A stretch of DNA of 57,747 nt from contig JAHDDX010000008.1 in assembly GCA_020629135.1 (NCBI GenBank), positions 1 through 57,747 on the forward strand. The letters run 5' to 3'. Below, piece after piece: positions 1 through 57,747 of this stretch. Below the pieces are notes generated by a model. The model was not told the origin of the DNA. It searched no databases and saw nothing but the letters and a program-made list of their open reading frames with translations. The translations under genes and the position numbers were made by a program. This stretch comes from Hellea sp. Lineage in GTDB: Bacteria; Pseudomonadota; Alphaproteobacteria; Caulobacterales; Maricaulaceae. Positions within the stretch are counted from its first letter, which is position 1. Each line of letters starts with the position of its first letter.

Positions 1-27
1 AACCGATTTTGGGACATAGGTGAAATC

Positions 28-966
28 GTGAGGCAAAATACGCTCATTACGCTCGGCGCGTCCGTTGTTTGCGGCATAACAGCCGTATTTTTGGCCAGGG
101 GTTGGATCAGCGACGCTATTCGCACTGAATACCGACAATCCTTGCCAACTCTTCAAGAAGTTCAGGCCGCCGAAATTGCAACCGTTCCGGTTTTAGTTGC
201 GGATACGCCGTTGGAATTTGGCGACATTTTACAGCCGGAACTCTTACGCGTTGTCGAGTTTCCAGAAGAGGCAATACCGGCTGGAACCTTTGAGTCATTA
301 AACGCCCTGTTCATTGATCCGAATGCGAAGACTATCGCGCTCCGTCGGTTTGAAGCCAATGAAGTTATTCTAAGCCATGCCATTAGCGGGCCGGGGGCTC
401 GGGGATCTTTATCGGCGCTTGTAACAGAAGGCATGCGGGCTGTTTCGGTCCGGGTTGACGATGTCAGCGGTGTGGCCGGCTTTGTGATGCCGGGTGATCA
501 TGTCGATCTGATATTTACTCGCGACCCGGTCTCACGTCGTAACGGCAGTGATCTTATTTCAGATATTTTGCTGCAGCATGTTCGGGTTCTGGGGATTGAC
601 CAAAATTTAAATGACGCGTCTTCGACACCGGATGTCGTTAAAACCGTGACCTTGGAAGTCTCCCATGAAGAAGCTCAAAAACTTCAACTGGCCATGGGAA
701 CCGGGAAATTATCGCTAACATTGCGGGCGGCGGGCGATCTTAGCGTTGTGCCAAATAAAACGATCGCCAAGGCCAATATTCTGGGCAAGTCGCCTAATGT
801 TCGCCGGGAGGCTCCGCGCCGTACTGCGGCTGTGAAATCAAAGCCCGCCCCTCGGCCGACAGTTGCCGATGTTACAATTGTGCGGGGAGATGAGCGCAAT
901 CAGGTGAGCGTTCTAAGAGACGACAATAATGCAGCCGTGACCGATGGGTCATTGTCAGGGGGATAG
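28..966 (+). CDS. cpaB: Flp pilus assembly protein CpaB (RcpC)
   Basis: First complete gene of the Tad cluster. CpaB/RcpC proteins are periplasmic, inner-membrane-anchored partners of the Tad secretin. An N-terminal hydrophobic segment (about residues 5-25) anchors the protein. An SAF-type domain (about 50-115) contains the typical run of 'pvlva.. pl.fG..l....l....fp...iP.g', and the CpaB/RcpC domain (about 120-240) includes MRAVSVRVDDVSGVAGFVMPG, the conserved family block. The C-terminal 60 residues are basic and low complexity. The start is GTG at 28, with AGG seven bases upstream. The stop precedes the next ATG by one base, so translation is probably coupled to cpaC. Length (312 aa) is normal for the family. 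Confidence 0.93.
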   Translation: MRQNTLITLGASVVCGITAVFLARGWISDAIRTEYRQSLPTLQEVQAAEIATVPVLVADTPLEFGDILQPELLRVVEFPEEAIPAGTFESLNALFIDPNAKTIALRRFEANEVILSHAISGPGARGSLSALVTEGMRAVSVRVDDVSGVAGFVMPGDHVDLIFTRDPVSRRNGSDLISDILLQHVRVLGIDQNLNDASSTPDVVKTVTLEVSHEEAQKLQLAMGTGKLSLTLRAAGDLSVVPNKTIAKANILGKSPNVRREAPRRTAAVKSKPAPRPTVADVTIVRGDERNQVSVLRDDNNAAVTDGSLSGG

Positions 967-967
967 C

Positions 968-2359
968 ATGAAACAGGTTAAACTTATAACAGCGTCAGTT
1001 CTGGCGCTTTCTACTATGGTCGCGTCTCCAGCCATGAGTAAGTCCTGGGTAGAAAAGGTTTCTCAGGAACGGGTCGTCACAAATGTTGTCAAAGATGATG
1101 TCATTGTCATGCGAACAGACCGTCCATTCAAAGAAATTCGCGTAGCCGACACCAAAGTCGCAGACGTGGTCGTTCTGACAAATCAGTCTTTTCATGTATT
1201 AGGTAAAACCGGCGGCAAAACCAATGTCATGCTCTATGACGAAAAAAACCATTTAATTGACATCATCGATGTGACTGTGGGCTTTGATTTACAGGCACTT
1301 AAAAAGAGCCTTTATGAGGCCTTCCCCAGTGAAAAAGTCGAAGTCCGTCCTATGGCCGGTGGAATTTACATGTCTGGTGACGTGACCAGTACAAAGGTCG
1401 CAGAGCGTGTCGAAAAAATCGCGCAGGCTTATGCGCCGGGTAAAGTCACCAATGCCTTATCTGTTCGAGACAGCCATCAGGTTATGTTGGAAGTTCGTTT
1501 TGTTGAGGCATCGCGCGATGTGGTTAAAGAACTTGGTATTGGACTTTTGACCCAAAAAGCCGGTGCCGGAGCCGGTGATCTAATTTTTGAATCTGGAGCC
1601 GGGCTGCTATCCGGCGGCATTCCAACTTTGTCCGGCGTATTACTTGGTGGCGTGGGGACAGCCTCTGTTGATACCCGAATTGACGCTTTGGAAGAGCAGG
1701 GCATTGTTCGGACACTCGCTGAGCCCAATCTTGTTTCTATGTCCGGGGATACGGCCAGCTTCTTGGCTGGCGGCGAATTTCCAATTCCGGTGGCCGCCGA
1801 TGAAGGTCAAATCACTATTGAATTTCGTCAGTTTGGGGTCGGCCTGGCCTTCACCCCAACTGTTTTGGATGACGGGATCATAAATCTCGAGGTCATGCCC
1901 GAAGTCAGCCAGATCGATAATACGAACGCGGTTCGGGTGGCGGGTGTCGAAGTGCCGTCGCTTCGCGTTCGCCGTGCCGATACAACGGTTGAACTCAGAA
2001 ACGCGCAGAGCTTTGCAATTGCCGGACTTTTACAAAATGAAACCTCAAACAGTAAGGCGCAGGTGCCCTGGCTGGGGGATGTGCCTGTTTTAGGGTCTTT
2101 GTTTCGGTCGAGCCGATATAAGAATTTTGAGACCGAGCTGGTTATTATCGTGACACCCAGACTGGTTCAACCTGCACCCGATATTTCTGACTTGCGGACG
2201 CCATTGGATGGTCTAACGGGACCGTCTGAAGCAGAGCAGTTTTTGCTCGGGCGGACCGAAGGTCAACCACAAATTTCAACATCAACACCGGACATTTCAG
2301 ATCGGGCGCTGGCAGATGCTGGCGGTCTGTCAGAAACATATGGATATGCGGTTCAATAG
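968..2359 (+). CDS. cpaC: Tad pilus outer-membrane secretin CpaC (RcpA)
   Basis: Forms the outer-membrane channel for the Flp pilus. From ATG 968 it is 463 aa with a signal peptide (first ~25 residues, ending in ...MASPAMS). A pilus-secretin N-terminal domain follows (about 35-105), then a BON-like segment (about 110-170), and the secretin beta-barrel domain (about 235-395), which carries the signature VPWLGDVPVLGSLFRS. The in-frame ATG at 944 lies inside cpaB and would add eight residues ahead of the signal peptide; ATG 968 has AGGGGG directly upstream and is preferred. Second gene of the operon, one base after cpaB. Confidence 0.94.
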   Translation: MKQVKLITASVLALSTMVASPAMSKSWVEKVSQERVVTNVVKDDVIVMRTDRPFKEIRVADTKVADVVVLTNQSFHVLGKTGGKTNVMLYDEKNHLIDIIDVTVGFDLQALKKSLYEAFPSEKVEVRPMAGGIYMSGDVTSTKVAERVEKIAQAYAPGKVTNALSVRDSHQVMLEVRFVEASRDVVKELGIGLLTQKAGAGAGDLIFESGAGLLSGGIPTLSGVLLGGVGTASVDTRIDALEEQGIVRTLAEPNLVSMSGDTASFLAGGEFPIPVAADEGQITIEFRQFGVGLAFTPTVLDDGIINLEVMPEVSQIDNTNAVRVAGVEVPSLRVRRADTTVELRNAQSFAIAGLLQNETSNSKAQVPWLGDVPVLGSLFRSSRYKNFETELVIIVTPRLVQPAPDISDLRTPLDGLTGPSEAEQFLLGRTEGQPQISTSTPDISDRALADAGGLSETYGYAVQ

Positions 2360-2368
2360 GGGATTAGG

Positions 2369-2623
2369 ATGACTGCGAAACTTAAACTTTTGAGCCTGTG
2401 CTCAGGCCTGGCTCTGCTGGGGGCCTGTGCAACAAATACGGCGGCGCCGAGTCCAACATATGCGTCGGCTGTAAAGCACAATATTAGCGTTCACGCTGTC
2501 CCACCGACAGATGCGCAAAAACAGAATACTTTTATTCCGGCAGACCGTGACAGAAAAGCTCTGGCTAAGAAGCGCTATGAAGCTGACGAAGTTGAGAAAC
2601 CGACACCGGTTAACACGCGATAA
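2369..2623 (+). CDS. Small lipoprotein in the CpaD position
   Basis: An 84-aa protein with a lipoprotein signal (LALLGAC, lipid Cys at about residue 19). It sits exactly where cpaD lies in Caulobacter-type Tad clusters, between secretin and downstream genes. CpaD is usually about 200 aa; this is less than half that. KHNISVHAVPP faintly resembles the N-terminal 'HPI.V' block of CpaD, and the last 30 residues (DRDRKALAKKRYEADE) faintly resemble the CpaD C-terminus, so it may be a strongly reduced pilotin-like CpaD. An ATG with GGGGATTAGG just upstream supports the start. Function as a secretin pilotin is inferred from position only. Confidence 0.7.
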   Translation: MTAKLKLLSLCSGLALLGACATNTAAPSPTYASAVKHNISVHAVPPTDAQKQNTFIPADRDRKALAKKRYEADEVEKPTPVNTR

Positions 2624-2637
2624 TTACGGAGCAAATA

Positions 2638-4128
2638 GTGGTTCATAATCGAAAATCTTTGGCTGGGGTTTTCAAAATGATCGCGTCTGACCTGTCAGGC
2701 GCTTTTGCTGTTTGGGCAGCACTCTTGGCACCTGTCATGATTACCGGAGCGGCTTTGTCCGTCGATGCGGCACGCATGTATAATCTGGATCAGGAACTTC
2801 AAAGTGCGGCGGATGCTTTGGCGCGGGCCGGAGCGGCTGAGCTCAATCAACGTTCAGATTCAATCACGCGAGCTGATCGGGCTATTGCTAATCTTGTGTC
2901 CAATTCTCAAAAGTTTGGCAATCAAGGGTCGGGCGAAGTTCTGGCTAAAACGGTTCGCTATCTCAAAGAGCTTCCGGACAATGATTATGATCTGGTCACC
3001 ACAGATATGGAGACCACTGAACCCAAGGAAGCCCGTTTTGTCGAAGTCACGGTATATCCCCAAACCGTATCCGTCATGTTTCCCAAAGGTGTCGTGCAAT
3101 CTGTGACATCCGTTTCGTTAAACGCGAAATCGATTGCGGGTACGGAAGAAGGTGTCTGCAGCGTCGCACCATTATTCGTGTGTAATCCATATGAAGGCAT
3201 GGGGACATCCATTTATGATGCTTTGGAGGACGAAAATTATCAGCGCCGATTAATCCAGTTCAAAACAACAAACAATAATAACGAAACTTATGGTCCAGGA
3301 AACTTTGGATTTTTGGATCCATTTGATGGGCATGGAGGGGCGTCCGCGATCGCAGATGCTGTTGCCGTTGATCTGCCAAGTGTTTGCTTTTCGAAGGCCA
3401 CGGGTGTCGATATGCGCCCAGGTAATATTGCGTCGTTACGCGTCGCTTTTAATACCAGGTTTGATATGTATGAGGGCAGTTTCAAAAGTTATAAAAATGA
3501 TGCGGCCTATGCACCGGCCGCCAATGTGGTCAAAGGATATTCCGGAAAGAACTGCAATGTTGATCCGGATCCAGCGGCCATGGGACTGCCACAGGATGCC
3601 TGTTTTGAAGATGGAAGTTGTCCTCATTTAAATGGACGTATGGGCAATGGTAATTGGGATTTTATCAAATATATGGAGATTAATCACAACGCCCCGGCAG
3701 TCGCGACAATCGGCGATAGCACCTATGCATTTGATTATACGAACCAAACGGTTTCGCCGTCAAATATACCTTCTAGATATGCTGTCTATCGTTGGGAAAT
3801 CGACACGGATTCCATTCCCGGTGCGGTGACATATGGAACATCCAGCACGCCCGAAGAAGGCACACCACAATGTCATAATACGGGCGCCTCAACAGCCAGT
3901 GTGGATCGACGAATTGTCTATGCGGCTGTCATGAACTGTTCTGCAGTTGAAGCCAAATACGGCATGAATGGAAGCGTCAACAACTTGCCGGTGGAGACCT
4001 TTGTCAAAGTTTTTGTCACCCAGCCAATTGAAAAAGGTCAGGATAATACGATTTGGGGTGAAATAGTCGGTCCGATCGTTGAAGGGTCTGACGCTGTTGC
4101 GCGTGAACGGGTGAGCGTAACCCGATGA
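2638..4128 (+). CDS. tadG: TadG-like pilus assembly protein
   Basis: A 496-aa protein with the N-terminal TadE/G-type membrane segment (about residues 20-43, GAFAVWAALLAPVMITGAAL) followed by the family-typical 'D.ar.y....elq.AaDaaaLA.a' region (VDAARMYNLDQELQSAADALARAG). The rest is a long extracytoplasmic domain with at least ten cysteines, probably disulfide-bonded. I could not identify a complete vWA MIDAS motif. TadG-type pseudopilin-like proteins accompany TadE/TadF and are needed for Flp fibre biogenesis in other bacteria. The start is GTG 2638 behind GGAG. The stop overlaps the next start by 4 bp. Confidence 0.85.
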   Translation: MVHNRKSLAGVFKMIASDLSGAFAVWAALLAPVMITGAALSVDAARMYNLDQELQSAADALARAGAAELNQRSDSITRADRAIANLVSNSQKFGNQGSGEVLAKTVRYLKELPDNDYDLVTTDMETTEPKEARFVEVTVYPQTVSVMFPKGVVQSVTSVSLNAKSIAGTEEGVCSVAPLFVCNPYEGMGTSIYDALEDENYQRRLIQFKTTNNNNETYGPGNFGFLDPFDGHGGASAIADAVAVDLPSVCFSKATGVDMRPGNIASLRVAFNTRFDMYEGSFKSYKNDAAYAPAANVVKGYSGKNCNVDPDPAAMGLPQDACFEDGSCPHLNGRMGNGNWDFIKYMEINHNAPAVATIGDSTYAFDYTNQTVSPSNIPSRYAVYRWEIDTDSIPGAVTYGTSSTPEEGTPQCHNTGASTASVDRRIVYAAVMNCSAVEAKYGMNGSVNNLPVETFVKVFVTQPIEKGQDNTIWGEIVGPIVEGSDAVARERVSVTR

Positions 4129-4601
4129 TCAAGCACATTACAAAATTTGCAAACGACAAAGCGGGGGGTCTCGTTATTGAGGCGGCCTTGATTTTTCCGT
4201 TTCTTATAACTTTGGGATTAGGTGTCGCCGACGCGTCATATATGCTGGTTCAAAATCACAAGTTGGAGACCCAGCTTGCGATGGCTGGAAATTACCTGTC
4301 AAAAACCCGGGCGCCCGCTCAACACGAAACTCAGGCTAAAAACCTCGCTTGCGGAGGCGCATTAGAAACAACCACCAAATGCATTATTCCAAATTGGACC
4401 GTTTCAGATATTCAAATCTCCTATGGTTCGGTTGATAATGCGGAACTTGAAAGCGGATATGAATATCGCGGGGGTCAACCGGTCACCATTGTGACAGTAA
4501 CTTCTGATATTTCCTATACGGGCTTTGGAGTCCTGTCTTCTGTGTTTGGTAAATCTATCCGCCTTACGGGATCTTATGAAGAACGATTGATCGGGACCTG
4601 A
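4125..4601 (+). CDS. tadE: TadE-family pseudopilin
   Basis: 158 aa. A short basic N-terminus is followed by the TadE signature: a small-residue segment with a conserved Glu before the hydrophobic helix (GGLVIEAALIFPFLITLGLGVADA, about residues 14-37). In TadE/TadF this is the prepilin-like region processed by the TadV/CpaA peptidase. The remainder is a small periplasmic domain with two cysteines. It overlaps tadG by 4 bp (ATGA) and is followed after 2 bp by a second TadE-like gene, so these are minor pseudopilins translated as a block. Confidence 0.85.
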   Translation: MIKHITKFANDKAGGLVIEAALIFPFLITLGLGVADASYMLVQNHKLETQLAMAGNYLSKTRAPAQHETQAKNLACGGALETTTKCIIPNWTVSDIQISYGSVDNAELESGYEYRGGQPVTIVTVTSDISYTGFGVLSSVFGKSIRLTGSYEERLIGT

Positions 4602-4603
4602 TA

Positions 4604-5236
4604 ATGATCTCTCGGTTCATATTATTTTCCAGATTTTGTCGGAGTAAAGACGGAGCGGTCACGGTTCAGGCCGCTTTGCTTACGACCTTGTTTATCGGTT
4701 TTATTGGGTCTTCGATTGAAATCGCCTATGCCTATTGGCAGTATAATGCCGTCCAACATGCAGCGCGAATGGGCGTTCGAATTGCAGCAACAACGGATCC
4801 TGTGGCCGATAGCTTGACGACGATGACAGGGTTGTCAACCGAAGTTGCGGCAGGTGACCCGCTTCCCGATTATTCAATTACCTGTACCGGATCTTTGTTG
4901 AAGTGTTCAGAAGGCAGCTTCAATGAGGAAGCTTTTGGACGGATTGTTTATGGTAAAAACAATGATGGCCTCTGTAGTGCTACCGGGCGTGAAACCCGCG
5001 GTATGTGCGATTATATTTCTGATATCAAAGAAACAAATGTATCTGTGACCTATCAGCATTCGGGATTTGACACCGCCGGAAATCCTGCTGATGTCATTCC
5101 ATTAATATCGGTGAAAGTTTCAGGTTTAAGGTTTAATTTCCTATTCCTTGATATTGTAACAACCGATCGGTTTCAAACCATGCCGGATATTAGCGTAACG
5201 GCCATGAGCGAAGATTTACAAACAGGTGGACGATGA
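4604..5236 (+). CDS. tadF: TadE/TadF-like pseudopilin
   Basis: 210 aa with the same architecture as its upstream neighbour: a basic N-terminus (MISRFILFSRFCRSKDGA), then VTVQAALLTTLFIGFIGSSIEIAYAYWQ as the pseudopilin-like helix, then a periplasmic domain with cysteine pairs (ITCTGSLLKC; LCSATGRETRGMC). The conserved Glu of the TadE motif is replaced by Gln here (VQAAL), which is closer to TadF. It overlaps cpaE by 4 bp. Assignment as TadF rather than a second TadE is by position in the triplet and is tentative. Confidence 0.78.
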   Translation: MISRFILFSRFCRSKDGAVTVQAALLTTLFIGFIGSSIEIAYAYWQYNAVQHAARMGVRIAATTDPVADSLTTMTGLSTEVAAGDPLPDYSITCTGSLLKCSEGSFNEEAFGRIVYGKNNDGLCSATGRETRGMCDYISDIKETNVSVTYQHSGFDTAGNPADVIPLISVKVSGLRFNFLFLDIVTTDRFQTMPDISVTAMSEDLQTGGR

Positions 5237-6135
5237 GCGTTTTTCAACAAGCTCAAATGAGTGATAATGATATCTCGATCCCGGAATCGGGTGCGGAACC
5301 CATTACCTATGACACGCCAGGTGAGGCGATTGTTTGGGGGTTTATGGGTGGAAACGGTGGTGCCGGTGTCACCAGCCTATGCGTGCAATTGGCTTATGAG
5401 CTTAGCCAGGGCGCGGGCCAAAACGTACCGCGAGGCGAAACACCCAAACGACCTAGGGTTTGCCTTTTTGATCTAGATTTTGAAAACGGGGCATGTGCGC
5501 CATATCTTGACGTGTCGCCAAAAGCTCATCTGGAAGATCTTTTGCCTCAGGCTTCGTTCGTGGACCGGGATATGACGGAATCATTGATGTCGAGCTATTC
5601 ACCGCATCTCGATATTCTGGCTATTGCCCCGACTTTAAACGGCAATGGCCGGGTGGACCCCGACAAGGTGTTGGCGCTGATGGATAATGTTTGTCAGATG
5701 TATGACTATGTCATCTTGGATATTCCCCGTCTATGGGCCCCCTGGACCCATGCCGCAATTGGGGGTTCAGACCAGTATTATTTTGTAACGGAGTTGACCG
5801 TTCCGGCATTAAAGTCTCTTCGAAACAGGATTTCAGAGATCGAAGCTGTTGAAGGCCTGGAAGACATTGAAATTGACATAATAATCAACAAACATGAGCG
5901 GCGCTCATTTCGCAATTCAATCCGAGTCAGTGACGCGGAAAAAGCAACAGGAAAAAAGATATTTGGCAGTATTTGCACCAATGTTGATGCGGTCCGTGAA
6001 GCGATAAACCGAGGTGAACCGGCCAGTGTGATTAGCGGGGATAGCCGCTATGCCAAAGATTGTCGGGAAATGCTTGAATTGTTACTCAAAGAGACCGTTG
6101 TTGGCGGATCAAACCAGCTCAGAGCTGCACTCTAA
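5233..6135 (+). CDS. cpaE: CpaE/TadZ-like pilus-localisation ATPase homolog
   Basis: 300-aa member of the MinD/ParA-like CpaE/TadZ family, which positions the Tad machine at the pole. The ATPase-like core runs from about residue 33 to 280: a deviant Walker A region (GFMGGNGGAGVTS), 'VCLFDLDFENG' (Walker A' Asp region), and YDYVILDIPR as Walker B. Both lysines expected in the deviant P-loop (KGGxGK[TS]) are absent, reading N and V instead. The N-terminal receiver-like domain of typical CpaE (around 400-500 aa) is also missing. It may bind nucleotide poorly or act as a structural TadZ. It overlaps tadF by 4 bp; a 59-bp gap precedes cpaF. Confidence 0.88.
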   Translation: MSVFQQAQMSDNDISIPESGAEPITYDTPGEAIVWGFMGGNGGAGVTSLCVQLAYELSQGAGQNVPRGETPKRPRVCLFDLDFENGACAPYLDVSPKAHLEDLLPQASFVDRDMTESLMSSYSPHLDILAIAPTLNGNGRVDPDKVLALMDNVCQMYDYVILDIPRLWAPWTHAAIGGSDQYYFVTELTVPALKSLRNRISEIEAVEGLEDIEIDIIINKHERRSFRNSIRVSDAEKATGKKIFGSICTNVDAVREAINRGEPASVISGDSRYAKDCREMLELLLKETVVGGSNQLRAAL

Positions 6136-6194
6136 ACCCTTCATTAACACTAATCCTAAACGAGGATTTAGTTCGTATTTGTTAGACCTGCCGG

Positions 6195-7742
6195 ATGGGA
6201 CGGTTTTCTAAGATAATTCGCAATGGGGCGACCGAAAAGCAGGTGCATTCGGAAACTCCTAAATATGTAGCGCAGGATCATTCGGCTTTGATCGAACCTG
6301 TTATCGATAATTCAGAGATATTCGAAAAGGCCGAAAGCCCAACGAAACTGCAAGACGAGGTTTCAACCGATAAGGTTCAAGCCAGATTAGATCGGGCAGA
6401 AGTCGAAAATACCCCATCGGAACCCATTACAACAGAGGCCTTGGAAACAAAAATCCGTTTGCACGGTTTGATCCTGGATGAAATCGATTTGGGGTCGCTT
6501 GAACAGCTGGGTGAAACTGAAATGAAGTCGGCGATCAAAGCGATCGTGAAAGACCTGACAACCCGGGAAGGGATGAAATTAAATTCGGCTGCGATCGATA
6601 ATCTGGTCCTGGGTATTATCGACGAAATGCGGGGGCTGGGCCCCCTTGAAATACTGCTGCGTGATGAATCTGTTAGCGATATTCTTATCAATACTCATGA
6701 ACAGGTTTATATTGAGCGCGGCGGCGAGCTCGAATTATCCAATGTCCGCTTTGCTAATGAACCGCATCTGCTTAGAATTATTAACCGGATCGTCGCGACG
6801 GTCGGACGCCGTGTCGATGAAAGTCAACCCATGGCGGATGCCAGACTTCTGGATGGCAGCCGGGTCAACGTCGCTATTGCGCCAATTGCCGTGGACGGAC
6901 CACTGGTATCAATCCGGAAGTTTTCGAAAAAACCGCTCACCTTAGACAAGCTTGTTGAGTTCAAAGCTATACCGGATGTCGTCGCACAATTTCTTTGGGC
7001 CGCCTGTAAATCGCGCGTCACGATTTTGATTTCAGGCGGTACGGGATCGGGTAAGACCACGCTATTGAATGCGCTTTCTCAATCGATTAGCCATAAAGAG
7101 CGCCTGATAACCATCGAGGACGCGGCTGAGTTACAGCTTCAACAGCCTCATGTAGCGCGTATGGAAACGCGCCCTCCTAATATCGAAGGCAAAGGTGAAA
7201 TCCGCCAAAGAGAACTGGTGAAAAACGCGCTTCGCATGCGCCCAGACCGCGTCATTTTAGGCGAGGTTCGCGGAGAAGAAGCCTTTGACATGTTGCAAGC
7301 TATGAACACCGGCCATGAAGGATCTATGGCAACACTGCACGCCAATACACCGCGTGACGCGATTACACGATTAGAACAGATGGTTGCGATGGGTGATATG
7401 AAAATCAGCCCGGAGGCGATTGCGGGTCAAATTGCCAGCGCCGTTGGCATCATTATTCAGGCCATGCGTTTATCGGATGGTCAAAGAAAAATCACCTCCG
7501 TCTCTGAGATCACAGGGATGGAAGGGTCTGTTATTCAGATGCAAGAGATATTCAATTATACCCGTACAGGCACAGGGCCTAACAATGAAGTCATCGGCGA
7601 ATTTCGGGCAACCGGCATTCGCCCGCAGTGCCTGGAATTTATTCAGACAAAAAATATCCCTGTACCGGATGGTATTTTTGAGCCGGCATCTTTGCCGACA
7701 GGGCCAATTTCTGATCTGACAATTCGGGAACGTGTTGGATAA
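6195..7742 (+). CDS. cpaF: Tad pilus assembly/secretion ATPase CpaF (TadA)
   Basis: 515-aa cytoplasmic secretion ATPase of the type II/IV family that powers Flp pilus extension. The first ~100 residues are a variable linker. The N-terminal domain runs to about 250. Walker A is GGTGSGKTT (about residues 281-289), followed by [11 protein letters not shown] (Asp box), [20 protein letters not shown] (Walker B region) and [13 protein letters not shown] (His box). All catalytic motifs are intact, in contrast to the upstream CpaE. The 59-bp upstream gap contains a small inverted repeat (CTAATCCT...AGGATTTAG, about 6150-6171). Confidence 0.96.
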
Positions 7743-7747
7743 TTATC

Positions 7748-8701
7748 ATGGGAATGCAGCTTGTCTTATATACGCTGATTTTTTGTAGTGCTTTTTTAGG
7801 TATCCAAGCCGTGATAGGGGCTTCAAAGCAAATGGGGGCCAAGCTCAAGCTGGCTAATTACCGCCTAGCACAGCTCGAAAAAGAAGAGTCTCCGGCGGAC
7901 CTTGTCGCGAAAATGCGCAAAGATCGGAGCATCGGCAAGGACGGCAAGTTAAAGTCGTTGAATTTGGCCTTAGGTAAAATGGTTTTGCAATCTGGCGTGC
8001 GACTTGGGTCCGGTGGTATTTATGCGCTAATGGTCGCTGCCGCTTGTTTAGGGGTGTTGCTTTCTCTTTATTACGGGAAATCGCCATTGTGGATGCCTGT
8101 TGGTTCCTTCTTAGGGGCCGCGTTTCCGATCTTTGTCCTGAACTTTCTTGTTAAACGGCGTCGAAATAAGGCGGTCGCTCAATTGCCAGAAGCTTTAGAT
8201 GTCATCATACGATCGCTACGGGCGGGCCACCCGGTCCCTGTTTCCATTGGATTGGTAGGTCGTGAAATGGCAGATCCTATCGGATCTGAATTTGGTATTG
8301 TCAGCGATGAAATTTCATTTGGGAGTAATGTCAGTTCTGCGGTTCAGAGATTGGCAGATAGGGTGGGGCAAGAAGACTTTGATCTATTGGCGGCGATGAT
8401 CCGTCTTCAGGAACGAACGGGTGGTAACCTGGTTGAGCTGTTAGCCTCAAATGCTGATACCATCAGACAGAGACAAAAAATGCGTTTAAAAATTCGCGCT
8501 GTATCCGCGGAAGGTCGAGCGTCTGCACTCATTCTAAATGCTGCGCCTGTCGGATTATATTTGATTATTCGAGCGGCGGCCCCGGACTTTTACGGCGGCG
8601 TAGAGGAAAGTGACATAGTAAAATACGGGCTTATGGGAATTGTGTTTTGGATGTTTATTGGGAATCTGGTCATGCGAAAAATGATCAACTTTAAGGTCTA
8701 G
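7748..8701 (+). CDS. tadB: Tad pilus inner-membrane platform protein TadB (CpaG)
   Basis: 317 aa with a type II secretion system F domain in the C-terminal half. One N-terminal membrane segment (about 4-22), a cytoplasmic linker, a central pair of membrane helices (about 93-135), then the F domain (about 155-280) with the family block LPEALDVIIRSLRAGHPVP and the 'LQERTGGNLVELL' segment, and a C-terminal helix. TadB pairs with TadC to form the platform on which CpaF acts. It starts 5 bp after cpaF and ends 4 bp before tadC. Confidence 0.93.
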   Translation: MGMQLVLYTLIFCSAFLGIQAVIGASKQMGAKLKLANYRLAQLEKEESPADLVAKMRKDRSIGKDGKLKSLNLALGKMVLQSGVRLGSGGIYALMVAAACLGVLLSLYYGKSPLWMPVGSFLGAAFPIFVLNFLVKRRRNKAVAQLPEALDVIIRSLRAGHPVPVSIGLVGREMADPIGSEFGIVSDEISFGSNVSSAVQRLADRVGQEDFDLLAAMIRLQERTGGNLVELLASNADTIRQRQKMRLKIRAVSAEGRASALILNAAPVGLYLIIRAAAPDFYGGVEESDIVKYGLMGIVFWMFIGNLVMRKMINFKV

Positions 8702-8705
8702 TGAC

Positions 8706-9632
8706 ATGATGTCGAGCGATACAATTACAGGCGTTATTGTCATCCTTTCCATGGGCTTTTTAGCATTGTCGATTGTGCTTATATTCATGGCAATGCGTAG
8801 CGCCCTTGAAGAAAGTCGCCGCATTAAAGCGCGATTGGCCGATAAAATTGAAGAACCCAATGAAAGTATTTTTCAACATACAAAAGCAATTGAAAGCCTC
8901 GGGAACTATGTTTCGCTGCCGGGTGAAGAAGAGATTTCAAAGCTTCGATTTGAGTTGACCCAAGCCGGATATTTTCGGGCATCTTCTGTGAAGACTTATT
9001 TGGCGATGCGCTTGATTTGCTTGTTTATTCCCCAATTTTTTATTCTCATTTTTTGGGGCAGAATGAGTAACTTATTGGGCTTGAATTACGCCATCATGCT
9101 GGCTTGTTCTGTAACATTGATTGGATTTATGGGGCCACAATTTTTCATCCGATGGCGCAAAGCGAAACGCAGGGATCAGGTTCGCAAGGGTTTCCCGGAT
9201 ATGATGGACCTTTTGGTCGCGTGTATCGAAGCTGGCCTTAGCTTAAATGCTGGATTGCTTCGAGTTTCAGAGGAAATCGGAGGGCGGTATCCGGCGCTTA
9301 AGGTCAATCTCGATGTGCTAAATGTCGAGTTGCGAGCTGGACGAGACCGGCATGAAGGCATGCGAACATTTGCGGATCGAGTCAATCTGGACGAAGCAAA
9401 AGCTTTGGCTGTCATGCTAAAACAAGCTGAGGAAATGGGATCGAGTATGGGCGCTGCTTTGAGAACTTTCGCGACAGACATGCGTCACAAACGCATGATG
9501 CGGGCGGAAGAAAAAGCGATGGCGTTGTCGGCTAAACTGACCGTGCCGCTTATCCTGTTTATTTTTCCAGCAATAATGGCGATGTTGCTCCTGCCAGCAG
9601 GAGTCAGAGTTGCCCGCGGTTTCGCGGCTTAA
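8706..9632 (+). CDS. tadC: Tad pilus inner-membrane platform protein TadC (CpaH)
   Basis: 308-aa paralogue of TadB with a T2SS F domain. N-terminal helix (about 8-28), a central hydrophobic pair (about 98-140), then the F domain with FPDMMDLLVACIEAGLSL and LKQAEEMGSSMGAALRTFA, and a C-terminal helix ending in LLLPAGVRVARG. Two adjacent ATG codons (8706, 8709) are equally plausible starts. Its stop shares one base with the tadD start (TAATG), giving translational coupling. Confidence 0.93.
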   Translation: MMSSDTITGVIVILSMGFLALSIVLIFMAMRSALEESRRIKARLADKIEEPNESIFQHTKAIESLGNYVSLPGEEEISKLRFELTQAGYFRASSVKTYLAMRLICLFIPQFFILIFWGRMSNLLGLNYAIMLACSVTLIGFMGPQFFIRWRKAKRRDQVRKGFPDMMDLLVACIEAGLSLNAGLLRVSEEIGGRYPALKVNLDVLNVELRAGRDRHEGMRTFADRVNLDEAKALAVMLKQAEEMGSSMGAALRTFATDMRHKRMMRAEEKAMALSAKLTVPLILFIFPAIMAMLLLPAGVRVARGFAA

Positions 9633-10525
9633 TGCGTAAATATCTAACATCTTTTGTTGTATTGCTGGGTGCCTGTGCCACGGCACCGGAAATTTCGTCA
9701 TTCTCTGAAAATATTAAACTGGTTGAATCAGTTTCCCATTCCAAGATGAATGCGGATGAAACCCTTTCTCAAGCACACCAAGCTTATGAGAATGAGCAAT
9801 ATGGAAAAAGTTTAGATTTATACAATCGAGTTGTCCTTCGGGATCCATCTCACCTTTCGGCAAGAATTGGGTTTGCAAATGCGGCCCTTGCATTGGGTAA
9901 AGCTGATCTTGCGCGGGAACAGTTTCTTCAGCTGACGGAATATGGTCTGGATGAAACTCAAATGGATCAGGTGTTGGCTGGACTGGCTCTAGCGGATGTT
10001 TTTTCCGGAAAATCCAAAGCTCCAATTCACCGACTTTCTGAAGCGCTAAAGCACATTGATGCCGATCCAAGGCTATGGAGCGCTAAAGGCCAGTTTCTGG
10101 ATGCGCAAGGCGATTGGCTAGAGGCACAGGATGCTTATATCGCAGCCCTTAAAACAGGTCGCGCTCATTCAAAGACCATCAATAATATGGGCATGTCGCT
10201 TTTAAAACAGGGGCGGATAGATGAGGCGAAGGCCAAGTTCGAGCAGGCCTTGGAATTGCAACCTGGTTCACGCCTTTATGACAATAACCGTCGACTGGCA
10301 TTGTTTATGAAGAAAGACATCATCGAAGGATTGCGTGAATTTCCAGAAAACCGCGCAGCGTCACTTTTGAACGATGCTGGCTTTATCGCGATGCAAAATG
10401 AGGAATTTGTACTGGCCGTATATCTGCTTGAGAAAGCGATTGAAATCAGTCCGACCTATCATATCAAAGCGGTCGAAAACTTAAAACTGGCCGAAGCGCG
10501 ACTTAGCGGGTCAGAACCCGGCTGA
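9632..10525 (+). CDS. tadD: TadD-like TPR lipoprotein
   Basis: 297 aa with a lipoprotein signal (VVLLGAC, Cys at about residue 15) and several tetratricopeptide repeats: [64 protein letters not shown] and others. TadD lipoproteins assist secretin or pilus assembly in Tad systems, and its position as last gene of the operon is usual. The 3' end overlaps the end of the convergent glpK by 23 bp; the overlap contains GGGT/ACCC complementarity but no T-tract, so no clear terminator is visible. Confidence 0.88.
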
Positions 10526-11999
10526 CGGCCTGAGACCACCCTTCCAGTCGCTTATGGCGTTCTGTTTTGTCCATTGAGGGCTCAAATCGGCGTTCGCGCT
10601 GCCAACGGCCCGATATATCGTTCAAATCGGCATAAATTCCAGCCTGCAGTCCGGCGAGATAAGCCGCACCCAGTGCGGTCGTTTCCATGATTACCGGGCG
10701 GTCGACGGGAATGTCAATGATATCTGACAGGCGCTGGACAACCCAGTTATTGGCAACCATGCCACCATCAATTCGAAGTGTTGAAGGGGTGACGCCGTCA
10801 TCTGAAAAAGCGGCGAACAGATCCTGTGTCTGATAACAAATACTTTCCAGTGTTGCGCGGACAATGTCGGACCGATCAGTGTTTCGTGTAATACCTAACA
10901 ACGCGCCTCGCGCATTCGGATCCCAATAGGGGGCGCCCAGCCCCGTAAACGCCGGAACCAGATATAACTGATCTTCATCATCACTATCCTGAGCAAGTGC
11001 CTCAGTTTCAGACGCGTCCTGAATTAACTCGACGGCATCACGGAGCCACTGCACAGCGGCCCCGGCAATAAAGATTGAACCTTCTTGGGCATAGGTCGTC
11101 TGGCCATCGATACGGTAGGCAATTGTGGATAGGAGATTATTCCTAGAAGGCAGGACCTTAGACCCGGTATTAAGGATGACAAAACATCCCGTGCCATAGG
11201 TGCTTTTGATGTCGCCGGGCTCGAAACAACATTGTCCTATCGCGGCCGCCTGTTGATCGCCGGCTACGCCGTAAATAGGCAGTGAAATGTCGATAATATC
11301 GGGCGCTGTTGATCCATAATCATCTGCACAATTCTTTACCTCCGGAAGGATAGCCAAAGGCACGTTAAACAGTTCCAACAGGTCTGGATCCCAGGATTGA
11401 TCGCGGATGTTAAATAGGTTGGTGCGGCTGGCATTGGTCGCATCGGTTGCGTGAACCCGTCCAGCTGTAAGGCGATAAACTAAAAAGCTGTCAACGGTTC
11501 CAAAGGCCAGATCGCCTTTTTCGGCCTTCTCTCGCGCGCCTGGAACATTGTCCAAAATCCACGCTATTTTTGTCGCGCTAAAATAAGGATCATGGAGTAG
11601 CCCGGTTTTGGAATTGAGTGTCTTCACGTCCATGGTATTCGACAGGTCTTTGCAAATGGCGGCCGTTCGACGATCCTGCCAGACAATGGCGTTGTAGATG
11701 CATTCAGCCGTTTTTCGGTCCCAGACCAATGTTGTTTCGCGTTGGTTTGTAATGCCTATCGCGATAGGCTGATAGCCTGACTTAACTGTGGTACTATATA
11801 CCTCTTGAAGGGTTTGGAGTGTTGTTTCCCAGATCGCTTCGGGGTCATGTTCGACCCAACCGTCTTTTGGATAAATTTGAGGGAATTCCTGCTGTGCGGA
11901 GGCGATGGCTTCTCCGTCTACAGTGAAAGATATTACACGGGAACTGGTTGTGCCTTGATCAATGGCGAGAATAGCTTTGGGTAAATCAGACTGAGGCAT
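10503..11999 (-). CDS. glpK: Glycerol kinase
   Basis: 498 aa, the normal length for FGGY-family glycerol kinase. It phosphorylates glycerol to sn-glycerol 3-phosphate with ATP in the cytoplasm. The N-terminal phosphate-binding motif is [14 protein letters not shown] (about 11-24). [11 protein letters not shown] (glycerol/ATP lobe contact region), the central [14 protein letters not shown] and the C-terminal [12 protein letters not shown] and [12 protein letters not shown] segments are all present. No glpF or glpD is adjacent. The next gene upstream on the same strand is a small unknown 47 bp away that may be co-transcribed. Confidence 0.95.
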
Positions 12000-12046
12000 A
12001 TCCTGCGTTTAAAAGGTCTGAAAACTCAGGTCAAATCCTGAAAATG

Positions 12047-12289
12047 TCAGGAACGGATCAAAATCTGCGCGGCAATATATTGCAGGGCTTCTCTCAGAAC
12101 AGGTTCCGCAATGGAAAGATTTGATGGATCATCCAATATGGCACTGATGTCATCAATCAGGCTTTGCATCCGGTCTGCCGGTAAAAAATCGACATTAATA
12201 ACATTCGTATCGTCCACGGCGTGTTCTGCCCCCTGATATAGCCGATCGATCAGTCTGCCCTGATCATAGCTTAGAATTTTCTTTCCCAT
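12047..12289 (-). CDS. Small hypothetical protein
   Basis: 80 aa, not recognised. No signal peptide or membrane segment; acidic and predicted mostly helical (DRMQSLIDDISAILDDPSNLSIAEPVLREALQYIAAQIL). It starts with ATG behind GGGA and lies 47 bp upstream of glpK on the same strand, downstream of a strong terminator. It looks like a real gene by start signal and helical amphipathic pattern, but its function cannot be named. Confidence 0.55.
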   Translation of the reverse strand: MGKKILSYDQGRLIDRLYQGAEHAVDDTNVINVDFLPADRMQSLIDDISAILDDPSNLSIAEPVLREALQYIAAQILIRS

Positions 12290-12421
12290 GTTTCCCGCTC
12301 ATGTTTTTTACCACTTTTAAACAAGGCTTTCCTCGTCACGAATAGAAATAGAATAATTCCAAAGAAAAAAGCGTGATCTGAAACACGGAAGATAAACAAA
12401 ATTTATATCTGCTATAAACGA

Positions 12422-12447
12422 AAAAAGCCGGGGAAACCCGGCTTTTT
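12422..12447 (-). terminator. Bidirectional intrinsic terminator after the XRE gene
   Basis: A perfect hairpin GCCGGG-GAAA-CCCGGC flanked by A5 and T5, so it can work in both directions. It lies 50 bp past the stop of the minus-strand XRE regulator, which is the transcript it most likely ends. Confidence 0.88.
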
Positions 12448-12450
12448 CTG

Positions 12451-12480
12451 ATCATCTGCCCGTTAGAAGCGGGCAATGAT
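12451..12480 (-). other. Second hairpin in tandem with the terminator
   Basis: Inverted repeat ATCAT(c)TGCCCG - 7-base loop - CGGGCAATGAT, between the XRE stop codon and the terminator hairpin. It has no T-tract, so it is probably a 3' UTR stabilising stem rather than a terminator. An operator role is possible but less likely so far from a promoter. Confidence 0.6.
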
Positions 12481-12496
12481 TCGTATGTAAATTTCT

Positions 12497-12898
12497 CTAT
12501 TCCAAAGCTTCGCACAGCTTCAAAATAGCGGCGCGTGTATCGCCATCATCAATATTGTCAAAAGACATCATCAGACGATGGTTTTGCTTAGTCAGTAACT
12601 TTTTCGACCAGGTATCTTCCACAAGCGGGTTAGGTTCTGAATTTTCGTCACGTTCCCCATTCAATCCATCAAAGAAGAAATTGGGCTCTGCTTCGAAGAT
12701 TTCGCATAGTTTCCACAGACGACTCGCACCAATTCGGTTTGCGCCGCGCTCATATTTCTGAATTTGCTGGAAGGTTACTCCCACTTTATCTCCCAATTCT
12801 GTCTGGGACATTTTGTGATTCAACCGAAGTAATCGTAGTCGCATTCCAACATGTCGGTCGATCACCTTGGAAGCTTCGCTAAGTTTTCTCTGGGCCAT
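12497..12898 (-). CDS. XRE-family helix-turn-helix regulator
   Basis: 133 aa. The HTH_3 domain spans about residues 18-75 (GMRLRLLRLNHKMSQTELGDKVGVTFQQIQKYERGANRIGASRLWKLCEIF), with the typical recognition-helix pattern TFQQIQKYERG. A C-terminal extension of ~55 acidic residues follows. Such short XRE proteins with 'VTFQQIQKYE.G.NR' are very common in Alphaproteobacteria, where characterised members control symbiosis, biofilm or cell-cycle genes; the target here is unknown. It is monocistronic: 139 bp of intergenic DNA upstream and tandem hairpins downstream. Confidence 0.88.
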   Translation of the reverse strand: MAQRKLSEASKVIDRHVGMRLRLLRLNHKMSQTELGDKVGVTFQQIQKYERGANRIGASRLWKLCEIFEAEPNFFFDGLNGERDENSEPNPLVEDTWSKKLLTKQNHRLMMSFDNIDDGDTRAAILKLCEALE

Positions 12899-13037
12899 GA
12901 GATTTCCTAATTTGTCTAAAGCTTAAAATTCCCCACATAGAACTTTATAGGCGCAAAGTTGCATATGTAAAAGTGAAATCCGTAATAAAGTATACACATT
13001 ATTGTTATTCCCGTTATCGGGGAATCCGGGTTAAATT

Positions 13038-14507
13038 TTAAAATCCGCCGCCTGTACTAAATCCACCTTTGCGGGTTTTTGTTGTTTTTAATCGCGGTAG
13101 CGTTTTTCTGGGACGTCTGGGAATGGATGTCCGCTTTGAGGATGACCCATTCCATCCGCCGGATCGACGGGGCAATCGGAGGCCTTCGGTCCAGTCTACC
13201 CCGCCAAAATCATTGTCTGAATACCGTCTTCTTGTGCGTTGGGCGCGCTCAATCTGGCGCCAGAAATCATTGCCTGAAAGAACACCCGCCAAAACCTGGC
13301 GCAATAACGCACCGACAAGGTCTTCGCCGCGTATAACTGAGGATGGCGAGTCGTAACGGCGCTTTTTATATCTAGAGCGGATACGTTTGAGTTCTTTTAA
13401 GGTGCGGCGATATTTTTTGACCAGATCATGGGCTTCTTCGCGGTCATCCTCAAGCGCCTCGGCAGATCGGGCTAATTTCTTCAATTGATCAATGGCTTGA
13501 TCATCAGACCGGCTTTGAGTTTGCGAAGCGATATATTTCAGCTTGCGGATCTTTTGCTTGACCAGGGCACTCTTTAATAAATCCACCGCTTCTTTATAGG
13601 GACCGGTCGTTCCACTGGCCAGATTTGCATGATCCTCCAACTGGGCTTCATGCTGTTCTTCCTGGGCCTCAATCTCCTGATCGATCTTGTCGAGGCTTTG
13701 TTGCGCTTTCAAAGATTTATCACGAAGGGCGGTGACCCCTTCATGTTTTAAGATTGCGGCCTCGACCTCCTCCAGATTGTCCCGAGACTGAGTCGCCCTT
13801 TGTTCTAAATCCTCGATATGGTTTTCCAGAGTTTTAGGAATGGAAACGATCTGATCGTAATACTTCACGGCGGTTTTATAATTGCAAAGAGAGGCCACCC
13901 AATGATCCAGGGCGCGAGTCAGAAACCAGCCTTTTGGTTTATCGGTTCCGTAACGCCGGTTTTGTAAATAGCTGAAAAATGGATCCTGACGATAAGGTCG
14001 CCCTTTGATTTTTTCATCTTCGATTGCGAGCGATAATTTCTCATGTCCGCGCGCAATCTGAGCTTCTGCTTCCTGAACCTTATCAAGTTGTGCCTGATAG
14101 GCCGGGTCGTCAATAAACTTAAGCTCAACCTCGGCCGTGCGCTTGTCATAAGCATCAATTGCGGTCGCGACCTTTTCTTCCTGGGCACGGCGCTTGGCCT
14201 CCAGTTTTTCGATGGCCTTAGCCAATTTGTTGACTTTGTTTGCAGCTTCTTGTTCCAGTCGGGCTTGAGCCAGAAGTAATTTCTCTGCCTGACGATCAAT
14301 ATATCCCAAATCACCGCCTTCTCCCTCCTTTAAAAGATTGAGACGCTCGGTTGCGATTTGTTCAAAGGCAGCGGCCTGTTGCCGTTTAAGTTCTGCCATG
14401 GACTCAGCAATGCGCGCCGGCATAGCGGCGGCCGCCTCAATCGATGCACGCGTTTGCGCTATGGCGTGGTCAATATCGTGTAATGTTCGAAGGCCGCTTT
14501 TCATCAC
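13038..14507 (-). CDS. Long coiled-coil protein paired with a DUF6384-like protein
   Basis: 489 aa with extended heptad-like, Gln/Glu/Lys/Ala-rich coiled coils (about 10-150 and 225-370). A central conserved-looking globular patch lies between them (RPYRQDPFFSYLQNRRYGTDKP, then ALDHWVASLCNYKTAVKYY). The tail is strongly basic, Arg/Ser/Gly rich and ends in GGFSTGGGF. No signal peptide or membrane segment. From memory, similar coiled-coil proteins with a 'DP.F.YL..R.YGT' block sit beside DUF6384 proteins in other Proteobacteria; the function is not known to me. It overlaps the upstream gene by 4 bp (ATGA), so the two are made together. Confidence 0.75.
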   Translation of the reverse strand: MMKSGLRTLHDIDHAIAQTRASIEAAAAMPARIAESMAELKRQQAAAFEQIATERLNLLKEGEGGDLGYIDRQAEKLLLAQARLEQEAANKVNKLAKAIEKLEAKRRAQEEKVATAIDAYDKRTAEVELKFIDDPAYQAQLDKVQEAEAQIARGHEKLSLAIEDEKIKGRPYRQDPFFSYLQNRRYGTDKPKGWFLTRALDHWVASLCNYKTAVKYYDQIVSIPKTLENHIEDLEQRATQSRDNLEEVEAAILKHEGVTALRDKSLKAQQSLDKIDQEIEAQEEQHEAQLEDHANLASGTTGPYKEAVDLLKSALVKQKIRKLKYIASQTQSRSDDQAIDQLKKLARSAEALEDDREEAHDLVKKYRRTLKELKRIRSRYKKRRYDSPSSVIRGEDLVGALLRQVLAGVLSGNDFWRQIERAQRTRRRYSDNDFGGVDWTEGLRLPRRSGGWNGSSSKRTSIPRRPRKTLPRLKTTKTRKGGFSTGGGF

Positions 14508-15481
14508 CAGTCCAATATTAAACCGCTCAGGGTCTCGGTTGAATATTCGGGCGTCAGGTGGCCGCGTTGTTTTTGCCCGATGATCGCATCTTGAATAATC
14601 TGATCGTCGCGTTTGTCGGCCGCAACCCGGTTAAACACGTTTTCTGAAACCCGCACGCCCCAGATCTTAGTCCGCTTGGTTCTTTGATCTTCTTCACTGG
14701 TGATTTGCACATTAACGAGGTTGCCATCTGCGGCCACCCCTTCCACGATCAGGTAATAATTGCGGACTTCCTGTCCGCCGTCATGATTAATACGAAAGAC
14801 ACCGCTATATTCGCCGGGACGGGATACGATCCGGATTTGATAAGCCTGTCTTAAGTCATCAGAAAAAGTCGCGAGTTCCTGCGACATTCTTTGCGCCGTT
14901 TGAACATCCCGTTTGTCGAGCGCATCCTGACCTAAGGCCAGTAATTGATCGGCCTGTGATTTCAGATCGTCCGTTGCTGCTATTTCAATCGCCGCCGCAT
15001 GTTTTTCCGCTAGATTGTCTGGCAGGGTTTGAGCGATCAGTTTTTCGATACGCTCAGATTCAACTTTTTGGGGGCGAACAAATCCGACATAATTTATCGC
15101 CGTAATGGATCCGAAAATAAGCGTCAGGGTCAGCAATAAGGGCAGCCATTTTCGGCGGTTAATATAAAGCAGTGCGAGTTTGCGCGACAATCCTTTTCGA
15201 GGCGGCTGATAGACATATCGTTGATCTTTATAGGCTGCGATGCCATCAATCACGACGTCATCTATAATATCTATGCCCTGAGCTTCATAAATGGATTGAA
15301 GATGAAGGCTGAGCTCATCTTCGCTCATTGTTTCGGTTAGATCGTGTCCGGTTAGCTCGCGTTCCTTTCGCAGCAGATCAACCACATCCATGGTCAATAT
15401 CTTGGGATCAATTTGCGATTTAGATTGAGATAGATCCGCAGATCGTTGCTTTTGCGCCAAAATATCTGCGATGTTTACCAT
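14504..15481 (-). CDS. DUF6384-like membrane protein
   Basis: 325 aa from ATG 15481 (a GTG at 15502 would add seven residues; neither has a strong Shine-Dalgarno). The N-terminal domain (about 25-95) has LTMDVVDLLRKERELTG and IYEAQGIDIIDDVVIDGIAAYKDQRYVYQPP, the pattern I associate with DUF6384. A single membrane helix (about 112-134) follows, then a helical stretch and a C-terminal beta-rich domain (about 200-290). One membrane-anchored protein with a probable extracytoplasmic sensor-like domain is consistent with this. First gene of a two-gene operon with the coiled-coil gene. Confidence 0.75.
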   Translation of the reverse strand: MVNIADILAQKQRSADLSQSKSQIDPKILTMDVVDLLRKERELTGHDLTETMSEDELSLHLQSIYEAQGIDIIDDVVIDGIAAYKDQRYVYQPPRKGLSRKLALLYINRRKWLPLLLTLTLIFGSITAINYVGFVRPQKVESERIEKLIAQTLPDNLAEKHAAAIEIAATDDLKSQADQLLALGQDALDKRDVQTAQRMSQELATFSDDLRQAYQIRIVSRPGEYSGVFRINHDGGQEVRNYYLIVEGVAADGNLVNVQITSEEDQRTKRTKIWGVRVSENVFNRVAADKRDDQIIQDAIIGQKQRGHLTPEYSTETLSGLILDW

Positions 15482-15566
15482 GAGAGTCACATAGGAAATC
15501 ACGCAGCCGGGTTCAAGTTTAATTCCTCATGGACATATTCAGGTAAAACTGATGAAAGGTCGAATT

Positions 15567-16409
15567 CTAGGAACTGTTCTCATCAATGCGATCGCGGTTT
15601 TGAGAGCCTCGCTCGCGCCAGAGCATGGCCCAATAATGAAACGGGTAAAATAACGAATCCGTCACGCCTTTGGGCACGCCCGGAACCCCTAATTTTCCCG
15701 TACTCACACCGGGATCATATCTTGTTCCAAATAGAATATCCCAAAGCGGTAAAACATCCGCAAAATTTTTGTTATAGGCCTTAGGTTCATCGGTATGATG
15801 CCAGCGGTGATAGTTCGGGGACACGATTATTTTACGTGCGGGGCCATGGGTAAACCCGAGCTGGCAATGAATATAATAATTATACCAGACTAAAATTGGC
15901 GCCGCGAAAGCAATCGCTTCTGGTGTGAAGTTTAACCACCCTATTAAAAAGAAGAAATTGATACCCATCACAACCAATTCCAGAAAGTGTACTCTTAAAC
16001 TGGTTGTCCAGGTGATATCGTCATCGGAATGATGAACCGCATGAATTCCCCAAAAATATTTAGTGTGCAAAATTCTATGGGCCCAATAGTTTGAAAAATC
16101 TGTCGCGGCACACACAATAATGACCTGTACGACCAATGGCCAACCATTCCAAAAGCCGTCAGGAAGCTGTGGCAGATAGGCGCCAAACGCCTTAATCGAA
16201 AAAATGGCTGTTGTTGTAAACAGAATTAACTTGATACAAAAATTAATCAGAAAAATGCCGATATTGGCCAAGCCATTTCTAAATCTTTGCCAGGGAAATA
16301 CCCAGCGTGTTCTTGGCCCTTGCCAGATTAGGTAAATGATTGTTGCGACAATGATGGGAGCCCCGAAGAAATCTCTCCACATTAATTGTGCTAGTTCTAT
16401 TAAAGCCAC
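15567..16409 (-). CDS. Sterol desaturase / fatty acid hydroxylase family protein
   Basis: About 280 aa integral membrane di-iron enzyme. The histidine clusters that ligate the di-iron centre are visible: HRILH, HAVHHSDDD, H at NYYIHCQLGFTHGP, and NYHRWHHTDE. At least four hydrophobic segments surround them. Family members hydroxylate or desaturate lipids such as fatty acids, carotenoids or sterols; the substrate is not readable here. Start: GTG 16409 with GGGG upstream is preferred; TTG 16451 would add 14 residues and ATG 16382 would remove nine. It follows the diheme cytochrome gene on the same strand with a gap of about 80 bp. Confidence 0.88.
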   Translation of the reverse strand: MALIELAQLMWRDFFGAPIIVATIIYLIWQGPRTRWVFPWQRFRNGLANIGIFLINFCIKLILFTTTAIFSIKAFGAYLPQLPDGFWNGWPLVVQVIIVCAATDFSNYWAHRILHTKYFWGIHAVHHSDDDITWTTSLRVHFLELVVMGINFFFLIGWLNFTPEAIAFAAPILVWYNYYIHCQLGFTHGPARKIIVSPNYHRWHHTDEPKAYNKNFADVLPLWDILFGTRYDPGVSTGKLGVPGVPKGVTDSLFYPFHYWAMLWRERGSQNRDRIDENSS

Positions 16410-16490
16410 GTTTTGCCCCGATTGTGGATTCCATTTCAATGTTCCACGCAAAAACTAGGCCAAAACCCACAAAGAGTAAAGAATGCGGAC

Positions 16491-17648
16491 TTATTTGGCT
16501 GGATCGGTGCAATTTCCGGGCATGTTTTTGATCCATTCCTCCAATAAGGCCACGCCTTCATTATGGGCCAAAGACCGCCCAAGTTCTGGCATCATGACGG
16601 CTGGATCAGTGGAGGCGGTACGGTAGACAAATATAGAGTCCTCCGGTTTTCCCGGAATGATTCCAAATAATCGTCCACCGGTGCCCGTTCCGGCGGCAAT
16701 GGGGGGCTTGCAAAGACCAAGATTAGGCCCGAACTTCGTATCCGGTTCAAGGTGAAGTCCGGAGGTGTCGGCGGGGCCGACTTTATTGTGGCAATGGGCG
16801 CAATTAATATCGAGATAGGCCCGGGCGCGCTCATTAACCGAGGCGCTATCATCATTCCAAATGGCCGTTTTATCGATTTCGACCTGTGCTGGTGCGTCAT
16901 CCAAAACCCCATTGGCCTCCCAGAATTTCAATTGATTTTCCGGCCCGGTTTCATAGGCGAAATCCCGGTTCAGATGGCGGGCCTTCGGGCCGATCGGTTC
17001 AATCTTCCGGGTTGTGTTATTCGTCGCGTGACAGCCCGCGCATTGATTGACGTTTGGCACAACATAAGCAAATTCTGTTTGTTGTTCGGCGTCGACCAGG
17101 GTCAGCGGTTTGATGTCGCCAATGCGTTTTAATTCTGCTTGGGTTTGGGCGTCGTTCCATACATAAGGCAGGGCAATCCATCCCTCTTTTCGGTGCGCCA
17201 GAATACGGGTCTCAAGAAGTCGATAACTCTCGATATTGGCGGCGTGAGAATAAATGCCGTGACTTTCATCGGGCTTTAGAACCTGTCCCTCAGATGTGCC
17301 TCGCGGGTAATAAAAGGTTTTGGTAATGACCGTACCAATTGGAAAATCAAAGCTCTGATCCGGTTGGAATTGTGCAGCACGACCATCCGGTAACCATACG
17401 GTTCGGAGCTTTAAGGCATAATCCGAAAATAAGGCTGAGTTGAGATCAAATATGATCGCCTCAGAGGCTAATTTGATTTCAACGCCGTTTGAGGCGATTT
17501 GTCCCCACTCTGTGAGTGTTTTCGGATTGCCGGATTCATGGAAAACCGGGTCGGGAACAGACAGGGTGGCCGTCGTCTCAATTGGCTCGGAATCTGGCGA
17601 ACAGGCCGATAGCCAAAGGGCAATCAGCGCGACGAAAACAAATCTCAT
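16491..17648 (-). CDS. SO2930-family diheme c-type cytochrome lipoprotein
   Basis: 385 aa with a lipoprotein signal (LWLSAC, Cys 16) and two haem c motifs, CAGCH (203-207) and CAHCH (283-287). The pattern, including the N-terminal ~190-residue beta-rich domain and the C-terminal VMMPELGRSLAHNEG, matches the SO2930/HNE_0200 family (TIGR03806). This family is known to be encoded beside a parallel beta-helix protein, exactly as here. A periplasmic electron-transfer or dehydrogenase-partner role is inferred. It overlaps the upstream beta-helix gene by 4 bp. Confidence 0.9.
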   Translation of the reverse strand: MRFVFVALIALWLSACSPDSEPIETTATLSVPDPVFHESGNPKTLTEWGQIASNGVEIKLASEAIIFDLNSALFSDYALKLRTVWLPDGRAAQFQPDQSFDFPIGTVITKTFYYPRGTSEGQVLKPDESHGIYSHAANIESYRLLETRILAHRKEGWIALPYVWNDAQTQAELKRIGDIKPLTLVDAEQQTEFAYVVPNVNQCAGCHATNNTTRKIEPIGPKARHLNRDFAYETGPENQLKFWEANGVLDDAPAQVEIDKTAIWNDDSASVNERARAYLDINCAHCHNKVGPADTSGLHLEPDTKFGPNLGLCKPPIAAGTGTGGRLFGIIPGKPEDSIFVYRTASTDPAVMMPELGRSLAHNEGVALLEEWIKNMPGNCTDPAK

Positions 17649-18877
17649 CCGGAAAATTTGACCGGTTTCAGCTTTTCCAGTTCGCAGCTATGGGCGCTCA
17701 TATCGACCACGTCCGGATTTCCAAACCCATTGGGCGCGTCGGCATTCAGAATCTGGATGTCGCCATTATCGACACAGATCCGGTGTTCATCCACAATTTT
17801 GCCATCAACGAATTTTTCGCTGTCTTGAAATCCGTCCCATAAAATATCGGGCAGGGAACCGCTCAGGCCAAATTTGGCGACTTTCAAAGCTTTGAGATCC
17901 AGTCCATCCGGCGAATTGCCCCCGCCTTCCAGCGTATTGTCATATATATAAATGCCTTCTGGATAGCCGTCAAAATCATCCTGGGTCGACAGACCTTCAA
18001 ATCCGGCCATATGGATGGAAGAAATGATAATATTGGCGGTTTTATTGTCGCGAATATTATTGCCAAAGATTTCCACCTTATCATTGGAGTTAATCACAAT
18101 CCCGGAGCCCGCCGGCACACTGGCCACAGGCGTGCCCGCATGACCAAAATTCTTTGTGTTGTTCTCAACAATGGTGTTGTCATAGACGCGGGTGGAATGA
18201 CCCGGGCGCGGCAAATTGGGCATATTAAATACCAGGATACCCCCCGTATTATGGATGGCGACATTGTCATAGACATCCGCATGCACAGAGTTTTCTATCT
18301 CAATCCCGGCGACATTATATTCGGCCCGGTTGCGGCGAACGATAATATTCTCTGATTGGCCAACATAGATGCCCGCATCAGAGGCGGCGATGGCGACACT
18401 GTCCTCGATCAACACATTTTCACATTGAACGGGATAAATACCATAGGCGCCGTTTGAGGTTTTATGCCCGCCGGTCCATTCGGTTTTAATACCCCGAATA
18501 GTAATGTTTTTCCCCTCATTGACCTTGAGCGCGTCACCTTTGGTGTCTTGAATGGTCAGCCCTTCCAGAGTGAAATCACTGGCGGTGACTAACAGGCCTT
18601 CGGCCCCTGCAATCTGGCCTTTAAACGACAGCACCGTCTCGTCCATGCCCGCGCCGCGAATGGTGACCCCGTCAACCGTGAGAGACAAAGACCGATCAAA
18701 GGTAAAACGACCAGCCGGAATTTCAATCACATCACCGGATTGCGCGTCCAGTAACTGTTCCTGCAAGGTCGCCGCGTAATCCGCATGGCTATCTGTTGAT
18801 GCCGCTTCCTTTTCCGCTGCGCCCTGACAGGCCATCAAAGCCGCCAGATTAAATGTCCCCAAAACTATTTTTTTCAT
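17645..18877 (-). CDS. Parallel beta-helix repeat lipoprotein (partner of the diheme cytochrome)
   Basis: 410 aa with a lipoprotein signal (LAALMAC, Cys at about 17). It then forms a right-handed parallel beta-helix with about ten turns: ITIRGIKTEWTGG, VLIEDSVAIAASDAGIYVGQSENIIVRR, GIEIENSVHADVYDNVAIHNTGGI and so on. This fits TIGR03805, the family found next to TIGR03806 cytochromes. Such folds often bind or cleave polysaccharide, but I see no clear lyase signature. Translation is coupled to the cytochrome gene. The 79 bp upstream hold no obvious terminator for pabBC. Confidence 0.9.
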   Translation of the reverse strand: MKKIVLGTFNLAALMACQGAAEKEAASTDSHADYAATLQEQLLDAQSGDVIEIPAGRFTFDRSLSLTVDGVTIRGAGMDETVLSFKGQIAGAEGLLVTASDFTLEGLTIQDTKGDALKVNEGKNITIRGIKTEWTGGHKTSNGAYGIYPVQCENVLIEDSVAIAASDAGIYVGQSENIIVRRNRAEYNVAGIEIENSVHADVYDNVAIHNTGGILVFNMPNLPRPGHSTRVYDNTIVENNTKNFGHAGTPVASVPAGSGIVINSNDKVEIFGNNIRDNKTANIIISSIHMAGFEGLSTQDDFDGYPEGIYIYDNTLEGGGNSPDGLDLKALKVAKFGLSGSLPDILWDGFQDSEKFVDGKIVDEHRICVDNGDIQILNADAPNGFGNPDVVDMSAHSCELEKLKPVKFSG

Positions 18878-18956
18878 ATTTCACTCCCTGACCATATCCT
18901 AAGTCACCGAGGCTTGGCTTGGCAAGGTGGCCCTCCCAAACAATTTTGTAGAGGGA

Positions 18957-20705
18957 TTATTGCCGTGTGTTTGAAGCCAATTTTACGGGCATAAGACCCC
19001 GTAGCGAGTTCCCCATATAAACCGCGTCGGCCTCCAAAAGGTTTTCCAGGGTTAGCACGGCTTCGCGGGCACGGCCCTGTTCGATCAGTTCTTCGCGCAA
19101 AATACCGGGCAGGAGGCCACAGCTAAGATCCGGGGTGAACAGCAATCCGTCTTTTTCGATAAAGACATTTGTAAAACTGCCTTCACAAATCTGGCCGCGT
19201 GGGTTGAGAAACATAACCTCGTCACATGCCATGTTTTTTTTCAGGCGTTTTAACTCGCGCTCGTAAAAATTCCGTTTGCTGATTTTATAGCGAGTTTCTT
19301 GAACGTCTCCGGATAATGGATTTTTGGAAATGCCGACACGTAGTGGCGCTGAAATGGGCGCAAAAGTTTCTGATGCCAGATGAAGGCTGCCATCTGGCGT
19401 TAATGTCAGTCGAAGTCGTTCTGCCTGCGTTGATTTGAAATCCATTAATAAATGAGCCGCCTTATCCGGGGCGAATTTAAACCCTAGGTCTTTGGCGGAT
19501 TTTTTAAGGCGCGCCAGATGCCGGGCCTGTCGAATGACCCCTTTTGACGGTTCATATTTCAGGGTTTCGATTAGATAAGGGGATTGTGATTGAGTGACAG
19601 CGGCTTTGAGCAGGCATTCTTCATATTCGTCCACACCTTGACTATCCAGAACCACACCGGACCCGACATTATAGGTGATCTGGCCACCCTTAAGGGTAAA
19701 GGTCCGTATAGCCACATTGAAACAACTATCGCCATCCGGATCGATGAAGCCGATCCCGCCGCAATAGGGGCCGCGCGGCGATTGTTCCAATTCATGGATG
19801 ATTTCCATGGCTCTGATTTTCGGGGCACCGGTAACTGATCCGCAAGGAAATAGGTTTTGAAACAGCTCACGAAAGCCTGTGCCGGGACGGAGCCTGGCTT
19901 CCACCCGCGAGGTCATTTGATGCAGGGTAGGATAGGTTTCGAGCGCGAACAATTCCGGAACTTTGACACTGGCTTTTTGTGCAATTCTGGAAAGATCATT
20001 TCGAAGCAGGTCAACAATCATCAAATTTTCGGCCTGAGATTTGATGTCCGCGCGCATGGCTTCCCGCAAAGCATTATCGGCTTGTGGATCGCTTAGGCGT
20101 TTGGCTGTCCCTTTCATGGGGCGCATGGAAATATGGTCGCCTTCGGCACGGTAAAATAGCTCGGGTGATAATGAGACGATTTCAAAATCGTCAAAGGCCA
20201 GAACGCCGCCAAACTGGCCGGGCTGCCGTTCCCGCAGGCAGGCATAAAGATCAATTCCAGTTCCGTCATATTGTCCGACCAATGGGAAGGTCAGATTGAT
20301 TTGATAGACATCGCCCGCCTGAATATATTGGATCACCTTGTCAAAGCGGGCGAGATATTCCGCTTCGCTCCATTGTGGGCGAAGCTGCAAGTCCGGGCTT
20401 TGCATGCAGGGATTAAACAGATTGTCTGAAACCGTGTGATAGGATTTGTAAACACCAAATCGTAAAAGCGGTGTGTTAAGGGTGTCGGGCAGTAAAGGCC
20501 TCAGCTTGTTTTCAAAAGAATAACCGGCCTCATAGGCGATATATCCCGCAATATAATATCCAGCCGCGCTGAGTTGTTCCAGACGCGCAAAAGCATCCGG
20601 GAGTTCGGCCGCAGTCCAGGCCGTAATCACATCCGAAGGTCGGTCATAAACGCGAACCGTCTGGGCGACCTGATCATCAAGTAATATTCGGGCGGATTGG
20701 CTCAT
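18957..20705 (-). CDS. pabB: Aminodeoxychorismate synthase component I fused to aminodeoxychorismate lyase (PabB-PabC)
   Basis: 582-aa two-domain enzyme for p-aminobenzoate (folate precursor). Residues ~1-340 are the chorismate-binding PabB domain, with the active-site block GSVTGAPKIRAMEIIHELE and GIGFIDPDG. Residues ~350-582 are a class IV aminotransferase fold (PabC), with ETRYKISKRNFYERELKR (PLP Lys region) and CEGSFTNVFIE. This fusion is common in Alphaproteobacteria and removes the need for a separate pabC. It follows pxpC by 11 bp on the same strand and appears to be the last gene of the pxp operon. Confidence 0.92.
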   Translation of the reverse strand: MSQSARILLDDQVAQTVRVYDRPSDVITAWTAAELPDAFARLEQLSAAGYYIAGYIAYEAGYSFENKLRPLLPDTLNTPLLRFGVYKSYHTVSDNLFNPCMQSPDLQLRPQWSEAEYLARFDKVIQYIQAGDVYQINLTFPLVGQYDGTGIDLYACLRERQPGQFGGVLAFDDFEIVSLSPELFYRAEGDHISMRPMKGTAKRLSDPQADNALREAMRADIKSQAENLMIVDLLRNDLSRIAQKASVKVPELFALETYPTLHQMTSRVEARLRPGTGFRELFQNLFPCGSVTGAPKIRAMEIIHELEQSPRGPYCGGIGFIDPDGDSCFNVAIRTFTLKGGQITYNVGSGVVLDSQGVDEYEECLLKAAVTQSQSPYLIETLKYEPSKGVIRQARHLARLKKSAKDLGFKFAPDKAAHLLMDFKSTQAERLRLTLTPDGSLHLASETFAPISAPLRVGISKNPLSGDVQETRYKISKRNFYERELKRLKKNMACDEVMFLNPRGQICEGSFTNVFIEKDGLLFTPDLSCGLLPGILREELIEQGRAREAVLTLENLLEADAVYMGNSLRGLMPVKLASNTRQ

Positions 20706-20716
20706 AAAAACCGGCT

Positions 20717-21649
20717 CTAGAAGCTGAAACCGTCAATCAAACTGCCATAAAACGCATTGCGGCGTTTAAGGATATCCAGCGCATCGCGCGCAAAACAGCG
20801 CTGAAAACTGACTTTGGTGCCCGGACCGATTTGACCGAGCAGCCAGTGATCGGCTTTGATGATTTGCAAGGCACGGGGATAACCGCCCGTGCAATGACCA
20901 TCCGTGAGGGCCAGTATTGGCTGCGCATCTTGGGGCAGTTGCAATGTGCCGGGCAATAACGGGCCGCTGGTCATAGACCGGTTTTCGGCCATTTCAATTT
21001 TATTGCCTTTTAGTCGCGCGCCCATCCGGTTGGTCTGTGCCGTCGCTTCAAAGGGGTTGATAAACAAATAGCGCTGGCTTTGTAAGGTCAGGTCTTCAAA
21101 TTCCGGACCGGGGCGGGCCCGTAACACAACATGATTAGACAGGCCGGGCGTATAGCCAATGGGAATTTTTCGAAGACTGGCACGCGTCTCTGTGACGTCG
21201 AGTTTGTCGCCGGTTTTCAGGGCCCGCCCATCAAGCCCGCCTAATCCAGCGGGTTCATAGGTTGAAACACTATCAAAGATGGTTTCGCCAGACAGGCCGC
21301 CCGGAATAGCAATATAAGACCGGCAGCCAATGCGGGCAAAGCTCAGGGTTAAAATATCGCCTTTCTTGACGGGAAATGCGCTGAAATTGGCGACATTCTG
21401 GCCGTTGATCTGTGCCCACATTTCCGCCCCGGAAATCGCGATGGTCATGTCTTTGTGAAAGCGAATATGCTGCCCACCCAATGTACATTCCAGGGCGGGT
21501 GTGCCCCAGGCATTGCCGACCATCCAATTGGCCAGGGCAAAGCTTAACCGGTCAGCGGCTCCGCTACTGGGAATGCCGACATGCCGATGTCCGGGTCGGC
21601 CTTGATCCTGGAGTGTGATGCGGGTTCCGGATTGTAAAATCTCGATCAT
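20717..21649 (-). CDS. pxpC: 5-oxoprolinase subunit C (PxpC/KipA family)
   Basis: 310-aa biotin-dependent carboxyltransferase-like family protein, third subunit of the ATP-dependent PxpABC 5-oxoprolinase that opens pyroglutamate to glutamate. Typical blocks: QDQGRPGHRHVGIPSSGAAD at the N-terminus, NAWGTPALECTLGG, and near the C-terminus LALTDGHCTGGYPR followed by LGQIGPGTKVSF. Its start overlaps the pxpB stop by 4 bp. Confidence 0.92.
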   Translation of the reverse strand: MIEILQSGTRITLQDQGRPGHRHVGIPSSGAADRLSFALANWMVGNAWGTPALECTLGGQHIRFHKDMTIAISGAEMWAQINGQNVANFSAFPVKKGDILTLSFARIGCRSYIAIPGGLSGETIFDSVSTYEPAGLGGLDGRALKTGDKLDVTETRASLRKIPIGYTPGLSNHVVLRARPGPEFEDLTLQSQRYLFINPFEATAQTNRMGARLKGNKIEMAENRSMTSGPLLPGTLQLPQDAQPILALTDGHCTGGYPRALQIIKADHWLLGQIGPGTKVSFQRCFARDALDILKRRNAFYGSLIDGFSF

Positions 21650-22311
21650 GATCCCGCCTCAAATGGAACAAACCGAATATGATCGCCGGCTTTGACCATA
21701 AATGGATCTGGTCGGGTTTTATCAAACAGTTGAAGATGAGTTTGCCCGATGATCTGCCAGCCACCGGGACTGTCGAGGCCGTAAATGCCGGTCTGCCATC
21801 CCGCAATACCGACGGAGCCGGCCGGGACATGTTCGCGCGGCGTGATGTGTCGGTCATGATGCAATTCCGGATCGGTTTCGGATAAAAAGGTAAAACCGGG
21901 TATGAACCCCATCATGCAAACCAGGTATTCAATCCGGCTATGACGCTCAATGATTTCGTCTTGTGACAGGCCGCTGGATTTTTGAATATTTTCCATGTCC
22001 GGCCCGAACTCACCGCCATACTGAACCGGGATTTCAATCACCCGACCCGGATCTGATTTTCCAGGTTTGAATTTTTCAATGATTTTGTGAATTTGCCGCT
22101 CTGCCTGCAAAGGATCAAAGGTCATCGGGTCGAAACTGACCAGCAGGCTGTCATAGGCGGCAACGGATTCGATCCAGCCAGCTTGCGGCACAAATTCGCG
22201 CCGCAAGGATTGGAGATATTCGCAGATTTGGCGCGAAAACCCGTCCGTTTCAAACCTGATCAGGTAAGCACAATCGCCATAGGGGCTAATGTCAGGGTAT
22301 TGCTCAGCCAT
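21646..22311 (-). CDS. pxpB: 5-oxoprolinase subunit B (PxpB/KipI family)
   Basis: 221 aa from ATG 22311. The open frame extends to 22551 but the added 80 residues lie inside pxpA in another frame and have no family similarity. Family motifs: ISPYGDCAYLIRF at the N-terminus, PVQYGGEFGPDMENI, MGFIPGFTFLSETDPELH and PAGSVGIAGWQTGIY. It forms the PxpBC complex with PxpC. The start lies 8 bp inside pxpA, so the subunits are translationally coupled. Confidence 0.92.
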   Translation of the reverse strand: MAEQYPDISPYGDCAYLIRFETDGFSRQICEYLQSLRREFVPQAGWIESVAAYDSLLVSFDPMTFDPLQAERQIHKIIEKFKPGKSDPGRVIEIPVQYGGEFGPDMENIQKSSGLSQDEIIERHSRIEYLVCMMGFIPGFTFLSETDPELHHDRHITPREHVPAGSVGIAGWQTGIYGLDSPGGWQIIGQTHLQLFDKTRPDPFMVKAGDHIRFVPFEAGS

Positions 22312-23080
22312 AAATAAAAGACCGAATGTTAAATCCTGCCAATTGAATGGCTTGCCGAACCTGCCGGGCTGTTTCCATAGCCCCGTCGCTATCACCATGC
22401 AGGCAAAGCGATTGAACATGTAAAGACAGGCTCTTACCTGACGCTGAGGTGACCGACTTTGATGACAATATCTGATTGAGTTGGGCCAGGCGCTCGTCCT
22501 GAGTTTTAAGCACTGCGCCGTCAATTGTGCGACTTTGAAGATGGCCGTCATCCGTATAGCGGCGATCTATGAAGCCTTCCGAGATAAACCTCATTCCCAA
22601 TTCCCGGGCGGCCCTTTTCATTTCTGAATTTGGTGCGCCCATCAGGCTGAGTTCCGGATCAATATTATAGACGGTCTTTGCGATCAGATCAGACAGAGCC
22701 CCGTCAAAAACCGCGTCATTGTATAAGGCACCATGGGGTTTGACATAGCTAACGACCATGTTTTCCTCTGCGGCAATCTCACAAAGCTGCACAATTTGTT
22801 CAGAGAGGCTTTGGGATAGATCATGGGCGGAAATATCCGATCCCAATTTCAGCGAATGCCGGCCAAAATTATCCCGGTCTGGATAGGCCGGATGGGCGCC
22901 GATGACTGTGTTATGTTTTCTGGCGGCCTTGACCATATAGCGCATGGAAGCTGCGTCGCCCGCATGTCCGCCGCAGGCGATGTTAGCGGAACTGACATAG
23001 GAAATGATCCGGGCTTCACGTTCAAGCCCTTCTGTATTATCCGCCTCGCCCAGATCAGCATTAAGATCAATCATATCCAT
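22304..23080 (-). CDS. pxpA: 5-oxoprolinase subunit A (PxpA, LamB/YcsF family)
   Basis: 258 aa. The LamB/YcsF N-terminus is clear (IDLNADLGE, then SSANIACGGHAGD, and GAHPAYPDRDNFGR), followed by VKPHGALYNDA and LCLHGDSDGA. The many conserved His/Asp residues fit the YdjC-like deacetylase-type barrel of the family. It starts the pxpA-pxpB-pxpC-pabBC operon. ATG 23080 is used; ATG 23074 two codons later is an alternative. Confidence 0.93.
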   Translation of the reverse strand: MDMIDLNADLGEADNTEGLEREARIISYVSSANIACGGHAGDAASMRYMVKAARKHNTVIGAHPAYPDRDNFGRHSLKLGSDISAHDLSQSLSEQIVQLCEIAAEENMVVSYVKPHGALYNDAVFDGALSDLIAKTVYNIDPELSLMGAPNSEMKRAARELGMRFISEGFIDRRYTDDGHLQSRTIDGAVLKTQDERLAQLNQILSSKSVTSASGKSLSLHVQSLCLHGDSDGAMETARQVRQAIQLAGFNIRSFIYG

Positions 23081-23124
23081 GGCGCTCTCTTATCCGGTTC
23101 GCACTGATATTGGAATTCCCTAAT

Positions 23125-24312
23125 TCAGGAATTTGCGATGGCCATTCCAGCAGCTTGAGCGCTGGCCCACGCCCATTGAAAATTGTGACCGCCAAGATGA
23201 CCGGTGACATCTACGACCTCGCCGATAAAGTACAGCCCCTCGACATTTCGGCACGCCATGGTTTTGGAAGATAAAGCATTGGTATCTACTCCGCCCAAAG
23301 TGACTTCGGCTGTTCGAAAACCCTCACTGCCGGCCGGTTTGATATGCCATTGATTGATTTGTAAGCCGAGATTGAGCATGGCTTTATCGCTCATATCCGC
23401 CAGGCGGACATGGGTAAGTTTGTCGGTAAAATACTCAACCAGACGCCGTGGTAAAAACTGAGACAGGAAATTTCTGGGATGAGTTTTGGGGCTTTCCGTG
23501 CGGGCCTGTTTCATAAGTTCAACAATGTTTTTACCAGGCGCAAGATCAATTGTAATCAACTCGCCGGGCTGCCAGTAACTTGATATTTGCAAAATGGCCG
23601 GCCCCGAAATGCCGCGGTGGGTAAACAGCAAAGCTTCATCAAATGTGGCACGATCGTTTTTTACAATCACAGATGTGCTGACACCGGAAAGCGTTTTTAA
23701 CGGGGCTTTTTCCGTATCGGTAAATGTCAGGGGAACAAGGGCGGGGGCTGGTGTAATCACTTCCAGATCAAATTGTCGGGCGATACGATAGCCGAAATCA
23801 GTCGCACCCATTTTGGGAATAGAGATGCCACCTGTAGCAATAACCAGATCACGGCATGCGATGGATTGTCGATCGGTTGTAACAACAAATCCGGCATCCG
23901 TTTTTTGAGTGTCTAATACCGATGTGCCGAGCCAAATTGTATTTCCCGACTTTTCACATTCGCTGAGGAGCATATCTATAATTTCCTGCGACCGGCCATC
24001 ACAGAATAATTGTCCTTTTGTTTTCTCATGCCAGGCAATGCCATATTGTTCGACAAGCGCGATGAAATCCTGCGGCGAATAGCGTGACAGGGCGGATCGG
24101 CAAAAATGCGGATTATTGGAAATAAAATTATCCGGCCCGCAATGGATATTGGTGAAGTTACAGCGGCCCCCGCCGGAAATTCGGATTTTCTCGCCGGGTT
24201 TCTCGACGTGATCAATGATCAGAACTTGCTTTCCGGATCGACCCGCCACAGCGCCGCACATAAGGCCAGCGGCCCCAGCGCCAATAATGATCGTGTCAAA
24301 TGATCGTGCCAT
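23125..24312 (-). CDS. HI0933/BaiN-type flavoprotein (NAD(P)/FAD-dependent oxidoreductase)
   Basis: 395 aa. The FAD-binding Rossmann motif is at the N-terminus (IIIGAGAAGLMCGAVAGRSG), followed by the HI0933-family hallmark GEKIRISGGGRCNFTN and a second dinucleotide motif LVIATGGISIPKMGATDFGY. The C-terminal FAD contact is GLYFIGEVVDVTGHLGGHNFQWAWAS. The physiological substrate of most members is unknown. It runs in the same direction as the Nudix gene, 3 bp apart, and the two are probably an operon. Confidence 0.92.
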   Translation of the reverse strand: MARSFDTIIIGAGAAGLMCGAVAGRSGKQVLIIDHVEKPGEKIRISGGGRCNFTNIHCGPDNFISNNPHFCRSALSRYSPQDFIALVEQYGIAWHEKTKGQLFCDGRSQEIIDMLLSECEKSGNTIWLGTSVLDTQKTDAGFVVTTDRQSIACRDLVIATGGISIPKMGATDFGYRIARQFDLEVITPAPALVPLTFTDTEKAPLKTLSGVSTSVIVKNDRATFDEALLFTHRGISGPAILQISSYWQPGELITIDLAPGKNIVELMKQARTESPKTHPRNFLSQFLPRRLVEYFTDKLTHVRLADMSDKAMLNLGLQINQWHIKPAGSEGFRTAEVTLGGVDTNALSSKTMACRNVEGLYFIGEVVDVTGHLGGHNFQWAWASAQAAGMAIANS

Positions 24313-24315
24313 GAG

Positions 24316-24876
24316 TTACAGCTCACCCTTCAATCTCAGCGCCATTAGCTTATAGGCGGCGGCGACCGTCAATGAATCTGTTATTTCACCCGATTCAACG
24401 CGCGCAAAAAACTCCTCTAGTGGTATTTTGACCGCCGTTATATCTTCTGAGTCTTCAGGTTGGGCTTGCCCCGGGGTTAGTCCGGTCGCCAAGAATATTT
24501 CGCACCATTCATCCGTAATAGAATTAGACGTATGCAGATTAAAAAACGGCGTCATGGAATTTGCTGATAAGCCAGTTTCTTCCTTGAGTTCGCGATGGGC
24601 CGTATCAATGGGGTTTTGACCATTGGGGCATCCGCCCTCGGGAAGTTCCCAGGAATATCTGCCCAAAGTAAACCGATGCTGCCCGACCAGCCAAATATGG
24701 TCGTCCTCAATCGCCACTATACCGACACCAATATTTTTGAAATGGGCTACGCCGTAGGGTGATCTGCGACCTCCCGGATTTTGCGCGTCATATTCAATGA
24801 CTTTCATCCAGGGGTTTTCGTAGACTTTACGCTCACCATGGATTTTCCAGGGGTTATCAGGATCAGATTTTATCAT
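24316..24876 (-). CDS. Nudix hydrolase with a variant Nudix box
   Basis: 186 aa from ATG 24876. The open frame extends upstream to 25059 but that part overlaps the divergent hisS start and is not Nudix-like. Domain layout resembles ADP-ribose/nucleoside-diphosphate-sugar pyrophosphatases: WELPEGGCPNG at the start of the Nudix box and RELKEETGL at its end. Aligned to G-x5-E-x7-REUxEExGU, the first Glu is Gln here; the REL-x-EE metal-binding core is intact, so activity is still likely. It sits divergently from hisS with 81 bp between starts. Confidence 0.85.
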   Translation of the reverse strand: MIKSDPDNPWKIHGERKVYENPWMKVIEYDAQNPGGRRSPYGVAHFKNIGVGIVAIEDDHIWLVGQHRFTLGRYSWELPEGGCPNGQNPIDTAHRELKEETGLSANSMTPFFNLHTSNSITDEWCEIFLATGLTPGQAQPEDSEDITAVKIPLEEFFARVESGEITDSLTVAAAYKLMALRLKGEL

Positions 24877-24957
24877 AAGCGTATTGAACCTACTTGCTCC
24901 ATCGCGCAGAAGCGCATACACCGCGCCCATAATCCAAGCTGAGTAAAGACGCAAACC

Positions 24958-26439
24958 ATGGCGAAACAAAAAAAACCACAAAGACCCAAAGCGCGACGTC
25001 CGCGCGGCTTTGAGGATCGCCCGGCCAATATATTGCGGGCCGAGTGGCGATTGGTTCAATCAGCCTATGCCGTCTATGATAGTTACGGTTTTGAGCCCTT
25101 GCAAACGCCGGCTTTCGAATTTGCGGATGTACTCGGTAAATTTCTGCCAGATGAGGACCGGCCAAATACCGGCGTTTTTGCCCTCCGTGATGATGACGAA
25201 CAGTGGTTATCCCTGCGATATGACCTCACGGCACCTCTGGCCCGTTATGTAGCCGAAAATTTTGATGCCTTAGCTAAACCTTTCCGCCGTTATCAATCTG
25301 GCAGCGTATATCGCAATGAAAAACCGGGCCCCGGACGGTTTCGTGAATTTGTTCAATGCGATGCGGATAGTGTCGGCGCCGCTAGTTCGGCAGCAGATGC
25401 TGAAATGATCATGATTGCCGCGGATGTCATGAAGGCGGCGGGATTGACTGACGGACAATATGCGATCCGCGTCAATAACCGTAAATTACTTGATGGAATT
25501 TTGGAGCAATCCGGAGTTCCGAATACGGATGCAGGGGCGGAGCAGCGATTAAAAGTGCTTCGGGCGATAGATAAATTGGATCGCCTGGGTGAAGACGGTG
25601 TGGAAGCCTTGCTCGGTGAAGGTCGAAAAGACGATAGTGGCGATTATACGGAAGGTGCGAAATTATCGGCGTCCGGTATAAAAGCGGTATTAGGCTTTAC
25701 CGTCGCCAGCGACCCTGACCGCGGTAAAACCATTGCTAATCTTGAAAAACTGGTTGGGCAATCCGGCCGGGGCAATGAAGGCTGTCAGGAACTGACCGAC
25801 ATTGACGCGCTTCTAAATGCAACAGGATTTGGCCCGGACCGGGTTGGTTTTGACACCTCCATTGTCCGCGGCCTTGGATATTATACTGGCCCGGTATTTG
25901 AAGCGGAACTGCTGGCGGATATTAAAGACAAAAAAGGACGTCCGGTGCGTATTGGATCTATTGGCGGCGGTGGACGCTATGATGATTTGGTTTCTCGGTT
26001 CCGAGGACAACCCGTTCCGGCAACCGGCTTTAGCTTTGGGGTTTCACGGTTCTTATCGGCCTTAGAACGCATGGATGTTATGCTATCGGAAACACAGGCC
26101 CCTGTGATGATCTGCGCCTTTGATCGGAACCTAATGTCCGAATATTTCAAAATGGCGGCCGAATTACGGGCGCATGATATCCGGGCGGAAGTTTTTGTCG
26201 GGTCGGGTAATATTACCAAGCAAATGAAATATGCGGATCGTCGCGGTGTCAAATTGGCGGTGCTCATGGGCAGCGATGAATATGACGCCCAGACCGTTAC
26301 CCTGAAAGACCTGGTTCTGGGCGCGGAAATGGCGAAAGCGATCTCGTCCAATGAGGAATGGAAGTCATCCAGGCCGGCTCAATCGACCATTTCGCGAATT
26401 GATTTTGTCAGCGAAATCAAAAAAGCTTTAGACGCATAA
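24958..26439 (+). CDS. hisS: Histidyl-tRNA synthetase
   Basis: 493-aa class II synthetase. Motif 1 region is RPRGFEDRPANILRAEW, motif 2 is FRRYQSGSVYRNEKPGPGRFREFVQCD. The histidine-specific motif is VRGLGYYTGPVFEA, and motif 3 contains GGGGRYDDL with SFGVSRF. The C-terminal anticodon-binding domain covers about 395-493. ATG 24958 follows an AGACGC context without a strong Shine-Dalgarno. The stop codon lies within the A-tract of the downstream hairpin. Confidence 0.95.
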   Translation: MAKQKKPQRPKARRPRGFEDRPANILRAEWRLVQSAYAVYDSYGFEPLQTPAFEFADVLGKFLPDEDRPNTGVFALRDDDEQWLSLRYDLTAPLARYVAENFDALAKPFRRYQSGSVYRNEKPGPGRFREFVQCDADSVGAASSAADAEMIMIAADVMKAAGLTDGQYAIRVNNRKLLDGILEQSGVPNTDAGAEQRLKVLRAIDKLDRLGEDGVEALLGEGRKDDSGDYTEGAKLSASGIKAVLGFTVASDPDRGKTIANLEKLVGQSGRGNEGCQELTDIDALLNATGFGPDRVGFDTSIVRGLGYYTGPVFEAELLADIKDKKGRPVRIGSIGGGGRYDDLVSRFRGQPVPATGFSFGVSRFLSALERMDVMLSETQAPVMICAFDRNLMSEYFKMAAELRAHDIRAEVFVGSGNITKQMKYADRRGVKLAVLMGSDEYDAQTVTLKDLVLGAEMAKAISSNEEWKSSRPAQSTISRIDFVSEIKKALDA

Positions 26440-26605
26440 AAAAACCGGTGCCGAAGCACCGGTTAAAGCTCGGTATCGGACTGCGAGTGGGGGCATCGTG
26501 CAGTCAAAACGTTCCGAAACGGGGTAATTCGTCAGGGGGTACGACTCAGTTTCCCGTTAAGGCCTTTATGACCTGTCGGACCTAACCGCTTAATTTCCGT
26601 TAGGT
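26438..26605 (-). ncRNA. Candidate hairpin-rich small RNA
   Basis: A 321-bp gap separates hisS from the next gene. Read on the minus strand, four stem-loops follow one another: 26581-26604 (CCTAAC/GTTAGG), 26518-26558 (AACGGG/CCCGTT with inner TCGT/ACGA), 26479-26505 (GACTGC/GCAGTC) and a terminator hairpin 26443-26464 followed by T7. The two middle loops present C5 runs (ACCCCC, GCCCCCA), as in sRNAs that pair with G-rich ribosome-binding sites. A TTGATC-N17-TACAAG promoter lies immediately upstream. About 165 nt expected. No known Rfam family is recognised; 6S and SRP RNA motifs are absent. No open frame of significance exists in this strand. Confidence 0.55.
26443..26464 (-). terminator. 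Minus-strand intrinsic terminator
   Basis: Stem AACCGGTGC - loop TTCG - GCACCGGTT on the minus strand, followed by T7 that runs into the complement of the hisS stop codon. On the plus strand the hairpin is followed by AAAGC with no T-tract, so it favours the minus direction, though it may also slow plus-strand read-through from hisS. Confidence 0.75.
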
Positions 26606-26618
26606 TACAAGCTTGTAA
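26605..26618. promoter_or_regulatory. Perfect 14-bp palindrome overlapping the small-RNA promoter
   Basis: TTACAAGCTTGTAA is a perfect dyad covering the -10 element of the proposed minus-strand promoter and ending one base before the first RNA hairpin. Its position suggests an operator for a dimeric regulator; no specific factor is identified. Confidence 0.45.
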
Positions 26619-26640
26619 TTTAGACAAAAAAATAGATCAA
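26612..26640 (-). promoter_or_regulatory. Putative promoter of the small RNA
   Basis: On the minus strand TTGATC (26640-26635), 17-bp spacer, TACAAG (26617-26612). Predicted transcription start about 26605, at the first base of the first stem-loop. Confidence 0.45.
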
Positions 26641-26760
26641 TCACCGCAGAGATGGGCATGGATGTCGGCTTATGGATGTCTGGGCAGGTCCCTTGACATG
26701 GAGGCCGCGTAATCTTTAAGCCATAAACATCAAAAATTTCAAAAATCTGGGGAGGTTCAT

Positions 26761-28074
26761 TTGAAATATTTTTTCGCGCAGGACATTTGTAAATTGGTTT
26801 TCGGAATTTCGACTCTTACGTTGATGGGCGCTTTACCGGCAACGGCTCAAACGTCTCTGGATAATAATGTGCCTGTCACATTGACTGGCTCTAAAGGATC
26901 ACAAACACAGTTTTCGATTACCTTGCCCGATGGCGCATCGGATCTGACGGTTGCAACTAATGGCGGCAGTGGAGATGTCACGCTTTATGTCAATGCAGGT
27001 TCAACGGCGACAACCACTTCATATGATTGCCGTTCAGCCAGTCGCGGCAATAATGAAAGCTGTTCTTTCTCCGGCGATCAAAGCGGTACCTTTTACATCA
27101 TGATCGAAGCTGTGAGGGGGTTTAAAAACACGACTTTGACAGCCAGTTTCACCGATGTTGTTGCGCCGCCGCCGCCGCCGCGGCCTTTTGATGTCAGCAA
27201 AATCGCTGGAATTGGCGATTCGATCACCCGGGCTTTTGGGGCGGATTGTACAGGCAATGTCTGGTTGTGGGATCTGGCCTGTCTCCTGGAAGGGGATCAA
27301 CCCTATCACTCCTGGTTTGATGGGAGTTCTGGGAATGTGAACAGTGTGCATGACAAATTCAAAGCGCTCAATGACACAATTTCCGCCAATAAAGACGCAT
27401 CAGAGTCAGGCGCGGAAATGCTGGGTATTGGAAATTCCAATCGAAATTTCTTCGATCAGGCTAATGTCGTTGTTTCGCAATCTCCGGTCGCTGACCATGT
27501 CGAAATTATCCTTGGCGGAAATGATATCTGTAATCGCGATTGCACGAGTGCCCGCAATTGCAATGATCCACTTTATTCAGAGAGTGAATGGCGCGGGGCT
27601 GTTCAGGCAGGCATGGACGTTTTGATGAGCGGCATGCCCGAAGGCGGGACAGTGGTTATCGGATCAGTCCCAAAGGTTCAAAACCTGCGAGCGGCTGGTT
27701 TGGCGAAAGAAGACGGGGTGTTTGGTATTGATTGTCAGGCTATGTGGTCGACTTATGACGTCTGCCGGATCGTGACAGCAGGTGGACGTTATAACAGCGA
27801 ACGGGTCAGCAAACGCCATGACGGCGTCGCTTCAGCGCAGCGGCTTTATAACCAGGTCCTTCGAGAAGAAGCAGAAGCCTATAACAGTAATGCGAATGGT
27901 AAAAACCCGCGTGGCATTGAAGTTGTGGCGGAATATGTGGATGAGGTTACGCCGAGCGCCGGGACCTTTGATTTCACCGATTCTCATATCAATGGAGGGG
28001 ATTGCTTCCATCCCAATGTGGCGACACAATCAACCATTGCTGATTTTATGTGGACGGCTAATCCTGAAAAGTAG
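26761..28074 (+). CDS. Secreted SGNH/GDSL-type esterase with an N-terminal PPC-like domain
   Basis: 437 aa. TTG start with a strong GGGGAGG five bases upstream. Signal peptide of ~30 residues ending at PATAQT. A bacterial pre-peptidase C-terminal-like beta domain (about 35-130; FSITLPDGASDLTVATNGGSGDVTLYVNAG, CSFSGDQSGTFYIMIEA) is followed by a short polyproline linker (APPPPPRP). The SGNH domain has block I GDSITRAFG (Ser at about 154), block III GGNDIC, and a C-terminal Asp/His pair in DSHINGGDCFHPN. Several cysteines suggest disulfides, so it is exported, probably an esterase on polymer-linked or lipid esters. Ends in its own terminator. Confidence 0.87.
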   Translation: MKYFFAQDICKLVFGISTLTLMGALPATAQTSLDNNVPVTLTGSKGSQTQFSITLPDGASDLTVATNGGSGDVTLYVNAGSTATTTSYDCRSASRGNNESCSFSGDQSGTFYIMIEAVRGFKNTTLTASFTDVVAPPPPPRPFDVSKIAGIGDSITRAFGADCTGNVWLWDLACLLEGDQPYHSWFDGSSGNVNSVHDKFKALNDTISANKDASESGAEMLGIGNSNRNFFDQANVVVSQSPVADHVEIILGGNDICNRDCTSARNCNDPLYSESEWRGAVQAGMDVLMSGMPEGGTVVIGSVPKVQNLRAAGLAKEDGVFGIDCQAMWSTYDVCRIVTAGGRYNSERVSKRHDGVASAQRLYNQVLREEAEAYNSNANGKNPRGIEVVAEYVDEVTPSAGTFDFTDSHINGGDCFHPNVATQSTIADFMWTANPEK

Positions 28075-28088
28075 GACGTTTTATCATT

Positions 28089-28117
28089 AAAGCGAAGCTA
28101 TTAGGTTTCGCTTTTTT
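28089..28117 (+). terminator. Intrinsic terminator after the SGNH esterase
   Basis: AAAGCGAA - 10-base loop - TTCGCTTT continuing into six T, 15 bp after the esterase stop. Confidence 0.75.
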
Positions 28118-28129
28118 GAGTTGAGAATC

Positions 28130-29566
28130 ATGCGAATTTTTACGGTCCTGATTGTGATATTGCTAGCGGCCTGTTCGCGGCAAAGCGCTGAGTCACCCCC
28201 TATACCAGATCAAAAGACACCGGGTCACGATATCGCCGCGCGGATCAATGGTCAGCCGATCACGTTGGAAGTTGTCGACCGTACAATTGAGCTCGGGCTC
28301 TACGACCTTGAATGGCAAAAATATCAACTCAGGCGGGCCAGCTTAAACCGGCTGGCTGGGGACCAGCCCGGCAAGATAGAAATATTACTTGAGCCACCGG
28401 TGCCGCCACGACTTAGTATAGACTATGATAACCGCCCCATACGCGGACGAACCGACGCGCCAGTTCGGATCGCAGCATTCTGCAGCTATCAATCCAGTCA
28501 TTGTGTGCGCCTGCAGCCGAAATTGGCCGCTTTGCGTGAAGCCTATAAGGATCAATTATCTGTCGCCTATTTTGACTTCCCGCAGGGCTTTCACCGTTAT
28601 GGCATTGACGCCGCTCTGGCGGTACGTTGTGCGTCCGAGGTCAAGCCGAACTGGGACTATCTGGATTCTGTTTTTGGCGCGACCGATGATCTGAACTTTC
28701 GCCGTTTTGAGCTTCTGGCGCGGCAAACCAGAACTGATCCGGCTCAGTTTAAGGCTTGTTTTGACGAACGACGCTATGTCGATCTGATCAAAGCTGATAT
28801 CGCCTTTAGCCAGTCGCTCGGTTTTAACAGCGTGCCGATCGTTTTGATCAATGGACTTTATATTCGCGGGCCAAAGCCCTTGGCGACCTATCAATTTTAT
28901 ATAGATCAAGAACTCGACCGATTAGGTGTTTCCCATAATGAAAACACTAAGGCGGTTTTGACTAAGCTCCCGCTCAAGCTCACAGCCGTTATTGAGGCGC
29001 GTGAAAACACGGCGGTGATCGAAGACATGCCTACAAAAGAGTCCAATAGCTACAAGGTGGGGGAGGCGGTTTTAGAAGGCGTGATGTTGATTGGGATTGA
29101 GCCTGACAGGGTGTTTTTGGACAATGACGGGGTGTTGGAATTTCTACCATTGTCAGATGAAGAGACGATCACAGACGATAGCGTCTTTGTGCCTGAAGGG
29201 ATTGGCCGGGATAGGGTGCGGGGTGTTGATGGGGGCGCTATCAATCGGGATAAATCCGAAATTGCCCTATCGCGGGCCTGGTTAAGTGACCATTTACGCG
29301 ACGAATCGGCTTTAACCCAGTTTCTTTATAAAGGGGATCACAAACCCAGCGGGTTTCATGTTTTGAAGCTGGCGGATGTTGAGGGAAATGAATTTTATGA
29401 GACGCTGGGATTTCGCACGGGTGATGTCATCTTGCAAGTCAATGACGAATGGATTCATGAGGGGCAAAACCCGCTATGGAATGAACTTCGTTTTTCAGAC
29501 AATATCGAACTTAAACTGATGCGTCGCGGCCAACCCGTAACCTATTACTATAAAATCGGTGACTAA
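28130..29566 (+). CDS. Lipoprotein fusing SurA-N-like, thioredoxin-like and PDZ/GspC-like regions
   Basis: 478 aa from ATG 28130 (TTG 28121 would add three residues). Lipoprotein signal VILLAAC. Residues ~35-75 resemble the N-terminal helices of SurA-type chaperones (ARINGQPITLEVVDRTIELGLYDL). Residues ~95-265 are a DsbA/Thioredoxin_4-like fold ending with NSVPIVLINGLYIRG (cis-Pro region SVP). At the active-site position the sequence reads CSYQSSHC; the CxxC nucleophile aligns with Ser, so classical disulfide exchange is doubtful. Residues ~310-478 resemble a GspC homology region plus PDZ-like domain (LADVEGNEFYETLGFRTGDVILQVND). Function is unknown; an envelope quality-control or secretion-linked role is inference. 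Confidence 0.72.
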   Translation: MRIFTVLIVILLAACSRQSAESPPIPDQKTPGHDIAARINGQPITLEVVDRTIELGLYDLEWQKYQLRRASLNRLAGDQPGKIEILLEPPVPPRLSIDYDNRPIRGRTDAPVRIAAFCSYQSSHCVRLQPKLAALREAYKDQLSVAYFDFPQGFHRYGIDAALAVRCASEVKPNWDYLDSVFGATDDLNFRRFELLARQTRTDPAQFKACFDERRYVDLIKADIAFSQSLGFNSVPIVLINGLYIRGPKPLATYQFYIDQELDRLGVSHNENTKAVLTKLPLKLTAVIEARENTAVIEDMPTKESNSYKVGEAVLEGVMLIGIEPDRVFLDNDGVLEFLPLSDEETITDDSVFVPEGIGRDRVRGVDGGAINRDKSEIALSRAWLSDHLRDESALTQFLYKGDHKPSGFHVLKLADVEGNEFYETLGFRTGDVILQVNDEWIHEGQNPLWNELRFSDNIELKLMRRGQPVTYYYKIGD

Positions 29567-29589
29567 CGGATAGGCCTTTCCAAAAAAAA

Positions 29590-29607
29590 GCCCCGCCGGA
29601 GCGGGGC
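29590..29607. terminator. GC-rich hairpin with A-tract on its left side
   Basis: GCCCCGC - CGGA - GCGGGGC, 24 bp after the lipoprotein stop. It is preceded by A8 on the plus strand but followed by AGTATAAAG. A U-tract therefore exists only for minus-strand transcripts; it may still act as a 3' end for the plus-strand gene. Confidence 0.6.
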
Positions 29608-29705
29608 AGTATAAAGAGAGAGACAACTCATCAAATTGACAAGTTGACTGCTTCTACGGATAAGTGGCTGAATATTAGCTGAATGAAAAAATTCCGGACC
29701 CTATA

Positions 29706-30404
29706 ATGAGCCAAGCCCCTGAAATACCAATAAAAATCAAAATTATCCCCGTTACGCCGTTTCAACAAAATTGCAGTTTGATTTGGCATAGCGAGACCAT
29801 GGAAGGCGTTTTGGTCGATCCCGGAGGGGATGTTGAACGAATTTCCGAGGTGATCGCTGAAAATAAGGTGAAACTGGTCGAGATCTGGCTGACCCACGGA
29901 CATCTGGATCATGCGGGCGGCGCGAAGGATATTAAAGCCAGTTTTGACGTGCCGATTATTGGGCCACACAAAGATGATCAGTTCTGGCTCGATATGATTG
30001 AGCAAAGCTGGGCGCAATATGGCCATGCAGGGTTAGGCAAAAATGTTACGCCCGACCGATATCTGGAGGACGGCGAAGAACTAACCCTGGGTGGTGTGAA
30101 ATTTGACGTTGTGCATACACCGGGTCATACGCCGGGGCATGTCGTGATTTATAATCAGGACATGAAACTCGCCTTTGTCGGTGATGTATTATTCCGTGGC
30201 TCAATTGGCCGTACGGATTTCCCCAAAGGGGATCACGCCACGCTAATTAAAAGTATCAAAGACAAGCTGTGGCCACTCGGCAGCGATATGCGGTTCATTC
30301 CGGGACATGGCCCGATGAGCACTTTTGGCATGGAACGGGCCGATAATCCCTTTGTGGGTGATAAGGTGACAGACGTCGCGCCGAATATTGGCGGCGTCAT
30401 GTAA
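29706..30404 (+). CDS. MBL-fold metallo-hydrolase (glyoxalase II-like)
   Basis: 232 aa. Zinc-binding motif LTHGHLDHAGG (HxHxDH), downstream metal ligands in HTPGHTPGHV and FVGDVLFRGSIGRTDFPKGD, and the final His in IPGHGP. The N-terminus PVTPFQQNCSLIW is typical of the YcbL-like/type II glyoxalase subgroup with Zn/Fe sites. The ATG coincides with a TATAAT string that I regard as chance because the start codon is fixed by family length. Ends directly against the convergent phhB stop. Confidence 0.9.
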   Translation: MSQAPEIPIKIKIIPVTPFQQNCSLIWHSETMEGVLVDPGGDVERISEVIAENKVKLVEIWLTHGHLDHAGGAKDIKASFDVPIIGPHKDDQFWLDMIEQSWAQYGHAGLGKNVTPDRYLEDGEELTLGGVKFDVVHTPGHTPGHVVIYNQDMKLAFVGDVLFRGSIGRTDFPKGDHATLIKSIKDKLWPLGSDMRFIPGHGPMSTFGMERADNPFVGDKVTDVAPNIGGVM

Positions 30405-30680
30405 TCACTGACCGGCGGCCTTTTCCATAGCTTCGGCCAGGGTCACGTCTTTATCGGTAACACCGCCTGCATCATGGGTCGTCAGGGTGATATCAACCCG
30501 GTTATAAACATTGAACCATTCCGGATGGTGATCCATTTTATCCGCAATAATGGCAATACGGGTCATAAAGCCGAATGCCTCGGCGAAATCGTCAAAACGA
30601 AACACTTTGGTGATAAAGTCATCGCCGCCGGTCCAGCCAGGCAGGTTTTCTGCAACTTCTTTGGGGTTTAAAACGTCCAT
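30405..30680 (-). CDS. phhB: 4a-hydroxytetrahydrobiopterin dehydratase
   Basis: 91 aa from ATG 30680, with GAGG six bases upstream; the TTG at 30692 is rejected. It has the pterin-4a-carbinolamine dehydratase motif: [24 protein letters not shown] followed by [17 protein letters not shown]. It recycles pterin cofactor after aromatic amino-acid hydroxylation or acts in pterin metabolism. No phhA is nearby. Its stop abuts the convergent MBL gene with no space. Confidence 0.93.
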
Positions 30681-30776
30681 TTTGGGCCTCAATTTCTACG
30701 CAAATAATTATTAGATTTTGTTTAGGCTCTTATCATAATAAGATCAGGATCAAAGGGAAAGTTCGAGGAATCCAAT

Positions 30777-31196
30777 ATGTCAGATATCGGTGCCAGGCAA
30801 GGTCGCTGGCGGGCCTATTTGCGTCCGGATTTTGGCCTATGGACGCGATTGATCCAATTCGTTTTTCTAACGGCGCTAATAGTCTTAACTGTCAATTCCT
30901 TAATCCCGACCCATCCTTCAGATGCGCCAAAATATTTTGATAAAGTTATGCATCTGGTAGCCTATTTTGTTTTGACCGGGCTGATGGCTTTTGCTTTTCC
31001 GCGCGTCAAACTCTTTCATATTTTCCTCCTGACTTCGATTTACGGCGCGGTATTGGAGGTATTGCAGGGCACCCTTGCACAAGGTCGAACGGCTTCGCTG
31101 GCGGATCTGCTGGCAAACCTTATGGGGTCGGCCGTGGCGGTTTTTTTATATGTCCGGATTGTCTCACGTGTTCAAAATCAGGATTTGAGCGAGTAG
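30777..31196 (+). CDS. VanZ-family membrane protein
   Basis: 139 aa with four predicted membrane helices. The VanZ-like signature DKVMHLVAYFVLTGLMAFAFPR is followed by a helix with GAVLEVLQGTLAQGRTASLADLLANLMGSAVAVFLY, typical of these short VanZ-like proteins whose role is unknown outside glycopeptide-resistance relatives. ATG follows GAGGAATCCAAT. The divergent phhB is 96 bp away. Confidence 0.8.
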   Translation: MSDIGARQGRWRAYLRPDFGLWTRLIQFVFLTALIVLTVNSLIPTHPSDAPKYFDKVMHLVAYFVLTGLMAFAFPRVKLFHIFLLTSIYGAVLEVLQGTLAQGRTASLADLLANLMGSAVAVFLYVRIVSRVQNQDLSE

Positions 31197-31302
31197 TTTT
31201 TATTTTTCGCGCGACAGGTGAGGCGGCGAATTTTGATTCTTCATAGACGCTAAATATATGAAAATAATGTGTTTTTGTTACACAATTAACTGCGTCTTCA
31301 AA

Positions 31303-31344
31303 TTGCACCGCTTGCAATAAAGCTGTATTTTAACCCTCTGTTTA
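31303..31344 (+). promoter_or_regulatory. Putative promoter with a near-CtrA box before the repeat protein
   Basis: TTGCAC (31303) - 17 bp - TATTTT (31326-31331) lies about 50 bp before the ATG. TTAA-ccctctg-TTTA (31330-31344) overlaps and extends past the -10 element, one base away from the CtrA consensus TTAA-N7-TTAA. A box overlapping the -10 would be expected to repress. Confidence 0.4.
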
Positions 31345-31382
31345 CTTTAAATTCCGTTTGGGAAGAGTGGTAGGGGTAGGAC

Positions 31383-32561
31383 ATGAAACAAAGACATTTA
31401 ATCGCCGGTTTAGGCGTAAGCGCACTGAGTGCGGCATTGATGGGCGGCACAGCATTTGCCGGAAATCAGGGATATTCGAGTTATACACCCGATTTATTGC
31501 CACCTAATCCACAGGCTGGGGTATGTTACGCCCGGGTCAAAGTCCCAGCGCAATATGAAACCCGCTCCCAAAGCGTCGTCGTCGAAGAAGGCTATTCCAA
31601 AATTGAGGTTTCTCAACCTGAACTGGCCTCCCGTCAGGAAACCATTATGGTCAAAGAGGCCAGCGTGGAATATCGGGTGCGACAGCCGCGGTATCAAAGC
31701 GTGACCGAACAGGTCATGGTGCGCCCGGCCTATGACAAACTATCCGTCTCTCATCCCCAATTCAGTACTGTCACCGAAACCATTCGTGTGTCTGAACCAC
31801 GCCTGGTCTGGAAAAAAGGTAATCCTGCGAAACTACGCTCTCAGGGTTATGTCATCCATTCGACGGCCGATGCCGGTTCAAGCGGGCGCGGCTATTCCAG
31901 CACAACCCAGTATGGTCAGGCAACAACCGGCTGTGGCACGGTTTGCGAAATCTGGTGTCTGGTCGAAGAACCGGGACAAAGCGTGTCCTATAACCGCAAA
32001 GTGATGACATCTCCGGGCGAAGTTCGTCGCCATTCTGTACCTGCTAAATACCAGACCGTGACAAAGCAGGTTTTGGCGGATCCAGGTGGTGTTGAGGAAA
32101 TTCCGATCCCGCCCCAATATAAAACCATCACAGTTGAAGATGTCGTGAATCCGGGCGGTGAATACCGCGTGGACGTACCGGCAAAATACGGTGAAGTGGC
32201 AACCAAAGTGCCTGTCTCTGCTGAACGTTATGAGTGGCGTCAGGTTGTGTGTAAACCAGGAACAAGCGGATATTCAGGTGGGTCGACTGGATATAGCTCC
32301 AGCTCTTCATATGGCTCAGGATATAGTTCCAGCGGAACAACGACTTATGGTTCCGGTTCGTCTTACTCTCACGGTAGCGGCACAACGACTTATGGGTCCG
32401 GCACGACCTACGGTCATGGCGGCGCAACCACGACATATGGGTCAGGGCATAGCTCTGGCGGCCATTATAGCGGATCGACATCCTGCGGCACCAGCACGAC
32501 CTGTAACACCTATTCTCATGGGTCCAGTGCAAAGCGGGTTAAGCACCGTTATCGTCGCTAA
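31383..32561 (+). CDS. Repeat-rich exported protein with Tyr/Gly/Ser tail
   Basis: 392 aa. Signal peptide ending GGTAFA (about 27). Residues ~47-150 and ~215-290 consist of about eight irregular 20-25-residue repeats of the type 'VPA.Y.T....V.V......' (VPAQYETRSQSVVVEEG, QPRYQSVTEQVMVRPA, VPAKYQTVTKQVLADPGG, IPPQYKTITVEDVVNPGG). Similar repeats occur in exported or OmpA-linked proteins of marine bacteria. Residues ~290-380 are low complexity (Gly, Ser, Tyr, Thr, His). The tail KRVKHRYRR is basic. Six or more cysteines are present. A surface or extracellular structural role is inference. The Shine-Dalgarno is strong (GGGGTAGGAC). The stop overlaps the convergent GNAT gene by 4 bp. Confidence 0.8.
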   Translation: MKQRHLIAGLGVSALSAALMGGTAFAGNQGYSSYTPDLLPPNPQAGVCYARVKVPAQYETRSQSVVVEEGYSKIEVSQPELASRQETIMVKEASVEYRVRQPRYQSVTEQVMVRPAYDKLSVSHPQFSTVTETIRVSEPRLVWKKGNPAKLRSQGYVIHSTADAGSSGRGYSSTTQYGQATTGCGTVCEIWCLVEEPGQSVSYNRKVMTSPGEVRRHSVPAKYQTVTKQVLADPGGVEEIPIPPQYKTITVEDVVNPGGEYRVDVPAKYGEVATKVPVSAERYEWRQVVCKPGTSGYSGGSTGYSSSSSYGSGYSSSGTTTYGSGSSYSHGSGTTTYGSGTTYGHGGATTTYGSGHSSGGHYSGSTSCGTSTTCNTYSHGSSAKRVKHRYRR

Positions 32562-33082
32562 AGCGTTTTTAGCATGATCCATTCCCGGTCGTAATGATTG
32601 CCGACCTGGAAATCATATTCACCGATTTTCTCAAATCCGTGGCGGCCATATATTCTGTGGCCGCCATAATTTTCACTAAATACGCTTAAGACGATTTCTT
32701 TAAAACCTTCTGCCCGGGCGTGATCAAATACGATATCGATCATCCGACTGCCCAGACCCTGACCTTGATGCGCCTTGAAAAAATAAATGCGAGAGAGTTC
32801 CAAAGCATTTGGACGAGGGGGATCACAGGGCAGGGAATTGGGCCCAATCTTACAATATCCGACCATTTCATTGGCTTTGTAAATGACCCATATACGGACG
32901 ACTGGATCGTCAAAGAACTTTCGGTAAGTGTTCTCAGAATGATTTTTGGCGAGGAATGTGGCCAGATCTTCGGGCTTATAAAGATCTTTAAAAGCTTCTG
33001 TGAAAATCTGTTGACCCAGACGTGCCAAAGCCGACGCGTCAGACGCATCGGCTTGGACAAATTTATAAGGCACTGAGTCCAT
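32558..33082 (-). CDS. GNAT-family N-acetyltransferase
   Basis: 174 aa. The acetyl-CoA binding motif A is RIYFFKAHQGQGLGSRMIDIVFDHA, with the Q/RxxGxG/A loop intact, followed by motif B-like LSVFSENYGGHRIYGRHGFEKIGEYDF. It resembles RimI/YhhY-like small-molecule or protein acetyltransferases. Substrate not predictable. It overlaps the convergent repeat protein by 4 bp (stops in CTAA). The symporter gene starts upstream on the same strand. Confidence 0.88.
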   Translation of the reverse strand: MDSVPYKFVQADASDASALARLGQQIFTEAFKDLYKPEDLATFLAKNHSENTYRKFFDDPVVRIWVIYKANEMVGYCKIGPNSLPCDPPRPNALELSRIYFFKAHQGQGLGSRMIDIVFDHARAEGFKEIVLSVFSENYGGHRIYGRHGFEKIGEYDFQVGNHYDREWIMLKTL

Positions 33083-33094
33083 GAGTTTTAGAAC

Positions 33095-34618
33095 TTAGCT
33101 TTTAGCTTTTTCGGCCTTCTTTTTAGCTTCATAGTCTTTGGTCAATTTGACAACTGTGCCTGACAGGGCCAGCAATGCGATTAAGTTAGGCGCTGTCATT
33201 GCCGCGGTTGCGACATCCGCCAGACGCCAGATAAAATCAACTTTCAACATTGCGCCAAGGAATACTGCACCGCACCAGAAAACTCGGTAAACGGTGAAAT
33301 TTGTTGTCCCTGTTAGATAGTTGAGCGCTCGTTCGCCATAATAGGACCATCCCAGGATTGTTGTGAATGAGAAAATGATCATAGCGATAGCGATGATCCA
33401 AGCCCCCCCGGGGAGAGTTTGAGAAAACGCCACCGAGGTCATTTCAGACACGGCGTCTTTACTGATATTTTCACCATTCATCAATGCCAGAGACCATTCC
33501 TGAGTGCTGCTGGCAAATCCGGCATAAGTGCCATCTCCGAGCTCTGAAATGGAAGTAAATCCAAGGCCAGGCAGAGTCAGGATAACCAGGGCGGTCATCG
33601 TACAAATAATCAGCGTATCAATAACTGTGCCCAACATGGCGATCCGGGCCTGCGAAACCGAGTCTTTTACTGACGCGGCGGCATGGGCCATTGGAGCAGA
33701 ACCTTGACCGGCTTCGTTGGAATAAAGACCCCGCGCGACACCTGCTCGAATAGCGGCAATGATCATCGCGCCCACGGCCCCGCCCGCGGCGGCTTTCCCT
33801 GTGAAGGCGTATTCAAAAATACTGCTAAATGCACCTGGCACGGCGCTCCAATTCGCGATGATGATAAACAAAGCCAAAAGGAAATAAATAACAGCCATGG
33901 TTGGTACCATTTTTTCGGCAACTTTGCCGACGCCTTTAATGCCCCCGATCACGACGACAAAAACACAAATAGCCAGAATGGCACCGGTCAGGGCGCGTGG
34001 AATTCCGTCTGAACCCATAATGTTCATGCCGGCTGTCGCATTGCTAACGGCACCCGCTACGGCATTGGCCTGGGTCATGTTTCCAGTCACGAAGGCAGCA
34101 AACAAAGCGCCCATCGCGAAGGTTACGGCGAGCCACTTCCATTTTTTACCCATGCCGTGTTCGATATAATACATGGGTCCGCCAGACATCGCGCCTGACT
34201 TATCCTTAACCCGGTACTCAACGGCTAAAAGGCTTTCTGAATATTTGGTTGTGATGCCGACAATGGCAACCATCCACATCCAGAAAATTGCACCGGGACC
34301 CCCAATACCAAGAGCTGTTGCAACCCCGACGATGTTGCCGGTTCCAATCGTTGCCGCGAGGGCAGTTGAAAGGGCTTGAAACGGCGTAATATCGCCTTCG
34401 TTTTCGCCTTTATCAAACATGCGTCGAAACGCGGACGGCACACGGCGAATACAAATTGCACCCGTAATCAAGGTTAAAAACAAGCCGGTCCCGATTAATA
34501 GAATGGTCATAGGGCCATTCCAGAGAAAATTACTGAAGTTTGTAATGCCTTCTTTAAAGGCGTTCCATGCCGGGTAACCCGCCGTCTCAGCGGATTGCAA
34601 AATTATATTCAGGTTCAA
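33095..34618 (-). CDS. Alanine/sodium symporter (AGCS family)
   Basis: 507 aa, about ten membrane helices. Family blocks: ALSTALAATIGTGNIVGVATALGIGGPGAIFWMW, MSGGPMYYIEHGMGKKW, GLYSNEAGQGSAPMAHAAA (the AGCS signature) and FSFTTILGWSYYGERALNYL. It imports D/L-alanine or glycine with Na+. Charge-rich C-terminal tail (YEAKKKAEKAKS). Divergent from the aromatic aminotransferase with a 136-bp gap between starts. Confidence 0.93.
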   Translation of the reverse strand: MNLNIILQSAETAGYPAWNAFKEGITNFSNFLWNGPMTILLIGTGLFLTLITGAICIRRVPSAFRRMFDKGENEGDITPFQALSTALAATIGTGNIVGVATALGIGGPGAIFWMWMVAIVGITTKYSESLLAVEYRVKDKSGAMSGGPMYYIEHGMGKKWKWLAVTFAMGALFAAFVTGNMTQANAVAGAVSNATAGMNIMGSDGIPRALTGAILAICVFVVVIGGIKGVGKVAEKMVPTMAVIYFLLALFIIIANWSAVPGAFSSIFEYAFTGKAAAGGAVGAMIIAAIRAGVARGLYSNEAGQGSAPMAHAAASVKDSVSQARIAMLGTVIDTLIICTMTALVILTLPGLGFTSISELGDGTYAGFASSTQEWSLALMNGENISKDAVSEMTSVAFSQTLPGGAWIIAIAMIIFSFTTILGWSYYGERALNYLTGTTNFTVYRVFWCGAVFLGAMLKVDFIWRLADVATAAMTAPNLIALLALSGTVVKLTKDYEAKKKAEKAKS

Positions 34619-34754
34619 TGAAACCTCCCCAAATTTTGGTTTTGGGCGACCATAATGACCCTTGCGCCATGATCAAGAAAATTATCAATATTTTCTCTTT
34701 TCTATCAGGATTTTTAAGGATAGGGAGTTGCCCTGTTTTTGTAGGATTACGGCC

Positions 34755-35948
34755 ATGTTTGAAAGCCTGATTGAACGTTCGCCAGATGCGATTATTGCCC
34801 TAATGGAAATGGCCAAGGCCGATCCCAATCCGGATAAAATTGACCTTGGGGTCGGTGTTTATAAATCTGCTGATGGGGCAACCCCGATTATGCAGGCTGT
34901 CAAGCAGGCCGAGGCGCTGTATCACGTCGAAGAAACGACCAAGACCTATGTTTCAACGGCCGGCAATGCGGCGTTTCGCCGGTTGATGACGGAGCTGGTT
35001 CTGGGCGCGGATCACGGCGCAGTGAAAACGGGTCGGATCGCCAGCGCCCAAGGTGTGGGCGGGAGCGGGGCTTTGCGTCTTTGCGCCGAGCTTTTAAAAT
35101 CTGCAAATCCACAAACCAAAATCTGGGTCAGTACACCGACCTGGGCCAATCACGAACCGCTGATCGGATCCGTAGGGTTGAATCTGGCAAAATATCCTTA
35201 TTATAATAAAGACACTATGGGCGTCGATTTTGCCGAAATGATGTCCCATCTTGAGGCTGAAGCCAAGCCTGGGGATGTGGTGTTGTTACATGGGTGTTGT
35301 CACAACCCGACGGGTGCAGATCTTTCTACCGCGGCTTGGGATCAAATTGCTGATTTCATGGCAGAGCGTAAATTGATCCCATTTGTTGATCTGGCCTATG
35401 CCGGGTTGGGTTCGGGTCTAGCGCAGGATTTATACGGTCTTCACAAGGTTATTGAGAAATCGCCCGAGGTCTTGGTGGCAATTTCCTGTTCGAAAAACTT
35501 CGCCCTTTATAAAGAACGTGTCGGCATGGCGATGGTTGTCGCGAAGGACCCTGAACGGGCCCGTATCGTACAAAGTGAGCTCGGTCTTATTCAGCGCAAG
35601 CTGGTGTCTATGCCACCGGATCACGGGGCCGCTTTGGTCGCCCGTATATTAGGCGATGCGGATCTTCATAAAATCTGGTTTGATGAGCTCAATACCATGC
35701 AAGGCCGGATCGTGACATTGCGAGAAACCTTGTCAGATGCGCTGAATGTGCAAGGCGGCGAGATTATGTCCAAGGCGGTGCGCGCGCAAAAAGGCATGTT
35801 TTCCATGTTGCCTTTGACAGTCTCTCAAGTGGAGCGCCTGAGAGAAGAGCATTCTATTTATATGACCAATTCCGCGCGGATTAATATTGCCGGAGCCAAT
35901 CTGGATAATATTCCAAAACTGGCCGACGCGATTTTGAAAGTTCTTTAA
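34755..35948 (+). CDS. Aromatic/aspartate aminotransferase (class I)
   Basis: 397 aa from ATG 34755 (the in-frame ATG at 34662 would add 31 non-homologous residues and is rejected). PLP-dependent class I transaminase of the AspC/TyrB type: DLGVGVYKSADGATPIM, TAGNAAFRRLM, HGCCHNPTGADLS, PFVDLAYAGLG and the PLP-lysine block SCSKNFALYKERVG. It transaminates aspartate or aromatic amino acids; the CxNPTGAD and 'YKERVG' blocks are shared by both. No linked biosynthetic genes. Confidence 0.92.
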   Translation: MFESLIERSPDAIIALMEMAKADPNPDKIDLGVGVYKSADGATPIMQAVKQAEALYHVEETTKTYVSTAGNAAFRRLMTELVLGADHGAVKTGRIASAQGVGGSGALRLCAELLKSANPQTKIWVSTPTWANHEPLIGSVGLNLAKYPYYNKDTMGVDFAEMMSHLEAEAKPGDVVLLHGCCHNPTGADLSTAAWDQIADFMAERKLIPFVDLAYAGLGSGLAQDLYGLHKVIEKSPEVLVAISCSKNFALYKERVGMAMVVAKDPERARIVQSELGLIQRKLVSMPPDHGAALVARILGDADLHKIWFDELNTMQGRIVTLRETLSDALNVQGGEIMSKAVRAQKGMFSMLPLTVSQVERLREEHSIYMTNSARINIAGANLDNIPKLADAILKVL

Positions 35949-36757
35949 ATTTCAAAATCCTCGCGCCGGAAGCCCGGGTCGGGATATTGCGGGTTCATCT
36001 CTTCAAGGGTGTGACGCACAATGGATGAAATAATCGCGCCGCGCCGGGAACGGGAATCGCTTGGGATGACATGCCACGGTGCCCAGGGCGTTGATGTCCG
36101 CTGAACCATAGTCTGATAAGCGTCCATGAATTCCGGCCAAAGCTTGCGGTCTTCCAAGTCACCGGGATTAAACTTCCAGCGTTTGCGCGGCTCTTCCAGT
36201 CGTTCAATCAGGCGTTCCCTTTGTTTATCATGGGAAATATTGAGCATAAATTTCAGAATGCGCGTGCCGTTCTCGCTGAGATGTTTTTCAAAATTATTGA
36301 TTTGCTCATAGCGTTGTTCGACCTTTTCTGCGGGCACGAAACTTCTAACCTTGACGATCAGGACGTCTTCATAGTGCGAGCGGTTAAATACAGTGATCTG
36401 ACCATTGCCAGGACAAACCTCATGCACGCGCCATAAATAATCATGTGACAATTCTTTTTTGCTCGGTGCTTTAAAGGCCGCAACCGTGACATTAAGCGGG
36501 GGGGTACGGTTAAAACAGGCGGCAGTGGTGCCGTCCTTGCCGCTGGTATCCATACCCTGCAAAACGACAAGCAGGCTTCGAGACGCTTCACCATATAATT
36601 TGTGGGCAAGTCCACCTATGGCGCCTGCGTTTTCTGAACTTAACTCACGGGCCTGAACTTTACTTTCAAAGTCATCAGGACGTGTGGGCATTTCCGACAG
36701 TCTGAAATTTTCTGGATTATCTATGCGATATTTCCGGATGAAGGCGTCAGCGTTCAT
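35945..36757 (-). CDS. Polyphosphate kinase 2 family protein
   Basis: 270-aa PPK2 domain. Walker A-like GMDTSGKDGT near residue 70, FNRSHYEDVLIVKVRSF as the PPK2 lid/Walker B region, and a trailing WKFNPGDLEDRKLWPEFM with WHVIPSDSRSRRGAI. PPK2s phosphorylate nucleoside mono- or diphosphates using polyphosphate. The single-domain length fits class I or III; class cannot be fixed by eye. Overlaps the aminotransferase end by 4 bp and the ABC-F gene start by 4 bp. Confidence 0.9.
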   Translation of the reverse strand: MNADAFIRKYRIDNPENFRLSEMPTRPDDFESKVQARELSSENAGAIGGLAHKLYGEASRSLLVVLQGMDTSGKDGTTAACFNRTPPLNVTVAAFKAPSKKELSHDYLWRVHEVCPGNGQITVFNRSHYEDVLIVKVRSFVPAEKVEQRYEQINNFEKHLSENGTRILKFMLNISHDKQRERLIERLEEPRKRWKFNPGDLEDRKLWPEFMDAYQTMVQRTSTPWAPWHVIPSDSRSRRGAIISSIVRHTLEEMNPQYPDPGFRREDFEI

Positions 36758-38553
36758 TCTAAGTCTTCCTTTAGCGCTTCGAGCTCAAGCCACTCGGTTT
36801 CGAGCCGATCAAGCTTGTCTTTGCTTTGTTCTAAGGCGGTTGCAATTTTTGTAAAGCCGTCCGGGTCTTTGCTAAACAAATCCGGCATGGCGATTGCCTT
36901 TTCAAATTTGGAAATCAAGGCTTCTGTTTCTTCAATCTCACCCGGTATCTGCTCAAGCCTGAATTTATGTTTGTAGGAAAGTTTGGAGCTCGTCGGTTTG
37001 CTATGTTCCGTTTTGGGTTTGTTTGATGATTTCTTTTCTGATTTATCAGTCCGGGCTTTGACGCCGACGCCGCGCTGGGCGATCATGTCGGAATAACCGC
37101 CTGAGTAAATTCGCCAAGATCCCGGGCTTTCATAGGCGATTGTGCGCGTAACAGTTTTATCCAGAAAATCCCGATCATGGGAAACCAGGATTACCGTGCC
37201 CTGATAGTCTGCGATTAATTCCTGCAATAGATCCAGGGTTTCAAGATCTAAATCATTGGTAGGTTCATCCAGAATCAAAAGATTTGAGGCCGTGCGCAGG
37301 CCGCGGGCAAGTTGAAGCCGTCCGCGCTCGCCCCCGGACAAAGCATGGATCGGTGTGCGAACCTGTTCGGGTAGAAACAGAAAGTCTTTCATATAGCGTT
37401 GGACATGGATCGACTTATCGCCGATTACAACACTGTCTCCGCCGCCATCCGTCAGGGCATCTGATAAAGTCCAGCTTGGATCAAGGCTTTCGCGTTTCTG
37501 ATCAATTATTAATGGTTCCAGATTGATGCCGTGGATTACGCTGCCTAGATCCGGTGTCATTTCCCCGGTCATAATGCGCAGCAATGTAGTTTTTCCGGCA
37601 CCATTGGGGCCAACTAGGCCGATGCGTTCACCCCGGCCAACTCTGACGGTAAAGTCTGAAACTATCGGCCTTTCGTCAAAAGCTTTGCTGATGTTTTTAG
37701 CCTCAATCACAACTTTGCCGGTTCGTGCGCCCTCTACGGTCGTAAAATTGACCTGTCCTTTCACATGACGCTGGTCTTTGACTTGTTGGCGCAGGTCACT
37801 TAATTCGCGTACCCGACGCATATTCCGTTTGCGGCGACCACTTACCCCGTGAACAATCCAGTGCTGTTCACGCACAATTTTGCGATCAAGTTTGTGTCGT
37901 TCCAGCTCTTCCTGGGCGAGAAATTCATCCCGCCAGTCTTCAAACTTTGAGAAACCGTGATCAATGTCCCGGGTTTCCCCGCGGTCCATCCATAATGTTT
38001 TGCGTGAAAGCTGACTTAAGAACATCCGGTCATGGGAAATTAAAACCAAGGCGCCGCGAAAGGCATTTAGTTCTTTTTCGAGCCATTCAATGGCCGGCAA
38101 ATCAAGATGGTTTGTCGGCTCGTCCAACATGAGGATATCCGGTTCTGGTGCCAGGGTCCGCACGAGCGCCGCGCGCCGGGCTTCACCGCCGGATAGGTTC
38201 CTTGTCGACTGCTCTGCTTTTAGGCCAAGCGCGTCCAGGTAATAGGGAATGCGGGCCTGGGTATCAGCGCCTTCCAGCCCGGCAATTATATAATCTGATA
38301 TCGTCTCAAAGGCGCTTAGGTCGGGTTCTTGGGGCAGGTAGCGAACTGTCGTGCCTGGCTTGAGAAAATACTCGCCTTTATCCGGTTCGATCAGGCCTGC
38401 CGCAATTTTCAAAAAAGTGGATTTCCCGGATCCATTGCGCCCGACCAGACATAGGCGGTCTCCGTCATAGAGGGTCATATTCGCCGAGGTCAGGAGGGGC
38501 GTGCTTCCAAATGTCAGCGCAATATCCGTAAGTGTCAGTAAAGGCGGGGCCAT
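36754..38553 (-). CDS. uup: ABC-F ATPase, Uup-like
   Basis: 599-aa tandem ATP-binding protein without membrane domain. First Walker A GRNGSGKST and signature LSGGEARRA, Walker B ILMLDEPTNHLD; second Walker A GPNGAGKTT, LSGGERGRL and LILDEPTNDLD. The linker between domains and a C-terminal coiled coil (about 535-599, EIEETEALISKFEKAI) are Uup-like. ABC-F proteins act on ribosomes; Uup has been linked to large-subunit or DNA processes. Co-transcribed with the downstream PPK2 gene. Confidence 0.9.
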   Translation of the reverse strand: MAPPLLTLTDIALTFGSTPLLTSANMTLYDGDRLCLVGRNGSGKSTFLKIAAGLIEPDKGEYFLKPGTTVRYLPQEPDLSAFETISDYIIAGLEGADTQARIPYYLDALGLKAEQSTRNLSGGEARRAALVRTLAPEPDILMLDEPTNHLDLPAIEWLEKELNAFRGALVLISHDRMFLSQLSRKTLWMDRGETRDIDHGFSKFEDWRDEFLAQEELERHKLDRKIVREQHWIVHGVSGRRKRNMRRVRELSDLRQQVKDQRHVKGQVNFTTVEGARTGKVVIEAKNISKAFDERPIVSDFTVRVGRGERIGLVGPNGAGKTTLLRIMTGEMTPDLGSVIHGINLEPLIIDQKRESLDPSWTLSDALTDGGGDSVVIGDKSIHVQRYMKDFLFLPEQVRTPIHALSGGERGRLQLARGLRTASNLLILDEPTNDLDLETLDLLQELIADYQGTVILVSHDRDFLDKTVTRTIAYESPGSWRIYSGGYSDMIAQRGVGVKARTDKSEKKSSNKPKTEHSKPTSSKLSYKHKFRLEQIPGEIEETEALISKFEKAIAMPDLFSKDPDGFTKIATALEQSKDKLDRLETEWLELEALKEDLE

Positions 38554-38665
38554 GGCCTTCTCATGGCCAGATCAGAAGGGATGTCAACTGTGAAGGTCGA
38601 GATTCCGATCTGTTTTTGCCAAATTTTTAGGCGACAAGATTGGGGTTTCATTCTAATGAAAGATT

Positions 38666-41600
38666 ATGAGGGTCACTTGGGATAAAAACGTCGGATTTTT
38701 TGGTCGTCTGACCCTGGGGTTTCTGACCCTGTTGATGGTCTCTTTCGTGTATTTTATTTCGGCCATTGCACAATCCGGCAATGGCGCAGAAATTGATCCG
38801 CCATCATTTTCTATTACGGATCTTGAATTGGCCAAAGCCCAGCTTGAAAACAATTCGGAACTGGAAGAGGGGCAATTTTCGGCGGTAAACGGGTCATTAG
38901 ATGTGGCCATATCTGCGATGCAAAGGGCCGAAGAATTTCTAATATCTTCGGCGAATTTCACCTCAACCATGGAAACATCCCCACAAACGCTCCGTGACCT
39001 TCGGGCCGAAATCAAGGCCGCTCAGGAGCGGCAGGTTCAAGCCTCCGAATCCGAAGAAATCATGACCGGTGAAAATTTGTTACGGCTGGAACAGGACTTG
39101 ATCGCCAGAGAAGTTGAATTGCAAAATTTACGGTCCGAAGCCCAACGTCATGAAGATGAACTTCAGGAATTACTGCAAAATCAATTGAGAAATGATCTTG
39201 ATGAAGCGCAGAACCGATTGGCAGAAATCACCGAAGAACTTGCGGGGCTCGGCAATGAAGACTCTAATCCAGTTCAACAAGCCCGTCGTTATTCATTGGA
39301 AGCGCGGCAGTTTTTCCTGCGGACTCAAATTCAATCATTAAGCCGTGAAATTACGAGCTTGCCGGCCCGTCAACTGGCCTTGGGGCTAAGACGTGATCTG
39401 TCCAAGATCAAAGCCCAGTCCATTGAAGCCGAGGTTCTGGCTTTACAAGATAAAACGGGAAGTCGACGGCTGTCCAATGCGCAGGCCACTGTCGCTGCCA
39501 CCGAAGCGCAAATGAGTGCGCTTGAGAAAGCCCATCCCTTTATTTTGTTTTTTGCCGGCGAGAATACAGCGATCAGTCACGATCTCATGGATCTGGCTGA
39601 GCGGACAAGTGAATATCCAAAGTTACAGGCCGATGCCCGCCGACGTCGCGATGATGTTAAAAACGATCTGGATATCGCAACGCGACTTACCGAGCTTGGT
39701 CAGATTAACCGTCAATCCAGTGCCACGTTACGGAGACTTCGCAATCAACGTGCGCCGGTCGTTTCAGTACGGTCCGAGATAAATGAAACACGTCGTGCAG
39801 AGGTAGAAGCCACGCAGAAGCAACTTTGGGCCGATGAACAATTGCGCCGGTTTCCGTTGGGCAATTTTGATGCCTCTGAGCTTATGATCGATTGGAACGG
39901 CACCAATCCAGATGCTCCGGATTTATCGGATGTGGATCAGGCTTTTTTAAACACGCTTTATGGTACGCGACGAAACCTGCTCAATGAAATTTCCGAAGCT
40001 TCCTTTTCTTTATTGTCTGAGGCGGATTCTCTGGAATCTATTCAGGGTGATTTACTGAAACACACAACGGATTTATCTGACCTTTTAGACCAGAAACTAT
40101 TATGGCTTCCGAGCGTCAAGGCAATTGGATTAAGTTGGCCGCAACAGGTCTGGCGCGGCACTTCTAAAATTTTGCACGTGGGAAATTTCTCAAATGCAAT
40201 GGATGTCTTGTTGAATCAAATGCGTCGATATTCTCTGATCCTGTTATTTGTCGCGGGGATTTTAGGCATGGCCGCCTTGTTTCGGCGTCGACTGCGACAG
40301 GAAATTCGTGAAACCGCGTCGAAAGTTGGACGTGTTCAAAAAGATTCCTATTGGCATACGCCGAGTGTGATCATCGCCTGTGCGATTATTACAGCGCCAT
40401 TACCATTACTCGTCTTTGTTATTGGCATGCTGTTTAAGAACAGCACCAGTCCGGATTTGTTTATTACGTCGCTCGGGCAAACCGGAATCGAGCTCTCTGG
40501 TTTTCTCTGGTTCTTTTTGATGTGGGCAGAGTGGAACCGGGATAAATCCCTATTTGATGCCCATTATAATCTGCCTATGGTAATCCGGCATGGGGTTTTA
40601 CGGCAGTTACGATGGTTCATACCTTTTGCAGCGGTGACAATCGCTTTGGTCACGTTGACCCAAAACAGTCGGGAACCTGACATTTATGAAGGTTTTAGCC
40701 TATTGGCCTTTATCATTACCGCGGGGGCGTTTTCCTTATTCGGAATCAAAGTCCTTTGGGCCAAGCGCTCTGCGATTGAAAAAGCGTTGTCAGACCGGGA
40801 TCTGCTTTGGCGTTATCGCCATGTTATTACAATCCTGGTTGTGGGATTGCCGATAGTGGCGGCGCTATTGGCCGCCAGCGGATATTACGATACGGCGCGG
40901 GAATTACTTTCTCGGCTCTTTTTCTCAAGCGGTTTGATGATTGCGACCTATGCGACCTATGGACTGATCAAACGAACGGTTGTTGTGGCGCAACGCCGGA
41001 TCGCCCTGCGGCAGGCGATGGAACGCCGCGAAAAAATCCTGAAAGCCCGGGAGGAAAAAGAAGCGGCCGAAGAACGCGGAGACCCGCCGCCGCCTGTGGA
41101 TTATGACGAGATTGATCTTGAGACGTTATCGCGCCAGTCCACGCAACTTTTAAACACGGTCATGGCACTCGGCTTTGCCGGTCTGATGTGGATTTTCTGG
41201 CAGGATCTTTTGCCAGCTCTATCCATTTTTGATGAGGTCAAACTTTGGTCGCATGAAACCCGTGACGTTGACGGCGCTTTGACAATGAATTCCATCACGC
41301 TTTGGAATCTGATGCAGGCCATGGTTATCGTTGTTTTGACCTTCATTGCGTCACGAAACCTACCCGGATTTTTGGAAGTGTTTGTTTTAAACCGTTCCAA
41401 GCTGGACGCCGGAACGCGTTATGCCATTGTCGGCGTGTTAGGGTATATAATCATCGCCATTGGGTTAATTATGGCGTTTAACCGATTGGGCACTAAATGG
41501 TCGGAATTGCAATGGGTCGTTGCCGCGCTGGGTGTCGGTGTTGGTTTCGGTCTGCAGGAAATTATCGCCAATTTTATCTCCGGTCTGATTATATTGTTTG

Positions 41601-42088
41601 AACGTCCGGTCCGTGTTGGGGATTATGTGACGATCGGCGATCAAAGCGGGACGGTGACCCGAATTCAGATTCGGGCGACGACGCTCGGCGATCTGGACAA
41701 CCGCGAAATTCTAATTCCAAATAAATCACTTATCACCGAAAAAGTGACCAACTGGACATTATCTAATTCCATTACCCGCCTCATCATCAAAGTGGGTGTG
41801 GCCTATGGAACGGATACGGACAAAGCCAGAGATATCATTCTGGACGTTGTAAGCCAAAATGACCGAGTGCTCGATTCGCCGAAACCGCAAGTCCTGTTCC
41901 TTGGATTTGGGGATAGTTCATTGGACTTTGAAGTCCGAGTGTTCCTCCGCAGTTTTGAAGACCGGTTCCCCGTTAGCCATCATCTACATACGGCGATTAA
42001 CAAGGCCTTGGAAAAAGACGGCATTTCCATTCCGTTCCCGCAACGGGACCTGCATATCATTTCGCCGCCTGACGGAAAACCGACCTAA
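38666..42088 (+). CDS. Large mechanosensitive channel, MscK/MscM-like
   Basis: 1140 aa. An N-terminal signal-like helix is followed by a long periplasmic coiled-coil region (about 45-470, rich in Glu/Gln/Arg). About eight membrane helices follow (about 530-870). The C-terminal MscS domain (about 935-1135) is clear: WVVAALGVGVGFGLQEIIANFISGLIILFERPVRVGDYVTIG, then GTVTRIQIRATTLGDLDNREILIPNKSLI, typical of the pore-lining TM3 and beta domain. MscK/YjeP-type channels release solute on hypo-osmotic shock. An internal proline-rich loop (DPPPPVDY) separates helices. Confidence 0.92.
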   Translation: MRVTWDKNVGFFGRLTLGFLTLLMVSFVYFISAIAQSGNGAEIDPPSFSITDLELAKAQLENNSELEEGQFSAVNGSLDVAISAMQRAEEFLISSANFTSTMETSPQTLRDLRAEIKAAQERQVQASESEEIMTGENLLRLEQDLIAREVELQNLRSEAQRHEDELQELLQNQLRNDLDEAQNRLAEITEELAGLGNEDSNPVQQARRYSLEARQFFLRTQIQSLSREITSLPARQLALGLRRDLSKIKAQSIEAEVLALQDKTGSRRLSNAQATVAATEAQMSALEKAHPFILFFAGENTAISHDLMDLAERTSEYPKLQADARRRRDDVKNDLDIATRLTELGQINRQSSATLRRLRNQRAPVVSVRSEINETRRAEVEATQKQLWADEQLRRFPLGNFDASELMIDWNGTNPDAPDLSDVDQAFLNTLYGTRRNLLNEISEASFSLLSEADSLESIQGDLLKHTTDLSDLLDQKLLWLPSVKAIGLSWPQQVWRGTSKILHVGNFSNAMDVLLNQMRRYSLILLFVAGILGMAALFRRRLRQEIRETASKVGRVQKDSYWHTPSVIIACAIITAPLPLLVFVIGMLFKNSTSPDLFITSLGQTGIELSGFLWFFLMWAEWNRDKSLFDAHYNLPMVIRHGVLRQLRWFIPFAAVTIALVTLTQNSREPDIYEGFSLLAFIITAGAFSLFGIKVLWAKRSAIEKALSDRDLLWRYRHVITILVVGLPIVAALLAASGYYDTARELLSRLFFSSGLMIATYATYGLIKRTVVVAQRRIALRQAMERREKILKAREEKEAAEERGDPPPPVDYDEIDLETLSRQSTQLLNTVMALGFAGLMWIFWQDLLPALSIFDEVKLWSHETRDVDGALTMNSITLWNLMQAMVIVVLTFIASRNLPGFLEVFVLNRSKLDAGTRYAIVGVLGYIIIAIGLIMAFNRLGTKWSELQWVVAALGVGVGFGLQEIIANFISGLIILFERPVRVGDYVTIGDQSGTVTRIQIRATTLGDLDNREILIPNKSLITEKVTNWTLSNSITRLIIKVGVAYGTDTDKARDIILDVVSQNDRVLDSPKPQVLFLGFGDSSLDFEVRVFLRSFEDRFPVSHHLHTAINKALEKDGISIPFPQRDLHIISPPDGKPT

Positions 42089-42102
42089 GTCCGTTTATTA
42101 TT

Positions 42103-44079
42103 ATGACCCAATTGAGCCGCGTGAAAACAATTATTCTATTGCCCTGTCTGATCTCAGGAAGCTACGCCTTTGCACAAGACGATCAGCTTATTGTTACGGC
42201 GACTCGCCAGGCCGAATCTGAGCAGGATTATGCAGGCGCAGTCGGGATCATTGACCCGTCACGATTAGAAGAATTATCCCAGGTCCATCCGGCGGAAAGC
42301 CTCAATCAAATTGCCGGTGTGAATATTCATCGGGGTAGCGGACAGGAGCATCTAACAGCTATCCGGTCGCCTGTATTGACGGGCGGCGCAGGTGCCGGGT
42401 CATTCTTATATCTTGAAGACGGCGTTCCTTTGCGGGCTGCCGGTTTTGCCAATGTCAACGGATTGTTTGAAAGCCAAAGTGAAAATGCTGACAGGCTTGA
42501 AGTGGTCAAGGGGCCTGGCAGTGTGCTTTATGGTTCCAATGCAATCCACGGCATGATCAATCTAATTTCCAAGGTGCCTGAATCCGGTGGTTACCTAAAG
42601 TTATGGGCGAGTGATGACGGATTTGTCGGAACCAATGGTTCAATCAGTTCCGAAAAAATTCGCTTATCGGGTTCTTTTACGCATGACGATGGATTTCGCG
42701 CCGATTCAGGGTTTGATCAGCAAAAGCTGCAATTGCGGGTGGATGAAACCCTGGGAGACTGGGACGCGGTCTGGGTCAGCAGTTTCCAGAACCTCAATCA
42801 GGAAACGGCTGGTTTCGTGCAAGGCCCGGACGCCTATCGGGATGAAACCCTCCGATTTACAAACCCGTTTCCCGAAGCCTTTCGCGATGGGCGGTCATTC
42901 CGGTCTTATCTACGGCTTGAAAAGCCGATTTCTGAAACTCAGTCTCTTCGGGTGAGCCCATATTTCCGTTGGACGGATCTTGAATTCCTCAGGCATTTTG
43001 TGCCCGGTCAGGCCCTGGAGAAAAACGGGCATCACAGTTTTGGCCTTCAGACGACTTTATATGGTCAAAATTTTGTCGCCGGTGTGGACGCCGAATATAC
43101 GGACGGGTTCCTGGACGAGTTTCAATTTAATCCTTCGCGCTTCTCTTTCGTTCAGGGCGCGCATTATGACTATGAGGTTCGCGCAATTAATCTAGCGGCC
43201 TACGGGCAAGGCGATGTCGCGCTCGGCCCGAAGACGACGCTGACCGGTGGTCTAAGGATTGATTATACGGATTATGCCTATGACAATCGCATCGATAGTG
43301 GTGTGTTTGGTCGCTTTCAGCGCGTCGATGATCGCTCAGATGATTTTCTGGCGGTGACACCCAAGCTCAGCCTGGTGCATCGATTAGGTGACAAGGTGAA
43401 TATTTACGGACGGGCGGTCCGCGGTGCGCGAGCCCCGCAAACATCTGATCTTTATTCCGTGCAAATCAATCAACTGCCGGGCGATGCGAATGTTGAAACC
43501 CTGGATAGTGTCGAGGTCGGATTGAAGGGACGCTGGCAAACTCTATCATTTGATCTGGCTGCATTTGCTATGCGCAAGGACAATTTCTTTTTTAGAAATT
43601 CAGATGGATTTAATGTGACGGATGGCAAGACCTCTCATTTAGGGGTCGAGGTAAGTTTCAAAGCCGAGCTTGCGTCCTGGATTGAAGTTTCCGGTGATGG
43701 TAGCTTGGCGCGACACAATTACGAATTTGATGATATTGCCAGCCAGATCGTTGATGGGAACCGGGTGGATACAGCACCGGATACGCTCGCGCATTTGCGC
43801 ATAAAATTAAAACCCCTCAAACGGGTCGCGACTGAATTGGAATGGAGACATATGGGCTCATATTTCACTAATCCAGGCAATACGCAAAGCTATCCTGGGC
43901 ACGACTTGTTTGTCTGGCGGGGTTCATGGCAGGTCGCGGATCAACTCCGTCTATTCGGTCGGGTCGATAATCTGTTTGATATTCGTTATGCGGACCGGGC
44001 TGATTTTGCCTTTGGTAATGAGCGCTATTTTCCAGGACGGCCAAGAACATTGTTTTTGGGATTGGAAAAGAAGTTTTAA
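42103..44079 (+). CDS. TonB-dependent outer-membrane receptor
   Basis: 658 aa with signal peptide (about 1-25). Plug domain (about 30-160): DQLIVTATRQAESEQDY as the TonB box/plug start, then SLNQIAGVNIHRGSG and LEVVKGPGSVLYGSNAIHGMINLISK. The beta-barrel extends to the C-terminal Phe (LGLEKKF), as required for Omp insertion. Substrate unknown; no linked siderophore genes. Starts 14 bp after the channel gene and ends with its own terminator. Confidence 0.92.
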   Translation: MTQLSRVKTIILLPCLISGSYAFAQDDQLIVTATRQAESEQDYAGAVGIIDPSRLEELSQVHPAESLNQIAGVNIHRGSGQEHLTAIRSPVLTGGAGAGSFLYLEDGVPLRAAGFANVNGLFESQSENADRLEVVKGPGSVLYGSNAIHGMINLISKVPESGGYLKLWASDDGFVGTNGSISSEKIRLSGSFTHDDGFRADSGFDQQKLQLRVDETLGDWDAVWVSSFQNLNQETAGFVQGPDAYRDETLRFTNPFPEAFRDGRSFRSYLRLEKPISETQSLRVSPYFRWTDLEFLRHFVPGQALEKNGHHSFGLQTTLYGQNFVAGVDAEYTDGFLDEFQFNPSRFSFVQGAHYDYEVRAINLAAYGQGDVALGPKTTLTGGLRIDYTDYAYDNRIDSGVFGRFQRVDDRSDDFLAVTPKLSLVHRLGDKVNIYGRAVRGARAPQTSDLYSVQINQLPGDANVETLDSVEVGLKGRWQTLSFDLAAFAMRKDNFFFRNSDGFNVTDGKTSHLGVEVSFKAELASWIEVSGDGSLARHNYEFDDIASQIVDGNRVDTAPDTLAHLRIKLKPLKRVATELEWRHMGSYFTNPGNTQSYPGHDLFVWRGSWQVADQLRLFGRVDNLFDIRYADRADFAFGNERYFPGRPRTLFLGLEKKF

Positions 44080-44083
44080 AATA

Positions 44084-44111
44084 AAAAAGGGACGGAAAAC
44101 CGTCCCTTTTT
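44084..44111. terminator. Bidirectional intrinsic terminator
   Basis: GGGACGG - AAAA - CCGTCCC flanked by A5 and T5, between the TonB receptor and the convergent S9 peptidase. Confidence 0.9.
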
Positions 44112-44133
44112 ATCTTCACGGCTTGGGCCTTAA

Positions 44134-46161
44134 CTAGCCAAAGCAATCATTCTCAAGAAAGTCTTCGATCGCTTGCAATGATGTGTTTTGCATTTTTGTC
44201 GACCAGGGCATTGAATGTGGCATATCTTTGACGATTACCAATTCGGACTTTACTTTTTTCTTGATTTTTTTGTGGAACCGCTTGGCGTGGGAGTCGGGCA
44301 CCCGGACGTCACGATCACCGTGAAACATCAACATAGGCATACTGATATTTTCAGCATTTTTCATCGGGTCCATCCCTTTAACTGTTTTGCCCTGATAGGC
44401 CCGTTGCAATGGATTATTGCTCCAGTTTCGACCTAAATTAGTCAAATCCGAAACGCCAGCACCTGCAATCGCACATTTAAATGGTCCGCCCGGTCGTACG
44501 GCGGCCGCAAAGGCCGCAAATCCACCATAAGAATATCCAAAAATAGCTATACGATCTGCATCGGCATAACCATTTTCAACCATCCAGTTCGCGCCATCAT
44601 CTTTATCGTCCTGCATGGCTTGTCCCCATTCGGCATCACCTGACAACCAAATGTCACGCCCCCATCCGGTACTGCCGCGATATTGAGGTTGAAGTACGGC
44701 ATATCCTCGTGAGGTTAAGAATGGCACCCAACCGGACGCGTCCCAACCTGCATAATCGCGGGCCCAAGGACCACCATGCGGGTGAATAATTGCAGAAGGC
44801 GCCGGATCTCCTTTTTTCCATCCTGTGGGCATGGTCAGCAGGCCAGGAATTTGTTTGCCGTCCCGCGCAGGATAATAAACAAGCTCGGTTTTCGACATTG
44901 GCGTTTTTGACAGTTCAGGGTTTCGACTACCCAGAAACTTAAAACTTTTCATGTCAGTCGTGAGAAAATAAGAGGGTGGCATATCAGAGCCTTCCACCAC
45001 GACAATAAGCTTGGTTCTGTCTCGAGACCAATCAGAAATACGAACGGATTTTCCTGGAAATTGTTTTAAGAACTTATCTTGTACGGCTTTTAAGACTGGG
45101 TCTAAATATACCATCTCGACATTGGCCGCACCGATAGAATAACCCAGAACTTTGCCGAAATCATCGTCACGCGTACTGCGGGTTATACCTCTGACATCAA
45201 ACTTATCATGGGAAAACTTGGGAGTGCTATCGAACTGCTCAGTGCGAGCGTCATACATATAAACACGTTGCTTGTCTGAAAACTTATCCGTGGCAATAAA
45301 ATACTTACCAGACGCGTCATCAAGACCTAAAATACTAATATTGTACCGGCCATTTGAATCAGATGTCAGATTTTCGTGCGTTTTGAATTTTCCGGAATCG
45401 TCGACAATTTTAAATTTTCCTTTATAGCGTCCGTCGCCATAGTCAGAATAAGTTCTGGTGAGAACTTTCCCGGTTTTTGGATGCATCAAGCCAACATTCT
45501 CATTGCCGAAATCGGAAAATAATTTTTCTGATTTTCCGGTCCGAAGATTATATTTTAAATAATCGGACTCTCGATCGAACACGCTGCTGCGTTGAAAAAT
45601 GATTACGTTTTCGGGATCAAGCGGTAAATTCGCGGCAAGACCACCTGTTCCATTAATGCCATTGCAGACTTTCTCAAAATCCGTTTTGCCTCTGAGATTT
45701 GATTCGCCAGAGAAAGGCTCTCCAAATTCTGAAAATTCAGTATCTGTAACCAATGTTTTAAAAAGATAGGTTTTCGTTGAGCCGATGGCATTTCCTTCGC
45801 CGCATCCTGCCAAAGCGCCTGTCCATTTTTTACGAGCCTGAACTATGATTTTACCGGCTTTTAATGCGCTCACCCGCATAAAATCCACATCGCCGCTCGC
45901 GGAAATCACATTTGGGGGCTTAGACATGTCGTTCAGATCCCAGACGCCGAGAGACAATCTTTCGGCATCGCCTTGTCGCACCAGCCCGGTGAGAACTTCC
46001 CCATCTTCAGAAATAGAAAGGCTAGAAATGGCGGGAAGCTTGGTCAAAGATTCAATGGGAATTTCTGACGCATTTGATACGCCAAACATAGCCAAGCTAC
46101 TTGAAACGGATAACACAGCCACCAAAGAATGAAGATGACGACGTAATGAGTATTGATACAT
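44134..46161 (-). CDS. S9-family prolyl oligopeptidase-like exported peptidase
   Basis: 675 aa from ATG 46161, behind GGGG; a TTG at 46173 would add four residues. Signal peptide ends ...GVSNASE. An N-terminal beta-propeller-like region (about 35-390) precedes the alpha/beta-hydrolase domain (about 420-675): HPHGGPWARDYAGWDASGW, FGYSYGGFAAFAAAV (Ser nucleophile), HGDRDVRVPDSHA (Asp) and KDMPHSMPW (His). Likely a periplasmic or secreted aminopeptidase or dipeptidyl peptidase. Preceded by a good -10 (TATAAT). Confidence 0.92.
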   Translation of the reverse strand: MYQYSLRRHLHSLVAVLSVSSSLAMFGVSNASEIPIESLTKLPAISSLSISEDGEVLTGLVRQGDAERLSLGVWDLNDMSKPPNVISASGDVDFMRVSALKAGKIIVQARKKWTGALAGCGEGNAIGSTKTYLFKTLVTDTEFSEFGEPFSGESNLRGKTDFEKVCNGINGTGGLAANLPLDPENVIIFQRSSVFDRESDYLKYNLRTGKSEKLFSDFGNENVGLMHPKTGKVLTRTYSDYGDGRYKGKFKIVDDSGKFKTHENLTSDSNGRYNISILGLDDASGKYFIATDKFSDKQRVYMYDARTEQFDSTPKFSHDKFDVRGITRSTRDDDFGKVLGYSIGAANVEMVYLDPVLKAVQDKFLKQFPGKSVRISDWSRDRTKLIVVVEGSDMPPSYFLTTDMKSFKFLGSRNPELSKTPMSKTELVYYPARDGKQIPGLLTMPTGWKKGDPAPSAIIHPHGGPWARDYAGWDASGWVPFLTSRGYAVLQPQYRGSTGWGRDIWLSGDAEWGQAMQDDKDDGANWMVENGYADADRIAIFGYSYGGFAAFAAAVRPGGPFKCAIAGAGVSDLTNLGRNWSNNPLQRAYQGKTVKGMDPMKNAENISMPMLMFHGDRDVRVPDSHAKRFHKKIKKKVKSELVIVKDMPHSMPWSTKMQNTSLQAIEDFLENDCFG

Positions 46162-46190
46162 GAATAACCCCAATTTAATATAATACTTCG

Positions 46191-46218
46191 ATTATAGCAG
46201 TCGATATTCAATCTACAA
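46191..46218 (-). promoter_or_regulatory. Putative promoter of the S9 peptidase
   Basis: On the minus strand TTGTAG (46218-46213), 16 bp, TATAAT (46196-46191): perfect -10, weak -35. It lies 30 bp before the peptidase ATG and divergent to prfA. Confidence 0.5.
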
Positions 46219-46292
46219 TAGTATGTTGCAGAATGTTCCTATTGTTTGGCAGGGTTCTAGACATTCCTATCAAACATCCCTAACTACCCGCC

Positions 46293-47360
46293 ATGCATAT
46301 ACCGGATCACAAACTGGCCCAGGTCCTCGACCGTTTCGAACATATAGAAGCGCGGATGGGGGCGACCACAGATGGCGATGAAATCGTTCAACTCGGCAAG
46401 GACTATGCCGAGCTAAAACCCGTGGCCGAAGGGGTGCGCCGCCTGCAAGAGGTGCGTGCGGAAATGGAAGATCTGGAAGCCATGCTGGATGACCCGGAAA
46501 TGGGTGCCATGGCCAAAGAGGAATTGCAGGCCCTGAAAGACCAGCTGCCTGAGCTCGAGCATGAAGTTTCGATCCTGCTTCTGCCCAAAGACAAAGATGA
46601 CAATGCGTCTATAATCCTTGAAATTCGTGCGGGCACGGGCGGTGATGAAGCTGCGATCTTCGCCGGCGATTTATACCGAATGTATGCCCGCTTCGCCCAG
46701 ATCAGGGGCTGGAAGGTTGAGGTCGAATCTGAATCCGAGGCCGACCAGGGCGGCTATAAGGAAATTGTCGCTTCGATTTCCGGTTCCGGTGTTTATGGTC
46801 AGATGAAGTTTGAAAGCGGGGTTCACCGTGTGCAACGTGTGCCGGTTACGGAAACTCAGGGGCGCATTCATACCTCCGCTGCAACGGTCGCGGTTTTACC
46901 CGAGCCCGAAGACATTGATATCGGGTTTTCCATGAGCGATGTCCGTGTCGACACCATGCGGGCCTCCGGTGCCGGTGGACAGCACGTCAATAAAACGGAC
47001 TCAGCCGTACGTATGACCCATATCCCGACCGGTGTCGTTGTGGTTTGTGATGCCAAGTCCCAGCATATGAACCGGGCCAATGCGGAACGCCTGCTCAAGA
47101 TGAAACTTTATGACATGGAAAAGCAGCGCTTAGACGCCGAGCGCGCCGATGAGCGTAAAGGCCAGGTAGGATCAGGGGATCGGTCAGAGCGTATTCGCAC
47201 CTATAATTACCCTCAAGGGCGGGTCACGGATCACCGGATAAATCTGACACTTTATAAGCTTGATAAAATTGTTGCCGGGGATGAACTCGGCGATGTGGTT
47301 GACGCCCTGATCGCCGAAGATCAGGCCTCACGCCTGGCCGCTATGGAGGCAGATGGCTAA
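46293..47360 (+). CDS. prfA: Peptide chain release factor 1
   Basis: 355 aa class I release factor recognising UAA/UAG. GGQ peptidyl-hydrolase motif at residues 228-230 (GAGGQHVNK), [21 protein letters not shown] just before it, and the [21 protein letters not shown] segment after it. The codon-recognition tripeptide region lies between about 185 and 200. Unlike the common arrangement, no prmC methyltransferase gene follows; instead the convergent NnrU gene overlaps its stop by 4 bp. Confidence 0.95.
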
Positions 47361-47932
47361 GGCAATACCGGAACGCCGATCCATTTCGGGTGGACGTTAT
47401 AGACGAAAATCAGCGTTATAAACACACCCATGGTCACGGCCATGATATCCCATTTGGCGTGCGGGGTTATGGCCACAGGGCCCCGATCACCCCGGCGTTT
47501 GACAGCAATCCGGTCAATCACCGCATAAGCCAGAAACGCCCCGAACAACATGACAGAATTAAGCTCACCATTCGAAAACAAATGTCCGACCGCCCAGAGC
47601 TTTACACCGACCAACATAGGATGCTTCAGCGTCTTTTTAATGTGACCGGTTGGAAAATTGGCGGCGATGAAAAAAATCAACGCCAGAAAGGATAAGATCA
47701 AGTTCAGATGTATGCCCCAGACGGGTGCTTGGTAAAGCACTTGTGACGGGCGCATTTCGCCAAATCCTTTGATCATCAGGATCAGTCCGATCAGGGTAAT
47801 GACCGAATAGATCCCCATATAGGTATTATATCCGATCTTGCGACGCAGATCTTTTCCGTCCGATCGGTCTCGAAATGACGAATACAAATGCGGGACAAAG
47901 AAAATAGCGAGGCCCAGGATGAAAATATTCAT
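47357..47932 (-). CDS. NnrU-family membrane protein
   Basis: 191 aa, five to six hydrophobic helices. NnrU hallmark segments: [10 protein letters not shown] (HxxF), [23 protein letters not shown] and [22 protein letters not shown]. NnrU/isoprenoid-methyltransferase-like (MAPEG/ICMT-related) proteins were named for a link with denitrification but occur widely. Last gene of a minus-strand operon HNH - small membrane protein - cyclophilin - NnrU, overlapping the cyclophilin stop by 4 bp. Confidence 0.88.
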
Positions 47933-48522
47933 TTGCGATATGCCTTTGAAATTATCACAGGCTCGGTCAGAAATTGTCCTTGTGTCACTTCGCTCGCAGA
48001 CGGCCCTGTGGATGGGCGGGCCTGCACCGCGCGGATCACGTCCATGCCGGAAATAACCTTACCAAATACCGCATAGCCTTGTCCGTCCGGATTGCGCTCT
48101 CCGCCATAATCGAGAAAAAGATTATCGCCGATATTAATAAAGAAATAGGCGGCGCTGCCGGTGCCGGGTGCGTCGCGGGCAATCGCGACCGAGCCCGAAC
48201 TATTAGTCATGCCGGTCAATTCAGTGGTTTCATGCTCAATCGGTGAGGTCACAGGGGCAAGTTCAAGTCGCCCACCTTGGATTAATGACATGCCCATTTC
48301 GAGCGGATCATTGTCGGCGCGCACGGTCCGGTAAAAACCTTGCTGATCATAAAGTCCGTTATCGACATAGTAGAGGAAATCATTCGCCGAAATAGGCGCT
48401 TTTTTTGGATAAACTTCGATCTCTATATTGCCGAGTTCGGTTTCCAGGATCACATTCGGACTATTGTCCATGCAGGCAGTCAGGCTCAGGGCTAAAACGC
48501 ACCCCGTAATCAGGCGTTTCAT
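47929..48522 (-). CDS. Cyclophilin-type peptidyl-prolyl isomerase, lipoprotein
   Basis: 197 aa with lipoprotein signal (LSLTAC). Cyclophilin fold: VILETELGNIEIEVYPKKAPISANDFLYYVDNGLYD, GSVAIARDAPGTGSAAYFFINIGDN (FFINIG instead of QFFI) and YAVFGKVISGMDVIRAV. A periplasmic protein-folding role is inferred from the lipobox. The start overlaps the preceding small gene by 4 bp. Confidence 0.88.
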   Translation of the reverse strand: MKRLITGCVLALSLTACMDNSPNVILETELGNIEIEVYPKKAPISANDFLYYVDNGLYDQQGFYRTVRADNDPLEMGMSLIQGGRLELAPVTSPIEHETTELTGMTNSSGSVAIARDAPGTGSAAYFFINIGDNLFLDYGGERNPDGQGYAVFGKVISGMDVIRAVQARPSTGPSASEVTQGQFLTEPVIISKAYRK

Positions 48523-48689
48523 TCGCCCGAGTCCTTATCCTTATTTTGCGCCTTAAATCCCATATCCAGCAAAATAGTCGAAACCACGCCGGCGAATATT
48601 GCAAATAAAGGATGGCGGATAACCGCCCAAACCATAATCGTGATGCCAAGGCCCATAATCAGGGCATAAGGATGTAATCTTTGAGTCAT
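48519..48689 (-). CDS. Small membrane protein (56 aa)
   Basis: Sequence begins MTQRLHPYALIMGLGITI and contains two hydrophobic segments (about 8-22 and 27-41) with a charged C-terminal tail (KAQNKDKDSGE). ATG 48689 overlaps the HNH stop (ATGA) and its own TGA overlaps the cyclophilin ATG. The frame is too short for most cut-offs, but the double ATGA coupling strongly supports it. Family not recognised; function unknown. Confidence 0.72.
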   Translation of the reverse strand: MTQRLHPYALIMGLGITIMVWAVIRHPLFAIFAGVVSTILLDMGFKAQNKDKDSGE

Positions 48690-49273
48690 GCCTTAAGTTC
48701 AACGTCCCAGTATAAATAGTCAAGCCAACTTTCATGCAAATGATTAGGCGGGAACTTTCGACCTTGAGCCTGTAATTGATGCATGGTGGGGCGGAAGGGT
48801 TTGATCTTTGGAATCATGCCGGCTTCCTTGGGCATCCGCCCGCCTTTTTTAAGGTTACATTTTGAGCACGCTGCCGCAATATTGGTCCAGGTCGTTTTGC
48901 CGCCCAGCCGTCTGGGAATAACATGATCAAAGGTCAATTCATCCGGGCTGCCGCAATACACGCATTCAAACCCATCGCGCAAAAACAGATTAAACCGTGT
49001 GAAAGCAGGCGAGCGGTTTTGCGAGACATAATCCTTAAGCGCGACAACGCTGGGGATCGGCATTTCAAAACTGGCCGACCGAACAGTACGGTCGTAATTA
49101 TCAACGATGTTCACCCGGTCCAAAAAGACCGCCTTAACCGCATCTTGCCACGACCAGACGGATAGTGGGAAATAGGATAATGGCTGATAGTCAGCGTTAA
49201 GTATCAAGCAAGGAAAGCCGCCGGATTTCAAGGGCGGTTCGATATTGATGTCGAGTTCGGACATTAGTCCCAT
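48686..49273 (-). CDS. HNH endonuclease family protein
   Basis: 195 aa. HNH domain in the C-terminal half: FLRDGFECVYCG, LTFDHVIPRRLGGKTTWTNIAAACSKCNLKKGG, giving two CxxC-type zinc knuckles and the His-Asn-His-like core. The N-terminal ~90 residues (LILNADYQPLSYFPLSVWSWQDAVKAVFLDRV) are typical of the chromosomally conserved alphaproteobacterial HNH proteins rather than of mobile introns. First gene of the minus-strand operon. ATG 49273 or 49264. Confidence 0.9.
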   Translation of the reverse strand: MGLMSELDINIEPPLKSGGFPCLILNADYQPLSYFPLSVWSWQDAVKAVFLDRVNIVDNYDRTVRSASFEMPIPSVVALKDYVSQNRSPAFTRFNLFLRDGFECVYCGSPDELTFDHVIPRRLGGKTTWTNIAAACSKCNLKKGGRMPKEAGMIPKIKPFRPTMHQLQAQGRKFPPNHLHESWLDYLYWDVELKA

Positions 49274-49423
49274 AATGGTCCTCTTTTGTTTCTACCTGGG
49301 CCATTCAACTCTATGTTTTGCAGGAATATCCTGAAAATCGTTCTCCTAAATGTGTGTGATTCGTACCTAATCAGAATGATCCGCCTATGACAAGGGGATT
49401 AAAAACAGCTTCAATCGGGCCTG

Positions 49424-49438
49424 TTAACCCTCTCTTAA
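49424..49438. promoter_or_regulatory. CtrA-like binding site
   Basis: TTAA-ccctctc-TTAA matches the alphaproteobacterial CtrA consensus TTAA-N7-TTAA exactly. It lies 32 bp before the ATG of the beta-propeller gene and 151 bp upstream of the divergent HNH gene. Regulation by CtrA is inference. Confidence 0.5.
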
Positions 49439-49469
49439 TATTCTCGGCAAAGGGATGGAGCCGAAAATT

Positions 49470-50723
49470 ATGCGATTGATTTTTACCATATTAGCTATTT
49501 GGCTGCTATCGATGACGGCCTGGCCTGACCCAGGGGACAGTTATGAATTGTCGGCGGATGCGCCGCAGGGCTTGATTGAGCCTTTGGTTATGCGTTCACG
49601 CGGTAGCTCGGAAAGTCTGCAGGCCCCGGACGAATTTCAAATTCATCGCTTTGCCTCTCGGCTCGGGAAAATCGGAGCAATTACGGCGATGGATGACGGG
49701 GCCGTTTACGTGACCGACACCAAGCATGGGCGGGTGTTTGAAATTGTGGATCGCGGACGGGACGGACGGGCCGATCACCAAAGGGTCATCATGAACCAAT
49801 TGGATAGACCGAGTGACATTGTTAGCTTCGGCGAAAACATTTTTGTGGCTGACCAAAAGGCCGTTTGGCGGTGGAATAAAGAAACTCAATCTACGAATAT
49901 GCTGGCGGACTTGAGCAATATGTCTGCCGGGCCGAACCGGGCGCTCATTCATCATCCCCAAAGCCACTCAATTTGGATTGCGATGAACTTGGCTGGCGGA
50001 CAATCAAAGATTATCGCAATTGATCTGGCGTCGGGACGGGCCAAATTGATCTGGGAACTTGACGGACATATATCTAAATTTCTGGCGAACGGTCCGAAGG
50101 ATATTTGGGTCAGCGTGGACAATCAATTGATCAAAGTGGAACCGCATGCGGTGCAGACGTCAAAATTTCCGGTTGAACCCGGCGTCCAGATTGCCGGCAT
50201 GACGTCAATAAATGCAGACAATGCACCGGCGGGATTTGCGCTTTGGGCTGATCATGTATTTGTCTCCCAGGGGGGCGTGGCTAAATTGTCCAAAAATACG
50301 TCGGGAGGTCTAAATGTGATTGCTGTACCCACCCGGTTTGGTCATCCCGTTGCCAATATGGAGGTGGTCGTTGACGGGTTTTTAAGCGCCAATCGACGGA
50401 GCGCCTGGGGCGTGCCAGGTCCGATTATGATAGATCGCCGCGGACTATTTATTTCAGACCCTTTGCAGGGAAGTTTGTGGCTGATGTCTAAGTCATCTGT
50501 TCAGCCGGATATCGTGCTTTCTGAAACAGTCGAGCCGGACACCGAAATTATTCCCGAAGTCGAAACTGCGAAAAAGACCATACCGTCCCGCCCACCGCCT
50601 ATACGTGGCAGTCAAATTGAAACAGCTTCAAAAATTGAAATTGGTTCGACAATTATTAAAGACTGGGAAGCGGCGCAAAAGGCAAAAGCCGAACAAGACG
50701 CCAAAGAAACGCCCGACGATTAA
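49470..50723 (+). CDS. Exported beta-propeller protein, sorbosone/PQQ-dehydrogenase-like
   Basis: 417 aa from ATG 49470 with GGAG upstream (ATG 49455 abuts its own Shine-Dalgarno and is rejected). A signal peptide (MRLIFTILAIWLLSMTAWPDPG) is followed by a six-bladed propeller-like domain (about 45-325) with VTDTKHGRVFEIVDRGRDGRADHQRVI and ANMEVVVDGFLSANRRSAWGVPG, as in L-sorbosone or PQQ sugar dehydrogenase-like proteins. I see no convincing PQQ-binding triad. The C-terminal ~90 residues are acidic and Pro-rich, likely unstructured. Convergent with ppx, overlapping by 4 bp. Confidence 0.75.
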   Translation: MRLIFTILAIWLLSMTAWPDPGDSYELSADAPQGLIEPLVMRSRGSSESLQAPDEFQIHRFASRLGKIGAITAMDDGAVYVTDTKHGRVFEIVDRGRDGRADHQRVIMNQLDRPSDIVSFGENIFVADQKAVWRWNKETQSTNMLADLSNMSAGPNRALIHHPQSHSIWIAMNLAGGQSKIIAIDLASGRAKLIWELDGHISKFLANGPKDIWVSVDNQLIKVEPHAVQTSKFPVEPGVQIAGMTSINADNAPAGFALWADHVFVSQGGVAKLSKNTSGGLNVIAVPTRFGHPVANMEVVVDGFLSANRRSAWGVPGPIMIDRRGLFISDPLQGSLWLMSKSSVQPDIVLSETVEPDTEIIPEVETAKKTIPSRPPPIRGSQIETASKIEIGSTIIKDWEAAQKAKAEQDAKETPDD

Positions 50724-52222
50724 ATCGTCTCCGTTTTTCGGTTCAATAAATTTCCCAGCTTATTTAAACGGTGTGTGACCCGCTCTGTAATGAGTTCATG
50801 ATAGTCAGGCTCGACAATCAAAGACAAGGTTTGCGGATTGGCCCTTAAGGCAAATTTCTCTAACAAGGTCGCTGACCGTCCTGATGCAACGACACCAAGA
50901 CGCATAGCGGATCCGTAGATAAAAGCGGCTTCTCGTTCTTTTAGCGAAAGTAAAAGATTCATAGCGGGCGCATTGGGGTAGTTTCTCTTCGATGTATATG
51001 AGTGAAACAATATTAGCGCCAGGTAGGCCCGCTCCTTATGGGTCAGGCCGGATAATGGGGCATATAAGACATCATCAAACACCAATTCCGCGCGGTAATC
51101 TGGATGAAGCCCTTTACCGATTCCAACCAGATAACAGGCAGCTAGCCGCAAGCGGTTTTCATTCTCCGTTTCAAAAACGGCCGGGCAGAAAGGATTGACC
51201 GGTGTTAAAAACTCCCAGAGCGGACGGGCAAAACCCTGACCCTGTAAGTTACCGCGCGCCAGATCCCGGCAACCATCGAGCAAAGCGTCTCGCTTTCGAA
51301 GATTTTCCGGCAAGGCGTTATAAATCAGGCCTTGACGCAAACCGGATGTCGAGATGACGATTTTTTTGGGATTTAATCGCTCTAACAAGACATCAAGTAA
51401 AATTCCGCTATAGGGCAGAGTTTCCAGTCGGCGTTGCGCAATGCCTGGCCAATTTAACAAATCCGTATGCCCGACACCATAGGCCCAGCGGGCTAAATCC
51501 TGCGCCGCGCCGGGCATAAGCTCATAAGCCTGCAGAGTTCTGAGCGGATATAAATGGCGGGTTTGATGAATTCCGGCAAGGTTACGCCAGGCCCCGCCAA
51601 TCAGGTATAAAATTTGACCGGGTTCAAAACTCTTATTTGAACTTTCAATAACGGAAACAATCTTTTGTTTGAGATCAGTCGCGTTGAGTTGTCCTTGCCG
51701 CGAAAGTCGTCCCCCGAGCATTTGAAACGGGCCGACCTTGTAGCTTACGCCTTGCCCAACTTCGCCGTGGTCAACTTTAATTAATTCCAGGCTAGCCCCA
51801 CCTAAATCGGCCGCAATACCACTGGCGCGCGGTTCTGCTGCGATTAAGCCTAAGGCGGTTAACCGGGCTTCTTCGTCACCGGAGACCGGGGAAATATCTA
51901 TCCCGGTATCGGTTTTTACCTGGTCGATGAATTCCGGTGCGTCATCGGCAATGCGCAAGGCGGCGGTCGCGCCCACAATTAAATCGTCAAGACCTTGTTC
52001 CTGCGCGATCCGATTGAACCGTTTTATTGCGGCCAGAGCTTCTTGCCGGCCATTTTTATGAAGCCGTCCGGTTTGGGTCAGCTCGCGCCCCAGGCCAGCC
52101 AGAACCTTCTCATTATACACCGCCGTAAAGGCGGCTCCAAATAATTCGAAAATGACAAAACGAACTGAATTGGATCCAATATCAAGAACCCCAATCCGCT
52201 TATATCGCGATGGTAAACCCAT
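50720..52222 (-). CDS. ppx: Exopolyphosphatase (Ppx/GppA family)
   Basis: 500 aa. Actin-like ATPase fold with GVLDIGSNSVRFVIFELFG (phosphate 1), VVGATAALRIADDAPEF, DLGGASLELIKVDHG (phosphate 2) and an HD-like helical C-terminal domain. Removes terminal phosphate from polyphosphate; pppGpp hydrolysis is also possible in this family. Encoded 3 bp downstream of ppk1, giving a synthesis/degradation pair. Convergent overlap with the propeller gene. Confidence 0.92.
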   Translation of the reverse strand: MGLPSRYKRIGVLDIGSNSVRFVIFELFGAAFTAVYNEKVLAGLGRELTQTGRLHKNGRQEALAAIKRFNRIAQEQGLDDLIVGATAALRIADDAPEFIDQVKTDTGIDISPVSGDEEARLTALGLIAAEPRASGIAADLGGASLELIKVDHGEVGQGVSYKVGPFQMLGGRLSRQGQLNATDLKQKIVSVIESSNKSFEPGQILYLIGGAWRNLAGIHQTRHLYPLRTLQAYELMPGAAQDLARWAYGVGHTDLLNWPGIAQRRLETLPYSGILLDVLLERLNPKKIVISTSGLRQGLIYNALPENLRKRDALLDGCRDLARGNLQGQGFARPLWEFLTPVNPFCPAVFETENENRLRLAACYLVGIGKGLHPDYRAELVFDDVLYAPLSGLTHKERAYLALILFHSYTSKRNYPNAPAMNLLLSLKEREAAFIYGSAMRLGVVASGRSATLLEKFALRANPQTLSLIVEPDYHELITERVTHRLNKLGNLLNRKTETI

Positions 52223-52225
52223 AAA

Positions 52226-54370
52226 TTAAGCGATTTTCTTTTTGCGCTTTTGCACGTCGAGGTCTTTGGGCGCGCTATATTTCAATGATTTACCGCGACC
52301 AGACAAAGATGGATTTTTCATAAAATATGCATGAGCTGAAAAGCCGTTCTCCGCATCTTCGGGAACCTGTCTGACATATTTGCCATTCGGTAACAAATCC
52401 CAGGAATTGGTTTCATCGTTAAGGTTGGCAACCATGATCTGGTTCATAATCTGACGACGCACAGTTGTCGCTTCGACAGGAATAAATGTTTCGATCCTTC
52501 GGTTGAGATTACGCGGCATCCAATCCGCCGATGAGAAATATATCTTGGCTAAAGAATTGGGTAGTGCCGCGCCATTTCCAAAACAGACGATCCGCGAATG
52601 CTCGAGGAAGCGGCCGACAATACTTTTAACTCGAATATTGTCAGACAGACCTTCAATACCGGGACGCAGGCAACAAATGCCACGAACAACCAGGTCTATC
52701 TGTACCCCGGCCTGAGAGGCTTCATAAAGCTTATCGATAATGCCTGTATCAACCAATGCATTCATTTTGGCCCAGATATTGGCGACTTTACCTGCTTTGG
52801 CGTGGGCGATTTCCTGTTCAATTAATTCGATCAAACTGGGTCGAAGATAAGTGGGCGCCACGACCAGTTTTTCCATGGATTTTGGTTTAGAATAGGAGGT
52901 GACATAATTAAACAATTTGCCGACATCGCGGCCCATGGCTGGGTCTGCGGTGAACAAGGCCAAATCGGTATAAACTTTGGCGTTTTGCGCGTGGTAATTC
53001 CCGGTCCCTAAATGGGTATAGGTTTTGAGTTTCTGGCCTTCTCGCCGCACGACTAATGAAACTTTGGCATGGGTTTTTAAGCCGACAAATCCATAAACCA
53101 CATGCGCCCCAGCCCGCTCAAGATCCCGCGCCCAGCGTAAATTGCTTTCTTCGTCAAAGCGGGCTTTGAGCTCGACAAGCGCGGTGACGTTTTTCCCGCG
53201 CTCTGCGGCCTCAATCAGGGCTTTGACGATTGGGCTGTCATCGGACGTTCGGTACAAGGTTTGTTTGATGGCGACAACATCGGGATCTTGTGCAGCCTGC
53301 ATCAGAAACTGAACGACGACGTCAAATTCCTCATAGGGGTGGTGCACCAGTATATCCTTGGCCGCGACGGCGGCAAAACAATCACCGTCAAAATCACGGA
53401 TCCGTTCAGGGAAGCGGGCTTTAAACGGTGGGAAGAGCAGGTGGCGCCGATGGGAGGTAATCAGTTCGGAAAGGGCTTCCATTCCGAGCATGGAATGGGA
53501 TTTTTGAATGTCTTCATTCCAACACTCAAAGCCCTCGATTAGAAAGTCTTCCAGATCGGGGGTGATATCCGCGTTCATTTCGAGACGAATTACGCGCCCT
53601 CGACGACGTTTCTTTAAAAGAAACTCAAAATGTTCCACCAAGTCTTCGGCGTCTTCATCCACAGCAATGTCGCTGTCCCGGGTGATGCGAAAATAACCGC
53701 AATCCATAACGTCAAATTCCGGAAGAAGATCCTGCGCATAATGGGCAATGGCGTCTTCGACACGGACGTAAACATCTTTTTTCTTACCGGCTTTAATGTG
53801 GATAAAGCGCGGAGTCTGAGCCGGAACAGGAATAATGGTGTAGAGCGGATCGGTTTGTCCGGGACGTTTAAGGGAAATGACGACACCAAAGCCCAGATTG
53901 GAAATAAATGGAAATGGGTGGGCGGGATCGACGGCAAGCGGCGACAGGATTGGTAGAACCGTGTCCTCATACATTTGACGAAGTGTGCTTCCTTCATTCT
54001 CAGACAAATCTTCCATGGATTTGACCAGAATGTTTTCATTTTGCAGCAATGATTTTAAATTGCTCCAGCAAGAGGCTTGCGCTTTGGTGATTTTTCCGGC
54101 CCGTTTTGCGATCTTGGATAACTGCTCACGCGGGGTCAGGCCATCAAAACTGGGCGCTGTCATTCCGGCCAGGATTTGAGTTCGAATTCCGGCTACCCGA
54201 ACCATGTAAAATTCATCCAGGTTGGAAGCGGAAATAGACAAAAACCGTAATCGCTCGAGTAATGGGACGTCTGGATTTTTGGCTTCTTCCAAGACCCTGT
54301 TGTTAAAAAACAACCAGGAAAGCTCCCGGTTGAAATACCGGTTTTCGGTATGAGCCTGTTGGTCTGTCAT
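52226..54370 (-). CDS. ppk1: Polyphosphate kinase 1
   Basis: 714 aa, standard PPK1 length. NRELSWLFFNNRVLEEA at the N-terminus, the H1 domain FNYVTSYSKP with YTHLGTGNYHAQNAKVYTDLAL, and the phospholipase D-like active-site histidines in LKTHAKVSLVVRR and FLEHSRIVCFGNG. It makes long polyphosphate reversibly from ATP. The adjacent ppx gene supports dynamic polyP turnover. Upstream, 100 bp separates it from ptsN. Confidence 0.95.
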   Translation of the reverse strand: MTDQQAHTENRYFNRELSWLFFNNRVLEEAKNPDVPLLERLRFLSISASNLDEFYMVRVAGIRTQILAGMTAPSFDGLTPREQLSKIAKRAGKITKAQASCWSNLKSLLQNENILVKSMEDLSENEGSTLRQMYEDTVLPILSPLAVDPAHPFPFISNLGFGVVISLKRPGQTDPLYTIIPVPAQTPRFIHIKAGKKKDVYVRVEDAIAHYAQDLLPEFDVMDCGYFRITRDSDIAVDEDAEDLVEHFEFLLKKRRRGRVIRLEMNADITPDLEDFLIEGFECWNEDIQKSHSMLGMEALSELITSHRRHLLFPPFKARFPERIRDFDGDCFAAVAAKDILVHHPYEEFDVVVQFLMQAAQDPDVVAIKQTLYRTSDDSPIVKALIEAAERGKNVTALVELKARFDEESNLRWARDLERAGAHVVYGFVGLKTHAKVSLVVRREGQKLKTYTHLGTGNYHAQNAKVYTDLALFTADPAMGRDVGKLFNYVTSYSKPKSMEKLVVAPTYLRPSLIELIEQEIAHAKAGKVANIWAKMNALVDTGIIDKLYEASQAGVQIDLVVRGICCLRPGIEGLSDNIRVKSIVGRFLEHSRIVCFGNGAALPNSLAKIYFSSADWMPRNLNRRIETFIPVEATTVRRQIMNQIMVANLNDETNSWDLLPNGKYVRQVPEDAENGFSAHAYFMKNPSLSGRGKSLKYSAPKDLDVQKRKKKIA

Positions 54371-54470
54371 CTCTATCCGATCCGTTTCAAGGCGTAAATT
54401 TTGGCAATTTTCGTCGTCCAGCCCGCAAAGGCTGTTTATGACAATCTATCCGAATAAAAACAATAAGAGT

Positions 54471-54950
54471 TTAAGCCGCGCTGGCTTCGCGGTTATCGAC
54501 CAGCATCATGTAAAGGCTTTGTGCGTCGGGCGCCCCGCGCAGCCGCGATCTCATATCTTCGCGTCGCAGGCGCCGAGATACCATAGCCAGAGCGCGTAAA
54601 TGCTCTCCGCCAGTATGTTCTGGTGCAATCAGCAATGCGACAAGGTCAACAGGCCGATCATCAATGGCTTCAAAATCAATCGGGTCTTCAAGGCGCGCAA
54701 ATGCCAGATAAACGCGGTCAATTCCGGCAATACGAGCATGCGGTAAGGCGACGCCCGACCCGACACCGGTTGTGCCCAGGCGCTCCCGTTCACTTGCCCC
54801 CGTAACGATATCGCGCAACTCGACCTCCGATCCTTCTAAAACACCGGAATCAAGCAGAACTTGTGCCATGTCCTGAAACAGCTGTTTTTTGCTGGTTACA
54901 TTCAGGTCACAGATCACACAGCTTTCATGGATCAAGTCTTCAAACGTCAT
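54471..54950 (-). CDS. ptsN: PTS IIA-like nitrogen regulatory protein PtsN
   Basis: 159 aa PTS EIIA domain. The phosphorylated His is in GSGVALPHARIAGI (about residue 72). Length and ordering rpoN-hpf-ptsN agree with the usual nitrogen PTS locus. EIIANtr adjusts potassium and nitrogen control, or ppGpp in some Alphaproteobacteria. No HPr or EINtr gene in the window. Confidence 0.92.
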   Translation of the reverse strand: MTFEDLIHESCVICDLNVTSKKQLFQDMAQVLLDSGVLEGSEVELRDIVTGASERERLGTTGVGSGVALPHARIAGIDRVYLAFARLEDPIDFEAIDDRPVDLVALLIAPEHTGGEHLRALAMVSRRLRREDMRSRLRGAPDAQSLYMMLVDNREASAA

Positions 54951-55016
54951 GTCGGGGCACCATTAACGTGGCTTATCGATTATACGAGTTATTGCGCAGA
55001 CGGGCGCATATACCTT

Positions 55017-55583
55017 TTAGTCGGTTGGGTCAATCCATCCAATGTTGCCGTCGCTGCGCTTAAAGACGACATTTAAACGTCCATGTTTGGCATTATTGAA
55101 AATCACGACGCCCGTATCCGCCAAACCAAGTTCCAAGGCCGCCATGCTTGGGGTCATGGTCCGGATTTTTCCAGGTTTTTCGGCGATCACAATCGGTTCA
55201 GATGGCGCGTTATCCCCGGCGTCGTCTTCATCGCTTTGGACCGGGTTTTCCAGAATAAACATATTAAAGGCTGAGGCTTTAGCCTCAGCATTGTGATCTT
55301 TTAAGCGACGGGAATACCGACGAAGACGTTTTTCGACATGTTCCAAGGCTTCGTCAGTTGCGGCGTAGGCATCATGGGCTTCACCTTTGCCTTCCATAGT
55401 TGCGCCTGAGGGCAGATGAACAGAACAAACGGTTCGAAATCCGGTGCCTTCACGGCTAACTGAGACTTGGGCGTCGCCCTCCCGGTGTATGAATTTATCC
55501 ATCATGTCTTCCAGTCTATCCGATATTCGGTCCTGCAGAGCAGGGGATACATCAATGCCTTTGGAAGCAATCTGGATATTCAT
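55017..55583 (-). CDS. hpf: Ribosome hibernation promoting factor, long form
   Basis: 188 aa. N-terminal S30AE domain (about 1-100; MNIQIASKGIDVSPALQDRISDRLEDM) and a C-terminal dimerisation domain (about 130-188; TPSMAALELGLADTGVVIFNNAKHGRLNVVFKRSDGNIGWIDP). Long HPF alone forms 100S ribosomes. Placed between rpoN and ptsN, as usual. Confidence 0.93.
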   Translation of the reverse strand: MNIQIASKGIDVSPALQDRISDRLEDMMDKFIHREGDAQVSVSREGTGFRTVCSVHLPSGATMEGKGEAHDAYAATDEALEHVEKRLRRYSRRLKDHNAEAKASAFNMFILENPVQSDEDDAGDNAPSEPIVIAEKPGKIRTMTPSMAALELGLADTGVVIFNNAKHGRLNVVFKRSDGNIGWIDPTD

Positions 55584-55692
55584 AGGGACTCCTGGTTTGT
55601 TGAAGTTTTACCTTAGCATAAATGCCACTGTTGAACAGGTGCAAATGCCTCATATTCCATCAAAAGTTACGAAATTCGTGGACAATTTCGGA

Positions 55693-57180
55693 TCAAATTT
55701 GAGCGTTTTTGAATATCCGGCGGCGGGCGACCGAAGACGGAATTCCCAAGGCTTCACGATATTTTGCCACGGTCCGGCGCGCCACATCAATGCCTTCGGC
55801 CCGCAACATATTGACCAATTTGTCATCCGATTTCACCGTTGTTGCAGTTTCTTCGGAAATCAGAACTTTAATTCGATTTCGAACCATTTCTGCAGAATGG
55901 GCTTCACCCCCATCCAGAGACGGAATGGCAGCCGAGAAGAAATATTTAAACTCAAACACGCCGCGCGGCGTCGCCATATACTTATTAGAGGTGACGCGGC
56001 TGACCGTGCTTTCATGCATATCAATCGCTTCAGCCACGGTTTTTAGGTTCAGAGGGCGCATGTGATCCACGCCATAGGCAAAAAATCCGTCCTGCTGGCG
56101 AACAATTTCGGTCGCCACCTTAAGAATAGTGCGAGCCCGCTGATCGAGTGACTTTACCAGCCAGCTGGCCGTTTGGTGACATTCGGTCATAAATTCGCGG
56201 GTTTGTTCATCGGCGCTCGGGCCGCATATTTCAGCGAAATAACGGTTATTCACCAATACGCGCGGTAATGTGTCGGAATTCAGCTCCACGGCCCAACCGC
56301 CATGGGCGGTTTCCTTGATGAACACATCGGGTTCCACTGTAGCGACGACTTCACTGCCATAGGCCAGACCGGGTTTTGGGGCCAGAGTCCGCAATTGTTC
56401 GATCATTGATCCCAAAGTCTCACGGCTGACGTCGCACAAGCGCGCCAAACCGGAAAGATCGTGCTTGGCCAAAAGACTAAGGTTATCCAACATGGCTTCA
56501 AAGGCGTCGGTAATTTTGTTTTGTTCACGCAATTGGATCAATAGGCATTCTCTGAGATCGCGGGCAAACACACCCGTTGGTTCGAATGTCTGGAGCTGTG
56601 TCAGGACGGATTGAATACGGGCCATCGATACGCCTAGCTTTTCAGAAATTTCGGACAGCCCGGCACGAAGATATCCATTTTCATCCACGTGATCGATCAG
56701 GTGCAGAGCGACCAGGCGATCCTGCTCGGAAATATGGCTGACCGCTAATTGATCGCGCAAATGTTCGCTGAGGGTTTTTTCTGCGGCTGTCTGCGCCAGC
56801 GCGTCATAATCTTCGCCGCCCTGAAAGGAACCGCCATTGCCCGCTTTGGACCAATCGACGGAGCCACCCACATCGGCCGGACCAGCTTCGCTATTGACCG
56901 CGTGATCAGGGGCGTCGAGTGATTGTGACGCGGCCGCAACCGGTTGATCTAACTCGATCTCTGAATAACTTTCATCCGCGGTGTTATTATCGATTTTCTC
57001 TTCGCGGCGATTTTCATCACCTGTTCCGCGCTCCAGCAGCGGATTGCTCTCAAGCTGCTCTTCGACAAAAGCGGCGAGTTCAATATTGGATAGCTGCAAG
57101 AGCTTGATCGCCTGCTGCAATTGCGGCGTCATGACCAGAGACTGGCTCTGTTTGAGCTGTAATTTTGGTGCCATCGCCAT
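55693..57180 (-). CDS. rpoN: RNA polymerase sigma-54 factor
   Basis: 495 aa. Region I: QLKQSQSLVMTPQLQQAIKLLQLSNIEL; acidic region II (about 60-130); core-binding region III (about 140-300); then the HTH-like PLNLKTVAEAIDMHESTVSRVTSNKYM, and the RpoN box ARRTVAKYREALGIP close to the C-terminus. Supports transcription of nitrogen, flagellar or motility genes with bEBPs. First gene of the rpoN-hpf-ptsN group. Confidence 0.96.
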   Translation of the reverse strand: MAMAPKLQLKQSQSLVMTPQLQQAIKLLQLSNIELAAFVEEQLESNPLLERGTGDENRREEKIDNNTADESYSEIELDQPVAAASQSLDAPDHAVNSEAGPADVGGSVDWSKAGNGGSFQGGEDYDALAQTAAEKTLSEHLRDQLAVSHISEQDRLVALHLIDHVDENGYLRAGLSEISEKLGVSMARIQSVLTQLQTFEPTGVFARDLRECLLIQLREQNKITDAFEAMLDNLSLLAKHDLSGLARLCDVSRETLGSMIEQLRTLAPKPGLAYGSEVVATVEPDVFIKETAHGGWAVELNSDTLPRVLVNNRYFAEICGPSADEQTREFMTECHQTASWLVKSLDQRARTILKVATEIVRQQDGFFAYGVDHMRPLNLKTVAEAIDMHESTVSRVTSNKYMATPRGVFEFKYFFSAAIPSLDGGEAHSAEMVRNRIKVLISEETATTVKSDDKLVNMLRAEGIDVARRTVAKYREALGIPSSVARRRIFKNAQI

Positions 57181-57292
57181 AGAGCGCCCACCCCACCTGT
57201 TTAGTTCTTATTAGGTCTGACTATCGCAAAAGCCTTAAGGTTTGGTTGAGTTGGCGTGAATTTTGCTAGAGGCGGGTTCTGAGCAAAAACAA

Positions 57293-57319
57293 AGGCCGCT
57301 CGACAGTATCAAGCGGCCT
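57293..57319 (-). terminator. Intrinsic terminator upstream of rpoN
   Basis: AGGCCGCT / AGCGGCCT with an 11-base loop. On the minus strand it is followed by TTGTTTTTGC, an adequate U-rich tract; on the plus strand by CGTTTTG. Confidence 0.65.
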
Positions 57320-57411
57320 CGTTTTGAAGTTTGGGATCAACCGGGCATAATGCCGGTTTTTCACTTAAGATAATTCATGATACCCAATTTCGTTTTTGCG
57401 AAAGTGCTGAT

Positions 57412-57450
57412 CTAACAGCTTCGGGCGATCCCCTCAAAATAGATAGACAA
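57412..57450 (-). CDS. 12-residue small ORF or leader peptide
   Basis: TTG start five bases after AAAGGAGGT (57464-57456), a near-perfect anti-SD match and one of the strongest in the window. It encodes MSIYFEGIARSC then TAG. Nothing longer opens in this frame. Too short to classify; could be a leader peptide. Confidence 0.35.
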   Translation of the reverse strand: MSIYFEGIARSC

Positions 57451-57507
57451 GATGTACCTCCTTTCGATAAACGCGGCTCCGGAATGGAACGGCTATGTGA
57501 TGGGTAA

Positions 57508-57535
57508 ACCCTAGCAATTTTCAGACCAATTTCAA
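57508..57535 (-). promoter_or_regulatory. Putative promoter for the small transcript
   Basis: On the minus strand TTGAAA, 16 bp, TAGGGT, with TGC directly before the -10 (extended -10 type, as in many alphaproteobacterial promoters with GCTAGG). Confidence 0.4.
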
Positions 57536-57612
57536 TCATGAAATTTTATGAAATCTGCCAACTGTTTTACGGCTCATTAACCGAATTGGATGAAAATCCC
57601 TTTCCTTTCAAA

Positions 57613-57747
57613 TTAGGCCTGATCCGGCACAAATTTCAAAGCCACCCCATTATTACAATACCGCAGTCCTGTCGGCGCGGGTCCGTCCTTGAACACATGG
57701 CCCTGATGACCGCCGCAGCGCGAACAGTGATATTCCGTGCGCGGCAC
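57613..57747 (-). CDS. msrB: Peptide methionine-R-sulfoxide reductase, C-terminal part (cut by window edge)
   Basis: Only the last 44 residues are present. [36 protein letters not shown] matches the MsrB C-terminus, with the CxxC zinc pair (CSRC) and the active-site CNNGVALKF region. It reduces methionine-R-sulfoxide in proteins. The 5' part lies to the right of the window. Confidence 0.92.

Follow-up and report, generated by a model that had tools for sequence, protein, structure and literature searches.

Based on folding, promoter architecture and comparison with related genomes, we propose that the window (the whole stretch of 57,747 nucleotides of Hellea sp. DNA analysed here) encodes on its minus strand, facing the 3' end of hisS, a trans-acting RNA of ~120 nt which is under OmpR/PhoB-type control and whose C5 loops mask the ribosome-binding sites of outer-membrane mRNAs. 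We put the probability of this reading at roughly two in three. An OmpR/PhoB-type response regulator acting on three 11-bp repeats (26610-26582) would probably drive transcription from a -10 box at 26570-26565, and the transcript, terminating at 26438, would present C5 runs in two hairpin loops that most likely base-pair with the G-rich ribosome-binding sites of mRNAs for outer-membrane proteins, thereby blocking translation. The RNA would be part of a small-RNA cluster that relatives named Hellea, Robiginitomaculum and other Caulobacterales have between hisS and a gene of the metallo-beta-lactamase (MBL) fold. The structure, the terminator, the agreement with the promoter boxes, the covariance-model homology and the complementarity of a same-locus sister RNA to TonB-receptor mRNAs were computed; transcription, the identity of the regulator, and the targets of the window RNA and their repression are what we infer. 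The window RNA is probably genuine, with a known class of mechanism, and of a family that Rfam lacks at threshold; it would add a small-RNA locus of this kind to the Caulobacterales.

Structure and promoter of the predicted RNA

The elements of the predicted transcription unit are as follows.

26582..26610, minus strand: three direct repeats with 11-bp spacing (TTGTAAC, CGGAAAT, CGGTTAG), a PhoB/OmpR-type box array 5' of the -10
26565..26570, minus strand: predicted -10 hexamer CATAAA, placed by eye 11 nt past the third repeat, as in six relatives
26438..26558, minus strand: predicted small RNA of ~120 nt, its start deduced from the -10 box and its end set at the U-tract
26518..26558, minus strand: hairpin 1, from folding, with loop GTACCCCCTGAC at 26542-26531
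26479..26505, minus strand: hairpin 2, from folding, with a GACTGC/GCAGTC stem; it carries ATGCCCCC, with loop ACGATGCCCCCACTC at 26499-26485
26438..26464, minus strand: intrinsic terminator AACCGGTGCTTCGGCACCGGTT followed by a T run, extending as far as the hisS stop codon

As judged from the fold and its coordinates, both hairpins, 26558-26518 and 26505-26479, hold a C5 run in the loop. The minus strand of the 125-nt stretch 26562-26438 folds with -38.7 kcal/mol, against -28.7 +/- 3.45 for shuffled sequences (z -2.90, with 2 of 200 shuffles as good), and the plus strand of 26435-26640 reaches a z of only -1.15 against its shuffles. The first-pass annotation had read four consecutive stem-loops here, in a transcript of ~165 nt ending in a minus-strand terminator with U7 that no minus-strand gene could supply. 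The terminator is present at 26464-26438, and no minus-strand gene is evident as its source, since the neighbouring hisS, GDSL esterase gene and thioredoxin-like ORF all lie on the plus strand. The two C5-loop hairpins are likewise real, but the first stem (26604-26581) coincides with the promoter repeats and is probably not RNA, and the second, a weak one, overlaps the predicted -10. For these two reasons the RNA probably starts near 26558, and the longer estimate was misassigned: two C-rich hairpins and a terminator, ~120 nt in all (26558-26438), are what the sequence probably encodes.

The promoter was also probably misassigned. The letters of the TTGATC-N17-TACAAG element first suggested are present at 26640-26612, but it is weak, with 8 of 12 consensus bases, and is absent from the promoter scan list, which needs 9; the true promoter would rather be the 11-bp repeats with CATAAA. 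Repeats of this spacing are typical of the OmpR/PhoB family. When a promoter matrix derived from six relatives was run with spacers masked, 26610-26582 ranked first among 115,438 window positions (15.2 vs 12.9 for the next); with spacer letters counted it ranked second. PhoB itself is a plausible candidate for the regulator. CTGTCAT-like repeat pairs occur in 5 of 7 pst-upstream stretches of relatives (counted without a chance control), no site stood out when seven pst loci were scanned with the triple-box matrix, and pstC was not found in the organism's own assembly, which is 84.83% complete.

Predicted small RNAs between hisS and the MBL-fold gene

The surroundings of the predicted RNA contain the following features.

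24958..26439, plus strand: hisS, its 3' end faced by the small-RNA terminator
26761..28074, plus strand: GDSL esterase with a PPC domain, which together with the next ORF sits between two small RNAs
28121..29566, plus strand: thioredoxin-like (Thioredoxin_4) protein with a T2SSC match
29582..29655, minus strand: conserved type 1 CU-rich small-RNA candidate (GAGUUGUCUCUCUCUU, then a terminator), upstream of and divergent from the MBL-fold gene
29668..29684, minus strand: a pair of ATTCAG repeats, spaced 11 bp, on the 5' side of this companion RNA, with similar repeats in relatives
29706..30404, plus strand: MBL-fold (Lactamase_B) ORF, which in relatives bounds the small-RNA cluster on its far side

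The hisS protein has as its nearest named matches metagenome-assembled genomes called Hellea, Robiginitomaculum and Caulobacterales, with 80% identity at best. We compared 56 hisS-downstream stretches from eight genera, our own included and the distant-genus loci L023-L031 set aside; 34 of the 56, all from relatives, reach the MBL-fold gene. A type 1 letter pattern occurs beside that gene in 21 of the 34 relatives' loci, and a type 2 pattern in 10 of the 34, both counts being of letter patterns only, with terminator presence outside the criterion. For the type 1 companion in the window, the held-out covariance model R3 returned 29583-29655 of the minus strand with 59.1 bits (E 1.4e-12; E-values of the R1, R2 and R3 models are rough).

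A third type was found in six of the eight genomes of the sister genus g13 that were examined. It lies on the minus strand and consists of three 11-bp repeats, a -10, hairpin 1 (with the loop ACCCTC in 4 of the 6), a C5-loop hairpin 2 and a terminator, and it is placed directly behind hisS in three of these genomes and farther on, beside the MBL gene, in the other three. The window RNA has the same strand and lies in the same interval, with two genes between it and the type 1 RNA. Comparison of hisS downstream regions, proposed as a check with the first-pass annotation, produced a similar RNA in six sister-genus relatives but nothing comparable in six same-genus genomes. The latter are among nine from the genus in which the stretch between hisS and the MBL gene was inspected; one further contig ends too soon, G003 has at the hisS 3' end an RNA built as hairpin, ACACCCCCUUUAAU and terminator, and G006 has a C-rich hairpin there. 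Model R2 gives the G003 and G006 RNAs ~11 bits each, near chance, and R1 (described below) has no match to the C-rich hairpins of either.

A minus-strand intrinsic terminator lies within ~50 nt of, and faces, the hisS 3' end in L003, L095, L097, L098, L111, L112 and other loci of the family, and this recurrence marks the hisS/MBL interval as an apparent hot spot for small RNAs. Among the matches listed from the open-licence literature there was no account of a small-RNA locus between hisS and the MBL gene.

A predicted sister RNA complementary to TonB-receptor starts

The type 2 RNA comprises a small hairpin, CCCCTTCGAACTGG or a close variant of it, and a terminator, and its CCCCUUCGAACUGG is the exact complement of TonB-receptor ribosome-binding sites. 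Searching 137 family genomes with the pattern CCCCTTYRAACTGG gave 52 matches in 33 of them, compared with 7 for the backwards control. Among the 30 loci fetched for the target survey (L128-L157), 15 ORFs start shortly past a complementary site; in 13 the N-terminus is signal-peptide-like and the site precedes the start codon by 6-9 nt, and the other two look like chance. A TonB Plug domain was present in 13 of 13 ORFs (L130-L133, L138, L139, L143, L145, L150, L151, L155-L157) in a domain test that left out the ORFs of G010, G069, G086 and G136. Further, RNA and leader match within single genomes: G010, G021, G069, G072, G086 and G091 each hold the RNA together with an exactly matching leader site, in G071 the two differ by one G-U-compatible base, and in G136 the CCCCTTCAAACTGG of the RNA finds its matching complement in a receptor-like leader, so that one base change is common to both (L280, L281). 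Given the complementarity to 13 Plug-domain starts and these matched pairs, it is very probable that the type 2 RNA covers the ribosome-binding sites of receptor mRNAs. With the shared base change in one genome, RNA and sites form a directly testable RNA-target pair.

Further copies of CCCCTTCGAACTGG were seen in L134 (G068), L135 (G069), L287 (G070) and L292 (G021). At L134, L287 and L292 the copy comes after a GC-rich inverted repeat, GCGGGATGCGAC...GTCGCGTCCCGC, and perhaps belongs to another small RNA or a leader.

By extension from the type 2 RNA, the C5 loops of the window RNA should pair with G-rich starts, and by this analogy the window RNA may also mask translation starts of outer-membrane genes. 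Two candidate targets emerged, neither of which convincingly beats its controls. One is a secretin:

968-2356, plus strand: secretin with Secretin and pilus-formation N-terminal domains, start region GTCAGGGGGATAGCATG

We take this protein to be CpaC. Loop 1 pairs with its start at -28.3 kcal/mol, the best duplex among 305 candidate starts in the window; another window site reaches -30.7, and in 2000 trials with shuffled loops 0.55% attained -28.3. The G5 run of the secretin start overlaps the end of the upstream ORF and is missing in 7 of 12 relatives. The other candidate is the start of the TonB receptor L169, one of 22 receptor starts of the organism's own genome that were picked by a purine-run rule (one of 23 Plug matches was dropped, having no usable start). 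AGGGGA occurs in 10 of the 22, and one start, that of L169, gives -23.8 with a loop of the window RNA, a value equalled by shuffled loops in 13 of 500 trials.

These figures bear on a rival reading in which the small RNA is genuine but its C5 loops bind a regulatory protein or are sponged by a G-rich RNA. It would sit well with the window RNA's targets being candidates only, and with the C5 loop of the relatives, for which seven genomes gave no clear target excess (80 one-mismatch matches vs 65 for the reversed control). Caulobacter also offers a precedent, the sponge CrfA, which pairs with the C-rich core of the small RNAs SisA-D (excerpt of PMC12559287). The exact complementarity of a sister RNA from the same locus to TonB-receptor ribosome-binding sites argues against this rival, and we consider it rather unlikely. 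Nothing in ten genomes matches the G003 RNA core exactly except that RNA itself, and one-mismatch matches number 24 vs 22 for the reversed sequence.

Masking of outer-membrane translation starts, the preferred reading, can be widened to the locus as a whole. The hisS/MBL interval may be a fast-evolving cassette of up to three unlike tandem terminated RNAs driven from OmpR/PhoB-type boxes, each with its own C- or CU-rich seed directed against ribosome-binding sites and co-evolving with different outer-membrane targets, the window RNA being the two-loop form that pairs with, e.g., the secretin at 968 or a TonB receptor. We hold this view tentatively, at somewhat less than even odds. The locus offers a natural series for studying the co-evolution of RNA seeds and targets.

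Homology, competing readings and known small RNAs

Model R1 is a covariance model of the six sister-genus type 3 RNAs, promoter included, from which the window sequence was held out. Up to E 10 it has a single match in the window, at 26440-26610 of the minus strand, with 25.1 bits (E 3.3e-4, rough as above) over the full length of the model (1-180 of 180). Most of these bits come from the promoter, the RNA part without it scoring 5.2, and homology to the type 3 RNAs therefore rests mainly on promoter and position, with matching RNA anatomy. As a control, 244,894 bases from 34 hisS loci of other genera gave no match above 19.6 bits, a score that covered just the terminator part, and none above 12.0 over the full length. 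Across 33 further loci the six training loci gave 128-186 bits and the next best was a type 2 RNA at 21.7; two g9 loci that look alike by eye (L106 and L109) had no R1 match. The line that R1 draws between types 2 and 3 is not sharp, and since the RNA part of the window sequence reaches 5.2 bits on its own and a type 2 RNA reaches 21.7, its assignment to type 3 rather than to a sister type is uncertain.

The six relatives themselves show covariation: 10 pairs are altered on both sides (as many in 4 of 500 shuffles), there are 16 such cells (0 of 500), and 87.6% of cells are paired, compared with 81.8% in shuffles (none of the 500 that high) and 41-47% when the structure was slid as a control, keeping in mind that the tested structure was drawn from these same sequences, which favours such support. 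For hairpin 2 alone, in four sequences, covariation is weak (a single double change, a number matched in 243 of 500 shuffles). The loop CUUACCCCCAGCCCAGA of four type 3 members is absent from the window RNA, which has only the C5 run in common with it; since two training members also depart from this loop, it does not define the group. The type 2 core CCCCTTYRAACTGG has no exact match in the organism's own genome, and model R2 gave no match at the window RNA.

A second rival holds that the repeats serve as regulatory sites for the divergent GDSL esterase gene (26761) and that the hairpins are a terminator plus chance folds. The repeats do lie ~150 bp upstream of the GDSL start, and the low R1 score of the RNA part on its own would fit. 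R1 nevertheless aligns end to end on the window RNA; in the six relatives the same array stands upstream of a terminated minus-strand RNA with no GDSL gene beside it; and the closest two GDSL relatives within the genus (L063, L064) showed no shared element in their upstream regions. We regard this rival as improbable.

An Rfam search found no family at gathering score for the window RNA, and the covariance-model check proposed with the first-pass annotation produced the held-out R1 match but no known family. Membership in a known family was rejected, the only Rfam matches being four weak ones, the best of which, PhotoRC-I, lies on the terminator with 19.5 bits where the gathering score is 45. 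DNA searches outside the organism's own genome returned short stretches only, the best at E 0.006, on the terminator, among the matches listed in at least 61 genomes (own included), and the best at E 0.012 in the 137 family genomes (own included). The short matches inspected looked by eye like coding sequence or chance, and conservation at this level was discarded; phages and plasmids gave no DNA match. A disused, decaying remnant of a small-RNA gene would be compatible with this lack of DNA-level conservation in the genus, but hairpins, loops, repeats, -10 spacing and terminator all look intact, and we think such decay very unlikely.

A relative of GsrN or CcsR, or else a new family, had been suggested at the outset; the former is unsupported by Rfam, promoter, CTCC motif and neighbours, and the latter fits the comparative evidence. 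The CcsR/cuckoo RNAs have C-rich loops proposed to bind G-rich sites, a CCUCCUCCC motif and a DUF1127 (CcaF1) neighbour. CCUCCUCCC is absent here, as is any CTCC in the stretch, and the immediate neighbours are hisS and the GDSL esterase gene, not DUF1127. The sigma-T/EcfG promoter motif is GGAAC-N15-19-CGTT, of which there is no instance in 26760-26541 of the minus strand, and GsrN was set aside. GsrN itself, as described in an excerpt of PMC5869019, has a sigma-T-dependent promoter, usually lies near GSR genes, raises katG expression and pairs with mRNA leaders through a C-rich loop, in which the window RNA would resemble it; the BLASTn homologs of GsrN are limited to Caulobacteraceae, with further Rhizobiaceae candidates by position. 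A new family of C-rich-loop small RNAs fits by reason of the held-out R1 match, the hisS/MBL position and the same-locus sister RNA complementary to receptor sites.

SisA-D (alphaR8) of Caulobacter are, in the excerpted text of PMC12559287, short terminated RNAs whose anti-ribosome-binding-site stretch is rich in C; one of them, SisA, pairs with a TonB-receptor mRNA 5' of the start codon and thereby represses it, and sisA-D are there said to share no promoter motif and to lie at an FGase gene. The window RNA is likewise short and terminated with a C-rich stretch, but its C runs lie in hairpin loops, at the hisS/MBL locus and behind 11-bp promoter repeats. It was not assigned to this family, as it lacks the core UUUCCUCCCU and has no Rfam family at gathering score. 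ChvR, also of Caulobacter, is controlled by ChvI, represses a TonB-dependent receptor and lies between CCNA_00157 and CCNA_00158 (recF) (excerpt of PMC6237742). The window RNA would be akin to it if response-regulator control holds; its location differs, and its repeat is not the proposed ChvI motif TTGC-N3-GCAA (excerpt of PMC9731502). Were our reading true, a response regulator would be tied to outer-membrane remodelling, as with ChvR, SisA and OmrA/B elsewhere. The enterobacterial OmrA/OmrB, at the aas-galR locus, are a tandem pair under response-regulator control that lowers outer-membrane proteins (excerpt of PMC12559287); they share nearly identical 5' ends, whereas the tandem RNAs of the hisS/MBL locus are unlike each other.
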